Assembly: GCF_023168145.1 (NCBI RefSeq)
Contig: NZ_BQYK01000001.1
Coordinates: 409,343-473,342, forward strand
Source of the DNA: Sporosarcina sp. NCCP-2222
GTDB lineage: Bacteria > Bacillota > Bacilli > Bacillales_A > Planococcaceae
Direction of reading: 5' to 3'
Length of the DNA stretch: 64,000 nucleotides
Below the pieces are notes generated by a model. That model was given only the letters and a program-made list of their open reading frames with translations, had not been told where the DNA came from and made no database searches. The position numbers and the translations under genes are program-made. Positions 1 to 64,000 of this stretch are shown piece after piece. Positions within the stretch are counted from its first letter, which is position 1. Each line of letters opens with the position of its first letter.

Positions 1-170
1 GCCATTTCGACAGTAAACTGGATAACTTCTTCTGCTGATCGCGGACCGTATGGACAGCGTGCATCATCGCCTATATATACGATCGGTTCATTAGGCAGCC
101 GGTTAAGCAACTCCTTGACAACAGTTAAGCCCCCGACACCTGAATCGATCACTCCTATTGGTGCTTCCAC
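1..170 (-). CDS. racE: Glutamate racemase, N-terminal part (cut by window edge)
   Basis: Only the first 56 or so residues are present; the rest lies beyond position 1. The frame begins with GTG at 170 and reads [18 protein letters not shown], the typical N-terminus of MurI/RacE racemases with the catalytic-region DSGVGG motif, followed by [15 protein letters not shown], which matches the conserved D-x-x-x-x-PYG segment. The enzyme interconverts L- and D-glutamate for peptidoglycan synthesis in the cytoplasm. A GAGGGG ribosome site overlaps the stop codon of the upstream MarR gene, so the two are probably cotranscribed. racE next to ysmB and gerE is also the B. subtilis order. The family call is firm; the start is inferred from the ribosome site. 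Confidence 0.93.
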
Positions 171-179
171 ACGAACCCC

Positions 180-638
180 TCAATCCTTCTGCATTTCTTG
201 GTGTAATTTTGTCAACATACGAGAAAATTCCTGTAACTCATCATCATTAAAATCAGTCAACACGGAATTTAAATAGTCTCTGCGCTTTTCGATCACTTCT
301 TCGATGATGCGTTCGCCTTCACTCAGTAAATGAATCCTGACGACACGACGATCTTGTTCGTCACGAACTCTCTTAACCAGATTATTGTTCTCCATGCGAT
401 CTACTAAATCAGTAGTGGTACTGAAGGCCAAATACATCTTTGTCGATAAATCGCCAATTGTCATATCACCATGTTCAAAAAGCCATTGCAAGGCGATGAA
501 TTGAGGAGGTGTAATCGTATAGTTGCTTAATATTTTGCGACCTTGTTGTTTAATGATCCCTGCAATATACCGCAATTCCTTCTCCATACGTGCGATATTC
601 TCATTGCTGTCGGGATGTGACTGTTGTTGTTCCAACAC
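180..638 (-). CDS. ysmB: MarR-family transcriptional regulator (YsmB-like)
   Basis: A protein of about 152 residues with the MarR winged-helix fold: N-terminal dimerisation helices, a helix-turn-helix (ALQWLFEHGDMTIGDLSTKM) and the wing with the family signature DEQDRRVVRIHLLSEG. MarR proteins bind palindromic DNA as dimers and usually respond to phenolic ligands or oxidants; the ligand here is unknown. I prefer GTG at 638, because GGGAG lies nine bases upstream, over the longer frame opening with TTG at 656. It precedes racE by nine bases and follows gerE, as in B. subtilis, which supports orthology with YsmB. No cysteine is visible that would suggest redox sensing. Confidence 0.9.
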   Translation of the reverse strand: MLEQQQSHPDSNENIARMEKELRYIAGIIKQQGRKILSNYTITPPQFIALQWLFEHGDMTIGDLSTKMYLAFSTTTDLVDRMENNNLVKRVRDEQDRRVVRIHLLSEGERIIEEVIEKRRDYLNSVLTDFNDDELQEFSRMLTKLHQEMQKD

Positions 639-801
639 GTTAACCAGCTCCCACAAAACAAATACTGTGTACTTATTGTCACCTTTTTTCTTTCATAACG
701 CAACAGTTTTACAGAATAACGACATAGACAATATTTTCATAGTACCCTTTTGGTTAGACAATGCTGGCAGCTATTTCGTGACAACCACCAATCGTTCGTG
801 C

Positions 802-1026
802 TTAATTCAGTTTCAACTCTCCTAATCGCAACAATTCGACAATTGCTTGAGCTCTGCCTGAAACCCCGAGTTTTTGAATCGTATTCGAGATGTGGTTCCT
901 TACAGTCTTTTCGCTTATGCCGAGCCGTCCTGCGATCTCTTTTGTCGTATGATCATCTACCAAAAGATCAAAGATCTCTCTTTCCCTTGCTGTAAGCAAA
1001 GAACGGTTGTTCATTTCTCCTGTCAA
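802..1026 (-). CDS. gerE: Spore-development transcription factor GerE
   Basis: A 74-residue protein consisting almost entirely of a LuxR-type helix-turn-helix (LTAREREIFDLLVDD, then TKEIAGRLGISEKTVRNHI). This is the length of B. subtilis GerE, the last regulator of the mother-cell cascade, which acts on late coat genes during sporulation. The start is TTG at 1026: AGGAGG stands eight bases upstream, while the internal ATG sits too close to a purine run. A sigma-K-like promoter is visible upstream (1056-1086). Its presence marks the organism as a spore former. The identification rests on size, sequence and the racE/ysmB/sdh neighbourhood, and is firm. Confidence 0.96.
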   Translation of the reverse strand: MTGEMNNRSLLTAREREIFDLLVDDHTTKEIAGRLGISEKTVRNHISNTIQKLGVSGRAQAIVELLRLGELKLN

Positions 1027-1055
1027 GACGCGCCCCTCCTATCCAACGTTCACTT

Positions 1056-1086
1056 TACAATATGTCAGGAGGGATTATGCTGTGCC
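1056..1086 (-). promoter_or_regulatory. Sigma-K-type promoter of gerE
   Basis: On the minus strand CATATTGTA (1056-1064) matches the sigma-K -10 pattern CATANNNTA, with GGCACA (1081-1086) 16 bases upstream as the -35 element. It lies between the thioesterase stop and the gerE start, so gerE would have its own mother-cell promoter, as in B. subtilis. Pattern match only. Confidence 0.6.
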
Positions 1087-1088
1087 GG

Positions 1089-1544
1089 CTAGATGGCGAC
1101 TTTCTTTAGGAACTGCGACTTTTGTGCGTCGGTCCATGGAACAGCTCGACCTGTTTCCCGGTTTACTTGAACAATTGAACCCCGTCCCGTAAATACAACA
1201 TCCCCTTTTTCATTTTTCGACATATAATGAAGGTCGACCGAACTGTTTCCAATAGAGGCCGCTTTCACATATATAGTAACCGTTTCATCGAAAAACACTT
1301 GTTTTCTGTAATCACATTGTAGATCCGCAACGACAGGAATGGTCGTTCCCTGCGGATCCAGCCAATCTTCCATCTGGCCGATTGTTTTTAGAAATTCGAT
1401 GCGGGCATATTCATAATAGGCAAATGTCACCGTGTTATTCAAATGTCCGTACATATCTGTTTCCGAAAAACGCACCGTCACCGGAACCGAAAACTCAAAC
1501 CCTGCTTCCCATGTTGCATAGTCCCCAATATAGCTTGGTATCAT
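1089..1544 (-). CDS. ysmA: Acyl-CoA thioesterase, hotdog fold (YsmA-like)
   Basis: A 4HBT-type hotdog thioesterase of about 151 residues. The segment ETDMYGHLNNTVTFAYYEYA carries the usual acid, the GHLNN turn and the aromatic residues that line the acyl-CoA site. Such enzymes hydrolyse acyl-CoA to free acid and CoA; the chain-length preference cannot be read from sequence. ATG at 1544 is preferred over the ATG at 1550 because AAAGGGAG lies eight bases before the former. Directly upstream are a housekeeping promoter and a FadR-like operator (1568-1585), suggesting that fatty-acid availability controls it. It sits between the sdh operon terminator and gerE, as ysmA does in B. subtilis. Confidence 0.85.
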   Translation of the reverse strand: MIPSYIGDYATWEAGFEFSVPVTVRFSETDMYGHLNNTVTFAYYEYARIEFLKTIGQMEDWLDPQGTTIPVVADLQCDYRKQVFFDETVTIYVKAASIGNSSVDLHYMSKNEKGDVVFTGRGSIVQVNRETGRAVPWTDAQKSQFLKKVAI

Positions 1545-1567
1545 GATCATCTCTCCCTTTATTAAAA

Positions 1568-1617
1568 TGAATGAACATTCATTCTTTTATTATAACAAAT
1601 TGGAAAGAATATTTGAA
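1568..1617 (-). promoter_or_regulatory. Thioesterase promoter with FadR-type operator
   Basis: Minus-strand -35 TTCAAA (1612-1617) and -10 TATAAT (1589-1594) are separated by 17 bases. Just downstream, around the expected transcription start, is the near-palindrome with arms GAATGA and TCATTC at 1568-1585. This agrees with the known Bacillales FadR box TGAATGAnTAnTCATTCA. The layout is the same as at the fadR promoter. Confidence 0.7.
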
Positions 1618-1643
1618 GATAACGAGTAAAAGGAATCCGAAAC

Positions 1644-1683
1644 CAAAAAAAGCCTCCCAGGGGTCGTTACCCGCTGAGAGGCT
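1644..1683 (-). terminator. Terminator of the sdh operon
   Basis: On the minus strand AGCCTCTCAG pairs with CTGGGAGGCT through an inner GGGT/ACCC stem, followed by seven T. It lies 13 bases after the sdhB stop. Confidence 0.9.
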
Positions 1684-1695
1684 CTTGCGCAAATC

Positions 1696-2493
1696 TTAGT
1701 CTACCATATGGTCGCTTCCGAAGAAGTTCTTGAACATTTGTACCGTAGTTGCACGGTTCATCGCTGCGATGGACGTTGTCAAAGGAATTCCTTTCGGACA
1801 AGCAACGACACAGTTTTGCGAGTTACCGCATTCACCGATACCGCCATCGGCCATAAGTGTTTCCAGACGCTCGTCACGGTTCATCGCACCAGTTGGGTGA
1901 GAGTTGAACAAGCGAACTTGGGAAATCAAAGCTGGACCAATGAAGTTCGTTTTATCATTGACGTTCGGGCACGCTTCAAGGCATACACCGCAAGTCATAC
2001 ATTTGGAAAGCTCATAAGCCCATTGACGCTTGCGTTCCGGCATACGAGGACCGTCGCCAAGATCATACGTACCGTCAATTGGAATCCACGCCTTAACCCG
2101 CTTAAGGGAATCGAACATGAATTCACGATCGACAATCAAGTCACGGACAACCGGGAACGTACGCATTGGTTCCAAGCGAATCGGCTGTGTCAATTGGTCG
2201 ATCAATGCTGTACAAGATTGACGCGGACGGCCATTGATGACCATCGAACAAGCACCACAAACTTCCTCCAGACAGTTCATGTCCCAGTTTACAGGTGTCG
2301 TCTTCTTGCCTTCTGCATTTACCGGATTTCTCCGGATTTCCATCAAAGCCGAAATGACGTTCATATTCGGCCGATAGTCTATTTCAAAGCTTTCCCAATA
2401 AGGTTTGGAATCAGGAGTATCTTGGCGTTGAATCTCAAAACGGACCGTTTTTTTAGCAGTTGCCTCTCTTACGGCAGTAGTTTGCTCACTCAC
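1696..2493 (-). CDS. sdhB: Succinate dehydrogenase iron-sulfur subunit
   Basis: The electron-transfer subunit of complex II, passing electrons from the SdhA flavin to heme and menaquinone. The [2Fe-2S] ligands are Cys74, 79, 82 and 94 in CLEEVCGACSMVING and its follower; the C-terminal domain has CMTCGVCLEAC and CGNSQNCVVACPKG for the [4Fe-4S] and [3Fe-4S] centres. I set the start at GTG 2493, giving MSEQ as in B. subtilis SdhB. The longer frame from TTG 2502 has only one base between it and the ribosome site AAAGGAGA. The gene follows sdhA by five bases and ends the sdhC-sdhA-sdhB operon before a strong terminator. Confidence 0.97.
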   Translation of the reverse strand: MSEQTTAVREATAKKTVRFEIQRQDTPDSKPYWESFEIDYRPNMNVISALMEIRRNPVNAEGKKTTPVNWDMNCLEEVCGACSMVINGRPRQSCTALIDQLTQPIRLEPMRTFPVVRDLIVDREFMFDSLKRVKAWIPIDGTYDLGDGPRMPERKRQWAYELSKCMTCGVCLEACPNVNDKTNFIGPALISQVRLFNSHPTGAMNRDERLETLMADGGIGECGNSQNCVVACPKGIPLTTSIAAMNRATTVQMFKNFFGSDHMVD

Positions 2494-2498
2494 TTCCG

Positions 2499-4253
2499 TC
2501 AATCTCCTTTCTTCGCGGAATAATCGCGTTTACGAGGTGGAATCAATGATACATCGACTTCCTCATAAGAGATAATCGGTGCAGACTTGCCATCGAATTC
2601 CGCAATCGTCGTCTTCAAGAAGTTATCATCGTCACGGTTCGGGAACTCCGGCTTATAGTGGGCTCCACGGCTTTCGTTACGATTCAATGCTCCCAGCGTA
2701 ATGACGCGAGCCAAGTATAGCATATTCTTCAATTGACGAGTAAATGTCGCACCTTGGTTAGACCATTTTTGTGTATCCGTAATATTGATGTTTTCGTACC
2801 GCTCCAAAAGCTCTTGAAGCTTGTAATCAGTTTCTTGAAGGTTCTTATTGTAACGAACAACCGTAACGTTATCCGTCATGACTTCACCAAGTTCACGGTG
2901 GAGAACGTACGCATTTTCCGTACCGTCCATCTTCAAGGTTTCATCCCACTTCTGCTGCTCGTCTTTAATAGCTGTTTCGAAAATGGAGGAAGGAAGCTCT
3001 TCAGCCGTCCGTTTTACGCCTCTCATATACTTGACAGCTTCCGGACCTGCAACCATACCGCCGTAAATGGCAGAAAGAAGCGAGTTAGCGCCGAGACGGT
3101 TCGCACCGTGCTGTGAATAATCACATTCGCCCGCCGCAAAGAGGCCAGGAATGCTAGTGTGCTGTTCGTAGTCAACCCATAGGCCACCCATTGAATAGTG
3201 AACGGCAGGGAAGATTTTCATTGGAACTTTACGAGGGTCTTCCCCTGTAAATTTCTCATAGATTTCGATGATACCGCCAAGTTTGATATCCAACTCATGC
3301 GGATCTTTATGGGAAAGGTCAAGGTATACCATGTTTTCCCCGTTGACACCCAATTTTTGATTCACGCAGACATCAAAAATTTCACGTGTTGCAATATCAC
3401 GTGGTACAAGGTTTCCGTAATCCGGGTATTTTTCCTCAAGGAAGTACCAAGGCTTGCCATCTTTATACGTCCAGATCCGTCCGCCTTCACCACGAGCGGA
3501 TTCACTCATGAGGCGAAGCTTATCGTCTCCAGGAATCGCAGTTGGATGGATTTGGATGAATTCACCGTTCGCATATTTAGCACCTTGCTGATAGACGATG
3601 GATGCCGCAGAACCTGTATTAATAACAGAGTTCGTTGATTTTCCGAAGATGATCCCAGGTCCGCCAGTCGCCATGATGACAGCATCACCTTTGAACGCTT
3701 TGATCTCCATCGTTTTCATATTTTGCGCTTTAATACCGCGGCAAACCCCTTCGTCATCCATGATGATGCCAAGGAATTCCCAGTGCTCGTACTTTTGAAC
3801 CAAGCCTGCCACTTCAAAGCGGCGTACTTGCTCGTCAAGTGCGTAAAGAAGTTGCTGTCCTGTTGTAGCGCCAGCGAAAGCCGTTCGGTGATGCAATGTA
3901 CCACCAAAACGGCGGAAATCCAATAATCCTTCCGGAGTACGGTTGAAAGTTACTCCCATCCGGTCCATCAAACGGATGATTCCCGGTGCCGCTTCAGTCA
4001 TTGCTTGGACTGGCGGCTGGTTAGCCAAGAAGTCTCCTCCGTACACAGTGTCGTCAAAGTGGATGGCTGGTGAATCGCCTTCCCCTTTCGTGTTCACTGC
4101 TCCGTTAATGCCGCCTTGTGCACATACGGAGTGGGAGCGTTTCACCGGAACGAGCGAGAATAAGTCGACTGAGACTCCATCTTCTGCTGCTTTGATGGTA
4201 GCCATCAAGCCTGCAAGACCGCCTCCGACGACAATCAATCTGCCTTTAGCCAT
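2499..4253 (-). CDS. sdhA: Succinate dehydrogenase flavoprotein subunit
   Basis: A 584-residue flavoprotein that oxidises succinate to fumarate with covalently bound FAD. The Rossmann motif VVGGGLAGLMATIKAAE opens the protein; HSVCAQGGINGA contains the FAD-linked histidine region; HPTAIPGD and RGEGGRIW are active-site segments of the SdhA/FrdA family. ATG at 4253 follows GAGGAG by about ten bases and gives the start expected from B. subtilis; an in-frame TTG at 4271 lies before that ribosome site. It is the middle gene of sdhCAB and acts on the cytoplasmic face of the membrane, anchored by SdhC. Confidence 0.97.
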   Translation of the reverse strand: MAKGRLIVVGGGLAGLMATIKAAEDGVSVDLFSLVPVKRSHSVCAQGGINGAVNTKGEGDSPAIHFDDTVYGGDFLANQPPVQAMTEAAPGIIRLMDRMGVTFNRTPEGLLDFRRFGGTLHHRTAFAGATTGQQLLYALDEQVRRFEVAGLVQKYEHWEFLGIIMDDEGVCRGIKAQNMKTMEIKAFKGDAVIMATGGPGIIFGKSTNSVINTGSAASIVYQQGAKYANGEFIQIHPTAIPGDDKLRLMSESARGEGGRIWTYKDGKPWYFLEEKYPDYGNLVPRDIATREIFDVCVNQKLGVNGENMVYLDLSHKDPHELDIKLGGIIEIYEKFTGEDPRKVPMKIFPAVHYSMGGLWVDYEQHTSIPGLFAAGECDYSQHGANRLGANSLLSAIYGGMVAGPEAVKYMRGVKRTAEELPSSIFETAIKDEQQKWDETLKMDGTENAYVLHRELGEVMTDNVTVVRYNKNLQETDYKLQELLERYENINITDTQKWSNQGATFTRQLKNMLYLARVITLGALNRNESRGAHYKPEFPNRDDDNFLKTTIAEFDGKSAPIISYEEVDVSLIPPRKRDYSAKKGD

Positions 4254-4314
4254 TATTGTTTCACTCCTCAAATTTTACATAGTCACATAGTTCTTATATG
4301 CCAGCTCTCCCGGA

Positions 4315-4923
4315 TCAAACGAATGCAAGCAAAGCCTGAACGCCGATAACGGAAAGAACCAAGAATGCGATGATCGTAATATAAGATACGATGGTTTGGG
4401 AACGTGGAGATTGTGCAATTCCCCAAGTAACGCAGAATGACCAAAGGCCATTTGCCAAGTGGAAAGTTGCAGAAATCACACCAAGAATGTAGAACACAAG
4501 CATGAACGGATTCGATAGGATGTCATGCATCATATCAAAGTTCACTTCTGTTCCAAGAGCTTTTTGGATTCGTGTTTCATAAATATGCCATGCAATGAAA
4601 ATGACGAGGAATACACCCGTCACACGTTGAAGAAGGAACATCCAGTTACGGAACGTCCCATAGCGCTGTACATTGTTTTTCGCAGTGAAAGCTATGTAGA
4701 CACCGTAGAACGCGTGAAACATTAATGGAATATAAATAACAAACCATTCCAAGAAAAGAACGAAAGGCAAGTTCCCCATAAAATTGGACGCGTTATTGAA
4801 TGCTTCTTCACCGCGAGTTGCAAAGTGGTTGACTACCAAGTGCTGGGTAACAAATAACCCAACCGGAATGATTCCGAGCAATGAATGCAGTCGGCGCAAG
4901 TAAAAATCTGATTCTCTCGACAA
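4315..4923 (-). CDS. sdhC: Succinate dehydrogenase cytochrome b558 subunit
   Basis: A 202-residue membrane anchor with about five hydrophobic segments. Histidines at 28, 70, 113 and 155 fall exactly where B. subtilis SdhC has its ligands for two b hemes, so this is the diheme menaquinone-reducing type (type B). The start is TTG at 4923, nine bases after GGAGG. It is the first gene of sdhCAB, with a consensus promoter at 5030-5058 and a leader of about 100 bases. Confidence 0.96.
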   Translation of the reverse strand: MSRESDFYLRRLHSLLGIIPVGLFVTQHLVVNHFATRGEEAFNNASNFMGNLPFVLFLEWFVIYIPLMFHAFYGVYIAFTAKNNVQRYGTFRNWMFLLQRVTGVFLVIFIAWHIYETRIQKALGTEVNFDMMHDILSNPFMLVFYILGVISATFHLANGLWSFCVTWGIAQSPRSQTIVSYITIIAFLVLSVIGVQALLAFV

Positions 4924-4988
4924 GTCTTTTACCCTCCCTTATATATGAGCCAGCAAATCAATTGCAGAACTGATCGTCCCATGAGCCT

Positions 4989-5016
4989 TTGACGGCATGG
5001 CTCTTCATGGTACAAT
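4989..5016 (+). promoter_or_regulatory. Promoter of yslB
   Basis: Plus strand: TTGACG (4989-4994), 16 bases, TACAAT (5011-5016). It predicts transcription toward yslB with a leader of about 115 bases. The element lies inside the leader of the opposing sdh transcript. Confidence 0.6.
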
Positions 5017-5029
5017 ATATAACATGTAC

Positions 5030-5058
5030 ATTGTACTCCTCACTTTTGAGCAGGTCAA
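5030..5058 (-). promoter_or_regulatory. Promoter of the sdhCAB operon
   Basis: Minus strand: TTGACC (5053-5058), 17 bases, TACAAT (5030-5035). It faces the yslB promoter head-on, and the two -10 boxes lie within an inverted repeat of GTACAAT/ATTGTAC (5010-5036). Confidence 0.75.
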
Positions 5059-5137
5059 GGCGATCTGGACTTTTATATACCCCTTACTTACTGGAAACAC
5101 ACAACCAGATTTTTCTTCCGAAAGGATTGCATGACAA

Positions 5138-5554
5138 GTGGAAAAACCTACATATGAAACACCGACACGGCTCGGATACGAAATATTGCGCGATCATGTT
5201 TTGCCTACGATCTTAGGAAAGCACGAAGATGACATCTTATATTGGTCGGGCAAGGATGTCGCACGGAAGTTCCCAATCTTTGAAACGGATGAGCTGCCCT
5301 CCTTTTTTACAGAAGCAGGATGGGGTCAACTTATATTGGAAAAAGAAGACAAAGATGAGATGCAGTTCGTATTAGGTCCGTTCGAACGACTCCTCATTGA
5401 AAATCGGTCATTTCAATTGGAAGCGGGTTTTATTGCCGAACAGCTTCAAAAACTGAATGGCTTTCTGACCGAATGCTATGGACAGAAAGAAACCCAGCAT
5501 GACCGTGTCCGTTTTATTGCCAAGTGGGATGTCAAAACAATAGTAGAAAATTGA
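5138..5554 (+). CDS. yslB: YslB family protein (DUF2507)
   Basis: A 138-residue soluble protein matching the YslB/DUF2507 family in size, sequence character (ETPTRLGYEILRDHVLPTILGKHEDDILYWSGKDVARKF) and position between sdhC and uvrC. The family belongs to the V4R-like fold group that often binds small ligands, but its function in Bacillales is not established. GTG at 5138 is the first usable start; AAAGGA lies eleven bases upstream. It is transcribed alone, divergently from sdh and convergently to uvrC. In B. subtilis lysC follows in this gap; here only about 125 bases without a gene or clear terminator remain. Confidence 0.88.
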   Translation: MEKPTYETPTRLGYEILRDHVLPTILGKHEDDILYWSGKDVARKFPIFETDELPSFFTEAGWGQLILEKEDKDEMQFVLGPFERLLIENRSFQLEAGFIAEQLQKLNGFLTECYGQKETQHDRVRFIAKWDVKTIVEN

Positions 5555-5680
5555 TCCTTGCATTCCCTAGACTCGATCTTGTGGATAAAGCCGACCATCG
5601 CTTTGTCTGCAAGGCGACAGTCTGGCATTCTTTCGCTTCCCATGCATCCTCTATCCGAAAGTTATATTATGCAGAACTTT

Positions 5681-7468
5681 CTACTCCTCTTTCCCTTCTC
5701 CGCTGAAGTGCTCCACTACCTGTTTAGCGACAGAAACCGGAAGCCCCGCCTCTTTCAGTTCATCTACACTGGCTGCTTTTATCTTCTTCATTGAACCGAA
5801 ATGCTTTAATAACTGTTTTTTCCGCTTGGCACCGACGCCAGGAATCGAATCCAGTGAAGAAGTTAGAGAACCAGCGTCCCGCCGTTGCCGGTGAAACGTA
5901 ATCGCAAACCGATGCACTTCGTCCTGTATACGCTGAAGCAAATAAAAAGCTTCGCTCGTCTTCTTTAATGGTACAATCTCGATTGGATTGCCATAAAGCA
6001 ACTGGGCCGTCTGGTGCTTATCATCTTTCGCCAACCCTGCAATCGGTATGGATAACCCAAGTTCATCCTCAATGATTTCCCGTGCAATTTCCATCTGCCC
6101 TTTTCCTCCATCAATAATGATCAAGTCAGGTAAAGGCAGATTCTCTTTCAACACCCGGATATATCTCCTTCGGACCACTTCCCGCATTGCTCCATAATCG
6201 TCGTGTGCTGCAGCTGTTTTGGTCTTATACTTGCGGTAATCCTTGCGGTTCGGTTTGCCGTCAACAAAAGACACCATGGCCGAAACAGCATCGACACCAC
6301 CAGTATGCGAGTTATCGAACGCTTCAATTCGGAATGGAGTAGCGATGTTCATGGCCTCGCCGAGTTCGTCACATGCGCCGATTGTGCGCTGTTCCTGCCG
6401 CTCAATCAACTGGAACTTTTCCTGCAACGATATTTTTGCATTTTTCGCGGCGAGCTTTACAAGATCTTTCTTTTTCCCGCGCTGTGGAATATAGCTGTTC
6501 GTTTGGAGCAGCTGCTTCACGATCTCCAAATCGACTCCGTCCGGCAATAAGATTTCCTTCGGTAGCAGATGACCCGTCTTTCCGTAAAATTGCCCGATAT
6601 ACGTGAGGAATTCATCTTCAGGATCCTGGTAAAGTGGAAAAATGGAGACATCCCGTTCAATCAGTTTCCCTTGCCGTACGAAAAAGACTTGGACGCACAT
6701 CCACCCTTTTTCTACTGCATAACCGAAAATATCACGATCCGTGAAATCATTCATTGTCATTGTCTGCTTTTCCATGACAGCCTCGATGTTGGCAATCTGA
6801 TCACGGTATTCCTTCGCCCGCTCAAACTCCAGATTTTCTGCCGCCACTTGCATTTTTTCGGTCAGTTCCTTTTTCACCGTCTTATAGCCGCCATTCAAAA
6901 AACGGGTAATGTTGTCAGTCATCTCTTTATACGTCTCGACTGCAACTTCATTGACACATGGGGCCAGACATTGTCCTAAATGGTAATAAAGGCAGACACG
7001 ATCCGGCAAGGTATGGCATTTCCGATAAGGATAAAGCCGATCGAGCAACTTTTTTGTTTCATGGGCAGCCGTCGCATTTGGATACGGACCAAAATACTTC
7101 CCTTTATCCTTTTTCAGCAGCCGGGTGACAATGAGTTTAGGATGCCGTTCGGATGTCAGCTTCAAATAAGGATAAGTCTTGTCATCCTTCAGCATAATAT
7201 TGTATTTAGGATCATATTGTTTGATCAAATTCAATTCGAGTATCAGCGCTTCGATATTGGAGGACGTGACAATATATTCAAAATCCTCGATTTCACCGAC
7301 AAGCCGCTGAGTCTTCGCATCGTGGCTGCCCGTAAAGTAACTGCGCACCCTGTTTTTCAGGATTTTTGCTTTCCCCACATAAATAATCGTCCCCTGCCTG
7401 TCTTTCATAAGATAACAGCCTGGCAGATCAGGCAGAAGAGCGAGTTTTTGTTCGATTAAGTCATTCAT
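5681..7468 (-). CDS. uvrC: Excinuclease ABC subunit C
   Basis: A 595-residue nuclease of nucleotide excision repair that makes both incisions around UvrB-bound damage. Visible in order are the N-terminal GIY-YIG domain ([18 protein letters not shown], residues 18-35), the UVR helix around 200-235 that binds UvrB, the RNase H-like domain with [12 protein letters not shown] and [11 protein letters not shown], and C-terminal helix-hairpin-helix motifs ([18 protein letters not shown]). ATG at 7468 follows AGGTGA. It lies downstream of trxA but behind the trxA terminator, so much of its transcription must be read-through or start in that gap. Confidence 0.97.
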
Positions 7469-7482
7469 CTATATCACCTATC

Positions 7483-7514
7483 AAAAAACCGGGTTCCTGT
7501 ATAGGTTCCCGGTT
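7483..7514 (-). terminator. Terminator after trxA
   Basis: Minus strand: a seven-pair AACCGGG/CCCGGTT stem with an imperfect inner helix, followed by six T, between trxA and uvrC. Confidence 0.85.
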
Positions 7515-7525
7515 CTCGTAGTCAA

Positions 7526-7840
7526 TTACGCGTGTTTTTCAATCATTTCAGCCAGTTGTTCTTTCGGTTGGAAACCGACAGCTTTATCTACGATTTCGCC
7601 ATCTTTGAAAAGAACAAGTGTAGGAATGGACATGATGCCGAACTCACCAGCAGTTGCTTGGTTTTCGTCAACGTCCACTTTTACGATTTTAGCTTTGCCA
7701 TCCAAATCGCCATCAAGTTCTTCAAGAACTGGAGCGATCATTTTGCAAGGCCCACACCAAGTAGCCCAGAAATCGACCAATACAAGTCCTTCTTTTGTTT
7801 GATCTTTAAAGTCTGAATCAGTAGCATGTACGATAGCCAT
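7526..7840 (-). CDS. trxA: Thioredoxin
   Basis: A 104-residue thioredoxin with the redox site WCGPC at residues 28-32 and the cis-proline segment SIPTLVLF. It reduces protein disulfides in the cytoplasm using electrons from thioredoxin reductase, supporting ribonucleotide reductase and oxidative-stress defence. It follows the etf genes and precedes uvrC, as in B. subtilis, but terminators on both sides indicate its own transcript. An extended -10 box (TGC before TATAAT, 7880-7885) lies upstream and has no good -35 partner. Confidence 0.98.
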   Translation of the reverse strand: MAIVHATDSDFKDQTKEGLVLVDFWATWCGPCKMIAPVLEELDGDLDGKAKIVKVDVDENQATAGEFGIMSIPTLVLFKDGEIVDKAVGFQPKEQLAEMIEKHA

Positions 7841-7879
7841 TTTGTAATTCCTCCTTTTGAAAAATACAACTCTTCATGA

Positions 7880-7888
7880 ATTATAGCA
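7880..7888 (-). promoter_or_regulatory. Extended -10 promoter of trxA
   Basis: Minus-strand TATAAT preceded by TGC, about 40 bases before the trxA start. A short GCCCC/GGGGC hairpin sits where the -35 would be. A weak -35 is what one expects of a promoter needing an activator such as Spx, but that is inference. Confidence 0.5.
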
Positions 7889-7925
7889 TGCCCCTAGAAA
7901 GGGGGCTAAATTTATGCTTGACCAT

Positions 7926-7955
7926 AAAAGGAGGCTCCCTCAGCGATGGGGAGCC
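7926..7955 (-). terminator. Terminator of the fadR-fadB-etfB-etfA operon
   Basis: Minus strand: GGCTCCC/GGGAGCC stem, then TCCTTTTAT, starting nine bases after the etfA stop. Confidence 0.8.
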
Positions 7956-7963
7956 CGCCTTCA

Positions 7964-8938
7964 TTAATTCGTTTTAACCTTCTTAATCTCTTCGATCATC
8001 ATCGGAATGACTTCAAATAGGTCGCCTACAATTCCGTAGTCTGCCACTTTAAAAATGTTGGCTTCCGGATCTTTATTGATTGCCACAATTACTTTGGAGT
8101 TGGACATGCCCGCCATATGCTGGATGGCACCGGAAATGCCAGCTGCGATATATAAATCTGGCGTGACGACCTTTCCTGTTTGGCCAATCTGCAAAGAGTA
8201 GTCACAGTAATCCGCGTCACACGCACCACGGGATGCACCTACCGCGCCTCCAAGCAAGTTCGCTAATTCCTCAAGCGGCTTGAAACCATCTGCGCTTTTT
8301 ACGCCACGGCCACCTGCAACGACGACCTTCGCTTCTGACAAGTCGACGCCTTCTGTAGACTTGCGGACTACATCTTTAATAATAGTACGTAGATTCGTAA
8401 TGTCGACAGAAACAGAAGTCGCCTCACCAGAACGGCCTGCATCTTTCTCTAAAGGCGCAATATTGTTAGGGCGAATCGAAAAGAATAGAAGATCTTCTTT
8501 ATTTTTCACTTTTTCAAATGCCTTGCCTGAATAGATTGGGCGAACGAACAGTGCGTCATCCCCTTCTCCTTCGATAGCTGTCACATCTGAAATCAAACCA
8601 GTTCCCAATTTACTCGCGATTTTAGGAGAAAGATCTTTCCCGTTCGCTGTATGGCCAAAAATGACCGCCTCTGGTTTTTCTTGCTCATAAACAGCCATAA
8701 ATGCTTGGCCGTACCCATCGGAAGTGTAATGCTTCAAATGAGGATGTTCTACCGTCACGACACGGTCTGCGCCGTATTGGATCATTTCTTCTGCTAACGA
8801 TTGTACAGCATCTCCAACGAGCAGCCCGACGACTTCTCCGCCGCCCGAAACTGTTTTTGCTGCTGCGATCGCCTCGAACGATACATTACGCAAAGCTCCT
8901 TCGCGCGCTTCGCCCAGTACCAATACTTTTTTAGACAT
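7964..8938 (-). CDS. etfA: Electron transfer flavoprotein, alpha subunit
   Basis: A 324-residue ETF alpha subunit. The C-terminal FAD-binding domain shows the family signature PDLYIAAGISGAIQH near residues 260-275, followed by SKVIVAINKDPEANIF. With EtfB it accepts electrons from acyl-CoA dehydrogenases and passes them to the quinone pool. ATG at 8938 follows GGAGGG. It is the last gene of the fadR-fadB-etfB-etfA operon and lies 34 bases after etfB, so it is expected to be repressed by FadR when long-chain acyl-CoA is scarce. Confidence 0.97.
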   Translation of the reverse strand: MSKKVLVLGEAREGALRNVSFEAIAAAKTVSGGGEVVGLLVGDAVQSLAEEMIQYGADRVVTVEHPHLKHYTSDGYGQAFMAVYEQEKPEAVIFGHTANGKDLSPKIASKLGTGLISDVTAIEGEGDDALFVRPIYSGKAFEKVKNKEDLLFFSIRPNNIAPLEKDAGRSGEATSVSVDITNLRTIIKDVVRKSTEGVDLSEAKVVVAGGRGVKSADGFKPLEELANLLGGAVGASRGACDADYCDYSLQIGQTGKVVTPDLYIAAGISGAIQHMAGMSNSKVIVAINKDPEANIFKVADYGIVGDLFEVIPMMIEEIKKVKTN

Positions 8939-8972
8939 AATGAGTCCCTCCTATTACAATATGAAAATCGTT

Positions 8973-9746
8973 TTATAGCACTTTCGCTTCTTTGTTCAAT
9001 AGGTCTACTAGTTCCTTCACTTGATCTGCCAAATCCCCTTCAAGCACCCGGCCAGCTTCTTTTGCAGGCGGCAGGAAGATCTCGACAGTTTCTGTTTTTG
9101 GTTCCACATCGTCCTCATCGATATCCAAATCATCCAATTCCAGTTCCTCAAGCGGTTTTTTCTTCGCTTTCATGATTCCTGGCAAGGAAGGATAACGAGG
9201 CTCGTTCAACCCTTGTTGCGCTGTTACTAGAAGTGGGAGTGACGTTTCGATTGTTTCGGAATCACCTTCCACGTCGCGGACAATTTTAGCGGATGTGCCG
9301 TCGATTTCCAAATTCGTGATCGTGGTTACATAATTAATACCCAACAACTCTGCAACACGCGGTCCGACCTGGCCAGAGCCTCCGTCAATCGCTACGTTCC
9401 CAGCCAAGATCAAATCTGCATCTTTGTCTTTTAAATATTCCGCTACGATTTTAGCGACTGTATATTCATCCATCTCGTCCAAATCGTCTTCGGTATTAAT
9501 AAGGACTGCTTTGTCTGCACCCATGGCGAGTGCTGTGCGGAGTTGCTTTTCAGCCTCTTCATCACCAATTGTGATGACAGTTACTTCACCGCCGTGCTCG
9601 TCACGGAGCTGAATCGCTTCTTCGATTGCATACTCATCATAAGGATTGATGATGAACTCAGCACCGTCGTCAACGATCTTTCCGTTTGCTACCGCGATTT
9701 TCTCTTCCGTATCAAAAGTACGTTTCACTAACGCATAAATATTCAT
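8973..9746 (-). CDS. etfB: Electron transfer flavoprotein, beta subunit
   Basis: A 257-residue ETF beta subunit with NPYDEYAIEEAIQL (34-47) and the AMP/nucleotide-binding loop DGGSGQVGPRVAELLG (121-136). It forms the heterodimer with EtfA that shuttles electrons from beta-oxidation dehydrogenases. ATG at 9746 follows GAGGAGG. It lies 17 bases after fadB, consistent with one transcript. Confidence 0.97.
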   Translation of the reverse strand: MNIYALVKRTFDTEEKIAVANGKIVDDGAEFIINPYDEYAIEEAIQLRDEHGGEVTVITIGDEEAEKQLRTALAMGADKAVLINTEDDLDEMDEYTVAKIVAEYLKDKDADLILAGNVAIDGGSGQVGPRVAELLGINYVTTITNLEIDGTSAKIVRDVEGDSETIETSLPLLVTAQQGLNEPRYPSLPGIMKAKKKPLEELELDDLDIDEDDVEPKTETVEIFLPPAKEAGRVLEGDLADQVKELVDLLNKEAKVL

Positions 9747-9763
9747 TCTAGTAACCTCCTCTA

Positions 9764-10537
9764 TTAATTCCCTTTAAATTCAGGTTCTCTTTTTTCAATA
9801 AACGCTTGTATTCCCTCTTTGGCATCTTCCGAAACAAAGACTTCACCGAATGAATCCGCTTCCGCCTTTACACCTTCATAGTAGGATTCGGATTTCGTAT
9901 ATTGAAGCATCCGAAGGGCGGCTCTCATGGCAACCGGGCTCTTCTTCGCTATTTTCTTCGCTAGTTCCATCGTCTTGTCAGACAGCTCTTCTTCTGCATA
10001 GGCATGATTCGCCAAGCCAAGCCGGACTGCTTCTTCCCCGCTGATCGGTTCACTCGTCAATAGCATTTCAGCTGCCTTAGCCATACCGACATAGCGCGGC
10101 AGACGCTGTGTTCCTGCAAATCCCGGAATTAATCCGAGCTGCAATTCAGGAAGACCAAGCTTCGCCTTTTCTGTTACAAGGCGGATGTGACAGCTCATCG
10201 CCAGCTCAAGCCCGCCACCCAGGGCAGCCCCATGAATGGACGCGATGACCGGTTTTGGATATGTTTCGATACGCTCGAACACTTCTTGCCCCTGTGCGGA
10301 TAAAACCGTGAATTCCTGGCCTGATTCAACCGTGGTGAATTCCTTAATATCGGCACCGGCCGAGAAAAATCTTCCCTCTCCGCGCAATACAACTACCCGT
10401 ACGGACTGATCATCTTTGATCTGTTCCAGCGCTTCCCCTATTTCTTTAATGACCGTACTTGCCAAAGCATTTGCCGGTGGCCGGTCAATAGTCAGAACGG
10501 CAACCCCGTCTTCCTTAGAAACCCCAATACACTCCAT
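9764..10537 (-). CDS. fadB: Enoyl-CoA hydratase
   Basis: A 257-residue crotonase-fold enzyme that hydrates trans-2-enoyl-CoA in beta-oxidation. The oxyanion-hole segments ([13 protein letters not shown] and [15 protein letters not shown]) and both glutamates typical of hydratases (in GLELAMSC and [11 protein letters not shown]) are present, so a true hydratase is more likely than an isomerase. It lies between fadR and etfB, the same order as ysiB (fadB) in B. subtilis. Confidence 0.93.
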
Positions 10538-10602
10538 TCAACACCAATCCCTTCCTACTACAATGTGATAATTGCATGATCAAACAGATTCATTCGCGAT
10601 GA

Positions 10603-11184
10603 TTACGCTTTCATTCCATTCAAGAGCAAACGATGCACTTCGGGAGCAAGTTTCATCAAATCGTATTTTTGATCGTTCATTACCCAGGATGTAATGGTTT
10701 CATCAATTGTGCCGAAAACCATTTGGCGGCCGAGCCGGGTGTCCAGCCGTTCATCAAACTCGCCATTTTCGATCCCTTCCTTCAAAATGGAATCGAGCAG
10801 GCCTAAGTATTCCTTGAGTACTTCATTAATGCGGAAACGCAAGTCTTTATTCGACTGTCGCAATTCCAACTGTGTCACAATGGCAAGGTGGCGATCGTCA
10901 TGCAGAACTTTGAAATGATTTTCAATCATCTTGAACAGTTTTTCTGTTGCTGAGATTTCTTTCTTCAATATTTCTTCAAGCTTATGTACGAAAATCCCCA
11001 TTTTCTCACGGAATACCGAGATAAGGATATCCTCTTTATTTTTGAAATAAAGATAGATCGTCCCATCGGCGACACCAGCCTCTTTGGCGATTTTCGACAC
11101 TTGTGCCTGGTGATACCCGTTTTCGGCTATGACGACGACTGCTGCATCTACGATTTGTTTGTATTTTGGTTTATCCCGCTTCAT
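10603..11184 (-). CDS. fadR: TetR-family fatty-acid degradation repressor FadR
   Basis: A 193-residue TetR regulator whose N-terminal helix-turn-helix reads KYKQIVDAAVVVIAENGYHQ and SKIAKEAGVADGTIYLYF, close to Bacillales FadR (YsiA). It represses beta-oxidation genes until long-chain acyl-CoA binds the C-terminal domain. I use ATG 11184 (after GTGAGG), which gives the expected MKRDKPKY start; the longer frame from 11229 runs through its own operator. It heads the operon fadR-fadB-etfB-etfA and its promoter carries a FadR box, so autoregulation is expected. Confidence 0.95.
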   Translation of the reverse strand: MKRDKPKYKQIVDAAVVVIAENGYHQAQVSKIAKEAGVADGTIYLYFKNKEDILISVFREKMGIFVHKLEEILKKEISATEKLFKMIENHFKVLHDDRHLAIVTQLELRQSNKDLRFRINEVLKEYLGLLDSILKEGIENGEFDERLDTRLGRQMVFGTIDETITSWVMNDQKYDLMKLAPEVHRLLLNGMKA

Positions 11185-11214
11185 TATCCTCACCACCATC
11201 ATAAAAAGAAAATA

Positions 11215-11268
11215 TGAATGATGATTCATTCATATTTTCATATTAATCGTTTATTCATTTGTCGTCAA
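11215..11268 (-). promoter_or_regulatory. fadR promoter with FadR operator
   Basis: Minus strand: -35 TTGACG (11263-11268), 17 bases, -10 TAATAT (11240-11245). An 18-base perfect palindrome with arms TGAATGA/TCATTCA (11215-11232) sits on the predicted start of transcription. It matches the known FadR box. Confidence 0.85.
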
Positions 11269-11271
11269 GCG

Positions 11272-12975
11272 TTATACTGATGCTTCTAACTTCGTTTCAG
11301 ATTTTTTCTTTTCTTCATCCACTAAAGCGCGTCTTAAAATCTTCCCGACTGCCGTTTTCGGCAATTCTTTCCGAAACTCATACTGCCTTGGTACCTTATA
11401 AGATGCCAATTGTTGTCGGCAAAACGCGTCCAATTGTTCCTCCGTCGCCTCTTTGCCTTCCTTCAGAACAATATAGGCTTTCACCGTTTCACCGCGGTAT
11501 GGATCTGGCACACCTGCAACAACACACTCCTGAACCGCTTCATGCTCGTATAGCACTTCCTCGATTTCTCTCGGATAAATATTGAAACCACTGGCGATGA
11601 TCATATCTTTCTTCCGATCCACCACGTAAAAATAACCTTTGGCATCCATATAGCCGAGATCCCCTGTCAACAGCCAGCCGTCACGAAAAGTCGCTGCCGT
11701 CTCCTCTGGACGATTCCAATAGCCTTTCATCACTTGAGGACCTTTTACTGCAATTTCTCCGACTTCACCGACAGGGAGCGGTTCCGAACTATCCGGACCA
11801 AGAATGCAAACATCCGTATCCGGCCACGGTACGCCGATGGAGCCTTTGATTCGCTCGCCATCCCACACAAAATTTGCGATGGCGACTGGGGACGTTTCCG
11901 TCAATCCATATCCTTCGACGAGCTTGCCGCCTGTCAACCGTTCGAATTTGTCCTGCACCTCTACCGGCAAAGCCGCGGAACCACTAATGCAAGCTTTAAT
12001 GGAAGACAAATCGAAGCTCGCCAGTTTCGGATGGTTCAACAAGCCAATATAAATCGTCGGCGCTCCAGGAAACAAAGTGGGCTTCTGCTTATCGATCGTT
12101 TTCAATGCAGTATCGAAATCGAATTTTGGCAATAGTACCATCTTATTCCCCAGCATAACAGAAAGAATTAAGACTGTCGTCATTCCATACACATGGAAGA
12201 ATGGCAAAATTCCCATAACCGTCTCGTTTCCATCTTCACATTGATAGAGCCATTCGCGGCACATTTGCGTATTCGAGATCAGGTTCGCATGTGTCAACAT
12301 GACTCCTTTCGGCGGTCCTGTCGTTCCCCCTGTATATTGAAGCAGCGCAATGTCGGTATCGTAATTGAATTCGTATGTGATTGTATCCGTACTGCCAACT
12401 TTCATAATTTCAGTGAAGAGATGGTTCATCCCCCTATGTTCCACTTTCACTGTCAATCCATGCTCCTTCTTCTGGATGAAAGGATAAATCACATTTTTCG
12501 GGAAGGGCAAGTAGTCTTTGATGCCCGTAATGATCACATGCTCAAGTTCTGTTTCTTTCAGCACCTTAGAAATCCGCGGGAACAGAAGATCTAAGGAAAT
12601 AATCGCTTTCGCTCCCGAATCAGCCATTTGATAAGCGATTTCCCTTTCCGTATAGAGCGGATTGGTCTGAACGACAATTCCACCCGTGTACAAAATGCCG
12701 TAATACGCAATTGCGCTTTGTGGACAATTGGGTAGCATAATAGCCACTCGATCCCCTTTTTCGATTCCAATTGACCGTAAATAGTTCGCAAACTTTAGCG
12801 CCGATTCATAGAACTCCTGATACGTGATATTTCTCCCCATGAAATGCATAGCCGTTTTGTCCGGAAACCTTTGAGCCGAATTCGTCAAAAACTGTTGGAT
12901 CGGAACTTGATCATACTCAATCGTCTTCGAAATGCCAGCCGGATATAAATCCAGCCAAGGCCGTGCTGTCATCAT
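11272..12975 (-). CDS. lcfA: Long-chain fatty acid-CoA ligase
   Basis: A 567-residue member of the ANL adenylating superfamily, activating fatty acids to acyl-CoA via acyl-AMP. The P-loop YTGGTTGPPKG is at 214-224, VEGYGLTETSP and TGDLGYMDAKGYFYVVDRKKD are the A5-A8 cores, and PKTAVGKILRR holds the C-terminal catalytic lysine. ATG occurs at 12975 and 12972, both after a GGGGGG ribosome site; the choice is open. It lies upstream of fadR as in B. subtilis, but no convincing FadR box is visible in its own promoter region; the only one is downstream, before fadR. Confidence 0.94.
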   Translation of the reverse strand: MMTARPWLDLYPAGISKTIEYDQVPIQQFLTNSAQRFPDKTAMHFMGRNITYQEFYESALKFANYLRSIGIEKGDRVAIMLPNCPQSAIAYYGILYTGGIVVQTNPLYTEREIAYQMADSGAKAIISLDLLFPRISKVLKETELEHVIITGIKDYLPFPKNVIYPFIQKKEHGLTVKVEHRGMNHLFTEIMKVGSTDTITYEFNYDTDIALLQYTGGTTGPPKGVMLTHANLISNTQMCREWLYQCEDGNETVMGILPFFHVYGMTTVLILSVMLGNKMVLLPKFDFDTALKTIDKQKPTLFPGAPTIYIGLLNHPKLASFDLSSIKACISGSAALPVEVQDKFERLTGGKLVEGYGLTETSPVAIANFVWDGERIKGSIGVPWPDTDVCILGPDSSEPLPVGEVGEIAVKGPQVMKGYWNRPEETAATFRDGWLLTGDLGYMDAKGYFYVVDRKKDMIIASGFNIYPREIEEVLYEHEAVQECVVAGVPDPYRGETVKAYIVLKEGKEATEEQLDAFCRQQLASYKVPRQYEFRKELPKTAVGKILRRALVDEEKKKSETKLEASV

Positions 12976-13197
12976 GAATCCCCCCTTATCAATACTTAGA
13001 AAATTCCTTATTTAATCAATTATATCTATAAATGAATCCGCTTTCAAATAGAATATTAGATTTTCTGCTAAATAATACCTTGTTCTAAAGTCTTATTCGA
13101 TTAGAATTTCTGCTTCTCAATTAGAGACTATTAAAAAATAGCTGCTTTGTACTTTTCGGTGAAGGGTGACAACCTTTGTATGGCATGAAATTGAGGC

Positions 13198-13525
13198 GAG
13201 AAAGGGTGAATTTCTCGTTTATTCTCAGGACATCTAGGACAAGAGATTACATCTACGATTGATTCAATTTCTTGATGGTCAAAAGCATTCAGCGCGACCC
13301 GGTGCAGGCGATGATATGGGAATTCCAACGTTTAGATGAAAGGGTTGAACCGCTCGTTTATTCCTTCGAACCACTCGTATATACCCATGACCGCTCGTAT
13401 CCTCTTCCGAACCGCTCGTAGATTTCAGGTGAAAAGTACGCTCAATGATCAAAGGAATTTCTAGATGGTCAAAAGCATACAGCGCGACCAGCAGCAGGCG
13501 AAAACATGGAAATTCTCGCGTTTCA
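13198..13525. repeat. Two tandem intergenic repeat units with 21-bp-phased motifs
   Basis: This fills most of the 615-base gap 12976-13590, which holds no supportable gene. Two diverged units are visible, roughly 13198-13334 and 13335-13525. Both open with AAAGGGT, then a TCTCGTTTATTC or GCTCGTTTATTC segment, and end with GATGGTCAAAAGCAT (13274 and 13464), an AGCGCGACC block and a GGAATTC or GAAATTC stretch. The second unit also carries four copies of GAACCGCTCGT-like motifs at 13347, 13368, about 13388 and 13409, about 21 bases apart. Reading frames of 65 and 113 codons across it on the minus strand only reflect the repeat. Confidence 0.65.
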
Positions 13526-13584
13526 GTTGAATCATTAGAATTTTTTCGAACCGCACACAAGTTTTTTCTACTTCTTCCTAACGA

Positions 13585-13638
13585 ATACAAAAAACCTGCA
13601 GGCAAACTCAAGTCACGCATGAGTTTGCCTGCAGGTTA
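13585..13638 (-). terminator. Strong terminator after the 28-residue ORF
   Basis: An 18-pair perfect inverted repeat (AACCTGCAGGCAAACTCA and its complement) with a nine-base loop, followed on the minus strand by a T run (13585-13590). Confidence 0.93.
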
Positions 13639-13656
13639 AGCTCGATCTGTGATAGA

Positions 13657-13743
13657 TCAAGGTGTATGTTTCATCATCCAGTAAACGCCGATTAGTATAA
13701 ATACGACGCAGACTACAAGTAATATTTTTGATAATTTTTCCAC
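13657..13743 (-). CDS. 28-residue single-pass membrane peptide
   Basis: A very short frame starting with GTG at 13743, nine bases after an AGGAG ribosome site that overlaps the stop of the DUF350 gene, and ending in TGA just before a strong terminator. The translation begins MEKLSKILLVVCVVFILIG and ends VYWMMKHTP: a short charged N-terminus, one hydrophobic helix of about 19 residues and a basic tail. I do not recognise the family. The 12-base spacing to the DUF350 gene, the ribosome site and the terminator all argue that it is a translated member of that transcript. It may be a small partner of the membrane protein, but that is inference. Confidence 0.6.
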   Translation of the reverse strand: MEKLSKILLVVCVVFILIGVYWMMKHTP

Positions 13744-13755
13744 TTTCAACGACTC

Positions 13756-14172
13756 CTATGAAATACTGGCACCAATGACGAACGAGAGACCTACGGAAAT
13801 GGTTAATGAAATAAATCCGACGGATCGGTTGTCCTCTTCGATTTCCTTATCAATATTGAATTTAGGCGTGAGGAACTCAAAAAGGAAGTACGCAAAAATC
13901 AGCAATACGAATCCGTACAGTCCCCAGCCGATCATTTGCGGCAGTGTGTTGTGCTGTTCGATGGAATAACGGAATATATTGGCGACACCAAATATTTTCC
14001 CGCCCGTTGCCATGGCGACCGCTAGATTGCCCTTTCTTATTTCTTCCCAGTTCCTGTATTTCGTTACTAACTCGAATAATACCATGGAAACGATGAGGCA
14101 AAGCACTACTACGCTGAAGTAGCCTGCTGTTTCAACTAAAGGATGACTCCAAAATCCTGTTTTCGACATCAA
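13756..14172 (-). CDS. yshE: DUF350 membrane protein (YshE-like)
   Basis: A 138-residue integral membrane protein with four hydrophobic segments (about 14-35, 50-65, 77-97 and 115-135), of the DUF350 family and in the position of yshE between mutS2 and lcfA in B. subtilis. The biochemical role of the family is not established. ATG at 14172 follows AAAGGAG. It is separated from mutS2 by 81 bases and followed at 12 bases by the 28-residue peptide, after which a terminator ends the transcript. Confidence 0.8.
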   Translation of the reverse strand: MMSKTGFWSHPLVETAGYFSVVVLCLIVSMVLFELVTKYRNWEEIRKGNLAVAMATGGKIFGVANIFRYSIEQHNTLPQMIGWGLYGFVLLIFAYFLFEFLTPKFNIDKEIEEDNRSVGFISLTISVGLSFVIGASIS

Positions 14173-14253
14173 TATGGCTCCTTTATTGTTTCAATCATCC
14201 CATCCTATACGGATAAGCGAGCGAAAGGTTTCAAAAATGAAGCGAAATAGTAC

Positions 14254-16608
14254 CTATTTCAACTGAACGACTGTCACCCCGTGACCTCCCTCACCCGCTT
14301 CGCCAAATCGATAGCTCTTTACGCGTGGGTGATTCTTCAGGTAGGTTTGGATTCCTTGACGCAATGCGCCAGTTCCTTTCCCGTGGATAATCGATACTTG
14401 ATGGTAATTTGACAGCAATGCGTCATCCAAATATTTTTCCGTGCGATGGATGGCGTCTTCATAGCGCTCCCCGCGCAAATCCAGTTCGAGCTTCACGTAT
14501 GAATCTCTTCCTTTTACGGAAGCGGAAACGACCGGTTCCTTCTCTTTCTCCGGTTTGCTGTATTCGAGAACGGATTGATCCAGACGCATTTTTAGTATGC
14601 CGATTTGGACAACCCATTCCTTGTCGGACACTTTTTCAACCAGCGTCCCTTTCTGCCCATATGTGACTACTTTCACTTCGTCGCCCGGCTGCAATGGACG
14701 CGGTGCCGCTTTTGCTTTCACTTTCTTCTTTTCCTCGGCAGGCATAGCGCCTTCCAGCCGTTTACGCGCTTCAATCAGTTCATGTTCCTTGACGCTTGCT
14801 CCGGCATTCAAACGGAGAGCACGTAATTCAGAGATGACTGATTCGGATTCTGACCGAGCCTCATCCACAATCTTTTTCGCTTTTTCTTTCGCTTGTTCAA
14901 CTAGCCGATCTTTCAATTGATCATACTCAGCTAACTTGCTTTCGAGCTCCTGCTTCAACTGTTCCGTTTCCAATAAAAGCTCATGTGTCCGTTCGGCATC
15001 TTTCTCCGACTGGACCCGGCTGGATTCCAGGGAAGCGATCATCGAGTCTACTTCGCCACGATCTGTGCCCGTAAATCCTTTGGCACGCTTGATGATATGT
15101 TCGCCAAGACCAAGCCGTTTTGAAATTTCAAACGCATTGCTTCGTCCTGGTACACCAATTAGCAATCGGTAGGTCGGGCTAAGCGTATCGATATCAAATT
15201 CCACACTCGCATTTGCCACGCCTGGCCGATTGTAACCGTATGCCTTGAGTTCCGGATAATGCGTTGTAGCCATGACTCTCGCACCTGTCCCGTGCACTTC
15301 ATCCAAAATGGAAATAGCGAGGGCCGCTCCCTCTTGCGGATCGGTCCCTGATCCTAACTCATCAAAAATCAACAATGATTGCGAATCGAATTTTTTCAGG
15401 ATATCAACGATATTCACCATATGAGAAGAAAAGGTACTCAAGCTCTGTTCAATGGACTGCTCGTCTCCGATATCAGCGTAGACCGAATTAAACACGGCGA
15501 TTTCAGAACCGTCCAAAACAGGAATCGGCAAGCCGGCTTGTGCCATCAAGGTGCAGAGGCCGACCGTTTTCAATGTAACGGTCTTCCCGCCTGTATTCGG
15601 TCCTGTAATGACGATCGTCGTAATGTCTTTCCCAAATTCAATCGTGTTGGCTACCGCTTCATCCGCAGGAATCAGTGGATGGCGTGCTTTGGCGAGTCGA
15701 ATGTAGCCTTCCTGGTTAACAGCAGGCTTCGTGCATTTATTAGCCGTTCCATATTTCGCTTTCGCCAATATGACATCGATTTCTGCCAGCACATCGACGA
15801 GAACGAATAGCTCATGGGCTATTTCTTGCACTTTTGCAGACAAAGCAAGAAGGATTTTTTCAATCTCATCCTGTTCTTTTGATTTCAACGTCCGAATTTC
15901 ATTGTTCGCTTGTACAACGGCGTCCGGTTCAATGAATAGCGTCTGACCCGAAGAGGACATGTCATGGACGACTCCCCCAAAATGGGATCGATATTCCGAT
16001 TTCACCGGAATAACGTACCGATCGTTTCGTATCGTGACGATCGAATCGGAAAGCATTTTAGAGGCATTTCGCCCACGTGTGTAGCTTTCCAGTTTTTCAC
16101 GCACCCGGCCTTCTTGAATGCGCAAGCTTTGGCGGATGGACCGCAGTGTACTGGATGCACTATCGAGAACATGTCCGTTGTCATCAATGGCATGGTTAAT
16201 TTCATGCTCTAGTCCCGTAAGGATTGGCAATGATTCCTTTTTCTCCATGAAATGTGGGATTGAAATATCCTCATCTTCATTAACCGATTCAATAAACTGG
16301 CGCAGGATCCGGCTGGCCCGTATCGTATTGGCGATTTCCATCAATTCATAGGCACTGAGCATACCGCCAATTTGTGCACGTTTTGCATGCGGTTTCACAT
16401 CACTGATCCCGCCCATCGGCACATTGCCTCGCACTCGTAAAATAGCCAGCCCTTCATCGGTCTCTTCTAATAATTGGACAACCCGGTCATAATCGCTGAC
16501 CGGCACAAGCCTCTCTATGTGTGTCCGACCCGCCGTGGAAGTACAATGCCCTGCCACAAGCGCTCTGACTTTATCAAATTCAAGTGTTTTCAAGACACGT
16601 TTCTCCAA
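14254..16608 (-). CDS. mutS2: Endonuclease MutS2
   Basis: A 784-residue MutS2, the family length (B. subtilis 785). Present are the MutS lever/clamp region, the ATPase core with Walker A GPNTGGKT near 335 and LLIFDELGSGTDP, a coiled coil around 510-610, and the C-terminal Smr nuclease domain (LDLRGERYEDA, then HGKGTGALRQGI). Lacking the mismatch-recognition domain, MutS2 proteins suppress homologous recombination and in B. subtilis also act on collided ribosomes. I choose TTG at 16608, giving MEKRVLKTLEFDKV in register with B. subtilis, over GTG 16629, which overlaps the polX stop. Confidence 0.95.
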   Translation of the reverse strand: MEKRVLKTLEFDKVRALVAGHCTSTAGRTHIERLVPVSDYDRVVQLLEETDEGLAILRVRGNVPMGGISDVKPHAKRAQIGGMLSAYELMEIANTIRASRILRQFIESVNEDEDISIPHFMEKKESLPILTGLEHEINHAIDDNGHVLDSASSTLRSIRQSLRIQEGRVREKLESYTRGRNASKMLSDSIVTIRNDRYVIPVKSEYRSHFGGVVHDMSSSGQTLFIEPDAVVQANNEIRTLKSKEQDEIEKILLALSAKVQEIAHELFVLVDVLAEIDVILAKAKYGTANKCTKPAVNQEGYIRLAKARHPLIPADEAVANTIEFGKDITTIVITGPNTGGKTVTLKTVGLCTLMAQAGLPIPVLDGSEIAVFNSVYADIGDEQSIEQSLSTFSSHMVNIVDILKKFDSQSLLIFDELGSGTDPQEGAALAISILDEVHGTGARVMATTHYPELKAYGYNRPGVANASVEFDIDTLSPTYRLLIGVPGRSNAFEISKRLGLGEHIIKRAKGFTGTDRGEVDSMIASLESSRVQSEKDAERTHELLLETEQLKQELESKLAEYDQLKDRLVEQAKEKAKKIVDEARSESESVISELRALRLNAGASVKEHELIEARKRLEGAMPAEEKKKVKAKAAPRPLQPGDEVKVVTYGQKGTLVEKVSDKEWVVQIGILKMRLDQSVLEYSKPEKEKEPVVSASVKGRDSYVKLELDLRGERYEDAIHRTEKYLDDALLSNYHQVSIIHGKGTGALRQGIQTYLKNHPRVKSYRFGEAGEGGHGVTVVQLK

Positions 16609-16625
16609 TGTCTTTACACTTCCTT

Positions 16626-18341
16626 TCACTTCCGTATAATGTCACGGATGAATTGTTCCAGCGGCCATGTATTGACGACCGTCTCTTTTTTCAACCATGC
16701 TTTTTGTGCGTATCGAACGCCGATGTCCATGTAACGTAACTGATCTGTCGCATGAGCATCCGTATTAATCGCTATTTTTACTCCTGCCTCCTGCTCCTGC
16801 GCCATCGCCAAATAATCAACAGCCAAATCAAAACGATGCGGATTGGCATTCAGCTCCAGGATTTTACCGTATTGCTTGGCCCATTCAATCAGTTGCGGCA
16901 CATCCACATCATAGCCTTCTCTTTGCCCGATAATTCTTCCGGTCGGGTGAGCAATCATATCAACATGGGGATTGGAAATAGCGGAATGCAGCCTCTCCAT
17001 GATTTGTTCTCTGCTTTGATTGAAGTTGGAATGGATTGATGCGATGACGAAATCAAGCTCTTCCAGCAGATCATCTTCAAAATCCAGCCGTCCGTCCGGC
17101 AAAATATCCATTTCTGTCCCGGTAAAAATTTCAATATCGGTATATTCCTCATTCAATTCATGGATTTCGGCCATTTGTGCCCTAAGCCGTTCAGGCGTCA
17201 ACCCGTTTGCCACTTTCAAGTATTGTGTATGGTCGGTAATGACGATATGCGAATAGCCTTTGTTGCGGCACGCCTCCACCATTTCACGAATCGAATAGCC
17301 TCCATCCGACCATGTCGTATGCATATGGAAATCCCCACGAATGTCAGCAAGTGAAATGAGACCGTCCAATTCGTTTGCTTTGTCGATTTCCTTGCCATCC
17401 TTTCGTAGCGATGGCGGAATGAAAGGCAAACCGAAATGAGCAAAGAATTCCTTTTCGGAATCAAACGTTAGGACATTCCCATCTTCAAGCTCAACACCGT
17501 ATTCACTAATCTTCATGCCTCGGGATTTGGCGATTTGCCTCATTCGCACATTATGATCTTTGGAACCGGTAAAATGATGGATTGCGGTGGCGAATTGCTC
17601 GTCTGTCACAAAGCGGAAATCCGCATCGACTAGATCCGTCATATCTAGCGTTACTGATAACTTCGCATCCCCGGCAGCAATCACCTCTTCGACAGGCAGT
17701 GCTGCCAGGATAGCCTCCCTGACACTGGAAGGCTTGTCCGTCACGATAATGAAATCGACGTCGCTGCTCTCCTCTTCTACGCGGCGAAAACTGCCCGCTA
17801 CCGAGAACCGTTGAATGTCCGCGATTTGGCGCAATTCCTCCTCGATGAAGAAGACGATTTGCTCAATTTGCCAAACCGGGAGTTTGCCTTTTCGCGTGCC
17901 CAATTGCTCAATTTCATGTAAGATCTTTTCTTCCGTCTTCTTACCAAAGCCGGGCAATTTACTTACTTCATTCGTTTCACAGGCTGCACGCAGCGATTCC
18001 ACGGAATCAATTCCGAGTGCCTCTCGTAATTTCGCAATCCGCTTTCCACCCAGTCCAGGGATGCGCAATAAAGGAATCAATCCTTTTGGCACTTCCTCTT
18101 CCAATTCTTTCAGCAAATCGGATTCACCTTTTTCCAGCAAATCAATGATGACAGCGCCTGTGCCCTTGCCAATCCCTTTCAAAGTTAAAATATCATCCAT
18201 TTCGGATAAACTTCTCGGGTCCAATTCCAACACATTGGCTGCTTTACGAAATGCCCCCACTTTAAAAGGATTTTCCCCAAGCAACTCCATATATAAAGCA
18301 ATCTTTTCAAACGTCCGGATGATTGTTTTCTTATTCAACAA
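16626..18341 (-). CDS. polX: DNA polymerase X with PHP phosphoesterase domain
   Basis: A 571-residue bacterial PolX: an N-terminal helix-hairpin-helix region (LKGIGKGTGAVI, PGLGGKRIAKL, LPGFGKKTEEKI), a nucleotidyltransferase palm with SSDVDFIIV and DLVDADFRF carrying the three metal-binding aspartates, and a C-terminal PHP domain beginning DFHMHTTWSDG with 3'-5' exonuclease and AP-endonuclease potential. It fills short gaps in base-excision repair. The start is one of two tandem TTG codons (18341 or 18338); GGAGGAGG lies six or nine bases upstream, and the second matches B. subtilis better. It is followed closely by mutS2. Confidence 0.95.
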   Translation of the reverse strand: MLNKKTIIRTFEKIALYMELLGENPFKVGAFRKAANVLELDPRSLSEMDDILTLKGIGKGTGAVIIDLLEKGESDLLKELEEEVPKGLIPLLRIPGLGGKRIAKLREALGIDSVESLRAACETNEVSKLPGFGKKTEEKILHEIEQLGTRKGKLPVWQIEQIVFFIEEELRQIADIQRFSVAGSFRRVEEESSDVDFIIVTDKPSSVREAILAALPVEEVIAAGDAKLSVTLDMTDLVDADFRFVTDEQFATAIHHFTGSKDHNVRMRQIAKSRGMKISEYGVELEDGNVLTFDSEKEFFAHFGLPFIPPSLRKDGKEIDKANELDGLISLADIRGDFHMHTTWSDGGYSIREMVEACRNKGYSHIVITDHTQYLKVANGLTPERLRAQMAEIHELNEEYTDIEIFTGTEMDILPDGRLDFEDDLLEELDFVIASIHSNFNQSREQIMERLHSAISNPHVDMIAHPTGRIIGQREGYDVDVPQLIEWAKQYGKILELNANPHRFDLAVDYLAMAQEQEAGVKIAINTDAHATDQLRYMDIGVRYAQKAWLKKETVVNTWPLEQFIRDIIRK

Positions 18342-18367
18342 AATCAGCCTCCTCCATATGTCCCTTC

Positions 18368-18396
18368 AAAAAAAGCTTCCCTCACGTCGGGGAAGC
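18368..18396 (-). terminator. Terminator of zapA-cvpA
   Basis: Minus strand: GCTTCCC/GGGAAGC stem with an eight-base loop and seven T, directly after the cvpA stop. Confidence 0.9.
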
Positions 18397-18398
18397 CG

Positions 18399-18938
18399 TC
18401 AACTTTTATAAATATACCACCATTTTTTCACAGTCTCTGAAATGATCGGAGTATGTTCAAACATCGTATTGGCTAAAATAGAGTTATCAATGATTCCCTG
18501 CACGAAATCTATCGGAATCATGGCAAATACATAGAGAACAAAAAATATCAAAATATAGAACTCCACAAATCCTAACGCCGCTCCGCCAAAACGTGCAAGA
18601 AAACCTAGCACAGGCAAAAACTTCAGGAAATCAAACATCGATGCGATCAGCTGCAACACGAATTTCACAGCAAGGAAAATGAGGACAAAGGCAAGCAACC
18701 GGTAAAAGGTTTCATCTAAATCGATCTGCTCGACAGCCCAGCTCAGCTTCAAATTTGCGGTTACCCCTGGATAAGGAACCCATAGGACAAATTTTTCAGC
18801 CAGCGGTTTGTAGTATATGTAAGCGACAATCAGCGCAATAATGAAGCCTGTCATATGAATGGCTTGCACGACCAAGCCACGTCTGAATCCGGTGATCAAT
18901 CCTCCGAGCAGGAGGAACACAATAATTAAATCAAGCAT
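18399..18938 (-). CDS. CvpA family membrane protein
   Basis: A 179-residue protein with four hydrophobic helices, of the CvpA family (YshB in B. subtilis); the N-terminus LDLIIVFLLLGGLITGFRRG is typical. CvpA proteins were found through colicin V production and are linked to envelope stress; the molecular function is unresolved. The ribosome site before ATG 18938 is weak (GAAGGG about 12 bases away), so translation may be coupled to zapA, which ends nine bases upstream. A terminator follows at once. Confidence 0.85.
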   Translation of the reverse strand: MLDLIIVFLLLGGLITGFRRGLVVQAIHMTGFIIALIVAYIYYKPLAEKFVLWVPYPGVTANLKLSWAVEQIDLDETFYRLLAFVLIFLAVKFVLQLIASMFDFLKFLPVLGFLARFGGAALGFVEFYILIFFVLYVFAMIPIDFVQGIIDNSILANTMFEHTPIISETVKKWWYIYKS

Positions 18939-18947
18939 AAACGTCCG

Positions 18948-19208
18948 TCAACCCTTCAACTTATTCAATTCTTCTTCCAACCGTTCGATCTTCTCTTTCA
19001 ACAGCAAATAATCATGCACGCTGTTTACTGCAGTCAGAACCGCAATTTTGGCGCTATCCAAATAAGGGTTCCGGGCACTGATTTCACGCATTTTATCGTC
19101 GACCATGGAGGCAACGAGACGGACATGGCTGCTAGATTCATCGCCGACTATCGTATATGTCTGCCCAAAAATATCGACCGAAACGCGCGTCTTCTGCTCG
19201 TCTTCCAA
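18948..19208 (-). CDS. zapA: Cell division protein ZapA
   Basis: An 86-residue ZapA: a beta-rich head ([20 protein letters not shown]) and a C-terminal coiled coil ([19 protein letters not shown]). ZapA bundles FtsZ protofilaments and stabilises the Z ring. The start is TTG at 19208, eight bases after GGGAGG, which gives the family length. The longer open frame up to 19334 is not supported. It forms a two-gene transcript with cvpA and diverges from rnhC. Confidence 0.93.
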
Positions 19209-19455
19209 TAATCCGACCTCCCGATTCCGATTCAACAGGCGCTGCGGCCATTGATGATCAAATAATATGAAACAGTTCCCCAAACCGAACAGAGGAAATG
19301 GACAAGTACGGTACAGCACTCTGTACCCCATCATAACATGAAACCATTTTGGTTGTGAATAAAGGATGTGCCATCCATAGGTTCTTCTCTAGCAATAGTT
19401 ATTCCACCTTGTAGTATTGTACAATATGTCAGTAGATGGGGAAAGGAAGTTGCAA

Positions 19456-20397
19456 ATGAGCCAACAAGTGATCGTTTTAGGAAAAGAAGAAATGAACCGT
19501 TTGATGAAGCATTATGAAAACAATAAAATACATCGAAATGCACCTGGGGTAGTTTTTGCCGCCAAGCTGAACGATACTGCCATAACTGTTTATAAGTCCG
19601 GAAAAGTGCTCTTCCAAGGCGCCGGCTCAACCCGTGAAGCAGCGGGATGGTCTGGATCAGATTTACCCGCTAAAGCTGCCGGTATAAAAACGAAAACGCA
19701 AGGTGATACGATGCCTCCGAATCTCGCCAACCTTTCCATAGTCGGCTCTGATGAAACTGGAACCGGTGATTTCTTCGGCCCTATTACGGTTTGTGCATGC
19801 TTTGTCAGGAATGAGCAAATTGAACTCGTGAAGGAACTGGGTGTAAAGGATTCCAAGCAATTGACGGACGATTGGATGAGGCAGATTGCACCTGATCTGA
19901 AAGAAACACTCCTCTATTCTGTCTTGACCTTGAAAAATGACAAGTATAACGAAGTACAAGAAAAAGGATGGTCGCAAGGCAAAATAAAAGCGCTGCTTCA
20001 TAACCAGGCATTGAAACATGTCCTTCGGAAAATGGGAGACGAAAAACCGGAATACATCCTAATTGACCAGTTTGCAGAGCGCGGCATCTATTACAACCAT
20101 CTGAAAGCGGCTCCTGAAATTGTCCGGGAGAATGTACTATTTTCCACGAAAGCAGAGGGGTTACATGTAGCAGTTGCCGCAGCCTCCATCATCGCTCGTG
20201 TGGCTTTTCTAGAAGAAATGGACCGTCTCAGCTCTCTGACCGGCTTTCAATTACCTAAAGGCGCGGGCCCGAAAGTGGATGAAGCCGCTGCCAGGATTCT
20301 GTTGTCCCAAGGAGAAAATACACTAAAATCGTTATCCAAGTGGCACTTTGCCAATCGAGAAAAAGCAATGAAAATCGCTGCCCGGAAAAAGAAGTAA
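19456..20397 (+). CDS. rnhC: Ribonuclease HIII
   Basis: A 313-residue RNase HIII, exactly the B. subtilis length. The N-terminal TBP-like substrate-binding domain is followed by the catalytic domain, with GSDETGTGDFFGP (the DEG(T)G metal site), later DSKQL, ILIDQFAERG and AAASIIARVAFL. It cleaves RNA in RNA-DNA hybrids such as R-loops and primers. ATG 19456 is preceded by AAAGGA eight bases upstream; the frame is open from 19417 but has no ribosome site there. It diverges from zapA, as in B. subtilis. Confidence 0.96.
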   Translation: MSQQVIVLGKEEMNRLMKHYENNKIHRNAPGVVFAAKLNDTAITVYKSGKVLFQGAGSTREAAGWSGSDLPAKAAGIKTKTQGDTMPPNLANLSIVGSDETGTGDFFGPITVCACFVRNEQIELVKELGVKDSKQLTDDWMRQIAPDLKETLLYSVLTLKNDKYNEVQEKGWSQGKIKALLHNQALKHVLRKMGDEKPEYILIDQFAERGIYYNHLKAAPEIVRENVLFSTKAEGLHVAVAAASIIARVAFLEEMDRLSSLTGFQLPKGAGPKVDEAAARILLSQGENTLKSLSKWHFANREKAMKIAARKKK

Positions 20398-20440
20398 CAA
20401 TTCCCGGTCCATTACGTACCAATGGATGAGGTGAATAAGA

Positions 20441-20995
20441 ATGAGAGCGATTGTAATGATCCTATTATCAGCCCTGCTGCTAACGGCATGCCAAACCAAA
20501 AATACAGCTGCAGCTCCGCCAAAGTTACAAGACAGTCCACAAGAAGACGAAGTGCGAGAAGGAGATTTCATTTTCCGGCTTGTTTCAGAAAAGAAGAAGT
20601 ACGAGGAATACGAAAAACCGGAGATTTATGCGGAATTGACTTATGTAGGACAGAATGAAGAAATCCGGATCTCCCATGCCGCCTCCCCGTTCTCCTTTCC
20701 GATCCATGAAAAGACCAGAGGGTATACAGTTGATTATGCGATGAATACCCCCTTGCTTATCACCAACTTGAAACGCGGAGAACCTTATCGCGAAAGTTAT
20801 GAATTTGCAGGAGGATATAGTAACCAGGACGATGAGGATTATGTGGTTTTTGTCCAGTCCATTATCGACCATAGCGGATTCCCCAAAGGTGATTATTCAA
20901 TGGAGGGCTATGCCAATTTCTCTATCATCGATGATTCAGATACATCAGAGAAAGAAATGAACATGCGACTGCAAATCGGCTATGAAGTGGAATGA
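20441..20995 (+). CDS. Putative lipoprotein of unknown function
   Basis: A 184-residue protein with a lipoprotein signal peptide: hydrophobic stretch IVMILLSALLLTAC with the lipobox LTAC and lipid-attachment cysteine 17. The exported part is acidic (KLQDSPQEDEVREGDFIFRL...), ends with a beta-rich region and shows no motif I can name. GGATGAGGTG lies before ATG 20441. It follows rnhC by 43 bases and ends before a bidirectional terminator, so it may share the rnhC transcript. Membrane anchoring is a solid reading; the function is unknown. Confidence 0.8.
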   Translation: MRAIVMILLSALLLTACQTKNTAAAPPKLQDSPQEDEVREGDFIFRLVSEKKKYEEYEKPEIYAELTYVGQNEEIRISHAASPFSFPIHEKTRGYTVDYAMNTPLLITNLKRGEPYRESYEFAGGYSNQDDEDYVVFVQSIIDHSGFPKGDYSMEGYANFSIIDDSDTSEKEMNMRLQIGYEVE

Positions 20996-21001
20996 ACAAT
21001 G

Positions 21002-21045
21002 AAAACGGCCGCCCAGGAACCTATTCCATGGGCGGCAATTCTTTT
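21002..21045. terminator. Bidirectional terminator
   Basis: GCCGCCCA/TGGGCGGC stem (21008-21036), with AATTCTTTTA on the plus side and CGTTTTC on the minus side. It separates the lipoprotein gene from the convergent pheT. Confidence 0.85.
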
Positions 21046-23455
21046 ATCCGCGGAGCTGCGCGTCCGCTTCTGTAGTTAATGCAGTTAGTACTTTATCATG
21101 CGCTTTCACGACTTCCTCGTCTGTCAATGTCCGTTCTGGATCGAAGTATGTCAAAGAGAACGCAATTGATTTTTTGCCTTCTTCGACATTTGTCCCTTCA
21201 TAAAGATCGAACAATTTGACGCCTTTCAGAAGCTTGCCGCCAGCATCTCGGATGATATGCTCCAATTTTCCGGCAGTCGTCTCTTTAGAAACGACGAGTG
21301 CGATGTCTCTCGTCATAGAAGGGAAACGTGGAACCGGCTTATAAATCAGCTCTGCAGTGTCCGCCTTCAATACATCAGCCAAGTTCATTTCCATCACATA
21401 CGTTTCTTTCAAGTCACGCTTCTTCATTTCTGCAGGGTGCAATTGGCCGATCAATCCGACACGGTTTCCATCAAGAAGGATATCAGCGGTACGTCCAGGA
21501 TGCATGCCAGCAATTGCAGCCTTTTCGAATGTAAGACGATCGGAGAATCCAAGACGGCTCATTAAGCCTTCGACAATTCCTTTCAAGACGAAGAAATCGA
21601 CATTCTTCGACTCACCTTGCCATGCATGATCCACCCATTGGCCTGTCATGGCTACTGCCAAATGTTCAACCTCTTTTGGCAATCCGTCTTCTTCCATTCC
21701 AAGGAATACAGATCCCGTTTCATATAGTGCGACGGAGTCCATTCGACGTGCCACATTGTACGTCAGCGCCTCCAGCAAATGAGGAATTAGGCTTTGGCGC
21801 AATGTGCTCCGTTCTTCACTCATCGGCATTAACAAATTTGTTGTTTCAGCTGTTTCAAGTGCGAATGCCTGTGATTGCTCTTTGGATGTCAATGAATACG
21901 TGATTGCCTGGAAAAGGCCAGCTCCTTCTAAGAAATTGCGGACGACGCGCCGTTTCGCCTGGTAGGACGTTAAACCTCCTGGCACTGACTCTGTCACCGG
22001 CAACGTCTTTGGAATTTCATCATACCCGTGCATACGTGCGATTTCCTCGATGATGTCTTCTTTAATCTTCAAATCTTGTCTGCGAGTCGGCGCATCAATG
22101 ACCAGTTGACCGTTGACCGCGTCTGTCGGGATTTGGAGACGCTTCAAAATCGTCATCATTTCATCCATTGAAATTTTCATGCCTAAGCGGCTGTTAATGT
22201 AATCAGGTGAGACGACAATGCGTTCAGGCGTTTTCTCGAGTTCGTCAAAGATGACCGAACCTGCCAGCACTTCTCCGCCAGCCAATTCTACGATCAGCTG
22301 GGCAGCACGTTCAGCAGCTTCCTGAACACGGTTCGGATCGACCCCTTTTTCAAAACGCGCACTCGCATCACTTCTCAAGCCAACTTCCTTGGACGTTTGT
22401 CTGACGGAAGCAGGTGCGAAGTACGCCGACTCGATAACGACTGTCGTCGTACCATCGTGCACTTCAGAATTGGCACCGCCCATGACGCCAGCGAGTGCAA
22501 CCGGTTCAGTGCCATTTGTAATGACTAGATTATGGGAACGAAGTGTTCGTTCGGCATCATCAAGTGTGACAATCTTCTCACCTTCTGTTGCATGGCGAAC
22601 AACAATTTCCCCTGTTCCAAGGCGGTCATAATCGAAAGCGTGCAACGGCTGGCCATATTCCATCAAGACGAAGTTTGTAATATCGACGACGTTATTATGC
22701 GGGCGCACGCCAGCCGCCATCAAATAGTTTTGAAGCCATAATGGCGATTCCGCAATGGTTACATTTTTGACCACTTTTGCTACGTACATTGGATTGTCTT
22801 GAGTCGCTTCCACATGAAGCTTTAAGAGATCCTCTGCCTTTTCCGATGCTTGATCGTAGTTGATTTCAGGCAACGCAATTCCTTGAGAAAGGATCGCACC
22901 CACTTCGTAAGCCACGCCGAGCATGCTGAGAGCGTCTGAACGGTTGGGCGTTAAATCGAATTCAAGAACCGTATCATCCAAGCCTAAAAGCGGTAAAGCG
23001 TCTTCTCCCGGTAAAGCATCCTCAGGCAAGACATAGATTCCTTCAGCATACGACTTCGGAACAAGCTTTCCTTCAATTCCAAGCTCTTGAAGGGAGCAGA
23101 TCATGCCGTTTGATTCTTCACCGCGCAGTTTTGCTTTTTTGATTTTGACTCCGCCCGGAAGAACAGCACCCGGACGAGCGACAATCACTTTTTGGCCCTG
23201 TGCCACATTCGGTGCGCCGCAAATGATTTGAGTTGTTTCTTCTCCTACATCCACTTGGCAAATGTTCAATTTATCAGCTTCCGGGTGTTTGACACACTCC
23301 TTCACATGACCGACAACAACATTTGTCATACCTTGACTGCGATCGATAATGGAGTCCACTTCAATACCTGCTCGCGTGATCCGTTCTGCAAGATCAGCAG
23401 GGGCGATTCCATTGATATTTACATATTTACTGAGCCATTTTGTAGATACTAACAT
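21044..23455 (-). CDS. pheT: Phenylalanyl-tRNA synthetase beta subunit
   Basis: An 803-residue beta chain of the (alpha-beta)2 PheRS. Domains in order: B1 and the OB-fold tRNA-binding domain (40-150), B3/B4 editing region (LTPNRSDALSMLGVAYEVG onward), B5, a catalytic-like module (DIIEEIARMHGYDEIP), and the C-terminal anticodon-binding FDX-ACB domain (VPRFPSMTRDIALVV). It charges tRNA-Phe with phenylalanine and clears mischarged tyrosine. ATG 23455 follows AGGAGGAG and lies 14 bases after pheS; both are controlled by the T-box upstream. Confidence 0.97.
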   Translation of the reverse strand: MLVSTKWLSKYVNINGIAPADLAERITRAGIEVDSIIDRSQGMTNVVVGHVKECVKHPEADKLNICQVDVGEETTQIICGAPNVAQGQKVIVARPGAVLPGGVKIKKAKLRGEESNGMICSLQELGIEGKLVPKSYAEGIYVLPEDALPGEDALPLLGLDDTVLEFDLTPNRSDALSMLGVAYEVGAILSQGIALPEINYDQASEKAEDLLKLHVEATQDNPMYVAKVVKNVTIAESPLWLQNYLMAAGVRPHNNVVDITNFVLMEYGQPLHAFDYDRLGTGEIVVRHATEGEKIVTLDDAERTLRSHNLVITNGTEPVALAGVMGGANSEVHDGTTTVVIESAYFAPASVRQTSKEVGLRSDASARFEKGVDPNRVQEAAERAAQLIVELAGGEVLAGSVIFDELEKTPERIVVSPDYINSRLGMKISMDEMMTILKRLQIPTDAVNGQLVIDAPTRRQDLKIKEDIIEEIARMHGYDEIPKTLPVTESVPGGLTSYQAKRRVVRNFLEGAGLFQAITYSLTSKEQSQAFALETAETTNLLMPMSEERSTLRQSLIPHLLEALTYNVARRMDSVALYETGSVFLGMEEDGLPKEVEHLAVAMTGQWVDHAWQGESKNVDFFVLKGIVEGLMSRLGFSDRLTFEKAAIAGMHPGRTADILLDGNRVGLIGQLHPAEMKKRDLKETYVMEMNLADVLKADTAELIYKPVPRFPSMTRDIALVVSKETTAGKLEHIIRDAGGKLLKGVKLFDLYEGTNVEEGKKSIAFSLTYFDPERTLTDEEVVKAHDKVLTALTTEADAQLRG

Positions 23456-23469
23456 TTCAGTTCTCCTCC

Positions 23470-24507
23470 TTACGCTTCCGTCCGGTTGAATTGCGAGATG
23501 AATCGGATATCATTTGTATAGAAATGACGAATATCTTCCACGCCATATTTCAACATGGCAATCCGCTCTGGCCCCATGCCAAATGCAAATCCTGTCACCA
23601 CGGATGGATCGTAGCCCGCCATTTTCAATACATTCGGATGCACCATGCCGGCTCCGAGAATTTCGATCCAGCCCGTCTTTTTACAAACATTGCAGCCCGC
23701 TCCGCCGCATTTGAAGCATGAAATATCCATTTCGACCGAAGGCTCTGTGAATGGAAAGAAGCTTGGACGAAGACGGATTTCACGGTCTGCTCCAAACATC
23801 TTCTTCGCAAACAAATCCAAGGTGCCTTTCAGGTCACTCATGCGGATATTTTCCCCGACAACGAGTCCTTCAATTTGTGTAAACTGATGGGAGTGGGTCG
23901 CGTCATCATTATCACGACGGTAGACCTTTCCTGGACAGATAATTTTAATCGCTTCCCCTTTTTTGGCTTCCATCGTTCTTGCCTGGACAGGAGATGTATG
24001 GGTACGAAGCAAAACGTCTTCTGAAATATAGAACGAATCCTGCATGTCGCGAGCTGGGTGCCCTTTTGGCAAATTAAGCGCTTCAAAGTTGTAGTAGTCT
24101 TTCTCCACTTCCGGTCCTTCCGCGATTTCATAGCCCATGCTAATGAAGAAGTCTTCAATCTCCTCCACGACACGAGTCAACGGATGATGATTGCCTGCCG
24201 GCGCAGGACGTCCTGGCAGTGTCACATCGATCGATTCATTTTCAAGCTGAGCTTGGATTGCCGCCTCCTCCAGTACAGCCATGCGGGACTCCAATGCCTC
24301 GGTAACTGTTTCACGGACGACATTCACAAGCGCCCCCATTTTTGGACGTTCTTCAGCAGGAAGTTTTCCCATTCCTTTCAATAAATCGGTGATAGGGCCC
24401 TTCTTACCGAGATATGCAACACGGACGTCGTTTAACTCCTTGACTCCCTGCGCATCCTGAATCTTTTTCAATGCTTCTTCTTTCAATTGCTGCAATTGCT
24501 GTTCCAT
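23470..24507 (-). CDS. pheS: Phenylalanyl-tRNA synthetase alpha subunit
   Basis: A 345-residue catalytic subunit of PheRS. An N-terminal coiled coil is followed by the class II catalytic core, with motif 2 ([20 protein letters not shown]), [12 protein letters not shown] and motif 3 ([17 protein letters not shown]). ATG 24507 is chosen because GGAG lies seven bases upstream and the length equals the family; the open frame extends into the T-box leader and should not be used. First gene of pheST. Confidence 0.97.
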
Positions 24508-24524
24508 CGTCATTCTCCTTTCAA

Positions 24525-24855
24525 AATAAAAAAGCCCCGCCCCCAAAAAGGGACGAGGACGAGATCGCGGTACCACCCTGATTATTATGCAAACGCGCAT
24601 AATCACTTCATTGGAATAACGGTCCTACACCGGCACGCCTTTACAGAAGACTGGTCCTGGCGGCAGCTAACGGGGTGAACTTCAATCACTGCGCATCGAT
24701 CTGTACTTCCAGTCAAGGTACAGACTTCCTGACGACCGCATGTCATCTACTCTTCCCGCTCATCGCTTTTTACATTTGTATTCAGCCGGCGGCTAGAGAC
24801 TCGGGGTCATACGCCCGAGCTGCTGTGCAACAAAAAAACTCCGCCTCCACTTTAG
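24525..24855 (-). promoter_or_regulatory. T-box leader (phenylalanine) controlling pheST
   Basis: The minus-strand leader holds the invariant T-box AGGGTGGTACCGCG (24566-24579), which pairs with the NCCA end of uncharged tRNA. It is followed by a G/C-rich terminator (GTCCC...GGGGGCGGGGC) and six T at about 24529-24563. A long imperfect stem I lies at about 24640-24800 with an AGTA-box-like GAAGAGTAGA. The triplet TTC at 24677-24679, just before ACC, is the best specifier candidate and is a Phe codon. Uncharged tRNA-Phe would stabilise the antiterminator. Confidence 0.92.
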
Positions 24856-24860
24856 TTTTT

Positions 24861-24889
24861 AGTATACATGAATCAAATATTTTCGGCAA
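24861..24889 (-). promoter_or_regulatory. Promoter of pheST
   Basis: Minus strand: TTGCCG (24884-24889), 17 bases, TATACT (24861-24866), just upstream of the T-box leader. Confidence 0.75.
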
Positions 24890-24934
24890 CACTAGGAGCA
24901 TCACGTGATACCGTCAAAATCTGCGACATTCCCC

Positions 24935-25714
24935 TTACCTGTTTCCGGAAACAGCATATGCATATAAGAGAATGCCGGTCGCGACCGCCACATTCAAGGA
25001 TTCCGCTTGGCCAAGAATCGGGATCTTAACCACTTCATCCGATTGCTTTAATAAATTTGCGGATACACCGCTTCCTTCATTGCCGACTAATAGGGCAAAT
25101 GAAGCCGGGGCTTGAATCGCTTGATAATCTTTAGCCTCATGAAGGCCAGTCCCTAAAACGGCAGCGCCGTTTTCTTTGGCGCGTTTAATCCAATCCTCTA
25201 GATTGCCTTTTACTACAGGGAGATGAAAATTAGATCCTTGTGCAGATCGAATTGTCTTTGGATTGTAGAGGTCAGCAGAACCGTGGCCGAGAATGACAGC
25301 ATCCATTCCAGCTGCATCTGCAGTTCTAATCATTGTGCCCACATTTCCTGGATCTTGGACTGCATCGATGAACAGGAATTTTTTCCAACCGCTAAATAAT
25401 TCCTCGTTGTATTCAGGTTGCCGACAATGGGCGAAAATCCCTTGAGAATTCTCTGTCTCAGCAAGTTCCTTTGCGATTGCACTTGGTATTTCAATTTGCT
25501 GCACAGCCGCCTCTTTGAAATGCGATGGCAGTTCCACATCCTCCCGCACAATTAAATGAAGGACAGTACCTTGCGTTTTTAAGGCTTCCTCGACAAGATG
25601 GAATCCTTCGATGAGAAATTCTCCCGATTTATCACGATCTTTTTTATTTGTTATTAGTTTGAGCCAATGCTTCACTAATGCATTCTGGCGAGATTCGATT
25701 CGTTTCATGTACAT
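24935..25714 (-). CDS. ysgA: TrmH/SpoU-family RNA 2'-O-methyltransferase (YsgA-like)
   Basis: About 259 residues. An N-terminal substrate-binding domain (RIESRQNALVKHWLKL, FLIEGFHLVEEAL) is followed by the SPOUT knot, with the three signatures DAVQDPGNVGTMIRTADAAG, LVGNEGSGVS and IPILGQAESLNVAVATGILLY. It methylates ribose in rRNA or tRNA; the target is not deducible. Start candidates are ATG 25714 (five bases after AAGGA) and ATG 25708, which matches the B. subtilis protein better. It stands between pheST and sspI, as in B. subtilis. Confidence 0.93.
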   Translation of the reverse strand: MYMKRIESRQNALVKHWLKLITNKKDRDKSGEFLIEGFHLVEEALKTQGTVLHLIVREDVELPSHFKEAAVQQIEIPSAIAKELAETENSQGIFAHCRQPEYNEELFSGWKKFLFIDAVQDPGNVGTMIRTADAAGMDAVILGHGSADLYNPKTIRSAQGSNFHLPVVKGNLEDWIKRAKENGAAVLGTGLHEAKDYQAIQAPASFALLVGNEGSGVSANLLKQSDEVVKIPILGQAESLNVAVATGILLYAYAVSGNR

Positions 25715-25750
25715 AGACATCCTTTTTTCTTTTTAGTGTAGCAAAAAGAT

Positions 25751-25782
25751 GCATAGTTGGCGATGGATTGAACACATTAATA
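25751..25782 (+). promoter_or_regulatory. Possible sigma-G promoter of sspI
   Basis: GCATA (25751-25755) and CATTAATA (25775-25782), 19 bases apart, resemble the forespore sigma-G pattern, which is what an ssp gene should have. The spacing is a base longer than ideal. Confidence 0.4.
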
Positions 25783-25800
25783 GCAGGAGGTTGAATAAAA

Positions 25801-26013
25801 ATGAACTTTCAAATTCGTGAAGCCATTACGGCAAACATGAAAAACAACTCAGCAAACGACATTAAAGGCATTGTGGACGATGCCATTCAACGTGGCGAAG
25901 AACAGATGCTTCCAGGTCTCGGCGTGTTTTTTGAAAAGCTTTGGAACCGCGCTGACGAGCAGGAGAAAGAAAAGATTTCCGGAGAGATCGCTCAAGCGTT
26001 TTCCGGGCAATAA
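25801..26013 (+). CDS. sspI: Small acid-soluble spore protein I
   Basis: A 70-residue SspI with the family core GIVDDAIQRGEEQMLPGLGVFFEKLW. Minor SASPs of this type accumulate in the forespore; this family is distinct from the DNA-coating alpha/beta SASPs. AGGAGG lies ten bases before ATG 25801, and the gene is monocistronic, ending at a T-tailed hairpin. The ysgA-sspI adjacency matches B. subtilis. It is one of two genes in the window (with gerE) that mark sporulation. Confidence 0.95.
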   Translation: MNFQIREAITANMKNNSANDIKGIVDDAIQRGEEQMLPGLGVFFEKLWNRADEQEKEKISGEIAQAFSGQ

Positions 26014-26020
26014 AATGAAA

Positions 26021-26057
26021 AGAGCCGCCGGAACTTTTCCTGAAGGCTCTTTTTTTA
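26021..26057 (+). terminator. Terminator of sspI
   Basis: AGAGCC/GGCTCT stem with an inner imperfect CCGGAA/TTCCTG helix and seven T. Confidence 0.9.
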
Positions 26058-26103
26058 TATTTTCTTTTTCATCATGGATTCCTAACTAACAATCAGCTAA
26101 AAT

Positions 26104-26118
26104 AAATGGTAACCATTT
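26104..26118. promoter_or_regulatory. Palindrome before the 69-residue membrane gene
   Basis: AAATGGTAACCATTT has perfect seven-base arms, 19 bases before the start codon. It could be an operator; no regulator is identifiable. Confidence 0.35.
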
Positions 26119-26137
26119 ACAGAAAGAGTGGGAACCA

Positions 26138-26347
26138 ATGAACTTATTGAAAGAAGTAATCCAATCCATGTTAAAAATCTTTATTTTCTTAGCTGTGGGA
26201 TTAGCAGGCACTCTCTATGTTCTTAAGCCGATTTATGAGATGAAAGGTATCGCATTTACCGGTAATGTGTGGGTCATATGGTTCGGCCTTGCCTACATCC
26301 TGTTTGCAGCAGTAACATTCATTGATGTTTGGTTTCATAAGACATAA
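26138..26347 (+). CDS. Small two-helix membrane protein of unknown function
   Basis: A 69-residue protein with two hydrophobic segments (about 10-29 and 44-63) joined by a short loop (KPIYEMKGIAFTGN), ending WFHKT. GAGTGGGAA precedes ATG 26138. I do not recognise a family. It is flanked by the sspI terminator and the convergent argF. The 107 bases after its stop contain a hydrophobic open frame without a start codon, which I do not call. Confidence 0.6.
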   Translation: MNLLKEVIQSMLKIFIFLAVGLAGTLYVLKPIYEMKGIAFTGNVWVIWFGLAYILFAAVTFIDVWFHKT

Positions 26348-26454
26348 CGAGACAAGCTCCACTCTTTCTGGTTTGGATCGCCTTCATTGCTGCTTTGTTT
26401 ATTATTCTAATTCCGTTTCAGAAAGGTGAAACACCATTTTGAATAGCTGTTTCA

Positions 26455-27420
26455 TTACGCTAACAATGTAGCCAATACCGCTTTCTGTGCATGCAACCGA
26501 TTACCCGCTTGCTGGAATACATACGAGTTCGGCCCATCAATAACAGAGGCTGAAACTTCTTCCTCCCGATGCGCAGGCAGGCAATGAAGGAACATATAAT
26601 CGGATTTGGCGTGCGCTACAAGCTGATCGTTGATCTGGAATCCCGCAAAGTCTTGCAGCCGTTTCTCCGATTCACCCTCCTGCCCCATTGAAGTCCAGAC
26701 ATCTGTATAAATAGCATCTGCATCTTGAACAGCCATTACCGGATCTTGCATAGCAAGGACGCTCCCGCCATTATCCTCCGCCAGCTTTTTCGCTTTTTGC
26801 AATAAAAATTCGTTATATTCATAACCGGTGGGAGTGGCAACAGAGACGTTCATTCCCATATGAGCTGCAGCTATTACAAGGGAATGGGCTACATTATTCC
26901 CATCTCCCACGTACGCCAGTTTTAAGCCCTTTAAAGAACCCTTCACTTCTTTAATCGTCAATAGGTCTGCGAGAGCTTGGCAAGGATGAAAGAGATCTGT
27001 CAAACCGTTGATGACAGGAACGGATGTGTGCTGCGCCAGTTCTTTCACCATTTCATGAGAGTTCGCTCGAATCATGACCCCATCCAAATACTCAGAAAGC
27101 ACATGTCCGGTATCATAGATGGATTCTCCACGGCCAATTTGCAAATCTCTCGCGTTCATGAACATAGCATGCCCACCAAGCTGAATCATTCCAACTTCGA
27201 AAGAAATACGCGTACGTGTCGAATGCTTTTCAAAAATCATGCCCAGCGTCTTCCCCGCAAGCACTGGAGGCATAATCCCCTTCTGCATTTTCGATTTCAT
27301 ATCATGCGCTTTTTGCAATAAGTATGCAACCTCTTCACTGCTAAAATCTAACAGACTCAACAGGTCGCGCCCCTGCAAGTTCCCCTCTATATCAACGAAA
27401 TTCTCCTTATATTTCACCAT
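26455..27420 (-). CDS. argF: Ornithine carbamoyltransferase
   Basis: A 321-residue OTCase converting ornithine and carbamoyl phosphate to citrulline in arginine synthesis. The carbamoyl-phosphate site STRTR (67-71), the HPCQALAD segment and the ornithine loop FLHCLPA are intact. ATG 27420 lies seven bases after GGGAGA; the longer frame to 27462 would run into the promoter. It stands alone, away from other arg genes. Two ArgR/AhrC-type boxes surround its -35 region, so arginine repression is expected; a catabolic arcB role is less likely for that reason. Confidence 0.96.
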   Translation of the reverse strand: MVKYKENFVDIEGNLQGRDLLSLLDFSSEEVAYLLQKAHDMKSKMQKGIMPPVLAGKTLGMIFEKHSTRTRISFEVGMIQLGGHAMFMNARDLQIGRGESIYDTGHVLSEYLDGVMIRANSHEMVKELAQHTSVPVINGLTDLFHPCQALADLLTIKEVKGSLKGLKLAYVGDGNNVAHSLVIAAAHMGMNVSVATPTGYEYNEFLLQKAKKLAEDNGGSVLAMQDPVMAVQDADAIYTDVWTSMGQEGESEKRLQDFAGFQINDQLVAHAKSDYMFLHCLPAHREEEVSASVIDGPNSYVFQQAGNRLHAQKAVLATLLA

Positions 27421-27451
27421 GCCAATCTCTCCCTTCCAGTTTGTATACTCT

Positions 27452-27497
27452 AGTATAATCATGCATAAATATTAAGTCAAATGAATTTTTATTAATT
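27452..27497 (-). promoter_or_regulatory. argF promoter with two ARG boxes
   Basis: Minus strand: -35 TTGACT (27475-27480), 17 bases, -10 TATACT (27452-27457). Two ArgR/AhrC-like boxes abut: CATGCATAAATATTAAGT (27460-27477) in the spacer and AATGAATTTTTATTAATT (27480-27497), the second matching the consensus TGAATWWWWATTCA with one clear deviation. Confidence 0.75.
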
Positions 27498-27525
27498 AGT
27501 TAGCGGGTAACTGCCTTATTCAAAA

Positions 27526-27567
27526 AAACAAAAAAGAAATCCTACTCTAACTGAGCAAGATTTCTTT
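27526..27567 (-). terminator. Terminator of the M42 peptidase gene
   Basis: AAAGAAATC/GATTTCTTT stem (27533-27541, 27559-27567) followed on the minus strand by a T-rich tail. Confidence 0.8.
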
Positions 27568-27577
27568 TTCGTTTATT

Positions 27578-28666
27578 TTAATTAAATGTAATCTCGTTTA
27601 CCGTATCGCGATCTAATTTTTTGATGACCTCCACAATGAGTTTGACCGCATTTTCGTAGTCATCACGATGGAGCATCGCTGCATGAGAATGAATATATCT
27701 TGTTGCGACACAAATGGCAATGGACGGAACACCATTGTTGCTCACGTGGATGGAGCCTGCATCTGTGCCTCCTCCTGCCAACGCTTCAAATTGATAAGGG
27801 ATGCCGTGCTCTTCCGCTGTATCGACGAAAAGATCACGAAGTCCTTTATGGGACACCATCGATGCGTCAAACAGGAAAATTTGAGGACCGTCGCCCATTT
27901 TACCCATAGCTTCCTTGGAAGTTACACCCGGCGTATCACCTGCAACTCCTACATCCACTGCAATTCCGATATCCGGCTGGATTTTTGCAGCAGCCGTTTT
28001 TGCGCCTCGCAATCCGATTTCCTCTTGCACTGCGCCAACGCTAAAGAGAATATTCGGATGGTTTTCTTTCTTCAACGCTTTCATTACATCAATCGCAATG
28101 GCACATCCAATGCGGTTATCCCATGCTTTTGCCAGCAAGTACTTGTCGTTATTCATGACAGTGAATTCAAAATAAGGCACGACCATATCGCCAGGCAATA
28201 CGCCCCACTCAAGCGCTTCTTCCTTGGAGCTTGCTCCGATGTCGATGAACATATCTTTAATATCAACCGGTTTCTTCCGAGCTTCTGCTGATAGGATGTG
28301 AGGCGGCTTGGAGCCAATGACGCCTGTTACTGTGTCGCCCTTCCTTGTCACTACCGTCACCCGCTGCGCCAGCATCACCTGGGACCACCAGCCGCCTACT
28401 GTTTGGAAGGACAGAAATCCTTTATCATCGATTTTTGTCACCATGAAACCGACCTCATCCAGATGGCCGGCAAGCATGATGCGTGGGCCATCCGCAGCCC
28501 CTGTCTTTTTGGCTATCAAAGAACCAAGCCCGTCTTGTTCAATTTCATCCGCAAACGGCTCGATATACTTTTTCATCACTTCACGGGGTTCTCTTTCGTT
28601 CCCCGGAATGCCTTTCGCATCCGTGAGGTCTTTTAACATGGTTAGTGTTTCATCCATTTTCGGCAA
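27578..28666 (-). CDS. ysdC: M42-family glutamyl aminopeptidase/endoglucanase-like (YsdC)
   Basis: A 362-residue M42 metallopeptidase. Metal ligands are visible in [37 protein letters not shown] (catalytic glutamates) and the final H of [15 protein letters not shown]42 enzymes form dodecameric tetrahedral aminopeptidases that trim peptides in the cytoplasm. The start is TTG 28666 after AGGAGG, giving [19 protein letters not shown], nearly the YsdC N-terminus. It is monocistronic, with a consensus promoter at 28701-28729. Confidence 0.94.
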
Positions 28667-28700
28667 TTATTTCGCCCTCCTAAACAATTCGTATATGAGT

Positions 28701-28729
28701 AGTATAAGTCATGTTGTGACCGTTTTCAA
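28701..28729 (-). promoter_or_regulatory. Promoter of the M42 peptidase gene
   Basis: Minus strand: TTGAAA (28724-28729), 17 bases, TATACT (28701-28706). Confidence 0.7.
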
Positions 28730-28806
28730 AACTTTTCAGCAAAAATAATACCCAATGCTTTCTTTAAGTACTGTGCCCTATTTTCACCTTTTATTTCATA
28801 AATGAA

Positions 28807-28837
28807 CCCCCAATTGCAATCATCATACAATTGGGGG
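28807..28837 (-). terminator. Probable terminator of ddh
   Basis: Ten-pair stem CCCCCAATTG/CAATTGGGGG with an 11-base loop, 39 bases after the ddh stop. The downstream T run is poor (TTCATTTAT), so the call is tentative. Confidence 0.55.
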
Positions 28838-28875
28838 CTGCTCAAAAGTAAACTGCTTGTTGTTTACTGGTGATT

Positions 28876-29862
28876 TTATAAAAGTTCTTTTCTTAGTTCT
28901 GCCGGGCTCTTTGGTGATAATAAACCAGGCGCAACGTCGTAAACGGTTTTCGCGCCGCTATCTCCCGCCCGGTTCATTTTGTATGCAGCCCGGGCATAGG
29001 CTACTAGCACGCTCGACGTAAATTCAGGGTTGCTGTCTAGCGTCAATGAAAACTCCATCACTTGATTGCTCGCTTCGCCTGTTTTCCCGCTTCGGATTAC
29101 GAATCCGCCGTGCGGCATGGCAGCATGATCCTTTGCAAGCCCCTCTTCGCTTATGAAATGAACCGTCGTATCATAATCCGCGAAGTAGTCGGGCATAGTG
29201 ACGATGTCCCGCTCCACTCTCTCTGCATCTGCACCTTCCTGAAGGACGACAAAACATTCACGAGTATGCTTTTCACGTGTGGACAACTCCGGTTGCACGC
29301 CGCTACGAACGCGGTCCACTGCTTCTTCTACCGGAATCGTATATTGAACAGCTCCTTTAACTCCTTCGATTCTTCGAACAGCATCCGAATGTCCCTGGCT
29401 GAGGCCTTTCCCCCAAAATGTGTATGTTGCTCCTTCCGGCAAAATTGCTTCTCCAAACAAACGATTGATTGAAAATAATCCTGGATCCCAGCCGACGGAA
29501 ATGATCGCTGTCTTGCCATTTGGTTTAGCCGAAGCATTGACGCTTTCGAAATACTCAGGTATTTTCGCATGTGTATCGAAGCTGTCAACAGTATTAAAGG
29601 AAGCAGAAAGAACTGGCCCTTGTTCTGGCAGGTCGTTTTTGGAACCTCCACATAAAATCAAAACATCAATTTCTTCCTTATACTCCTCGATTGTAGCCAA
29701 TGGACGAACGGGAATAGCAGAATTTAATAACGAAACACTGTCAGGCTCTCTTCGCGTAAATACTGAAACGAGTTCCATGTCGCTGTTCTGCCCAATTGCG
29801 GATTCCACGCCTCTTCCTAAGTTACCGTATCCAACAATTCCGATTTTTATTTTGTCTTCCAT
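28876..29862 (-). CDS. ddh: meso-Diaminopimelate D-dehydrogenase
   Basis: A 328-residue NADP-dependent enzyme that makes meso-DAP from tetrahydrodipicolinate in one step, giving a lysine pathway that bypasses the acyl-DAP route. The Rossmann loop is GIVGYGNLGRGVE; CGGSKNDLPEQGP, SVGWDPGLFSINRL and the substrate-binding segments FWGKGLSQGHSDAVRRI and HGGFVI are characteristic. ATG 29862 (after AAGGGA) is chosen over the ATG at 29874, which lacks a ribosome site. This enzyme is known from Lysinibacillus and related bacilli and not from B. subtilis 168. It is divergent from an MFS gene. Confidence 0.95.
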   Translation of the reverse strand: MEDKIKIGIVGYGNLGRGVESAIGQNSDMELVSVFTRREPDSVSLLNSAIPVRPLATIEEYKEEIDVLILCGGSKNDLPEQGPVLSASFNTVDSFDTHAKIPEYFESVNASAKPNGKTAIISVGWDPGLFSINRLFGEAILPEGATYTFWGKGLSQGHSDAVRRIEGVKGAVQYTIPVEEAVDRVRSGVQPELSTREKHTRECFVVLQEGADAERVERDIVTMPDYFADYDTTVHFISEEGLAKDHAAMPHGGFVIRSGKTGEASNQVMEFSLTLDSNPEFTSSVLVAYARAAYKMNRAGDSGAKTVYDVAPGLLSPKSPAELRKELL

Positions 29863-30023
29863 AGCTGGCACCATCCCTTAACCGATTTTTTATTCTACCA
29901 TTCTACCGTTATCACATTACTTTTACCATTCATTTTTTTCGTTCACAAACTATCCTTTTCCACTCCTCCCTCAAAAATGGTACAGTAGAAAGGACTACGA
30001 AGTTTTGAAATGAGGCCCGTATT

Positions 30024-31172
30024 ATGCGTTTCTTTGTGTACCTAATTGTGTTCTTTTCTTTTTTTGATTTGTTTTCCCAATTGCCGATTATGAGTCCATT
30101 TGCCCTATCGCTAGGAGCTTCCTCATTTTTGACCGGGCTGGCCGTCGGAATTTATTCATTCTCCAACACGATTGGCAATGTCATCTCAGGGTTTATGACC
30201 GATCGGAAGGGGCCTTTCCTCGTCTTGTTGACCGGCTTATTCGCTTCAAGCGTTTCCTTATATCTTTATATGTTCGTGGTTGGCCCGTATTCCTTGCTTG
30301 GCATTCGCTTTCTCCATGGTTTTATGGAAGGATTGATTGTACCTGCCGCTTTTACTTTCCTTGCAAATCGTGCAAAAGAATCGAAAAGAGGCCGTAGCGT
30401 CGCCATATCCGGAGTATTTGTCGGCATGGCGGCAATTATAGGACCAGCTTACAGCGGCATCGTTGCTTCCAAAACATCCGCTGCTTCTATCATGGTGATC
30501 AACGGAGTCATCATGCTGATTCTCGCGATTCTCGCTATTTTCTTCCTGCGCAATTTTTCTTTTGAACGGAAAGGAAAATCCACTACCGGCCAGCATTTCA
30601 AAGTACGCGAGTTGTTCCGTCATCCAGGCATGCAACGTGCGTTTGCAGGTGCCTTTTTCCTCATGTTTTCACAAGGAGTCCTGGCGTTGATTCTGCCCTT
30701 GAAAGTGGAAGCACTCGGATTTGATACGAAGATGACAGGAATGCTTCTTAGTACCTTTGGCGTCGTTGCCATTTTGATCTTTTTATTGCCAATCAACCGT
30801 ATCTTCGACCGCGTGCGTCCAATGGTCACTTTGTCTTTTGGCATTTCCATCATGGGAGTGAGCATGCTGTTTTTGAGTCAAATGGATGATTTGGTTTATT
30901 TATTTGGGGCACTTGCCATTTACGGAATTGGATTCGCATTTTTATTTCCATCAATTAACTCGTTGCTCATCGACTCTTCATCACCAGAGTATCGAGGAAA
31001 AGCGTACGGCTATTTCTATGCATTCTTCTCCATCGGGGTTGTGGCTGGCTCCAGTGTAATCGGCTATTTAGATCTAACGTATAACGGAGGATTTATGGTA
31101 ACGGGATTCGTTCTGATTGGCATCGCCCTCTATACCATTCTCGGCATGAGAAAAAAGAAAAGATATGCATAA
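30024..31172 (+). CDS. MFS transporter
   Basis: A 382-residue major facilitator with about 12 hydrophobic helices in two halves. Motif A between helices 2 and 3 reads GFMTDRKGPFLV, and the drug-efflux-like segment FLHGFMEGLIVPAAFTFLANRAKESKRGR follows. The substrate cannot be inferred; the layout suggests proton-coupled efflux. ATG 30024 lies eight bases after GAGG. It diverges from ddh with about 160 bases between, so a role in exporting a lysine-pathway product is conceivable but unsupported. It ends at a terminator shared with the convergent recQ. Confidence 0.85.
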   Translation: MRFFVYLIVFFSFFDLFSQLPIMSPFALSLGASSFLTGLAVGIYSFSNTIGNVISGFMTDRKGPFLVLLTGLFASSVSLYLYMFVVGPYSLLGIRFLHGFMEGLIVPAAFTFLANRAKESKRGRSVAISGVFVGMAAIIGPAYSGIVASKTSAASIMVINGVIMLILAILAIFFLRNFSFERKGKSTTGQHFKVRELFRHPGMQRAFAGAFFLMFSQGVLALILPLKVEALGFDTKMTGMLLSTFGVVAILIFLLPINRIFDRVRPMVTLSFGISIMGVSMLFLSQMDDLVYLFGALAIYGIGFAFLFPSINSLLIDSSSPEYRGKAYGYFYAFFSIGVVAGSSVIGYLDLTYNGGFMVTGFVLIGIALYTILGMRKKKRYA

Positions 31173-31173
31173 G

Positions 31174-31217
31174 AAAAACCAGGCAGACAATCCACGCGGA
31201 TCGCTTGCCTGGTTTTC
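31174..31217. terminator. Bidirectional terminator
   Basis: AACCAGGCA/TGCCTGGTT stem (31177-31214) with T-rich and A-rich flanks, between the convergent MFS and recQ genes. Confidence 0.85.
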
Positions 31218-33008
31218 CTAATTGGTAACTGCTTCCGATTGGAAGGTGATGATTTCCTGAATAAACGCTTCCCCATACCTCTCCATTTTGGCTGTCCCTA
31301 CCCCATTCACTTCCAGGAACTCCTCTTCAGACGTCGGCATTTTTGCAGCCATATCACGCAATGACTTGTCCGAAAAGACAACAAATGGCGGTACGCCCGC
31401 TTCTTGCGCCAATTGCATCCGCAAGGCGCGCAATTGATTGAAGAGCGGATCTTCTTTCGTAATTTGTTTTGATTTAACGGTACCTTTCCGAAAGACCTTT
31501 ATTTTCCCGGTCAAAACATCTTTCCCTAGTTCCGTTACATAAATGATTGGAAACTGTCCATTCTCCACGCCAAGATAGTTTTCTGAGATAATGAACTCGA
31601 TAAAATCCGAGACATCTTTTGAGTTCCGTTCTTTCATTAAGCCATATGTGGATAGCGTATGAAAATTAAATTCGAGCACTTTTTTATTGCGTGAGCCAGT
31701 CAGCACTTGTGCAATTAATGTCTTTCCAAAGCGCTGCCCCATCCGTATTACACAGGAAAGCACTTTCTGAACATCTACCGTTACATCAAAACTTTCTCTT
31801 GTATCCGTGCAATTCGCACATCGTTTGCAGTCTGCCACTTCTGTTTCCCCGAAATAGGAAATGATGAATTTTTGCAGGCACGATTCGGTATGGCAGTAGT
31901 CCACCATGGATTGGAGCTTTTCCAGTTCCGCTGGAATCCGGTTCATATCCTGGGATTGATCAATCAAGAATCGCTGCGTCAGCACATCCTGGGAAGAAAA
32001 GAGCAGCGTACATTCGCTGTCCAAACCGTCCCGCCCGGCACGTCCCGCCTCCTGATAATAACTTTCCATGTTCTTCGGCATTTGATAATGGATGACGTAT
32101 CGGATATTGGACTTATCGATTCCCATTCCAAACGCATTCGTCGCTACCATGACAGCAGCTTCATCCATTAGGAACCTGTCCTGCTCCTTTTGTCGTTCGA
32201 CATCCGATAGTCCTGCATGATATTTCGCGACCTGGCATCCCATCTTCGTTAATGTAGCGTGCAATTGGTCGACTGCTTTTCTAGTCGCGGCGTAAATGAT
32301 GCCGGCTTCCCCGCTGTTCTTTCGGACATGGTCTTTCACATACGCTTCCCGGTCTTGGCCTTTAATGACGGAGAATGTCAAATTGCTCCGCTCAAAACCG
32401 GTCATCACCGTATTACTATCGCCGATTTCTAGTTGTTTGCAGATATCCTCCCGAACGGCTGGAGTAGCGGTTGCTGTCAACGCCAAAATGACAGGTTTCC
32501 TGTCGAAAAACGGAATGATCCGGTTAATCATCCGATAACTCGGACGGAAATCATGGCCCCACTGGGAAATACAATGCGCTTCATCGATTGCAATCATGGA
32601 AATAGCCATTTTACCGATTTGCTCTATAAATGAAGGAGAATCAAAACGTTCCGGTGCAATATAAAGCAATTTATATTTGCCTTCCAATGCGTTTTCCATC
32701 GTCCCGAAATATTCTTCTGATGACAGCGTGCTATTTATTAAGGCAGCAGGGATACCTAGCTGATGCAACGCATCCACTTGGTCCTTCATCAGTGAGATGA
32801 GTGGAGAAATAACAAGGACCGTCCCTTCCATCACGAGGGCAGGCACTTGATAACAGATGGATTTACCGCCCCCTGTCGGCATAACGCAAAGTGTATCTTC
32901 GCCATCAAGGACTTGGCGGATCACCTGCTCTTGTCCTGTCCGGAATGACGAATAGCCGAAGTATGTTGTTAAAATGGATAACGCACGTTCGATCAGAACC
33001 ACCTCCAA
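31218..33008 (-). CDS. recQ: ATP-dependent DNA helicase RecQ
   Basis: A RecQ of about 590 residues. Helicase motifs: RTGQEQVI, Walker [31 protein letters not shown], and the motif VI region [11 protein letters not shown] four-cysteine RQC zinc site ([11 protein letters not shown]...CKRCANC), a winged helix and a C-terminal HRDC domain ([22 protein letters not shown]) follow. It unwinds 3'-5' in recombination and fork repair. The start is unclear: a strong GGAGG overlaps the first codons, so translation probably begins at GTG 33002 or the rare CTG 32996 (LIERALSIL) rather than TTG 33008. Confidence 0.95.
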
Positions 33009-33031
33009 TTGGATTACGAGAAAAAAGCACC

Positions 33032-33399
33032 AGTTCAGGCGCTTCTTAACAAGTCATTATTAATTTCACCATACTCAATCGTCAAATCCGCCGCTTGGTT
33101 TACAACATTCAAGTCACCTTACTCCGACTAGCTAACCAAACGGTCTATTTTCTCTTCCGAAAGTCTAGTAAATAACAAAGTGCCCCGTGTTTGTTTCTTT
33201 TATGCTTATTTACCTTCAATCACTTTATCATTCTGTTACTCACAGCATACCAGAAGTTTCAAGTGTAATAAAATAAAACATCCGTTTTTAAGGAATTTGA
33301 GTTTCGGGCGACTTGAAGAACCAACCAGGCTGAGATGCTTTGAAATGTGCTATCTTTAACCTGACTTGTTATCTCTAAAAATTTTTCAAATAGAAAAGA
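33032..33399. other. Intergenic region without a gene (recQ/merR)
   Basis: An AT-rich stretch between recQ and the MerR gene. I see no frame with a ribosome site, no strong hairpin and no repeat. The recQ promoter must lie here. Confidence 0.6.
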
Positions 33400-33430
33400 T
33401 TGACTCTATACCATAGTAGAAGGTTCATAA
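33400..33430 (+). promoter_or_regulatory. MerR-type promoter with 19-base spacer
   Basis: TTGACT (33400-33405) and TCATAA (33425-33430) are 19 bases apart, the long spacing typical of MerR-controlled promoters. The spacer CTATACCATAGTAG is an imperfect dyad. It lies about 20 bases before the MerR start, implying autoregulation. Confidence 0.7.
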
Positions 33431-33450
33431 TGACAGTTGGAGGGCAGAAG

Positions 33451-33885
33451 ATGAGTAAAATGACAATTAGTGAATTGGCAAAACAAACAAACGTGAATAT
33501 CACGACTATTAGATATTACGAAAAAAGAGGATTGATTGCTCCCACTTTGAGGACTGACTCAGGCTATCGTGTTTTTTCAGAAGAAAGTATTATCGACATT
33601 GCCATGATTAAGTATGCTCAGTCCTTAGGGTTTACTTTGGAGGAAATTAAAAAGATTTTACGGATATTTACTACGAAGGAGCATTTCCCCACTGAGGATA
33701 TGCATCAGCAGGCAATAACCAAATTAGAAGAAATTAACAAACAGTTGATTACACTAAACAATCTTAAATCACTCTTAGAAAATGTGGTTCATTTTGCAGA
33801 CTCACAATTGCCCCTTCCAAAAGAAATGTGTCCACTAATGCAAAGTTTAGCAGAAAGGAGAGATAATTATGGCGAAACGAATTGA
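33451..33885 (+). CDS. MerR-family transcriptional regulator
   Basis: A 144-residue MerR protein: winged helix-turn-helix (MTISELAKQTNVNITTIRYYEKRGLIAPTLRTDSGYRVF), a long dimerisation coil (HQQAITKLEEINKQLITLNNLKSLLENVV), and an effector tail with a single cysteine in EMCPLMQSL. The three cysteines of mercury-type MerR are absent, so the signal is not predictable; a thiol-reactive compound or a metal bound across the dimer are options. ATG 33451 follows GGAGGG. It overlaps the next gene by 17 bases and has its own 19-base-spacer promoter. The region is more AT-rich than its neighbours. Confidence 0.88.
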   Translation: MSKMTISELAKQTNVNITTIRYYEKRGLIAPTLRTDSGYRVFSEESIIDIAMIKYAQSLGFTLEEIKKILRIFTTKEHFPTEDMHQQAITKLEEINKQLITLNNLKSLLENVVHFADSQLPLPKEMCPLMQSLAERRDNYGETN

Positions 33886-34123
33886 AATATTTACCGCTGA
33901 TACACACCTATGCCACGAGCTTACGAAACAAGTGAATGCAGTTGTATGCAATAAATGCGAAGTTGTCCTTTATCCACTAAATTCGGCGGACTTAAACACT
34001 GTAGCAAAAGAAAAGGCAATGGACTATGCAATTCAGGCAGTCCCTTCGATTGTAGTCGATGGTAAGCTTGAGAATTTGATGCGGATAAAAAAGCAACTAA
34101 AAACTATGAACAAATCCAGATGA
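33869..34123 (+). CDS. Thioredoxin-like small protein coupled to MerR
   Basis: An 84-residue protein resembling short thioredoxin-fold proteins found beside MerR regulators: IEIFTA at the first strand, then a helix, a CNKC pair (Cys27, Cys30), and AIQAVPSIVVDGKL holding the cis-proline and following strand. The usual first-motif cysteine pair after FTA is reduced to THLC (Cys15 only), and the cysteine-rich tail seen in some relatives is missing. A redox or metal-handling role is inferred from fold and context. AGGAGAG precedes ATG 33869 inside the MerR gene, so translation is coupled. No transporter or reductase follows. Confidence 0.6.
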   Translation: MAKRIEIFTADTHLCHELTKQVNAVVCNKCEVVLYPLNSADLNTVAKEKAMDYAIQAVPSIVVDGKLENLMRIKKQLKTMNKSR

Positions 34124-34223
34124 GTAATAAGAAAGTAATATCCTATGCTCCCAGCTACGTGACGTATTTTAAAAGATTTAACACAATTCGGAGTTGGGAA
34201 CGGCATAGTATAATATAAAATAC

Positions 34224-34255
34224 AAAAAAGCCATACTCAAAATAGAGTACGGCTT
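34224..34255 (-). terminator. Terminator downstream of tRNA-Ser
   Basis: AAGCCATACTC/GAGTACGGCTT stem with six T on the minus-strand side, about 70 bases after the tRNA 3' end. In the plus direction the tail lacks T, so it belongs to the tRNA. Confidence 0.8.
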
Positions 34256-34322
34256 CAAAATTGATTGGGTTATTTTAGTCAAAATGTTTATGCTTCCTGT
34301 ATGCCAAAAAAGCTTATATGTA

Positions 34323-34413
34323 TGGCGGAGACGAGAGGATTTGAACCCCCGCGACGCGTGAACGCCCTAGCTGATTTCGAGTCAGCCCCCTTCAGCCTCT
34401 TGGGTACGTCTCC
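34323..34413 (-). tRNA. tRNA-Ser (anticodon CGA)
   Basis: A 91-base class II tRNA. Acceptor arm GGAGACG/CGTCTCC, discriminator G and an encoded CCA; anticodon stem GCTGA/TCAGC enclosing CTCGAAA, anticodon CGA (reads UCG); a long variable arm; and T-loop GGTTCAAATCC. An open frame on the plus strand across it is only its antisense translation. Confidence 0.97.
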
Positions 34414-34473
34414 ATTTATGACATTAGTTATTGTACTAAAAAGAAGTGCTTGTGTAAAGATTTTTACGCATAA

Positions 34474-34497
34474 TAAAAGGGGGATGTGACATCCCCC
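34474..34497 (-). terminator. Hairpin terminator upstream of tRNA-Ser
   Basis: GGGGGATGT/ACATCCCCC (34479-34497) followed on the minus strand by TTTTATTATG. It ends whatever transcript crosses 34500-34765, where only a broken frame is visible. Confidence 0.7.
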
Positions 34498-34584
34498 GAC
34501 TATGCATAAGAAACCGTATGGTAAAATGACAGCGATAACGTTTTGTTTTTAGATGCATTTCTCTCCTTCATATCATGCTTACAA

Positions 34585-34790
34585 TTAACCATACCATTTA
34601 ATTATTAAAATTACTCCTTCCACCTTACTCCCATCCGATATTCGTCCTAACACATCGCGCAGCCACTTAGTTATCCCGTTTTTGGATCGACAGGAAGACC
34701 ATTATCATCTGTCTGAAAGATATTCTCGAAGTCAAAAGTAACGATTCGAAATGCATTCCAATATAAAAAGACAGGTCCAGGAGAATAAAT
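34585..34790 (-). pseudogene. Decayed or frameshifted small gene
   Basis: Two consecutive open frames on the minus strand look protein-like. The first reads RIVTFDFENIFQTDDNGLPV then DPK and stops at 34671; the second, in the next frame, reads GITKWLRDVLGRISDGSKVE then GVILIIKWYG and stops at 34585. One extra base in the five-A run of the coding strand (34679-34683) would join them as DPKNGITKWLRD. No start codon or ribosome site exists upstream: the frame opens only after a stop at 34791 and runs through the pssA terminator. I do not recognise the family. It may be a 5'-truncated pseudogene, or chance. Confidence 0.35.
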
Positions 34791-34808
34791 TCATTTCCCG
34801 GCCTGCCA
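34766..34808 (-). terminator. Terminator of pssA
   Basis: Minus strand: GGCAGG..CCGGGA pairs with TCCTGG..CCTGTC, then TTTTTAT, 20 bases after the pssA stop. Confidence 0.75.
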
Positions 34809-34827
34809 CATTGTATTGAACTAACAA

Positions 34828-35361
34828 TTAAACTTTTGCAATTCGGATATTGCTTACCATTAATGCACCAAGTACGAACATCAAGATAACAAAAAACGGT
34901 GGTCCCACATACGGGCTTAAAAAATAGCTTAGCGTCAATAAGACACCTGCAGCCGTAATCGGCACGCCATAAAAAGCTCCATCAAATTCTTTTACATTGT
35001 AACGCGCAAGACGAACTGCACCTGTTATAATGAAAAAGATCGTTGCTGCAATGCCAACCCATAACATCATCGATAAATCAGTATGATAAATTAAAAGAGC
35101 CGGCGCCACGCCAAATGAAACCAAGTCGCTTAACGAATCCAATTCCTTGCCAAAGTCTGACTCTGCCTGAAAGTGCCTTGCGACCATTCCGTCAAAACGG
35201 TCAAATATGGCCGCCAGGAAGATGAACACGAGGCTCATGTGACTCAAGTCCTTTGTAATGAGGATAATTGCGACAATCCCAAGCCCGAGGTTGGACAACG
35301 TAATGGCATTCGCCAATTGTGATTTCACTTTTGTATAATCTAAGTATCTGGATAAGAACAT
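34828..35361 (-). CDS. pssA: CDP-diacylglycerol-serine O-phosphatidyltransferase
   Basis: A 177-residue membrane enzyme (the B. subtilis length) that makes phosphatidylserine from CDP-diacylglycerol and serine. The CDP-alcohol phosphotransferase signature is clear: FDRFDGMVARHFQAESDFGKELDSLSD, i.e. DG..AR..G...D...D with metal-binding aspartates, followed by about five hydrophobic helices. ATG 35361 follows GGGGGG by six bases; the open frame beyond it is not coding. It diverges from psd with only 55 bases between the start codons. In B. subtilis pssA and psd are in one operon. Confidence 0.96.
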   Translation of the reverse strand: MFLSRYLDYTKVKSQLANAITLSNLGLGIVAIILITKDLSHMSLVFIFLAAIFDRFDGMVARHFQAESDFGKELDSLSDLVSFGVAPALLIYHTDLSMMLWVGIAATIFFIITGAVRLARYNVKEFDGAFYGVPITAAGVLLTLSYFLSPYVGPPFFVILMFVLGALMVSNIRIAKV

Positions 35362-35416
35362 GTTTTTCCCCCCTATCAATTTCAAATATGAATATATTGC
35401 AATGGAGACGAATGAA

Positions 35417-36193
35417 ATGAAAAGAACCTTATTTAAATATTTCGTAGAACTTACAGGGCATCCAGTTTCTTCTACTCTTTTAAAATCTATATCCCAGTCC
35501 CCGCTAAGCCGGCCATTGATCAAGCCTTTCGCCAAAGCTTATGGGATTAACGAATCAGAAGCCGAATATGCCATCGAAACATACGGCAGCCTTCAAGCCT
35601 ATTTCACACGCAACTTAAAACAAGGTGTTCGAAATATCGAACCAGCTCCGAATATTCTCGTTTCCCCAGTAGACGGTGTCCTAAGTGCCGCGGGAAAAGT
35701 AGAGAAAGAGCAGACTTTTTTAATTAAGGACTATTCCTACAGTATAAAGCAAATTCTGGGGGATGAAAAGATAGCAAAACGATATGAAAACGGTTACTAC
35801 TGTATTTTTTATCTATCTCCCAGTCATTATCATCACTTTCACTATCCAATCGATGGCAACTTACTTTCAAGATATGCGCTAGGTACCGTTTCCTATCCTG
35901 TAAATAACTTGGGCCTGCGTTTGGGCGATCGACCATTCGCAACAAATTACAGATTGATTTCAGAATTGGAAACTGCATTCGGCCAAGTGGCCATTGTAAA
36001 AGTAGGAGCACTGAATGTCAATAGCATCCACATACAAAATCATACAAAGAATTGTGTAAAAGGGGAGGACTTCGGCTATTTCTCCTTTGGTTCTACCGTT
36101 ATTTTATTCATTGAGCAACACGAATCGTTCCAGCTATTGCAAAAACCAGCTACAAATATTATGATGGGCGAGTCGATCGGCATTTGGACATAA
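35417..36193 (+). CDS. psd: Phosphatidylserine decarboxylase
   Basis: A 258-residue proenzyme that decarboxylates phosphatidylserine to phosphatidylethanolamine. SPVDGVLSAAGKV and YHHFHYPIDG contain the conserved aspartate and histidines, and YFSFGSTVILF holds the self-cleavage site, FGST in place of LGST; cleavage at G-S would create the pyruvoyl group. ATG 35417 lies nine bases after GGAG. It is followed by dedA at 30 bases, so psd-dedA form a transcript. Confidence 0.95.
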   Translation: MKRTLFKYFVELTGHPVSSTLLKSISQSPLSRPLIKPFAKAYGINESEAEYAIETYGSLQAYFTRNLKQGVRNIEPAPNILVSPVDGVLSAAGKVEKEQTFLIKDYSYSIKQILGDEKIAKRYENGYYCIFYLSPSHYHHFHYPIDGNLLSRYALGTVSYPVNNLGLRLGDRPFATNYRLISELETAFGQVAIVKVGALNVNSIHIQNHTKNCVKGEDFGYFSFGSTVILFIEQHESFQLLQKPATNIMMGESIGIWT

Positions 36194-36223
36194 TTAACTA
36201 TCATTCAAATTGGAGAAGGTTGT

Positions 36224-36709
36224 ATGCTGCAATTTCAAGATTTCTTTATACAATATGGCTATTATGCGATTTTTATATTTCTCGCTCTTGGTATTTTCGG
36301 GTTGCCACTTCCCGATGAGGTGGTGGTCGCGTTTGTCGGACATCTCTCGTCACTCGGCACATTCAATTATCCGGTTGCCATGGCGGTGACAATGCTCGGC
36401 GTAATGTCGGGCACACTGGTAACATTCACGTTCGGCAGAAAAATCGGAAAACCACTCTTGGACAAATATGGAAAATGGATTTCTTTGTCGCCGAAACGGC
36501 TTCAGCTTGTGAATAGATGGTTTGACCGATATGGCTCCTGGGCTGTCACGATTGGCTATTTTGTTCCCGGCATGCGCCACGTTATTTGTTACATGTCCGG
36601 ATCAAGCGGAATGGACTTTAGAAGATATATTCTCTTCGCATCCATCGGTACTGCCATTTCCTCTATCCTTTGCCTGACGATCGGGTATCTCATTAAACTT
36701 CCATTTTAA
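36224..36709 (+). CDS. DedA-family membrane protein
   Basis: A 161-residue DedA/SNARE-associated protein: an N-terminal hydrophobic pair with GIFGLPLPDEVVVAFVGHLSS, a middle segment GTLVTFTFGRKIGKP, and the re-entrant-loop motif FVPGMRHVICYMSGSSGM. DedA proteins are lipid scramblases or translocases; some recycle undecaprenyl phosphate. It is short for the family (about 200 residues) but has an intact core. GGAGAAGG precedes ATG 36224. Its place after psd resembles ybfM between pssA and psd in B. subtilis, suggesting phospholipid handling. Confidence 0.88.
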   Translation: MLQFQDFFIQYGYYAIFIFLALGIFGLPLPDEVVVAFVGHLSSLGTFNYPVAMAVTMLGVMSGTLVTFTFGRKIGKPLLDKYGKWISLSPKRLQLVNRWFDRYGSWAVTIGYFVPGMRHVICYMSGSSGMDFRRYILFASIGTAISSILCLTIGYLIKLPF

Positions 36710-36727
36710 AAACTAAGCAATGAAAAT

Positions 36728-36767
36728 GAGGCACTTTCTGTAGATAAATAGAAAGCGCCTCTTTTTT
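36728..36767. terminator. Terminator of psd-dedA
   Basis: GAGGCACTTTCT/AGAAAGCGCCTC stem with six T on the plus side; a weaker T run serves the convergent EAL gene, whose stop overlaps it. Confidence 0.9.
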
Positions 36768-38979
36768 ATTTATAGCTAATTCCATTCAACCCGGCATAAT
36801 GTTCTTGGGATATCCACTCATCTTTCCTTAAAGTCTGGATAGCCTCTTTTGGCAATAGCGGTTTACTAATGTAATAACCTTGAATTCTCTCGGCGCCCAA
36901 CATCTCCAATGATCGAAGCTGTTCGAGTCTCTCAACTCCTTCTGCAATCGTTCCTAAACCGAGTTCCTCTGCAATTCCAATAACCCCGCGCAAAACTGCT
37001 TTGGATAATCCATTATCCGTTTCCAGCTCCCGCACAAACGCACGATCAATTTTAATATATTGAAATGGCAGCAACCTCAAGATAGACAAAGAAGAATAGC
37101 CGGTTCCAAAATCGTCAAGCGCAGTTTGGATCCCCATAGCATTCAAAGTGGAAATCACTTCTTTTGCCGTCTCGATATTTTCTACTACAACCGATTCGGT
37201 TAATTCAAACACGAGACGCGTCGGGTCTACATCTGTATTCTCCAGTATCGTCATAACATCTTGCAAAAACATAGGATGCAATAATTGTTTGACTGAAATA
37301 TTGACAGTGACCGAAAAATCACGGAAGCCTTCCTCATCCCACTGAATTACTTGCATGGCTACTTCATGAATAAGCCATTTTCCAATGGGAATTATTAAAT
37401 CTGACTCTTCCATATAAGGAATGAAATCCATTGGACCTACTTCGCCAAGTTCGGGAGATGACCAGCGCATTAGTGATTCAAAACTGACTATTTTATTTAG
37501 AGCAATGCTATAAATCGGTTGGTAGACGATGTACAACTCATTGCGCTCCAGTGCCTTTTCCAATAGCATCTCTACTTTTCTTCGATGGGCACAACCTGCA
37601 GAAAGCTCATCCGTCATACGAATGTATTGGCCTCCGCCAGCCTTTTGCGCTTCTTGATTTGCATGCGCGGCGTCCTGGATGATTTCTCCAGCCTGGTCAC
37701 CCGATGCCGACTGTCGAATACCAACACTTACAGATATCCAAACAGGGGCTTCCACCCCCACATCGGTCGGTTCATTGAACAACGCCACTAAATGGGCAGC
37801 GAATGATTCGTCCCCATACCCGCCTCCATATCGGAAAACAGCAAAAAGATCTTCCCCTACACGATAAACCTGTTCTTTCCCTGAGAAGGCTGACAGTTTC
37901 TTGTATACATAATATACAATCCGTTCACCTATATGATAGCCATGTCGTTCATTTAAATCGACAAACCGGTCGATTGAAACGAGAAATATAGAAAATGACT
38001 TGTTTTTTTCAGCCGTCAATGCCTTATCAAGATCTTCCTCTAGCCGAAGCCGATTTCCGAGCCCTGTTAGCAAATCACGTTTCATCCGATTTCTTTCTTC
38101 ACGTTCGATATGGTTAACATAAATAACAATGACAATCACAACAAGTACTGAAATAAAAAGAACAAGACCATTTTGCCAAAGTGCTTCGTCCAACTGCTTC
38201 CGATCGGGGTTCATTTCCGAATCAACTACGACAATCCAATCATTCCAGGTCATTTCATAGGACAAGTAATGTGCCGTTCTCTGATCAATATTAATAAATC
38301 CGGAAGGTTCGTCACGGATTGTCGATAAGAACTCACTATAATCCGGTACAAGGTCGCTTAACCGTTCTTCCTCCGTAGAGGAAAAGAAAACTTCATTGTT
38401 TTTTAATAAGAAAACCCCTCCGGGCAGATGGGATTCATTTGCGATCTCCCCGAAGATATTTGACATATTGACTACACCTGAAAGCACGCCAAGCGGTTTA
38501 CCATCCTGATAAATGGGGACCGAAATAGCAATGACTTTCTGAGTCGGATCCTGCCGCAGCCGAAAAACATCACTGAAAGCAATTTCTCCATCTAAGGCTT
38601 TTCGGAAAGACTTTTCTTGCTGTACTCTAAACTCAGAACCATCCGATGCCAGAATGACTCCTTTTTCATCAATGATGCCAAGACCTGCGAAAAAAGGCAT
38701 CTTTTCATTTTGCCGATGCAGATACAGCAATAATTCTTGCCGGTCTCCCATGACAGTTGGAAGATAATCTGCAATTAACTCAAGTTCTACAATCCGTTCG
38801 TAAGAAAAACGATTCGTTTCAGCTACAAAATTAGAAAGGAGCTCCTTCGTTTCTCTTTGAACGGAATCTTGAACATATTTCTTAGTAGAGATGAAATTCG
38901 CACTGATTAATGCAACTATACTGACGAAAACAACAGTCAAGCAACTATAGATGACCAGCTGCCTTTTTGTCATACCCAC
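36766..38979 (-). CDS. c-di-GMP phosphodiesterase: dCache-GGDEF(degenerate)-EAL
   Basis: A 737-residue sensor: helix 1 (8-29), an extracellular dCache-type domain (about 33-265), helix 2 (271-289), a GGDEF domain (about 300-455) and an EAL domain (465-720). The GGDEF signature is GEDLF (375-379), lacking the glycine pair and the acid needed for cyclase activity. EAL residues are intact: ESLMRW (501), NISVKQL, FELTES, DDFGTGYSS, IKIDR, AEGVE and QGYYISKP. It should therefore hydrolyse c-di-GMP, with GGDEF as a regulatory, perhaps GTP-binding, module. The start is GTG 38979, seven bases after AGGA; ATG 38973 is the alternative. Confidence 0.93.
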   Translation of the reverse strand: MGMTKRQLVIYSCLTVVFVSIVALISANFISTKKYVQDSVQRETKELLSNFVAETNRFSYERIVELELIADYLPTVMGDRQELLLYLHRQNEKMPFFAGLGIIDEKGVILASDGSEFRVQQEKSFRKALDGEIAFSDVFRLRQDPTQKVIAISVPIYQDGKPLGVLSGVVNMSNIFGEIANESHLPGGVFLLKNNEVFFSSTEEERLSDLVPDYSEFLSTIRDEPSGFINIDQRTAHYLSYEMTWNDWIVVVDSEMNPDRKQLDEALWQNGLVLFISVLVVIVIVIYVNHIEREERNRMKRDLLTGLGNRLRLEEDLDKALTAEKNKSFSIFLVSIDRFVDLNERHGYHIGERIVYYVYKKLSAFSGKEQVYRVGEDLFAVFRYGGGYGDESFAAHLVALFNEPTDVGVEAPVWISVSVGIRQSASGDQAGEIIQDAAHANQEAQKAGGGQYIRMTDELSAGCAHRRKVEMLLEKALERNELYIVYQPIYSIALNKIVSFESLMRWSSPELGEVGPMDFIPYMEESDLIIPIGKWLIHEVAMQVIQWDEEGFRDFSVTVNISVKQLLHPMFLQDVMTILENTDVDPTRLVFELTESVVVENIETAKEVISTLNAMGIQTALDDFGTGYSSLSILRLLPFQYIKIDRAFVRELETDNGLSKAVLRGVIGIAEELGLGTIAEGVERLEQLRSLEMLGAERIQGYYISKPLLPKEAIQTLRKDEWISQEHYAGLNGISYK

Positions 38980-39221
38980 ACTTCCATCCTAGCCTTTCCG
39001 GCTCTCATTCTATCAAAAGTATACTTAAAATGAGTTTGCTAGTCATCTGTCATTTAAAACTTTTTGCTTCTTATGACCCAAAAACATTCATCTGATTCTA
39101 GATCTTCACTCCCATTTTTAATCCATCAGAAGCAATCAAGCTTTGATGTAACAATCGGACATTTTCATGTAAACCTCTGTCGAATATTAATAATCATATC
39201 TTCTTGATAAGAATTATTTGT
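38980..39221. other. Intergenic region upstream of katA and the EAL gene
   Basis: AT-rich and without a coding frame or strong hairpin. It must contain the promoter of the EAL gene; the katA promoter is probably at the right end near the PerR box. Confidence 0.5.
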
Positions 39222-39236
39222 CGATAATTATTATAA
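39222..39236. promoter_or_regulatory. PerR-type operator before katA
   Basis: CGATAATTATTATAA agrees with the PerR box TTATAATnATTATAA at 13 of 15 positions and lies about 85 bases before the catalase start, as expected for peroxide-induced katA. Confidence 0.7.
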
Positions 39237-39319
39237 ACAAAATGATAGCTTTCCGTATTACACTTTGCTATAGTAATCATTGAACATTGATAAATCAATA
39301 ACCAAGGGGGATTTCACTC

Positions 39320-40810
39320 ATGTCCAATAATGATAACCGTTCTCAAAACAGGCTAACAACTGCTGCTGGTGCTCCAGTGGTTGACAACCAAAACTCCATG
39401 ACAGCCGGTCCAAGAGGTCCTGTCCTTCTTCAAGATGTATGGCTAATTGAGAAACTGGCTCACTTTGATCGAGAAGTAATTCCAGAAAGACGGATGCATG
39501 CAAAGGGATCAGGTGCTTATGGCACATTTACCGTAACAAACGATATTACCCAATATACGAGAGCAAAACTCTTTTCTGAGGTCGGCAAACAAACTCCGAT
39601 GTTTGCCCGTTTTTCTACAGTGGCTGGAGAACGTGGTGCAGCAGACGCTGAGCGGGATATCCGCGGCTTCGCACTAAAATTCTATACCGAGGAAGGTAAC
39701 TGGGATCTAGTCGGAAACAACACACCCGTCTTTTTCTTCCGGGATCCACTCCAGTTCCCAGATTTAAATCATGCAGTAAAAAGGGATCCGCGCACAAACA
39801 TGCGGAGCGCGACAAACAACTGGGACTTCTGGACGTCCCTTCCTGAAGCATTGCATCAGATTACTATTCTCATGAGTGAACGAGGCATTCCTAAATCGTA
39901 CCGGCATATGCACGGATTCGGTAGCCATACGTACAGCATGATCAATGCGAACAACGAACGGGTTTGGGTTAAATTCCATTTCCGCTCCCAGCAAGGCATT
40001 GAAAACTTGACCGATGCGGAAGCGACAGAGTTGATCGGACATGATCGCGAATCCCATCAACGCGACTTATTAAACAGCATTGACAACGGAGACTTCCCGA
40101 AATGGAAAATGTATATTCAAGTCATGACGGAAGATCAAGCTTTGCAGATGAATTACAATCCATTTGACTTGACAAAAGTCTGGTACAAAAAGGATTTCCC
40201 ACTCATTGAAGTTGGAGAATATGAATTGAACCGCAATCCGGATAACTATTTTGCTGAAGTGGAACAAGCTGCTTTCACACCGGCAGCGATCGTACCGGGC
40301 ATCGGCTTCTCACCTGACAAAATGCTGCAAGCCCGTCTTTTCTCGTACGGAGATGCACAACGTTACCGTCTTGGAGTCAATCATCACCAAATTCCTGTCA
40401 ACGCCCCGAAATGTCCGTTTCATAGCTTCCACCGCGATGGAGCCATGCGTGTAGACGGAAATCATGGCAGCCGGACTTCCTATGAACCGAACAGCTTCGG
40501 TGAATGGAAGGAGCAGCCGGACTTCAAGGAGCCGCCACTCAAGATTTACGGGGATGCTGCCCACTGGGATTTCCGCGAGGATGATAGTGACTACTTCACA
40601 CAGCCAGGTAAGTTGTTCAATTTAATGAATGATGACCAAAAAGAAGTTCTCTTTGGCAATACAGCACGCAACATGGGGGATGCTCCAAAAGAGATCAAGA
40701 TCCGGCATATTCGCCATTGCTTCCAGGCAGATTCTGCATATGGAGAAGGAGTTGCGAAAGCACTTGGCATTTCAATGAATGAGGTGCTAGAAGAACAAGT
40801 AATTGGCTAA
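39320..40810 (+). CDS. katA: Catalase (monofunctional, heme)
   Basis: A 496-residue small-subunit (clade 3) catalase that dismutates hydrogen peroxide. The distal histidine is His60 in [15 protein letters not shown], the asparagine lies at 133-134 in [10 protein letters not shown], and the heme-ligand tyrosine is Tyr343 in [28 protein letters not shown] is the C-terminal signature. AAGGGGG precedes ATG 39320. It is monocistronic, ending at a strong hairpin, and a PerR box upstream suggests peroxide induction. Confidence 0.97.
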
Positions 40811-40818
40811 TTAAAATA

Positions 40819-40855
40819 CAGGAGGAGAAAACATTTCGTTTTCTCCTCCTGTTTT
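40819..40855 (+). terminator. Terminator of katA
   Basis: CAGGAGGAGAAAAC/GTTTTCTCCTCCTG, 14 pairs, five-base loop, then TTTT. Confidence 0.93.
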
Positions 40856-40888
40856 GCATTCTTATATCCATTCCAAGGTCAGCCCGCA

Positions 40889-41860
40889 TCAGCCAAACAA
40901 ATACAACGACGCCTCCATCACGCTATGGAAAGGAACCTTGTTATTTCTAATATTATTTTCAAGTTCGTTCAGCTTCCATTTCTGCCAATCCTCCAGGCCA
41001 TCCATATCCCACGTGTTCTTGAAAAGTGAATAAAGGAAGACTTCTCTCATTTGCATGGAGACCAAAACCTGCTCTAGCACTATTCGAGACAAGGTTTTCT
41101 TTGAGGTATACCCGGATAGGAATGAGTGAAGGAAGACACTCGGAAAATCGTCCCAATTAGGGTGAAACGATGTACCTGTCCATAGGGCATGATAGATGGA
41201 AACCGCTAAGTCCTGTGCATAAAAATGATTCCCGCAATCATCGAAATCAAAGACGATCAGTTTTCCTTCTCGAATATGAAAATTCCCTTGATGAAGATCA
41301 TGATGGATAAAACCATACACCTCTGCGTTCTGTTCCCATCCACTCATTTGGTTCATCAGCCGTTGAAATGCTTGACGGAGCCATTCTTCCTCCAGCTCCA
41401 TTTGCTGCAGCTTTTCGAAACCTGACCGTCGCCCCTGAATACCCAGCATGTCTACGCAGTGCAATGAGGCTAATTGCTTTCCCCATTCATGGAATAGCGA
41501 TTCATTCCAAACAGTAGTATCGATCACATCAACTGGCTGCCCTTTGGTATGTTCAAATAAACAAAGCCAATAGGATTCTCCGTTGTACGTGAATGGAAAA
41601 ACGGAGCGACCACCAGTGGTTTTAAAAGATGTAGCGACAGCAATATCATAGGAGCTGAGATGATCCAGCCAGAGCATTTCAGCTTCTAATTCCTGAATCG
41701 TTCTATCTTGTTGACGGCATAAACGGACAACTACTCTTTGCTCATTGACTTGAACGATAAATACTTCATTGAAAAAACCTTCTTTTGCTTGAGTTATGGC
41801 AGTCTCCTTTACATTCAGATGATCTTCAATCCACTTCTTTACCTGCTCATTTTTTCTCAT
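40889..41860 (-). CDS. APH-family phosphotransferase
   Basis: A 323-residue kinase of the aminoglycoside-phosphotransferase/choline-kinase fold. The N-lobe lysine is replaced by a VVVRLC strand; the catalytic loop FIHHDLHQGNFHI (HDxHxxN) and the metal-binding segment LIVFDFDDCG are intact. The substrate is not deducible; homoserine, sugar or small-alcohol kinases share the pattern, and an antibiotic target should not be assumed. ATG 41860 overlaps the upstream GNAT stop as ATGA, so it is probably translationally coupled; TTG 41872 is the alternative. Confidence 0.85.
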   Translation of the reverse strand: MRKNEQVKKWIEDHLNVKETAITQAKEGFFNEVFIVQVNEQRVVVRLCRQQDRTIQELEAEMLWLDHLSSYDIAVATSFKTTGGRSVFPFTYNGESYWLCLFEHTKGQPVDVIDTTVWNESLFHEWGKQLASLHCVDMLGIQGRRSGFEKLQQMELEEEWLRQAFQRLMNQMSGWEQNAEVYGFIHHDLHQGNFHIREGKLIVFDFDDCGNHFYAQDLAVSIYHALWTGTSFHPNWDDFPSVFLHSFLSGYTSKKTLSRIVLEQVLVSMQMREVFLYSLFKNTWDMDGLEDWQKWKLNELENNIRNNKVPFHSVMEASLYLFG

Positions 41861-42371
41861 ATACTGATCCAATAGCGCCGTAATACGGTCCCATCCCTCT
41901 CTATAAAGTCAGCATCTCTTTCTCCGCCAAGATGAATAATAGTCCGCTCCGACGGAATATTCCCTTCTTCGCATACTACAAGTGCCCTTTTTATTCCAAG
42001 TTTATTTAATTCAGCAAGCGCCAGTGAGAGGAAGAGCCGGCCATAGCCATTCCCTCTTTCACTCGGCTTAATCCCTAGGCTGATATGTCCCTCTGTGTTA
42101 ACTAAGCGCTCGTTCAGCTCATGTCGCAAAACCGCAGCACCAATCATACGGTCATTCTTCAGCAGCAAAAAGTAGAATACGGCACCCAGCCATCAGGAAG
42201 TCCGATTCCTATCTCAGCATCTATACTTTGCTGGACATACTCCTTCATCTCATTAATCTCTTTACGAATGAAGGACGGAGTATATTCTTCAAACGGAGAT
42301 TTCCATTCTTTGAGGAATGACTGATAACTAGCTTCATATGCAGTTGTCGGTTTCACTAACTTAAATGCCAT
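41857..42371 (-). pseudogene. GNAT N-acetyltransferase with a frameshift
   Basis: Two overlapping frames together make a GNAT protein of about 171 residues. The first (42371 to 42159) starts MAFKLVKPTTAYEASYQSF after GAGGTG and ends at WVPYSTFCC. The second (from about 42168) continues LLKNDRMIGAAVLRHELNE and holds the acetyl-CoA loop GIKPSERGNGYGRLFLSLAL. The break is in a five-T run on the coding strand (42167-42171); six T would give YSTFLLLKNDR. It could be a recent inactivation, slippage or a sequencing error. It is coupled to the downstream phosphotransferase by an ATGA overlap. Confidence 0.8.
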
Positions 42372-42623
42372 TGCTGTTCACCTCTGGTTAGACTCATCTT
42401 TACGTTAACAGGCCTGATTCTAATCGTTGCCCCATCTGTCTCCACTCAATATAAGCATTTATTGCCAGTCATGCAATGCCTTTTTCTTTTGTGAAAATAA
42501 GGCCATACAGAATTTTTTATTCGAGCATGACAATCGCTTGAATAAAAAACAGCGAGAATCCATATGCTATATGTCTAAGGAACGGTTACTAGCAACAGTG
42601 AACAATGTATCGGGAGTGAAACC

Positions 42624-42965
42624 ATGGAAACAGCCAGAACATTACCCCATTCAAGAAGCAGATTATGGAACGCATCTTTCCTGCTATTATGCTTAAGCAT
42701 GATAGATGCCATTTTTACAGATCTCGGCTTACGCCAAGGGCTGATCGAAGAGTTTAACCCTGTTATGAGATCCATATACGAGATGAATATTCCTATTTTT
42801 TATTTGATCAAATTCTGCCTTCCCTTGGCACTCTTATTTTTGGTAACTAAAATAACACATCGGCTCTATTTACAATTTTTGTTGTTGTCGGCTTTACTCT
42901 TATACATTATGGTTGTTGTCTACCATATTTGTTGGATTGTCATGGCGGCACTCCCGCTTTCATAA
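42624..42965 (+). CDS. DUF5658-like membrane protein
   Basis: A 113-residue protein with three hydrophobic helices (about 17-37, 57-78 and 84-108). The segment SMIDAIFTDLGLRQGLIEEFNPVMRSIYE between the first two resembles DUF5658 proteins, which place an (E)xNPxM motif in a conserved loop. The function is unknown. GGGAG precedes ATG 42624 by seven bases. It is monocistronic and divergent from the GNAT gene, with a terminator right after the stop. The family name is my reading, not a search result. Confidence 0.7.
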   Translation: METARTLPHSRSRLWNASFLLLCLSMIDAIFTDLGLRQGLIEEFNPVMRSIYEMNIPIFYLIKFCLPLALLFLVTKITHRLYLQFLLLSALLLYIMVVVYHICWIVMAALPLS

Positions 42966-42967
42966 AG

Positions 42968-43013
42968 ACTCAAGATCCGCCATCCTCCTAATGGATTGGA
43001 CGGATCTCTTTTT
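42968..43013 (+). terminator. Terminator of the DUF5658-like gene
   Basis: GATCCG/CGGATC with an inner CCATCC/GGATTGG helix, then TCTTTTT. Confidence 0.85.
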
Positions 43014-43024
43014 ATTTCTTGCAA

Positions 43025-43078
43025 ATAAAAACCGTTTCCATGGGATCACTCACAAGTGATCCGCACGGAAACGGTGCA
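43025..43078 (-). terminator. Terminator of the DUF368 gene
   Basis: Minus strand: ACCGTTTCCGTG pairs with CATGGAAACGGT, enclosing a second GGATCACT/AGTGATCC hairpin, then TTTTTATTT. Confidence 0.93.
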
Positions 43079-43087
43079 TACATTCAT

Positions 43088-43906
43088 TTATTTTGTTTTT
43101 GGATCTGCCACATTAAACATGTTCGCTACAATTAAGCCGGTAATCAGCGCAATAGCACTCATCACAAACGGGGTCCCACTCTCAGGAATGCCCGGGTAGA
43201 TGACGAAAATGGAGCCGAGAATTAATCCGATAATGATGGCAAACATGCTGTGCGTATAATGATGCAGTAAATACGCAATGGCCTTGCTGCTCACAATAAA
43301 TCCAACAATAACACCAGCACCGATCACGAGGATCAATGGGAAATTCATAGTGGAAAGAGCATTAATTGCTGTCGGGTAGACACCTAGCAGCAATAAGATG
43401 AACGAACCGCTGATCCCAGGCAGCAACATCGCCATGCTTCCCGCCCAGCCGGCCAAGAACAGCCCCAGTGTATTCGTGGCAGTCAACGACGTGATGACAG
43501 CGGCGTCAGCCGGTTTGATGAAGGCCGTCGATGCCAAAGCTGCTGCGACTAGAACCAGAAGAAGATAATGCCCAAATTTAAAATTCGTCCGCACATTCGC
43601 CTGTTTAGAAATGAAAGGAACAATGCCAATGATCAAACCAAGAAAGAAAAACTGAGTGGGCTGATTATAATTCTTTAATAAATAATCGATAACCCGACTG
43701 AATAGTACTAATGTTAAGCCGATCCCTATGCCAAGAGGCAACAGAAAACCAATGTGTTTCTTCCAGTCCCGGCTAAAAAAACCACTAATTGATGATAACA
43801 AACGATCATAAATTCCAAGGATGAACGCAATCGTCCCTCCACTGACACCAGGTATCAAGTCGCTGATTCCCATTAAGAATCCCCGATAAATATTTTTCCA
43901 TTCCAT
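43088..43906 (-). CDS. DUF368 undecaprenyl-phosphate translocase-like protein
   Basis: A 272-residue polytopic membrane protein with two repeated signatures, LIPGVSGGTIAFILGIYDRLL near the N-terminus and LLPGISGSFILLLLGVYP in the middle, typical of DUF368. Members of this family (PopT) have been reported to return the lipid carrier undecaprenyl phosphate to the inner leaflet for peptidoglycan and teichoic-acid synthesis. ATG 43906 (11 bases after GGAGG) is preferred over TTG 43924, which overlaps that ribosome site. It is monocistronic. Confidence 0.85.
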   Translation of the reverse strand: MEWKNIYRGFLMGISDLIPGVSGGTIAFILGIYDRLLSSISGFFSRDWKKHIGFLLPLGIGIGLTLVLFSRVIDYLLKNYNQPTQFFFLGLIIGIVPFISKQANVRTNFKFGHYLLLVLVAAALASTAFIKPADAAVITSLTATNTLGLFLAGWAGSMAMLLPGISGSFILLLLGVYPTAINALSTMNFPLILVIGAGVIVGFIVSSKAIAYLLHHYTHSMFAIIIGLILGSIFVIYPGIPESGTPFVMSAIALITGLIVANMFNVADPKTK

Positions 43907-44137
43907 TGTTGTAAAGTCCTCCAAAATTCAAATTCACTCTTAGTAGTATACCATCTACAAGCAAAAAGAAGGACTAGAATGTCGTCTCGCATCAATTTGA
44001 CAAAATAAAGAATTTTTTCAATACATATATGATTTTCATTTCAGCTTGATCAGAGGGCCTTACTATTACGCTAATTCCATATCTTGCTCCAATTTATTTT
44101 TAAAAGTTTGTTACTCTATTCTCACCAAAAAGTCTGG

Positions 44138-44173
44138 TTGACTTTACAATATGTATGGTATACTATACATACA
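44138..44173 (+). promoter_or_regulatory. Promoter and palindromic operator of the XRE gene
   Basis: TTGACT (44138-44143) and TACTAT (44161-44166), 17 bases apart. The -10 is embedded in a nested inverted repeat, TGTATG...CATACA (44152-44173), a likely self-binding site for the XRE regulator. Confidence 0.6.
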
Positions 44174-44199
44174 ACATGACTTGCAAGGAGTTTGGTCCA

Positions 44200-44400
44200 A
44201 TGATAAAAAATCGTGTTAAAGAACTCCGAGCGAGATTTGATTTAACACAAGGAGAACTGGCTGAGAAGGTCGGAGTAACGAGACAGACCATTGTAGCCTT
44301 GGAGAAAGGAAGCTATACGCCTTCCTTATTACTAGCCATGAACCTTGGTGAGGTATTCGGCTTGCCGATTGAAGAAATATTTAGTAAGGAGGATGATTAA
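44200..44400 (+). CDS. Small XRE/Cro-type regulator (YozG-like)
   Basis: A 66-residue protein that is only a helix-turn-helix: MIKNRVKELRARFDLTQGELAEKVGVTRQTI, ending LPIEEIFSKEDD. Regulators of this size commonly sit before small membrane proteins and repress their own operon. ATG 44200 lies nine bases after AAGGAG. The stop is one base before the next gene's start, indicating a two-gene operon. A palindrome covers the -10 region upstream. Confidence 0.9.
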   Translation: MIKNRVKELRARFDLTQGELAEKVGVTRQTIVALEKGSYTPSLLLAMNLGEVFGLPIEEIFSKEDD

Positions 44401-44401
44401 A

Positions 44402-44884
44402 GTGGGGATGTATGTGGCTGTTTTTCTGCGTATTATGTTGTTCATTTCAACATCTTTAATGGTTTATGATTTTCTTGTCATCCAACAAAATTTCATTAAA
44501 ATGGAAAGAGGATTTATTACAGAATTTAGCGTGTATATTTCGCCTTGGCCCGGCTATTTTTTTATTGGCAGTGCTCTTTTCTTCCTAATCGCTAATATTA
44601 TTCAATACATTTTTGTTCGAAGAGACAAAAAATCAGATATTAAAGCATTTATGAGTTTTGAATATAATGTTTCGGATGAAAGGGCTGTGGTCAACACTCG
44701 GAAGGCAGTCAGCATAGCCTTTGCACTTCTACTTGTCTATTCCCTTCTGATGATTGGTTCTTATCTATATATACCTAACTATTTTGTTGATCATATTTGG
44801 TTTCCCTTATTCACAACTGCATCCATACCAGTTTTTGGTCTCCTCGTTTATTTAATATCCTATAAGATTTTAGAATACAAATAA
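44402..44884 (+). CDS. Four-helix membrane protein paired with the XRE regulator
   Basis: A 160-residue protein with hydrophobic helices at about 3-24, 43-66, 100-121 and 130-152 and a cytoplasmic loop FVRRDKKSDIKAFMSFEYNVSDERAVVN. I do not recognise a characterised family; similar XRE-coupled proteins are often annotated only as DUF membrane proteins. GTG 44402 is nine bases after GGAGG; the ATG at 44408 is another option. The pair layout could fit a small-molecule-sensing or toxin-immunity-like system, but nothing in the sequence proves either. Confidence 0.7.
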   Translation: MGMYVAVFLRIMLFISTSLMVYDFLVIQQNFIKMERGFITEFSVYISPWPGYFFIGSALFFLIANIIQYIFVRRDKKSDIKAFMSFEYNVSDERAVVNTRKAVSIAFALLLVYSLLMIGSYLYIPNYFVDHIWFPLFTTASIPVFGLLVYLISYKILEYK

Positions 44885-44977
44885 TAATCGATTGGATACC
44901 TTCTCATACTAAAGCTCCCACGGGATACGACTAACACTACAGCAGATTTGCCGACTGCCGATTAAACGATCTATAAG

Positions 44978-45014
44978 ACTGATGCCAGGTACGTATGCTT
45001 ACCTGGCGTCAGTT
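44978..45014. terminator. Hairpin between convergent genes
   Basis: ACTGATGCCAGGTA/TACCTGGCGTCAGT, 14 pairs with one G-U. T runs are short on both sides, so termination efficiency is uncertain. Confidence 0.65.
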
Positions 45015-45017
45015 CAT

Positions 45018-46460
45018 TCATTTCCCTTGTTCCTTTTTCAATTTATCGATCCGTTTCATATAATCATCAATTTTTTTATCAATCCTATCCGACTCATCTT
45101 GAATTAATGTATCTTTCTCTTCCTCAAGTGTATTGATCATCTGATTGTATTGCTCTCGATGCCTCTCTGCAATATTCAGCAGCTCATCCTTTGTTGGTTG
45201 ATCGATTAACCCTTCCGCTTCGAGAAGTTTAGCTGCACCCGCAAAACGATTACTCTCTACACGGATCAGGTCTCGAGCTGAGGTTGCCAGCCTCCGTACT
45301 TTGTCATAAGCCATTGTTTTGGGCCATGCATCTGCCTTAAAGTACATTAAACTGACTAAATCCAAATCAGACGGCAGCCACATTTTTGAGATTCCGTCTG
45401 TCATTTCCTCTAAGGAATTAGCTGCCAAATATGTGCCATTCCCTGCCTCTGCCACTTGTTTCAATTGGCTTTCGGCTGTTTGATCCACTTGAAAACCAAT
45501 GACATTCACATGCCGTTCCTTAGAAAGCTCGGCAAAAGCCTTTGCCTCCTCAACTGGATTTCCATCGCATGTCTCAGCTCCATCGCTGACAATATATAAT
45601 GTTAAATCCTCTTCCGTCTTTTCGTGATCCAGCCGCGCCTGTTTAATGGCACCTGCCAACGGGGTCCAGCCACTTGCTTTTACTGAATCAACGGCTTGTT
45701 CAAACTCTTTTCCTTTATATTTATTCAATGGGTAAACTTCGTCAATCGTCCCACAAGACAAAGCTTTATCCGATTTGTTTTGAGTTCCTGCATGTCCGTA
45801 CACATATAATGACACGTCACTCTCATTGCCAATGGTGGCAGCAAATCCTTTGACCGCACTTTTGGCAGTATCCATCTTTAGCTTGCCGTCAGCCTGGAGC
45901 AGCATACTGGAGCTGGCGTCCAACAAAATAATTGCCTTTGACGGGATAGAAGCCGGTTTCCCTTCAGCTGTAATTTCGTAAGGTTCGGGCAATACCGGTT
46001 CCTTAAAGGCTGGTGAAAAATAAACTAGTGGCTCAACAACCTCCTGATATCGAGCGCCTCCAAGCAAGTGAAGAAACACAGCATACAATTCCTCTGGATC
46101 CTTAGTCGAGTCAAGAATCGGTCTCATTTCTTCCAAAAAGTCCTCACGAATGTCAGCTGGCACCTCTTGGCCAACCCACATAGATGTTTCCTGATCAATA
46201 GAAAACCCTTTCGTCAGTTGACCAGGCGGGAACTTTGACAGTTCTTCAGCAGTAGACGCTGCCTGACCAAGTTGGATTGCCATTTTGTGTGTTTGTTCCT
46301 CTTCCTCGTTCTGACTTTCCGAATTTACTTTCTCTTCTGTCTGCTTTTGTCCTTTTGAATCACTTACAGGTTGCGGCTCTTCGGTTTTACCTCCATTGGA
46401 ACATCCTGCTGCTACTATACAGGACGCCAATATTATAGCGGTTCTGATGATCGCTCTCAT
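45018..46460 (-). CDS. VWA-domain lipoprotein
   Basis: A 480-residue exported protein: signal peptide with lipobox VAAGC (Cys20), a Glu/Gln-rich linker (about 25-60), a helical region, a von Willebrand A domain (about 173-370) with the MIDAS motif DASSS at 181-185 and TPLAGA and DGAET as further metal-loop segments, and a C-terminal coiled coil rich in Lys and Glu (430-480). VWA domains bind partner proteins through a metal ion. It is similar in plan to B. subtilis YwmC/YwmD-type proteins, but the function is unknown. GGAGGG precedes ATG 46460. Confidence 0.85.
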   Translation of the reverse strand: MRAIIRTAIILASCIVAAGCSNGGKTEEPQPVSDSKGQKQTEEKVNSESQNEEEEQTHKMAIQLGQAASTAEELSKFPPGQLTKGFSIDQETSMWVGQEVPADIREDFLEEMRPILDSTKDPEELYAVFLHLLGGARYQEVVEPLVYFSPAFKEPVLPEPYEITAEGKPASIPSKAIILLDASSSMLLQADGKLKMDTAKSAVKGFAATIGNESDVSLYVYGHAGTQNKSDKALSCGTIDEVYPLNKYKGKEFEQAVDSVKASGWTPLAGAIKQARLDHEKTEEDLTLYIVSDGAETCDGNPVEEAKAFAELSKERHVNVIGFQVDQTAESQLKQVAEAGNGTYLAANSLEEMTDGISKMWLPSDLDLVSLMYFKADAWPKTMAYDKVRRLATSARDLIRVESNRFAGAAKLLEAEGLIDQPTKDELLNIAERHREQYNQMINTLEEEKDTLIQDESDRIDKKIDDYMKRIDKLKKEQGK

Positions 46461-46641
46461 GTCTGTTCCCTCCTAATGGAAATCTATTTCCTATACGCCA
46501 GGTAAACTAAATAGTTTCTTTTTCAGCAGTAAATGAATCGATATGATATGAATATTTCCAGTTCACAAGGTTATAGAGTGAGTTTAGACCTAATCAGAGC
46601 TAAGTGATAAAGAACTGAGGTGATCATGGCAGCCGGAAAAA

Positions 46642-46692
46642 CAAAAACTGCAGCCAAATCCGAGATGACTCGAATTTTACTGCAGTCTTTTT
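46642..46692 (-). terminator. Terminator of trhO
   Basis: ACTGCAG/CTGCAGT outer stem (46647-46686) with an inner AAATTCGAG/CTCGGATTT helix, and TTTTTG on the minus side. Confidence 0.8.
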
Positions 46693-46725
46693 GAGTAATT
46701 TACATGTTCAACAGCATATGGACAA

Positions 46726-47706
46726 TCAATTGACCGTTGCCGTTGTTTCCTCACGACGTTTTTCAATCGCTTCAAGCCGTTGATTAAACTCGTCAACCGT
46801 CATGTTATGTTCTACAAAATAACGGTTACGCGGATGCGTACGGCATTCATCTGAACAACTTCTCATATACAAATGCTCGTTTTCTTCGGAGCAAAGGATT
46901 TTCGCATTACATTCTGGGTTCGCACAATTGACATACCGTTCGCATGGTGTACCGTCAAAATGATCACGACCGACAATAACGTGTTCAACTTGATTGACCG
47001 GTACGGCAATCCTTTCGTCGAATACGTAGCATTGTCCATCCCATAGCTGGCCCTTGACAACTGGGTCTTTTCCGTATGTCACAATGCCGCCGTGCAAGTG
47101 AGCTACATCTTCAAAGCCTTCGCGCTTCAACCATCCAGTGAATTTCTCACAACGAATTCCACCTGTGCAATAAGCGAGGATTTTCTTCCCTTCAAACATT
47201 TCCTTATTTTCCTCAATCCATTCAGGAAGTTCACGGAATGTCTCGATATCTGGACGCACGGCTCCTCTGAAATGACCGAGATCATACTCGTAATCATTGC
47301 GAGCATCCAAAACAACTGTATTTTCTTCTTGCATTTGCTTATAAAATTCTTCTGGACTTAAATACTCTCCAGTCAATTCAGTTGGATCGATATCCTTATC
47401 CAGACTCAAATTAACGATTTCAGTTCGGTAACGAACGTGCATTTTTTTGAAAGCATGTCCATCCGTTTCGTCAATTTTAAACCAGAGATCCTTAAACCGT
47501 TCATCACTATGCATTTTCGCCATGTAGGCATCGGTCTGCTCAATCGTACCTGAACATGTTCCGTTAATGCCTTCCTTGCCGATTAGGATACGGCCTTTCA
47601 AGCCAAGTTCCTTACAAAATGCCAAATGCTCGGCAGTAAATGTTTCTGGGTCTTCAATTTCAACATATTTGTAGAATAATAATACCCGATATCCGCCTTT
47701 TTCCAT
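46726..47706 (-). CDS. trhO: tRNA uridine(34) 5-hydroxylase TrhO
   Basis: A 326-residue rhodanese-family enzyme that hydroxylates wobble uridine using oxygen, a first step to 5-methoxyuridine-type modifications. An N-terminal acylphosphatase-like domain ([16 protein letters not shown], 39-54) precedes the rhodanese domain with catalytic Cys180 in [11 protein letters not shown]-terminal cysteine-rich region ([17 protein letters not shown]) may bind metal. ATG 47706 follows GGTGG by eight bases; the longer frame upstream is unsupported. Its B. subtilis counterpart is YbfQ. Confidence 0.93.
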
Positions 47707-48136
47707 TTCGTCAACCACCTTCTGTTTTTTCTCTTTGCAATAGGGATAACAGCAAGTTCGGTTTAACAATATTCGATTGTAAACACATAACAGCTAACCC
47801 GCATTTGCAAGATCCGGGCCTTGGACATTATATCACAAAAAACTCTCATATAAAAGGGAATGACGGGGATTTCATGATGTAAAAACCATCATTTTTATGC
47901 AGTGAAATTAGCTTGTTAGCAACAGATTGAAAGTCACATTTTTCTAAAGCATGTTAAATAAAAAAGATTCTATTTACGAATACAAGAATTTCCGTATAGA
48001 TACCACCTGCAATCTGGCCCTACCCTCAGACTATAAAATGATGATTGAATTATAATATCTAGTATTGTGCTAAAACAAACTACTAGTAGAAGTTTAATTT
48101 CTATACTCTCTTTTTATAAAAACACTACTTAACCCA
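47707..48136. other. Intergenic region without a gene (trhO/deacetylase)
   Basis: An AT-rich divergent region of about 430 bases. I see no frame with a ribosome site, no tRNA-like fold and no strong hairpin. Promoters of trhO should be at its left end. Confidence 0.6.
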
Positions 48137-48164
48137 TTGTGTCAGATTTTGTATGTTGTATACT
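48137..48164 (+). promoter_or_regulatory. Promoter of the polysaccharide deacetylase gene
   Basis: TTGTGT (48137-48142), 16 bases, TATACT (48159-48164), about 95 bases before the start codon. Confidence 0.5.
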
Positions 48165-48262
48165 AGAGAAAGATAAAGTTTCGACAAAAGATCGTTTTAT
48201 TCGAAACTATTTTCCAACTATCCCCGTCTAAGTCTTTACAAAGGAAAAAGGAGTTTAGCAGA

Positions 48263-49729
48263 ATGAGAAAACCTAGGCGGAAAATCTGGATTGATTTTGC
48301 GTTTTCAATTACCATTATTTCATTGACCATTGCCGCGATCTTTATTATCTCCAGGCCGAGTAACAGCAAAGAGCAACCGAAAAACCAAACAAACGGAACG
48401 GCTTCCGTGTCCATCGAATCCATCGAGTCCAGTTATCCAGGAATTAAAATTGTCACTGAAACGTCCAATGATAAAAAATTGCCCTACGCCATTCAATATC
48501 CACAAAGTGCACATAAAGAATTTAATGAACAAGTACTTTCCTACATAAATAACGAACGAGCAACCTTTCTAAAACGTATGGAACAATTGAAGAAAACGAA
48601 GAAGGATCCGACTGGAGAACTCAATATCTCATTTGAGACCATGCACCACAAATCAGGTCATTATTCCTTTGTCATGGTATCTGGAAGTAATTTCAGCGAT
48701 GGAAAAACATCTTTGGCCATTCATTCTTTCCACTTACATCCTTCGACAGGCGCAATGCATACCATTGCCGATGTCATGAACCGTAATCCGGAACATTTGA
48801 ATGTCCTATCTACGAAAGTGAAAAAGGAGTTACTGGCAGATCCATCCTTACAGGGGAAATTGGCAGATGACTATGAAAAGTGGCTTACTCCTTTGTGGAG
48901 TAACTTTAGGGAGTATGCACTAACAGATGAAGCGGTCATCTTCTATCTCAATCCGCAGATTGTGACGGATCGTACAATTGGCCAGCCCATTGTATCCGTT
49001 CCAATTTCCTCTATTAACTCGATTGTGTTGAAAGCTTATCAATCTGAAGAGTCCGATCCTTTACGGACGGAAGGACAAATTGGGAAAAAGCCAGAACAGC
49101 CTTCCCATCCAGAAAGCTCAAAAGAGGATGAAACAACTGGCAAGGGAGAAGAAGCAACTCAACCCGAACAATCTCTAGCCAAGAGAGTTGCATTGACGTT
49201 CGACGATGGTCCAGAGCCAAAAGTGACGCCTCAGATTCTTGAAATCCTGAATCGTCATAATGCCAAAGCAACATTCTTCATGTTAGGAAGCCGGGTGGAA
49301 TATTATCCTGACGTTGCCGCTGCGGTTCAACAGGCAGGACATGAGTTAGGAAATCACACGTGGAACCATCCGAATCTTGTTAAACTTCCAAGTGCCCGGG
49401 TAATGGAGGAAATTCAAAAAACGTCTTCCAAGATTGAAGAGGTCACAGGACAAAAGGCGACCGCGTTCCGACCTCCTTATGGGGCAGTGAACCAACGAAT
49501 TCGCGGTCTTTCCGATATACCGATTGTCTTGTGGGATGTCGACACGTTGGATTGGCAACATCATGACCCAACCAAGATACTAGAAAAAGTGAAGCAGCAA
49601 ACGAAAGACGGCAGCATTATTTTAATGCATGATATTCATCAGTCGACTGCAGACGGGCTCGATGCTGTCTTGACGTATTTAGAAAACGAAGGCTATTCAT
49701 TTGTCACCGTCTCCGAATTACACGAGTGA
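48263..49729 (+). CDS. Membrane-anchored polysaccharide deacetylase (PdaC-like)
   Basis: A 488-residue protein: N-terminal transmembrane anchor (9-30), a DUF4163/DUF3298-like region (about 60-258), a Glu/Lys-rich linker (262-305) and a NodB deacetylase domain (309-488). Catalytic motifs are TFDDGP (Asp314/Asp315), HTWNHP (His365, His369), RPPYG, LWDVDTLDW and LMHDIH. The domain order is that of B. subtilis PdaC, which deacetylates peptidoglycan MurNAc and confers lysozyme resistance; a GlcNAc or other glycan substrate is possible. AAAGGAG precedes ATG 48263. It is monocistronic. Confidence 0.92.
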   Translation: MRKPRRKIWIDFAFSITIISLTIAAIFIISRPSNSKEQPKNQTNGTASVSIESIESSYPGIKIVTETSNDKKLPYAIQYPQSAHKEFNEQVLSYINNERATFLKRMEQLKKTKKDPTGELNISFETMHHKSGHYSFVMVSGSNFSDGKTSLAIHSFHLHPSTGAMHTIADVMNRNPEHLNVLSTKVKKELLADPSLQGKLADDYEKWLTPLWSNFREYALTDEAVIFYLNPQIVTDRTIGQPIVSVPISSINSIVLKAYQSEESDPLRTEGQIGKKPEQPSHPESSKEDETTGKGEEATQPEQSLAKRVALTFDDGPEPKVTPQILEILNRHNAKATFFMLGSRVEYYPDVAAAVQQAGHELGNHTWNHPNLVKLPSARVMEEIQKTSSKIEEVTGQKATAFRPPYGAVNQRIRGLSDIPIVLWDVDTLDWQHHDPTKILEKVKQQTKDGSIILMHDIHQSTADGLDAVLTYLENEGYSFVTVSELHE

Positions 49730-49758
49730 CATGGTAGAAACAATAAGACCTAATAAAA

Positions 49759-49797
49759 ATGTGACGGAGCCCTTGTGGTCCGTCACTTTTTTGTTTT
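49759..49797 (+). terminator. Terminator of the deacetylase gene
   Basis: GTGACGGA/TCCGTCAC stem, then TTTTTTG. Confidence 0.92.
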
Positions 49798-49872
49798 TTT
49801 AGAACTAACAAAGCTATTTATATGTAGGCATTTTTGTTATAATGCTTTTAGAACAGAATGGAGGAACGATCA

Positions 49873-50253
49873 TTGCACATTCAAATCGAACCCGCTTCTG
49901 ATATACCTATTTATACCCAGCTGGCCAATCAATTGATTGCTTTGATTGCGAAAAAAGAATTGAAACCGAACGATACATTGCCATCTGTCCGGTCATTGGC
50001 AGCAGATTTGGGAGTCAATATGCATACAGTGAACAAGGCGTATCATGAGCTTCAGCAAAAAGGGATTATTTCTGTCATTCCCAAATCCGGTGCTGTCATC
50101 AATCCTATTCCTGAAGTGAGTTCAGAATCGAGCAGAGACCGCATGCGCGAAACACTTCACCCTTTAATCGCTGAATCGATCGTCTATGGCATGTCGCGAG
50201 ATGAAATCCTCTCGCTTGCATCGTCTCTCATTTCGGAACTCACGGAGGAATAA
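49873..50253 (+). CDS. GntR-family regulator, YtrA type
   Basis: A 126-residue regulator with the GntR winged helix (PIYTQLANQLIALIAKKELK, then TLPSVRSLAADLGVNMHTVNKAYHELQ) and a short YtrA-like C-terminal dimerisation tail. Such proteins usually repress the membrane-protein genes they are encoded with. TTG 49873 lies eight bases after GGAGG and yields MHIQIEPASDIPIYTQL; the ATG at 49858 overlaps that ribosome site. The downstream gene starts five bases after its stop. Confidence 0.92.
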   Translation: MHIQIEPASDIPIYTQLANQLIALIAKKELKPNDTLPSVRSLAADLGVNMHTVNKAYHELQQKGIISVIPKSGAVINPIPEVSSESSRDRMRETLHPLIAESIVYGMSRDEILSLASSLISELTEE

Positions 50254-50257
50254 CTAT

Positions 50258-51358
50258 ATGGAAATGACTATTTTTCTTACCATCATTGCATTCCTGACAC
50301 TTATACAATCCGCCATGCCATATTTTTTAAAACAGACTGTTACATTTGGTGTTACCATTCCCGAAAGCCATATAGATGATGCAAGGCTGTCATCTTATAA
50401 ACGAACCTATTCGGCATTGGTGCTAAGTACCGGCGTTCTGGCGTGTGTATTATTTGTCTGGCTATCTTCAGTTATGAGTGAACAAAACTTTATTCTGGCA
50501 GGACTTGCCCTTCAGTTCATTGTGCTAGGAAGCAGTATGATTCTCTATTTCTACTTCCATCTAAAAGTCATGGCTTTAAAAAAGAATGAGGCTTGGGGAA
50601 ACGAGTTAAAACAAGTGACCGTGACCGATCTTTCCTTGCGGTCACAGGATGAAATGCTTCCTACATTCCTATTCGCTTTGCCGATGGCAATCACACTCGG
50701 ATTGCTTGCGTACACCGCGGTTCATTATCCAGACTTGCCAGATCAGATACCGACTCATTGGGGACCGAACGGGAAGCCGGATGCCTTCAGTGATAAATCA
50801 CCATTTTCAGCCATTGCGATGCTGCTGATCCTGCTCATCATGCAAGCTATGTTCGGCTTGATTCATTGGTCGACAAAAAGTGCAGGAATTCGGCTGCGAG
50901 CTGCTAAAAAACAAGCCTCCAAAATTCAGCAACTTACCTTTCGAAAGTATTCAAGCTGGCTTTTGTTTTTCGTTTCTATCCTTGTGACCGTTTTATTAGG
51001 TTACTTTCAAATGATCAACATCCATGAGCAACTTGGCAACTCAGCGATTCTATTTGTATTGCCAATCAGTTTTGTTATTCTTCTCTTGGCTGCAACTGCA
51101 TTTTACGCTTTTAAGATCGGGCAAGGCGGAGCGCGGATAGAAATCAATGTAGTAGAAGAAAGTAAAGAAGGATTAACGGATGTTGATGAGGATGCATATT
51201 GGAAAGCGGGCATTTTTTATGTGAACCGAAATGATCCATCCCTCTTCGTTGAAAAGCGGTTTGGTGTCGGCTGGACCATCAACTTTGGACAGCCCTTATC
51301 TTATTTTATTATTCTTGTACCTCTAGTGCTCATTATCGCTATATCCTTATTGCTCTAA
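50258..51358 (+). CDS. DUF1648/DUF5808 membrane protein (SdpI-like)
   Basis: A 366-residue protein with about eight hydrophobic helices. The DUF1648 signature PDLPDQIPTHWGPNGKPDAF follows helix 4 or 5, and near the C-terminus AYWKAGIFYVNRNDPSLFVE with RFGVGWTINFG matches DUF5808. DUF1648 occurs in SdpI, an immunity and signalling protein against the SdpC toxin, and in many GntR-linked membrane proteins of unknown role. ATG 50258 is nine bases after GGAGG. The tight coupling to the YtrA-type regulator points to a regulated envelope function. Confidence 0.82.
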   Translation: MEMTIFLTIIAFLTLIQSAMPYFLKQTVTFGVTIPESHIDDARLSSYKRTYSALVLSTGVLACVLFVWLSSVMSEQNFILAGLALQFIVLGSSMILYFYFHLKVMALKKNEAWGNELKQVTVTDLSLRSQDEMLPTFLFALPMAITLGLLAYTAVHYPDLPDQIPTHWGPNGKPDAFSDKSPFSAIAMLLILLIMQAMFGLIHWSTKSAGIRLRAAKKQASKIQQLTFRKYSSWLLFFVSILVTVLLGYFQMINIHEQLGNSAILFVLPISFVILLLAATAFYAFKIGQGGARIEINVVEESKEGLTDVDEDAYWKAGIFYVNRNDPSLFVEKRFGVGWTINFGQPLSYFIILVPLVLIIAISLLL

Positions 51359-51360
51359 CA

Positions 51361-51401
51361 TAAATAAGACAGAGAACGTTAACTCGTTCTCTGCCTTATT
51401 G
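51361..51401 (+). terminator. Terminator of the GntR operon
   Basis: AATAAGACAGAGAACG/CGTTCTCTGCCTTATT, a long near-perfect stem with built-in T-rich end. Confidence 0.85.
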
Positions 51402-51411
51402 TGCTTTCAGA

Positions 51412-51458
51412 AAAAGAACCGCCCTCACTGATATTACAGAGAGAGCGGTTTTTGACTT
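51412..51458 (-). terminator. Terminator of the ferredoxin-NADP reductase gene
   Basis: Minus strand: AACCGCTCTC/GAGGGCGGTT stem, then CTTTTTC. Confidence 0.85.
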
Positions 51459-51466
51459 CACTCGGT

Positions 51467-52450
51467 TCAGTTAAACACACTTGTGCTATGAAGCGGCTGA
51501 AGTCTTGCTTTCGGATCGATGTAGGCTTTGGCATGGTTTACTGCTACCGGCGCTTCTCCTAAACCGACTGCAATCAGTTTCACTTTGCCATCATAGCTCG
51601 TAATATCCCCTGCCGCGTAGATTCCTTCAATATTTGTTTCCATTTTTGAGTTCACCAAGACGGAGTTGCGATCCATTTCTAGGCCCCACTCCTTAATCGG
51701 TCCGAGGGAAGAAATGTTTCCATAATTGACGATTAGATGATCAATTGCAACGCTTTCCTCAGTGCCATCCTTTTGCGTAAGAACTACTTCACTGACAATA
51801 CCGTTTTCACCGGAAATTGATTTTACAGCACGTGATGTCAAGACATTGACTTTGGATTCCATCAATTGGTTGACACTTGTTTCGTGAGCTGTAAAACGTT
51901 CCCTTCTGTGCACTAAGGAAACATCGGATGCAATATCCTCTAGCATGAGAGCCCAGTCAACAGCTGAATCTCCTCCACCGCAGACAAGTACGTTTTTGTC
52001 TTTAAACAAGGAAAGGTCTTTAATCCCATAATGCAGTGTAGTTCCCTCAAAGTCCACCTCTTCCGCTAAACCGATTTTCCGTGGTTGGAAAGCTCCAATG
52101 CCCGCAGTCAGCAAAATCGTACGTGTCAAATGAACCCCTTTATCAGTTTCCAGAATGAAATGATCGCCATCTCGTTTCACGGATACTGCTGTCTCGCCAA
52201 GATGGATTTCAGGGTTGGAATAATGAGCTTGTGTCACAAGATTCGCCACAAGATCCTTAGCAAGGATTTTTGGAAAACCGCCAACATCATAAATATACTT
52301 ATCTGGATACAATTCAATTAGCTGTCCGCCTAATTGAGGCAGGCTATCTATAATTTTTACCGACATTTCCCGCATACCTGCGTAGAAAGAAGCGAAAAGA
52401 CCTGTTGGGCCTCCTCCAATGATTGTAATGTCGACAATTTCATTATTCAT
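51467..52450 (-). CDS. yumC: Ferredoxin/flavodoxin-NADP reductase, thioredoxin-reductase type
   Basis: A 327-residue flavoprotein of the TrxR-like FNR family. FAD loop GGGPTGLFASFYAG (12-25), NADPH loop CGGGDSAVDWALML in the middle, and the C-terminal FAD segment GIYAAGDITSYDGKVKLIAVGLGEA. The CxxC redox pair of thioredoxin reductase is absent, which identifies it as the ferredoxin reductase YumC type; YumC supplies electrons for reduction of ferredoxin or flavodoxin. GGAG lies nine bases before ATG 52450. It is monocistronic. Confidence 0.94.
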   Translation of the reverse strand: MNNEIVDITIIGGGPTGLFASFYAGMREMSVKIIDSLPQLGGQLIELYPDKYIYDVGGFPKILAKDLVANLVTQAHYSNPEIHLGETAVSVKRDGDHFILETDKGVHLTRTILLTAGIGAFQPRKIGLAEEVDFEGTTLHYGIKDLSLFKDKNVLVCGGGDSAVDWALMLEDIASDVSLVHRRERFTAHETSVNQLMESKVNVLTSRAVKSISGENGIVSEVVLTQKDGTEESVAIDHLIVNYGNISSLGPIKEWGLEMDRNSVLVNSKMETNIEGIYAAGDITSYDGKVKLIAVGLGEAPVAVNHAKAYIDPKARLQPLHSTSVFN

Positions 52451-52631
52451 CTATGAACACTCCATTTTCCTTAGACTTTGATCAGAACGAAGAGCTGCTT
52501 CCCTTCCCTCTGATTTCTTACTTATCTACTCTACACATTATCTACTATTTTTCAATAAAAAACACCCAATTTGTTTCATTGATTTCTTTGTCATTCCAAT
52601 AGCCGGTTCACATGGATAGTAAAATTAAATT

Positions 52632-52645
52632 TGGAAGCGCTTAAC
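52632..52645. promoter_or_regulatory. Possible CcpA catabolite-responsive element
   Basis: TGGAAGCGCTTAAC resembles the cre consensus TGWAARCGYTWWCA with two deviations, in the divergent region of yumC and the chemoreceptor gene. A single weak match. Confidence 0.3.
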
Positions 52646-52746
52646 TTTTTTTAATTTTAATTATAGTATTATTTCCTCAAATCCGTATAATAGGATATAT
52701 GTACCGATTCACAAAAATTCAATTGCGACTTTGGGGGGGTTCACAC

Positions 52747-54435
52747 ATGAGACTATCGGTATCCAAAAGAATATGGTTCGGGTTTTCCATATTACTTTTC
52801 CTAATGCTCCTGATTGGAGCTGCATCTTTCATTTCGACAAAAAAGATGAACGATGAATTTGCATTCCTATTGGACGACCGCATGCACAAAATCAGCCTGG
52901 CTGATGAGCTGATCAATGCCCAGAAAGAAAGATATATCGCTATCAGCAGTTATGTGTTGTTTAAAACACAGGAATTTGTCAAACAGCGGGATGAGTCTAC
53001 AGCTCTAGCGGATGAATTGCTTGCAGAGATGAACAAATCCTTTACTTCCTCTGAGAACAAAAATCTGGTAGATGAACTTACAGCACTGGATGAAGAGTTC
53101 GGCCAGATGGTGGATGATATCAGTTATATGCTGATGAGGGGCAATGATACACAGAACCGAGTGCTGTTAAAACAAGCGAGCCTCTTAAATATGGAAATGA
53201 TGGATAAGGCAACAGAACTGAAGGCAAGACAGCTGGAAGAAATGGCGGCATCCAGAAAAAGCTTAGAGAATATGACCTTGATCATTCATTCAATCACAAT
53301 CGGATTGATACTGGCTGGGCTCATGCTTTCCATCATTGTCACGAACATGATCAACAGGAAAATCGGATTGCCTGTGAAGAAGATGACAACTGCTCTGGAA
53401 CAAATAGCCGATGGGGACCTGACAATCGAACAGGTCACAATAAAAAATAAGGATGAAATTGGTGATATGGCTTCAGCCTTTAACCGAATGGTGGCCGACG
53501 TCAAACAGCTTCTTGAGCAGATTCGATTCTCCTCCCACCAATTGGCTGCACAAGCCGAACAGTTATCAGCTAGCTCAGAGGAAAGCCTCGCTTCATCGGA
53601 AATGGTTGCTTCTGCTTCAGAAAAGAATATGCGAGAAAGTGAACAGCAAACAGTTTTGATCAATGATCAGACCGAATCAGTCAGCACCTTATCGCATGAT
53701 GTCACGGCCATTGCACAAAGCAATGAAAACATGCTGGAGTCTATGCAATCTGTTATTTCCTACGTATCAGACGGGTCTCATACAGTTCGGGAAGTATCAG
53801 GCAAAATGATCCAGATCCAAACGACCATTCAGGAAGCAGCCGAGATTATTCAACTGATGGCCAAGCAATCAGCTGAAATTCAGCAGGTGACTTCTCTCAT
53901 AACTGCTATTTCGGATCAGACAAATTTATTGGCTTTGAATGCCGCGATCGAAGCCGCACGTGCAGGTGAGCATGGTAAAGGGTTTGCGGTCGTTGCAGAA
54001 GAAGTCCGCAAGCTCGCCGAACAATCCAAGACGTCTGCTACCGAGATTGAGACGATGATCGAATCGATTCAATCAGCTACAAAGAAAGCGGTTGTTGCCA
54101 TTAACCTTGGCAGCAGTACAGTCGAAAGCGGCAAAACAGAAACGGATAATTCACTTCAATTATTCAACCATATTGAAGAGGCTGTCGAAGAAGTGCACGG
54201 CAATGTGAATCGTGTCGCACTTGCTATCGACCAAATCCGGAATATGACAGAATCGATCAACCACTCGTCACATCAGATCCAAAAGATAGCTGAATCCGCA
54301 GCATTCATCGCCCAGGAAACGAGCGCAGCCACTGAAGAGCAACTGGCTGTGAACGAAGAGATTTCGACGAGTTCCCAAACACTTGCTTCACTCGCCGAAA
54401 GCCTGCAAAAAGAGGTCAACCGTTTCACTTTCTAA
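52747..54435 (+). CDS. Methyl-accepting chemotaxis protein
   Basis: A 562-residue chemoreceptor: helix 1 (about 10-31), an extracellular four-helix-bundle sensor (35-180), helix 2 (about 184-204), HAMP (206-258, [20 protein letters not shown]) and the cytoplasmic signalling coiled coil with the hairpin tip [20 protein letters not shown]. The ligand is unknown. ATG 52747 follows GGGGGGG by seven bases; the frame is open 48 bases further but lacks a ribosome site. It is monocistronic, so it is probably a receptor feeding chemotaxis genes elsewhere. Confidence 0.94.
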
Positions 54436-54461
54436 TGGGGTTAGCGTGGTGCTAAATATAC

Positions 54462-54497
54462 AAAAAATCGGAGCCGTTTTTGCGCTCCGATTTTTTA
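54462..54497. terminator. Bidirectional terminator
   Basis: AAAAATCGGAGC/GCTCCGATTTTTT, 12 pairs; its right edge overlaps the stop codon of the convergent DUF6509-like gene. Confidence 0.92.
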
Positions 54498-54779
54498 TTC
54501 TGCAAGATGTGCCTTGCAAAATTGCTCTATTTCCGTGTATTCTTCTTCATCTAATTCGAAGTCGAGGACATTCCCTGTTGCCCTTTCAAAAAAGTTGTAG
54601 GAAACGATTCTCTCTTCTTCACCATCCACCAAAAAGATGATCCGCAGGCCCGTCCCTTTTTCATCGTAAAGTTCATCCTCGGGATCTAACTGGAGGAAAA
54701 GATGAAATTCATAGCGGGTGCCGCTTAAAATGCCGGTCGGGTCTACCAATTCCTCCCGTGTATACTCCATTATGTCCAT
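54495..54779 (-). CDS. DUF6509-like small protein
   Basis: A 94-residue acidic protein beginning MDIMEYTREELVDPTGILSG and containing TRYEFHLFLQLDPEDELYDE and GLRIIFLVDGEEERIVSYNF. It resembles short Bacillales proteins sometimes labelled pullulanase, now DUF6509; there is no glycosidase domain, so that label would be wrong. The function is unknown. ATG 54779 is nine bases after GTGAGG; the open frame to 54851 is not supported. Confidence 0.65.
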   Translation of the reverse strand: MDIMEYTREELVDPTGILSGTRYEFHLFLQLDPEDELYDEKGTGLRIIFLVDGEEERIVSYNFFERATGNVLDFELDEEEYTEIEQFCKAHLAE

Positions 54780-54962
54780 TTGTATCATCCTCACCAAAAA
54801 AATATACTGTTCGATACCATCGTACACTAAAAAACACTTCTCGTCGTTCATTTTAAACTGTTTTTATTCACAGACAACATTTTTGTTTTGCAATTTTCCA
54901 GAGATTAAGGAACAATGAAAGAGTGAGCACTATTCACAATTTGATCGTTAGGGGAAATGTAT

Positions 54963-56660
54963 ATGTTGAAATTTGAAGACTACCAATATACGAGACCGGA
55001 TATGGCCGAAATCAAAGAACAATTCCATGATTTATTGGAACAGTTCCGCGCTGCGGACTCGTACGACAAACAAAATGAAGTAATTGAAAAAATTAACGCG
55101 ATCGGCAGCGATTTCTCGACACAGGCCAATTTGGTTTATATTCGTGCTTCCATTGATACGAATGATGAATACTACCAAAAGGAACGGGACTATTTCGATG
55201 AAATCAATCCTGAATTCCAGGAACTTGGAACCGCTTTCTACAAAGAGCTCGTTGCAACCCCTTTCCGAAAAGAACTTGAAGAAAAATGGGGCCCACAGCT
55301 TTTCGCACTTGCGGATAATGCCATCAAGTCATTTTCATCCGAAGTCCTTCCTCTCTTACAGCAAGAAAACAAGCTGACTTCGGAGTACGCCAAGCTGGTA
55401 GCCTCTGCTCAAATCGAGTTTGACGGCAAAACATTGACTCTAGCTCAACTCGCTCCATATGCGGAGTCAACAGACCGCTCTGTCAGAAAGTCTGCTATGG
55501 AAACCTCCTATGCATTCTATGAGAGCAATGGAGAACAATTTGACCGCATCTACGATGATTTAGTAAAAATCCGTCATGAGATTGCAACAAAACTGGGATT
55601 CAAGAATTTTGTGGAACTTGGCTATGCCCGGATGAACCGGATCGGCTATGATGCCGATATGGTGAAGAACTTCCGTGACCAAGTGCGGGACTACATCGTT
55701 CCTTTAGCGAATAAGCTATACGATCGACAAGCGGAAAGGATCGGCGTTGATGAGTTGAAATTCTACGATCAATCATTGAATTTCTTAACAGGCAATGCGA
55801 AGCCGAAAGGATCTTCCGAATGGATCATTGAAAACGGCAAAAAGATGTATCAAGAGCTCTCCCCCGAAACGGATGAATTCTTTACATTCATGACAGACAA
55901 AAACTTGCTTGATTTGGAAGCGAAAAAAGGCAAAGAGTCCGGTGGCTACTGCACATTTATCGACAACTATGACTCGCCGTTTATCTTCTCCAACTTCAAC
56001 GGTACATCTGGCGATATTGATGTACTGACACATGAGGCAGGGCATGCGTTCCAAGTCTATTCCAGCCGCAATATCGGAATTCCTGAATACGTATGGCCGA
56101 CACATGAAGGGGCTGAAATCCATTCCATGAGCATGGAATTCTTCACATGGCCATGGATGGAACTGTTTTTTGAGGAAGAAACGGAGAAGTACAAATTTGC
56201 CCACCTAAGCAGCGGACTGCTCTTCTTGCCTTACGGTGTCGCAGTGGACGAATATCAGCATATCGTCTATGAAAATCCAGAAATGACGCCTGCCGAGCGC
56301 AAAGCCGCTTGGAAAGAGCTCGAAAAAACATACTTGCCTAAGCGCGATTACGACGGCAATCCGTACTTGGAAGCTGGCGGCGTGTGGCAACGCCAATCCC
56401 ATATTTACGAAGTGCCATTCTACTATATTGATTATACACTGGCACAAATCTGTGCATTCCAATTCTGGAAACGCTCACTGGAAAACCGTGAGGATGCTTG
56501 GAATGATTATATTCACCTTTGCCGACTCGGCGGTTCAAAGAAATTTACGGAGCTTGTGCGTGAAGCCAACCTCATCTCTCCTTTTGAAGACGGCTGCGTA
56601 CAGTCGGTCGTGGGCGCTATCGAATCATGGCTCAACAGCGTAGACGATAAATCACTATAA
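54963..56660 (+). CDS. M3-family oligoendopeptidase
   Basis: A 565-residue zinc metallopeptidase of family M3 (thimet oligopeptidase/PepF group). The zinc site HEAGH is in DVLTHEAGHAFQVYSSRN, and HEGAEIHSMSMEFF supplies the third ligand region. These enzymes cut short peptides in the cytoplasm. ATG 54963 (eight bases after AGGGG) is preferred over ATG 54957, which is only two bases away from it. The length fits the shorter M3 oligoendopeptidase group rather than the 600-residue PepF. It is monocistronic. Confidence 0.93.
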   Translation: MLKFEDYQYTRPDMAEIKEQFHDLLEQFRAADSYDKQNEVIEKINAIGSDFSTQANLVYIRASIDTNDEYYQKERDYFDEINPEFQELGTAFYKELVATPFRKELEEKWGPQLFALADNAIKSFSSEVLPLLQQENKLTSEYAKLVASAQIEFDGKTLTLAQLAPYAESTDRSVRKSAMETSYAFYESNGEQFDRIYDDLVKIRHEIATKLGFKNFVELGYARMNRIGYDADMVKNFRDQVRDYIVPLANKLYDRQAERIGVDELKFYDQSLNFLTGNAKPKGSSEWIIENGKKMYQELSPETDEFFTFMTDKNLLDLEAKKGKESGGYCTFIDNYDSPFIFSNFNGTSGDIDVLTHEAGHAFQVYSSRNIGIPEYVWPTHEGAEIHSMSMEFFTWPWMELFFEEETEKYKFAHLSSGLLFLPYGVAVDEYQHIVYENPEMTPAERKAAWKELEKTYLPKRDYDGNPYLEAGGVWQRQSHIYEVPFYYIDYTLAQICAFQFWKRSLENREDAWNDYIHLCRLGGSKKFTELVREANLISPFEDGCVQSVVGAIESWLNSVDDKSL

Positions 56661-56668
56661 GATAAGTC

Positions 56669-56724
56669 AAAGGACTGTCCAGAAGATCAGTGGCAAACTG
56701 ATAGCCTGTGACAGTCCTTTTCTG
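56669..56724 (+). terminator. Terminator of the M3 peptidase gene
   Basis: AAAGGACTGTC/GACAGTCCTTTT outer stem enclosing a smaller ATCAGT/ACTGAT hairpin, ending in TTTTC. Confidence 0.85.
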
Positions 56725-56800
56725 TAAAAGTTCTCTTTAGAAACTTGGGAGAAAAAATAGACGGAGTAAGACATATCCTTTTCTCCGCCTATTTATGGGG

Positions 56801-58288
56801 TTAGCAAGTACACAGTGGGTCATGTATGCTGTACCGGTTTTTACCATTCTCTTTCGATTGGTAGAGGGCGTCGTCTGCTTTTACATAGAGCGTATCAAAC
56901 GTATCATCTTTCTCTGAGAATGCAATTCCGATGCTGACGGAAAGCTGAATCTCTTCAGTTAACTGCATGCCGATTACATTTCTTTCTATCTTTAAAAGAA
57001 GTTGTTCTGCAGCCCGGCAAACCGCTTCCCTCTCTGCCTTTTTGAATAATACTAGAAATTCGTCTCCACCTACTCTGGCGGCAACTGCCTTCGGTTCTAC
57101 CACATCAGCTATTATTGAAGCTGCCTGTTTTAATATGCGATCCCCTTCTCCATGTCCGAGCCGGTCATTCACCTGCTTAAAGTTGTCTAAATCAATCATA
57201 AGCAATGCTAGCGGAGTCCCTCCGGCCAAGCTTCTTTGCACTTCATCCTCGAAGGCAGCACGGTTTTTCAGTCCTGTCATACTGTCATGGAACGCTAAGT
57301 GAATCGGGGCGGCAACAAGCCGGCCAATAATGAATGATAAACCTACTGCTGCCATGATAATGACTAAAAGCTGTTTGATGAACTGGTTTTTATATGCATG
57401 CAATAATCCCGTCAACTCGGAATCATTATATACAATTTCTACTACACGGTTTGTTGAATAACCACGTCTTTCTTCCGCTACATACGGAATATATCGATAC
57501 GTTTTTTGCTGTCCATCTTCAACCAGCGTAAGTTCTCTCACTTCCCCGCTCTGGTTGACTTCAGTGAAAACGGTATAAAACGGCTCTTCAATTTTCTTCT
57601 GTATGTAATCATCGGTTTTCTGTCCAAGTATAAAACCTCCGGAGTTATAGACATGTATGCTATCGATAATATCATATGTATCTTCCAGTTCCTTGCTCGT
57701 CTCCAGGAAATTAAACTTCTTAAATATTTCTTCATCCTCTAATGAGGCCGCCAATTCAATTAAGTAAAGATGATCAGGAGTAGGCATATAACTGAACTTT
57801 TTAATTTCCCCAGTCTTCGATTGAATATCCATCCCGTCATGCGAAAAGTTTGACCCTTCTCTCCTGCTAGTCAGCAGGTTGGAAAACTTCGGGCAGCAAT
57901 CGCTAAAGTTCAAACCGATATCTTGTTTGAAGCTGCTAAACAATACTGTATTATTTTCATTCAATATAAAAACTTCCATACCAAACTTATTCTTTAGCTC
58001 ACTAAAATCCCATTGGGTAAAATCGGATTCTTCCTCGTATTTTTGAACTAACTCATGAGAGTATTCCTTCATTCTTTCCGACATTTCCTTGTCGAACAAA
58101 TCATATACGGTATCTATGGTTGATAGATTGCTTATTATTTTGTCCTCTGCCATGGAAATCTTGGCAGCTTGGCTTGCAATGACACTTTCTTTCAGTTTCA
58201 TATAATCAAACACTGCAATGACAAAGGAAAGCACAAGTGAGAATACAATTAAGATTATCGTTAGTTTTAATCTAAAATTCCTAGCCAA
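56801..58288 (-). CDS. Membrane-bound diguanylate cyclase
   Basis: A 495-residue sensor cyclase: helix 1 (about 7-27), an extracellular sensor domain of about 270 residues with two cysteines in SDCCPKF, helix 2 (about 303-324) and a GGDEF domain (330-490). The active site is intact: DLDNFKQVNDRLGHGEGD and ARVGGDEFLVLF. The inhibitory RxxD site five residues before GGDEF is missing, so product inhibition may be weak. It makes c-di-GMP, opposing the EAL enzyme encoded at 36766-38979. TTG 58288 follows GGGG by eight bases; the TTG at 58309 has no ribosome site. Confidence 0.92.
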   Translation of the reverse strand: MARNFRLKLTIILIVFSLVLSFVIAVFDYMKLKESVIASQAAKISMAEDKIISNLSTIDTVYDLFDKEMSERMKEYSHELVQKYEEESDFTQWDFSELKNKFGMEVFILNENNTVLFSSFKQDIGLNFSDCCPKFSNLLTSRREGSNFSHDGMDIQSKTGEIKKFSYMPTPDHLYLIELAASLEDEEIFKKFNFLETSKELEDTYDIIDSIHVYNSGGFILGQKTDDYIQKKIEEPFYTVFTEVNQSGEVRELTLVEDGQQKTYRYIPYVAEERRGYSTNRVVEIVYNDSELTGLLHAYKNQFIKQLLVIIMAAVGLSFIIGRLVAAPIHLAFHDSMTGLKNRAAFEDEVQRSLAGGTPLALLMIDLDNFKQVNDRLGHGEGDRILKQAASIIADVVEPKAVAARVGGDEFLVLFKKAEREAVCRAAEQLLLKIERNVIGMQLTEEIQLSVSIGIAFSEKDDTFDTLYVKADDALYQSKENGKNRYSIHDPLCTC

Positions 58289-58631
58289 AGACGCATTCCC
58301 CTTTTGCAATCTGTATATTTTATAAACATTATAGACTATTTATACACTCCTAACTATGCTAAACGACCTAAATAATTTGATTTTTTGAGAGGAATTCACA
58401 AATTCGCCTTAATTCAAAAAAAGAAAAAACGACAAGGTTGCTTGTGTTGATCGCATGTATGAATATGCATTTCACCTTATTCACCACGACATCCCGTGTT
58501 GTTACGAATCAGCCAAAGCTTCATAACAGGATAGCGCCGCTTTAGTACATAAAGACTTACGGAAAAATCAACTATTCGCAAGGTCTATGTGGCATCCTCT
58601 TTTTAATTTATTTAGGACACCTGATGCTTGT

Positions 58632-58797
58632 AGTGACTCCTGCGGGAATAGCAGGAGCTTTGAGACCCCGCGGAGCGGCTTAGAGTATAGGGATGCCTTA
58701 ATTTCTGTGTAACCCCAGAAATTAAGGCAAATCGAACCCTTCGAAGTTCGATTTGCTGAAGCCATGCCTGCGGAAAGCGAGCGCCGGAACGGAAAGC
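58632..58797. repeat. Bacillales-type dispersed repeat with two-hairpin insertion
   Basis: Part of the 628-base gap 58289-58917, which holds no gene. The outer parts, GTGACTCCTGCGGGAA with GCAGGAGC and GAGACCCCGCGGAGCG (to 58681) and ATGCCTGCGGAAAGCGAGCG to GGAACGGAAAG (to 58797), resemble a repeat I know from many Bacillales genomes. Between them lie a 13-pair hairpin GCCTTAATTTCTG/CAGAAATTAAGGC (58695-58728) and a nine-pair hairpin AAATCGAAC/GTTCGATTT (58729-58754). Confidence 0.65.
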
Positions 58798-58917
58798 AGC
58801 AGTATGTTGTAATGAATATACATTTCTACTTCATTACAAGCCTTATAGAAAGTAGTAAAACGCTTGACTACAGGTAAGAAAGCGTACGCCTGGAACTGAA
58901 ATTCACGGCACCAAACC

Positions 58918-58957
58918 GAAAAACGCTGCTGGAAACGATAAATCGTCTCCAGCAGCG
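58918..58957 (-). terminator. Terminator of fhs
   Basis: CGCTGCTGGAAACGAT/ATCGTCTCCAGCAGCG, 16 pairs, with TTTTTC on the minus side. Confidence 0.92.
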
Positions 58958-59016
58958 CTAAGAAATTTTAGTGTGGACTTTGTCAGTACCCACACTGGAC
59001 GCCTTCTTTATTTACT

Positions 59017-60696
59017 TTACATTAACCCAACAGCATTGCCATTTTCATCGATACCCATTTGGAGGGCTGCTGGCTGTTTAGGCAAGCCTGGCATTGTCAT
59101 AATGTCTCCCGTCAAGCAGACGAGGAAACCAGCACCAAGCTTAGGGATAATTTCACGGATTATGATTTTGAAATCTGTTGGTCTGCCCAACTTTTTCGGA
59201 TCATCCGTAAATGAATATTGCGTCTTCGCCATACAGATCGGAAGGATATCCCATCCATTTTGCTCGATGGCCTTCAAATCCTTCATCGCTTTATCAGTGA
59301 GGATGATTCCCTCACCACCGTATACTTTCTGAACAATCGCTGTAATTTTGTCAATGACCGGCTGTTCTACATCGTATAATGGCGCAAATTGTTTCGGTTC
59401 ATCCAAAAGTGCAAGCACTTCATTCGCAAGATCAAGGCCACCTTGTCCCCCTTGTCCCCACACATCCGTCAACGCTGCGCGCACCCCTTTTGACTTACAC
59501 CAAGACAAGACGAAGTCCAGCTCAGCATTAGAATCTGTAATAAAACGGTTCAGTGCAACAACGGGCTGGATGCCAAACGCTTGGACCGTTTCAACATGCT
59601 TCTCCAAGTTCACAATTCCTTGTTGCAGGGCAGATACATTTTCCGCACCTAAGTCCTGTTTCGCTACTCCTCCATGCATTTTCAAAGCGCGGATTGTCGT
59701 AACCAAGACAACCGCGTCCGGCGCAAATCCACCTTTGCGTGCTTTGATATCCATGAATTTCTCAGCACCGAGGTCGGAACCAAAGCCCGCCTCCGTAACG
59801 ACGATATCAGCAAGCTGTCTCGCAGTATTAGTCGCCATCAATGAGTTGCAGCCATGCGCAATATTAGCAAAAGGACCGCCGTGGATCAAAGCCGGGGTTC
59901 CCTCGATCGTTTGAACGAGGTTCGGTTTGAACGCTTCCTTCAGCAATAGCGTCAATGCCCCTTCGACGCCAAGATCGCGGACAGTAACGGCCTCTTTATT
60001 ATACGTGTAGCCGATCACCATTTGAGAGAGCTTCTCCTTCAAATCATTCAGGCTCGTCGCAAGGCAGAATACCGCCATGATTTCCGATGCAACTGTAATA
60101 TCGAATCCATCTTCCCTTGGCACGCCTTGGCCAGGTCCCCCTAATCCGATAGTGACATGACGGAGTGCACGGTCATTCATATCCAACGCCCGTTTCCAAG
60201 TTATGCGGCGGGGATCGATTCCAAGCGCATTTCCTTGATGGATATGGTTATCAATCAGCGCGCTTAATGCGTTATTGGCAGTCGTGATCGCATGGATGTC
60301 ACCGTTGAAATGTAGATTGATCTCTTCCATCGGCAATACTTGGGCATACCCTCCACCGGCTGCGCCGCCCTTGACTCCCATAACAGGTCCGAGTGACGGT
60401 TCACGAAGCGCAATCATTGATTTCTTGCCTAATTTGGCAAGCGCATCTGCTAAACCTACAGTTACTGTGGATTTCCCCTCCCCTGCAGGTGTCGGGCTAG
60501 TGGCGGATACTAGAACGACCTTCCCAGCTGCTTGTTTCGTTTGCAGCTTGCTGACGTCAATTTTTGCTTTGTATCTGCCGTACGGTTCGACCGCTTCCTC
60601 TGGAATGCCAGCCTTTTCAGCAATCTTGCCAATTGGCTGCATGATCGCCTGCGATGCAATTGCCAAATCAGTTAACGGTTTTGTTTTATCTACCAT
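59017..60696 (-). CDS. fhs: Formate-tetrahydrofolate ligase
   Basis: A 559-residue enzyme that forms 10-formyl-THF from formate, THF and ATP. The P-loop TPAGEGKST is at 69-77, followed by [21 protein letters not shown] (cation and folate region) and the C-terminal [13 protein letters not shown]. It feeds one-carbon units into purine and formyl-methionine synthesis. ATG 60696 follows AAAGGATGGG. B. subtilis 168 lacks this gene, whereas many other Bacillales have it. It lies 48 bases after the YogA-like gene and ends at a strong terminator. Confidence 0.97.
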
Positions 60697-60744
60697 CCCT
60701 ATCCCATCCTTTCATGATAAAACCCAATCCATTCCTCATTTATA

Positions 60745-61722
60745 TTATATGCTTACTACTATTTTACCGAATTGTTCATTATGCTTCAGCCTTTCAAACG
60801 CTTCTTCGGCTTCTTCCAAAGGAAACGTGCGGTCGATTACCGGCCGAATGCCGTGAAGTTCTATAAAGCTCAAGGCTGCTCTCAGTTCTTCCCTGCTGCC
60901 CATTGTGGTGCCGAACAGCTGGTATTGTCCATAGAAAAATGATCGCAAATTAAAGTCGACTGTATCTTCAGTCGTCGCACCGAAAATGACAATCTTTCCA
61001 CCCTTTTTCAAGACCTGAAGGGAGCGGTTGAATGTAGCCCGGCCCACACTTTCCACGACCAAATCAATGGTTTCGCCCTGTAGCTCTGCTACCCAATCAC
61101 TGTTCGTATCAAGCGCTATATCCGCTCCAATTTTCCTGGCACTTTCACGTTTCGCTTCACTTCTGGATGTGACAATGACCTTGGCCCCTGCACTTTTTGC
61201 AAGTTGGATCATGAATGTCGCTACACCGCTTCCTGCACCTGGAATAAATACGGTTTGTCCTGTCTTTAAATCACCTTGCGTGAACAGGGCCCGATAGCCA
61301 GTCAGAACCGATAAGCCAATGACAGCCGATTCCTCCCACGACAAACGCTCCGGCTTTTTTTCGAGTTGCTCGGCCGAAATGACAATTTTTTCTGCAAAAG
61401 TTCCATGATCCGGCATACCCAAGATATCGAACTTTTCAGGTGGTGCTGCACTTTTCTGAAACCAGCGCAATGAGGGATTGATGATCACTTCGTCACCGAT
61501 TGACCAGTCTGTGACATCGGCTCCAATACTTTCGATCACTCCTGCGCCATCCGAACCGAGCACAAGCGGTTTGCTTTCATCCCCTCTTCTACCAGGAATC
61601 ATTAAATCCCTTCGGTTTAAGCCAGCAGCCTTCAAGGCGACAACCACTTCACCCATACCCGGGCTGGGATCTTCCAGTTCCCCAAGTCGCATCTGTCCAG
61701 CGGCATGCATAAATGCTTTCAC
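60745..61722 (-). CDS. MDR-family NAD(P)-dependent oxidoreductase (YogA-like)
   Basis: A 325-residue medium-chain dehydrogenase/reductase with the GroES-like N-domain (GLNRRDLMIPGRRG, SDGAGVIESIGADVTDWSIGDEVI) and a Rossmann domain (VFIPGAGSGVATFMIQLAKSAGA). The zinc-binding cysteines of alcohol dehydrogenases are absent at both the catalytic and structural positions, so it is better read as a quinone-oxidoreductase-type enzyme than as a zinc alcohol dehydrogenase; it resembles B. subtilis YogA. The start is GTG 61722 after GAGGGTGGG. It is probably cotranscribed with fhs. Confidence 0.88.
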   Translation of the reverse strand: MKAFMHAAGQMRLGELEDPSPGMGEVVVALKAAGLNRRDLMIPGRRGDESKPLVLGSDGAGVIESIGADVTDWSIGDEVIINPSLRWFQKSAAPPEKFDILGMPDHGTFAEKIVISAEQLEKKPERLSWEESAVIGLSVLTGYRALFTQGDLKTGQTVFIPGAGSGVATFMIQLAKSAGAKVIVTSRSEAKRESARKIGADIALDTNSDWVAELQGETIDLVVESVGRATFNRSLQVLKKGGKIVIFGATTEDTVDFNLRSFFYGQYQLFGTTMGSREELRAALSFIELHGIRPVIDRTFPLEEAEEAFERLKHNEQFGKIVVSI

Positions 61723-61831
61723 TTTTCCCACCCTCTCCCCGACTGTATGTACTCTGACGTCTCTATCATACAACATAATGAAACCATTTTCATATTGTCC
61801 TTGTCGCAGATTTCAATTTATTTGTGGAAAT

Positions 61832-61874
61832 AAAAAAACTGTCTCCTTCCACTTGTAAGGTGGCTTGTGACAGT
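61832..61874 (-). terminator. Terminator of the XRE-metallophosphoesterase operon
   Basis: ACTGTC/GACAGT outer and TCCTTCCACTT/AAGGTGG inner stems, followed on the minus strand by seven T, 110 bases after the phosphoesterase stop. Confidence 0.85.
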
Positions 61875-61983
61875 CTTTATTGCTCAATAATGAAGTCCAT
61901 TTCAGCTTTAAAAGATAATCCTCTCAAACTAGCTTTCTAAGCAATTGGATCCCTGAAAATCTTTCTTCTAACATAGTAAGTGA

Positions 61984-62847
61984 TTACTCCACTTGATGGT
62001 GCAATTCGACGAGAACAATTTCCGGCTGGTTAAATAAACGAATCGGGATAATGCTGTTGCCAATTCCACGGCTAATGACCATCTGACTCTGTTTTTTCGA
62101 ATGAAGCCCCTCCGTATAGCCGGGAAACCAGCCTTGGCCTGGCGCTACAAGCCCTCCAATCCCTGGAATACGGATTTGTCCGCCATGTGCATGCCCGCTG
62201 AAAATAAGATCTATCTTCTGCGCATAATAAGTCTCAAATTGCTCAGGACGGTGAGAAAGCAAAATTTTGTACACAGAGTCAGGTACACCTTGAAAAGCCT
62301 GTAAAATGAACTCCTTGACTGCCTCATCATCTGCTTTTCTGCTCGATAATGGATCATCAATGCCGCCAACCGCGATCTGCTGGCCCTTCTGTTCAATTAA
62401 TACGGCTGTATTTGACAGAATATGCACTCCTCGGCTTTCCAGGCGACTCAGAATTTGAGCTGTTTCATTGCTTGAAATTTCATGATTGCCCGTTACGTAA
62501 TAGAACGGTGCAACAGATTCTAACTCCTCGACCAGCTCCATACTGCGATCGAGTTCAAAACGATTGCTATCAATGAAGTCGCCTGTTATAAAAATGGCGT
62601 CCGGGGATAGCTCCTTCACTTTTTTTACAAGACCGGCATGTCGCTCTCCGAATTTGGCATCATGTAAATCGGACAGTTGCACAATTCGGAAGGAATTGAA
62701 TTCACTAGGGATTTTGGGAGATTGAATGTCATAGCTAGTTACTCCTATTGTCATGTTATCCCTATACAATATGAATATAAATAAAAAAATTAGAAAAATC
62801 CATACCAACCTGGCTCCTTTTCGAATCCATGCCTTCTTCCTTTTCAT
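61984..62847 (-). CDS. Membrane-anchored metallophosphoesterase
   Basis: A 287-residue calcineurin-like phosphoesterase with an N-terminal transmembrane segment (about 12-28) and a catalytic domain outside. The five metal motifs are intact: LSDLHDAKFG, GDFIDS, GNHE, LLSHRPE and SGHAHGGQ. The nearest recognised group is the YkuE/YpbG-like class, which may act on lipids or UDP-linked compounds; the substrate is not deducible. Its ATG at 62847 overlaps the stop of the XRE regulator (ATGA), so translation is coupled. Confidence 0.9.
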   Translation of the reverse strand: MKRKKAWIRKGARLVWIFLIFLFIFILYRDNMTIGVTSYDIQSPKIPSEFNSFRIVQLSDLHDAKFGERHAGLVKKVKELSPDAIFITGDFIDSNRFELDRSMELVEELESVAPFYYVTGNHEISSNETAQILSRLESRGVHILSNTAVLIEQKGQQIAVGGIDDPLSSRKADDEAVKEFILQAFQGVPDSVYKILLSHRPEQFETYYAQKIDLIFSGHAHGGQIRIPGIGGLVAPGQGWFPGYTEGLHSKKQSQMVISRGIGNSIIPIRLFNQPEIVLVELHHQVE

Positions 62848-63332
62848 TGCCAGCGTTTTTTCATCTTAGCGAGTTCCAATAACTCTAATACATCCTTTTT
62901 AGGTAGATCCACTAGAATGGAAAGAAGTTCCTTTTCTGCTAATCTTCTCCCTCTCCCACTTCGATATTTTTCTTTATTCACTGCATCAATTTCCGTGTAT
63001 AGGTCTGGAAGCCTATCACCCTGTTCCAGTTCCCGATCGATTGTCAAATGCTCGCGAAGCCTTTCATAAAGCATATCCATACTTGTCGTATTGCCAGTAA
63101 ATGCGCGTGATGTACGCGGGTCTCCTAAGATCAATTCATCCGTGGAAATGTTAAAGCGATCAGAAATTTTAGCAATCCAAGCGGCAGATGGGGCATTTTT
63201 ACCCTTCTCCCAATCCTTTATCCGGCTGGCAGATGTGCCAATAGCCGCTCCAAATGCCATCATTGATAAGCCGCGTTGCTCGCGTAAGGCTTTTAATCTA
63301 ATTCCAAAGTCTTCTTTACTCCACTCGTTCAC
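62844..63332 (-). CDS. XRE-family regulator upstream of the phosphoesterase
   Basis: A 162-residue protein: helix-turn-helix in residues 10-65 (IRLKALREQRGLSMMAFGAAIGTSASRIKDWEKGKNAPS), then a C-terminal region rich in charged residues (RSGRGRRLAEKELLSILVDL) of unknown fold. It presumably regulates its own operon. The start is GTG 63332, seven bases after AGGAGG. The ATGA overlap with the phosphoesterase is unusual for this regulator class and suggests a functional link. Confidence 0.85.
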   Translation of the reverse strand: MNEWSKEDFGIRLKALREQRGLSMMAFGAAIGTSASRIKDWEKGKNAPSAAWIAKISDRFNISTDELILGDPRTSRAFTGNTTSMDMLYERLREHLTIDRELEQGDRLPDLYTEIDAVNKEKYRSGRGRRLAEKELLSILVDLPKKDVLELLELAKMKKRWQ

Positions 63333-63362
63333 AGTTACGCCTCCTCCTATTTACTTATCTAT

Positions 63363-63392
63363 ATCTTATTTTTACTTTGAGGTCGCTGTCAA
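63363..63392 (-). promoter_or_regulatory. Promoter of the XRE-phosphoesterase operon
   Basis: Minus strand: TTGACA (63387-63392), 18 bases, TAAGAT (63363-63368), between the dUTPase stop and the XRE start. Confidence 0.6.
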
Positions 63393-63419
63393 TCTATATT
63401 TATATTTCTATTAAGTATT

Positions 63420-63908
63420 TTAATACCCTTTCTTTTGTCGTGCATAATTTTCCTCATTTTTTTCTAGATATGCGTGCCAAACATCTTTATTCGTAAAGTT
63501 TAGTTTTTTCGCAATTGCACCGTAAAGAATCCATAACATTTTATAACGTTCAATTGTCGGTTCCGAAATAAAATGATTAATTGCAGCATTGGCAGCAATA
63601 AATAAATCTGTTAACTCTCCTTCCACGTCACCTTCCGGCCACTCTTGCACGAGAGTATCAAATCCCTTTTCAATACCTAAGGAGAGCAGGAAATGGATCG
63701 AGTCCACATATTCTTCTATGATTATATGATGGGGAGAGGCCTCTTTATGGCTCCAAAATTTAAAACATCTCGTTTCGTTCGCAAGTTCAGAGAGCTCGAC
63801 AAGCAATGCCAAGCCTTTTTTCGTAAATAAATCTACATGGCCTTCATGGTTATTTTGGATAAATGAGTCCAAATCACGTTGCATTGTAAATAAAGTAGTC
63901 AATTCCAT
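63420..63908 (-). CDS. dUTP diphosphatase, dimeric all-alpha type
   Basis: A 162-residue enzyme of the dUTPase_2 family (MazG-like helical fold) that hydrolyses dUTP to dUMP, keeping uracil out of DNA. The metal-binding acids are in LALLVELSELANETRCFKFW and IIIEEYVDSIHFLLSLG; the trimeric dUTPase motifs are absent. ATG 63908 is eight bases after GGAGG; the TTG at 63923 overlaps that site. Such genes occur in both bacilli and phages; no other phage gene is near. Confidence 0.9.
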   Translation of the reverse strand: MELTTLFTMQRDLDSFIQNNHEGHVDLFTKKGLALLVELSELANETRCFKFWSHKEASPHHIIIEEYVDSIHFLLSLGIEKGFDTLVQEWPEGDVEGELTDLFIAANAAINHFISEPTIERYKMLWILYGAIAKKLNFTNKDVWHAYLEKNEENYARQKKGY

Positions 63909-64000
63909 TAAAAAAACCTCCAAAAAATATTATTATCTTGAAACCAAACCATATACTCATCCGTATGTAGTAGATGACTATCTATATCTGTGAGGGGTTG

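Follow-up and report, generated by a model that had tools for sequence, protein, structure and literature searches.

Bacteria possess small single-pass membrane proteins that serve as regulators or subunits, such as KdpF, CydX/CydS, and AcrZ. The microprotein studied here resembles these proteins, by their description, in having fewer than 40 residues and one helix and in being encoded beside larger genes, but differs from them in its neighbor, which is mutS2, with or without a gene for a DUF350 protein. It lies in the window, the 64,000-nucleotide stretch of the Sporosarcina sp. NCCP-2222 genome that was analyzed, and we classify it as a new family within a known protein kind, the bacterial one-helix microprotein. 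In searches against Pfam-A the window peptide stayed below the gathering cut-off (best match 15 of 25 bits), and against NCBIfam no match at E ≤ 1 was obtained. Likewise, 22 peptides of the genus gave a best Pfam E-value of 0.014, and none of five distant forms had a Pfam match over the cut-off. Of 44 sequences, four resembled the NCBIfam family NF047566 (SE1626 family) weakly (E = 0.0012 at best). Residues 1-26 of one Sporosarcina-type sequence aligned to its 55-position model with 15.6 bits, against a cut-off of 70, which leaves the microprotein outside the family. The DUF350/YjfL/UPF0719 family (PF03994) is encoded directly upstream of the microprotein in the window; its member is, however, a four-helix protein, and the window microprotein has no Pfam match to it. 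No paper describing the microprotein was found in a library of open-licence papers. A start-site study of S. aureus reports 43 new small frames, several of them with membrane helices (PMC13009471), and a staphylococcal relative of the microprotein could be among these.

The microprotein gene (13657..13743, minus strand) comprises 28 codons, with a GTG start at 13743 and a TGA stop at 13659-13657, and its product is VEKLSKILLVVCVVFILIGVYWMMKHTP. A ribosome site, AGGAG (13753..13757, minus strand), overlaps the stop codon TAG of the DUF350 gene (13758-13756) and is separated from the GTG by the nine bases 13752-13744. Because an in-frame TTG at 13749, two codons 5' of the GTG, sits 3 bases from AGGAG, and because the conserved start position of the genus (ATG in 60 and GTG in 7 of 67 loci) coincides with the window GTG, the GTG is the likely start in the window and the TTG an unlikely one. 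TAGGAG is found at the DUF350 stop in 51 of the 67 genus loci, and through this stop-overlapping site translation of the microprotein looks coupled to that of DUF350 in most of the genus.

An intrinsic terminator (13589..13637, minus strand), consisting of a stem of 17-18 pairs and a T run, begins 19 bases past the microprotein stop; 13637-13620 pairs with 13610-13593, after which the T's follow. Upstream of it, a smaller hairpin of 8 pairs (13641..13661, minus strand) folds over the microprotein stop codon. The 101-base stretch holding both structures folds with z = -7.0, and none of 200 shuffles did as well. Residues 7-25 of the peptide, its best 19, have a mean Kyte-Doolittle hydropathy of 2.55 and are long enough to span a membrane, while only 3 of the 629 first-start frames of 20-45 amino acids in the window reach a value of 2.4. 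As far as DNA can show it, these results bear out the first-pass annotation, which had described a GTG frame with AGGAG nine bases upstream over the DUF350 stop, one hydrophobic helix, and an 18-pair terminator just past the stop. The terminator stem comprises 18 pairs when the centroid structure is taken and 17 when the minimum-energy structure is.

In the window the microprotein gene comes last in a unit of the order zapA, cvpA, polX, mutS2, DUF350, microprotein, all on the minus strand. The zapA-like gene (18948..19334; Pfam ZapA), which likely opens the unit, is followed by a cvpA-like (yshB) membrane protein gene (18399..18938; Pfam Colicin_V), a polX-like gene (16626..18341; Pfam DNA_pol_B thumb and PHP), and mutS2 (14254..16629; Pfam MutS_V, MSSS, and Smr), which lies upstream of the pair formed by the DUF350 (YshE-like) gene (13756..14172; Pfam PF03994, E = 4.5e-36) and the microprotein. 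The DUF350 frame was listed from a TTG (14172), and an ATG one codon on (14169) is a better fit to several relatives. The DUF350 protein is predicted to form four long helices (AlphaFold2, mean pLDDT 85); a search of this fold against the PDB gave no match (best E = 2.1), a result that says nothing of function. Since operons associated with PspA-type envelope-stress proteins contain members of the DUF350 family (PMC11237479), a membrane-stress role is a fair guess and no more. On the far side of the terminator, between it and an AMP-binding (lcfA-like) gene, positions 13264-13521 belong to a dispersed, partly tandem repeat family; with a 2 kb query, 63 matches were obtained in the same genome, 61 of which are other copies (68-89% identity) spread over many contigs.

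The genus set consisted of 68 Sporosarcina genomes, all with DUF350, and the DNA behind DUF350 was inspected in every one of them. The microprotein frame was found behind DUF350 in 67 of the 68, the genome of the window included. For the 68th (G056), only 55 bases of the contig remain past the DUF350 stop; the frame is not visible in them, and the sole microprotein profile match of this genome is on another contig. Over 64 distinct genus sequences of 24 codons, pN/pS was 0.245 (pN 0.188, pS 0.768), and for the 136 closer pairs (pS below 0.5) it was 0.225. Diversity at the first, second, and third codon positions was 0.31, 0.10, and 0.53, respectively, and E2, L4, K6, L8, F15, G19, and W22 are invariant among the 64 sequences, while C12 varies once. 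The low pN/pS, the codon-position pattern, and the invariant residues mark the frame as protein-coding and subject to purifying selection. As a rule, a genome has one copy of it. So exact a fit of stop, ribosome site, start, and terminator had been judged unlikely by chance, and a conserved frame with synonymous-biased substitution had been proposed as the check in relatives; both features are present and extend beyond the Planococcaceae, so that conservation in the genus, the family, the named loci, and the Bacillus genus rules out a chance frame. At the sequence level, the proposal that the DUF350 transcript encodes a genuine small membrane protein is thereby supported.

Within the family, profile A2 gave a match at E ≤ 0.01 in 256 of 261 genomes, representing 19 of 19 genera, and a second match at this threshold in five of the 256. 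The five misses (G087-G091) all belong to one genus, g7, which is probably Kurthia; they keep DUF350 and have no microprotein frame behind it, and by eye a terminator lies directly behind the DUF350 stop. The g7 loci L149, L151, L152, L155, and L156, which have DUF350 without the microprotein, represent a natural loss experiment. G090 had been considered as a family match (E = 0.0585) and was rejected, as there is no frame behind its DUF350 and A2 gives none. Outside the genus, the microprotein was found in 45 of the 50 other family loci inspected, a non-random set of 51 genomes chosen after an earlier profile search, minus G094, that holds all family genomes with an absent or doubtful profile match. 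The genus set, the best-80 named set, and the Bacillus-genus set were selected by DUF350 alone.

Among the named loci, the best 80 of 535 DUF350 relatives all carry the microprotein behind DUF350 at a score of at least 20 bits. These 80 loci, which overlap the other locus sets, include representatives of Planococcus, Psychrobacillus, Kurthia, Jeotgalibacillus, Bacillus safensis, Anoxybacillus, Neobacillus, Rossellomorea, and Geobacillus. In Heyndrickxia the microprotein starts 154 bases past the DUF350 stop. The Bacillus genus of B. safensis (G262), which we take to include the B. subtilis group, has the microprotein behind DUF350 in 44 of 44 genomes (e.g., MEKLAKVLLAAAGIFLLIGLIYLFVS), with a pN/pS of 0.304. 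At two Geobacillus loci (L215 and L234) the frame is 54 residues long, an extra hydrophobic stretch coming first and the microprotein making up the second half. Two fused copies were rejected as an explanation of this frame because a good match is confined to the second half (41.3 and 35.7 bits, compared with 3.3 and 4.8 bits for the first half), and what we claim is a fused second helix. The class of G262 was sampled evenly with 398 genomes. Profile A3 matched in 142 of these at E ≤ 1e-4, and the wider profile A4, which was trained on forms adjoining DUF350 or mutS2, matched in 224 at E ≤ 1e-3, each time with a single match. Since the microprotein is missing in the five g7 genomes and 174 of the 398 class genomes have no A4 match, it is evidently dispensable for many Bacilli.

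Among 44 diverse sequences, L4 and G19 are invariant, F15 is conserved in 43 and L8 in 42, and a basic residue occupies position 6 in 42. Every sequence has a small residue (C, A, S, or G) at position 12 and an aromatic one at position 22. Residues 4, 8, 12, 15, 19, and 22 share one helix face. The observed conservation moment was matched by 88 of 20,000 permutations for positions 7-23 and by 536 of 20,000 for positions 4-23, in rows that derive partly from the profile search, which favors conserved positions; the genus set was not gathered in this way. Cys12 was considered as a functional residue and is unlikely to be one, as A or G takes its place in many genomes of the Bacillus genus. With fewer than 50 codons, conservation as a protein, and one hydrophobic stretch of spanning length, the product has the features of a small single-pass membrane protein, and that it is translated as such is almost certain from its sequence. 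Its N-terminus, of about six residues including two basic ones, is inferred to be cytoplasmic, and the end of the helix to be aromatic; this topology is read from charge alone, and some lineages (e.g., METLYKVL) have only a weak bias.

We consider it probable that the microprotein is a single-pass membrane protein whose conserved helix face packs against a putative membrane partner or against itself. The face formed by L4, L8, the small residue 12, F15, G19, and Y/W22 would pack on the membrane-embedded portion of a larger protein or on a second copy, and this packing would stabilize or tune the larger membrane protein. For the microprotein acting as such a helix subunit, we regard the prospects as evenly balanced. 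Where both occur, we would tentatively name DUF350 as the single most likely partner; since the microprotein has to function in genomes without DUF350 as well, it probably has a second or more general partner in the membrane.

The alternative that survives best is that the microprotein is dedicated to the DUF350 protein, as its regulator or subunit. DUF350 was matched in 247 of the 398 class genomes at E ≤ 1e-6. Of the 162 class genomes in which DUF350 matches at E ≤ 1e-40, 148 have the microprotein, a raw count in which kinship is ignored; so do 23 of the 43 at 1e-30 to 1e-40 and 28 of the 42 with weaker matches. Among the 14 genomes with strong DUF350 and no microprotein match, 11 were inspected; two of these contain divergent candidates (L344, 21.2 bits; L345, 16.8 bits) and one a similar frame (L327), and the remainder of the 11 have no acceptable microprotein frame. 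Considering the matches listed for both genes, the peptide lies downstream of DUF350, on the same strand and within 1.2 kb, in 103 of 104 genomes: the distance is at most 60 bases in 69 of them and 99-562 bases in 34; in the remaining genome, G329, it is 5.8 kb. A second, more distant DUF350 kind (33-48% identity) occurs elsewhere in several genomes (L286-L291), and the microprotein follows none of these six paralogues at other loci. Together with the overlap of ribosome site and DUF350 stop at those 51 genus loci, the co-occurrence and the bare paralogues argue for such a dedicated role. Against it, the microprotein does not occur only with DUF350, being present in 25 of the 151 class genomes without a DUF350 match; nearly all inspected loci where it has no adjoining DUF350 have it behind mutS2 (19 of 20), and the five g7 genomes have DUF350 without the peptide. 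As the microprotein persists without DUF350 and DUF350 persists without the microprotein, the distribution indicates that DUF350 cannot be its obligatory partner and is at most one partner. The suggestion of the first-pass annotation that the peptide modulates the DUF350 protein thus stands as far as the frequent co-occurrence of the two favors it, and falls where an obligatory or sole partner is meant. On this balance, we regard a role dedicated to DUF350 as rather unlikely.

The other neighbor is mutS2. It ends at most 600 bases upstream of DUF350, on the same strand, at 218 of the 219 loci with enough upstream DNA (67/67 genus, 30/30 family, 79/80 named, 38/38 Bacillus-genus, and 4/4 other loci), a further 60 loci in these sets being too short for the test; at the exception, L230, the measured gap between mutS2 and DUF350 is 0, and the genes adjoin. 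Twenty inspected loci (L312, L315-L320, L323-L325, and L332-L341) have the microprotein and no adjoining DUF350, and 10 of them come from genomes without a DUF350 match at E ≤ 1e-6. At all of the 20 except L312, where the peptide follows a signal-peptidase-like gene, 20-199 bases separate the end of the mutS2 match from the peptide downstream of it. L319, for instance, has mutS2, 77 bases, MEKLAKVLLVCCGAFFILGIIYLVFFA, and then a fatty-acid-ligase-like frame like that beyond the window peptide; here DUF350 is missing and the microprotein is retained. Thus, by gene order, mutS2 is the constant anchor of the microprotein, with or without DUF350. In three genomes of 2.4-2.5 Mb (L315, L316, and L335) mutS2 is followed by the microprotein MYKLAKVLIVVSILMLIAGVIYLFIAL or a close form, and at L315 and L316 the next frame is thioredoxin-like; the gene order at these three loci fits Staphylococcaceae.

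This neighborhood raises the possibility of a joint function with MutS2, in which the microprotein might, for instance, position ribosome rescue at membrane sites where the synthesis of membrane proteins stalls. In B. subtilis, MutS2 splits stalled ribosomes (PMC10897456), which would suit such a role, as would the position of mutS2 upstream of the pair and directly before the lone peptide. However, neighborhood alone is weak evidence, and the cytoplasmic end of about six residues leaves little for binding. All 58 genomes tested contain MutS2, among them all 33 that have no peptide match, so that mutS2 does not need the peptide. The main text of PMC10897456, moreover, does not contain the words "operon", "yshE", or "SecY", and "membrane" occurs there only in blotting passages. 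A partnership with MutS2 therefore strikes us as improbable.

The terminator invites a leader-type reading, in which a ribosome ending at the stop controls the terminator and the peptide itself has no role. By a simple scan, terminator-like stems were detected at 52 of the 67 loci of the genus, at 42 of the 45 from the rest of the family, and at 29 of the 34 named loci L203-L236. A stem whose start lies no later than the last base of the peptide stop codon, the arrangement that such control would favor and that the 8-pair hairpin over the stop provides in the window, was present in 41 of the 67 genus loci, but in just 4 of the 45 other family loci and 7 of the 34 named loci L203-L236. Since the overlap is rare in the latter two sets, the close fit between stop and terminator is mainly a trait of the window's genus; the amino acids, moreover, stay conserved, and we consider a leader function of this kind very improbable. 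Hardly more credible is a type I toxin-like hydrophobic peptide, which size and hydrophobicity would fit, but against which speak the one match per genome, the fixed housekeeping cluster, and the absence of a match to any Pfam toxin family.

A bolder reading, which we hold to be a long shot, would make the microprotein an ancient part of a MutS2 unit of the Bacilli that links ribosome rescue to the membrane. The microprotein would mark or tune a membrane site, formed by DUF350 where present and by another protein elsewhere, and collided ribosomes on membrane-protein mRNAs would be split there by MutS2. A microprotein without a Pfam or NCBIfam model shares a gene cluster with a ribosome-rescue ATPase and a DUF350 membrane protein. 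This protein of about 25 residues has been kept over much of a bacterial class, and profiles A2-A4 would allow annotation pipelines to pick it up.
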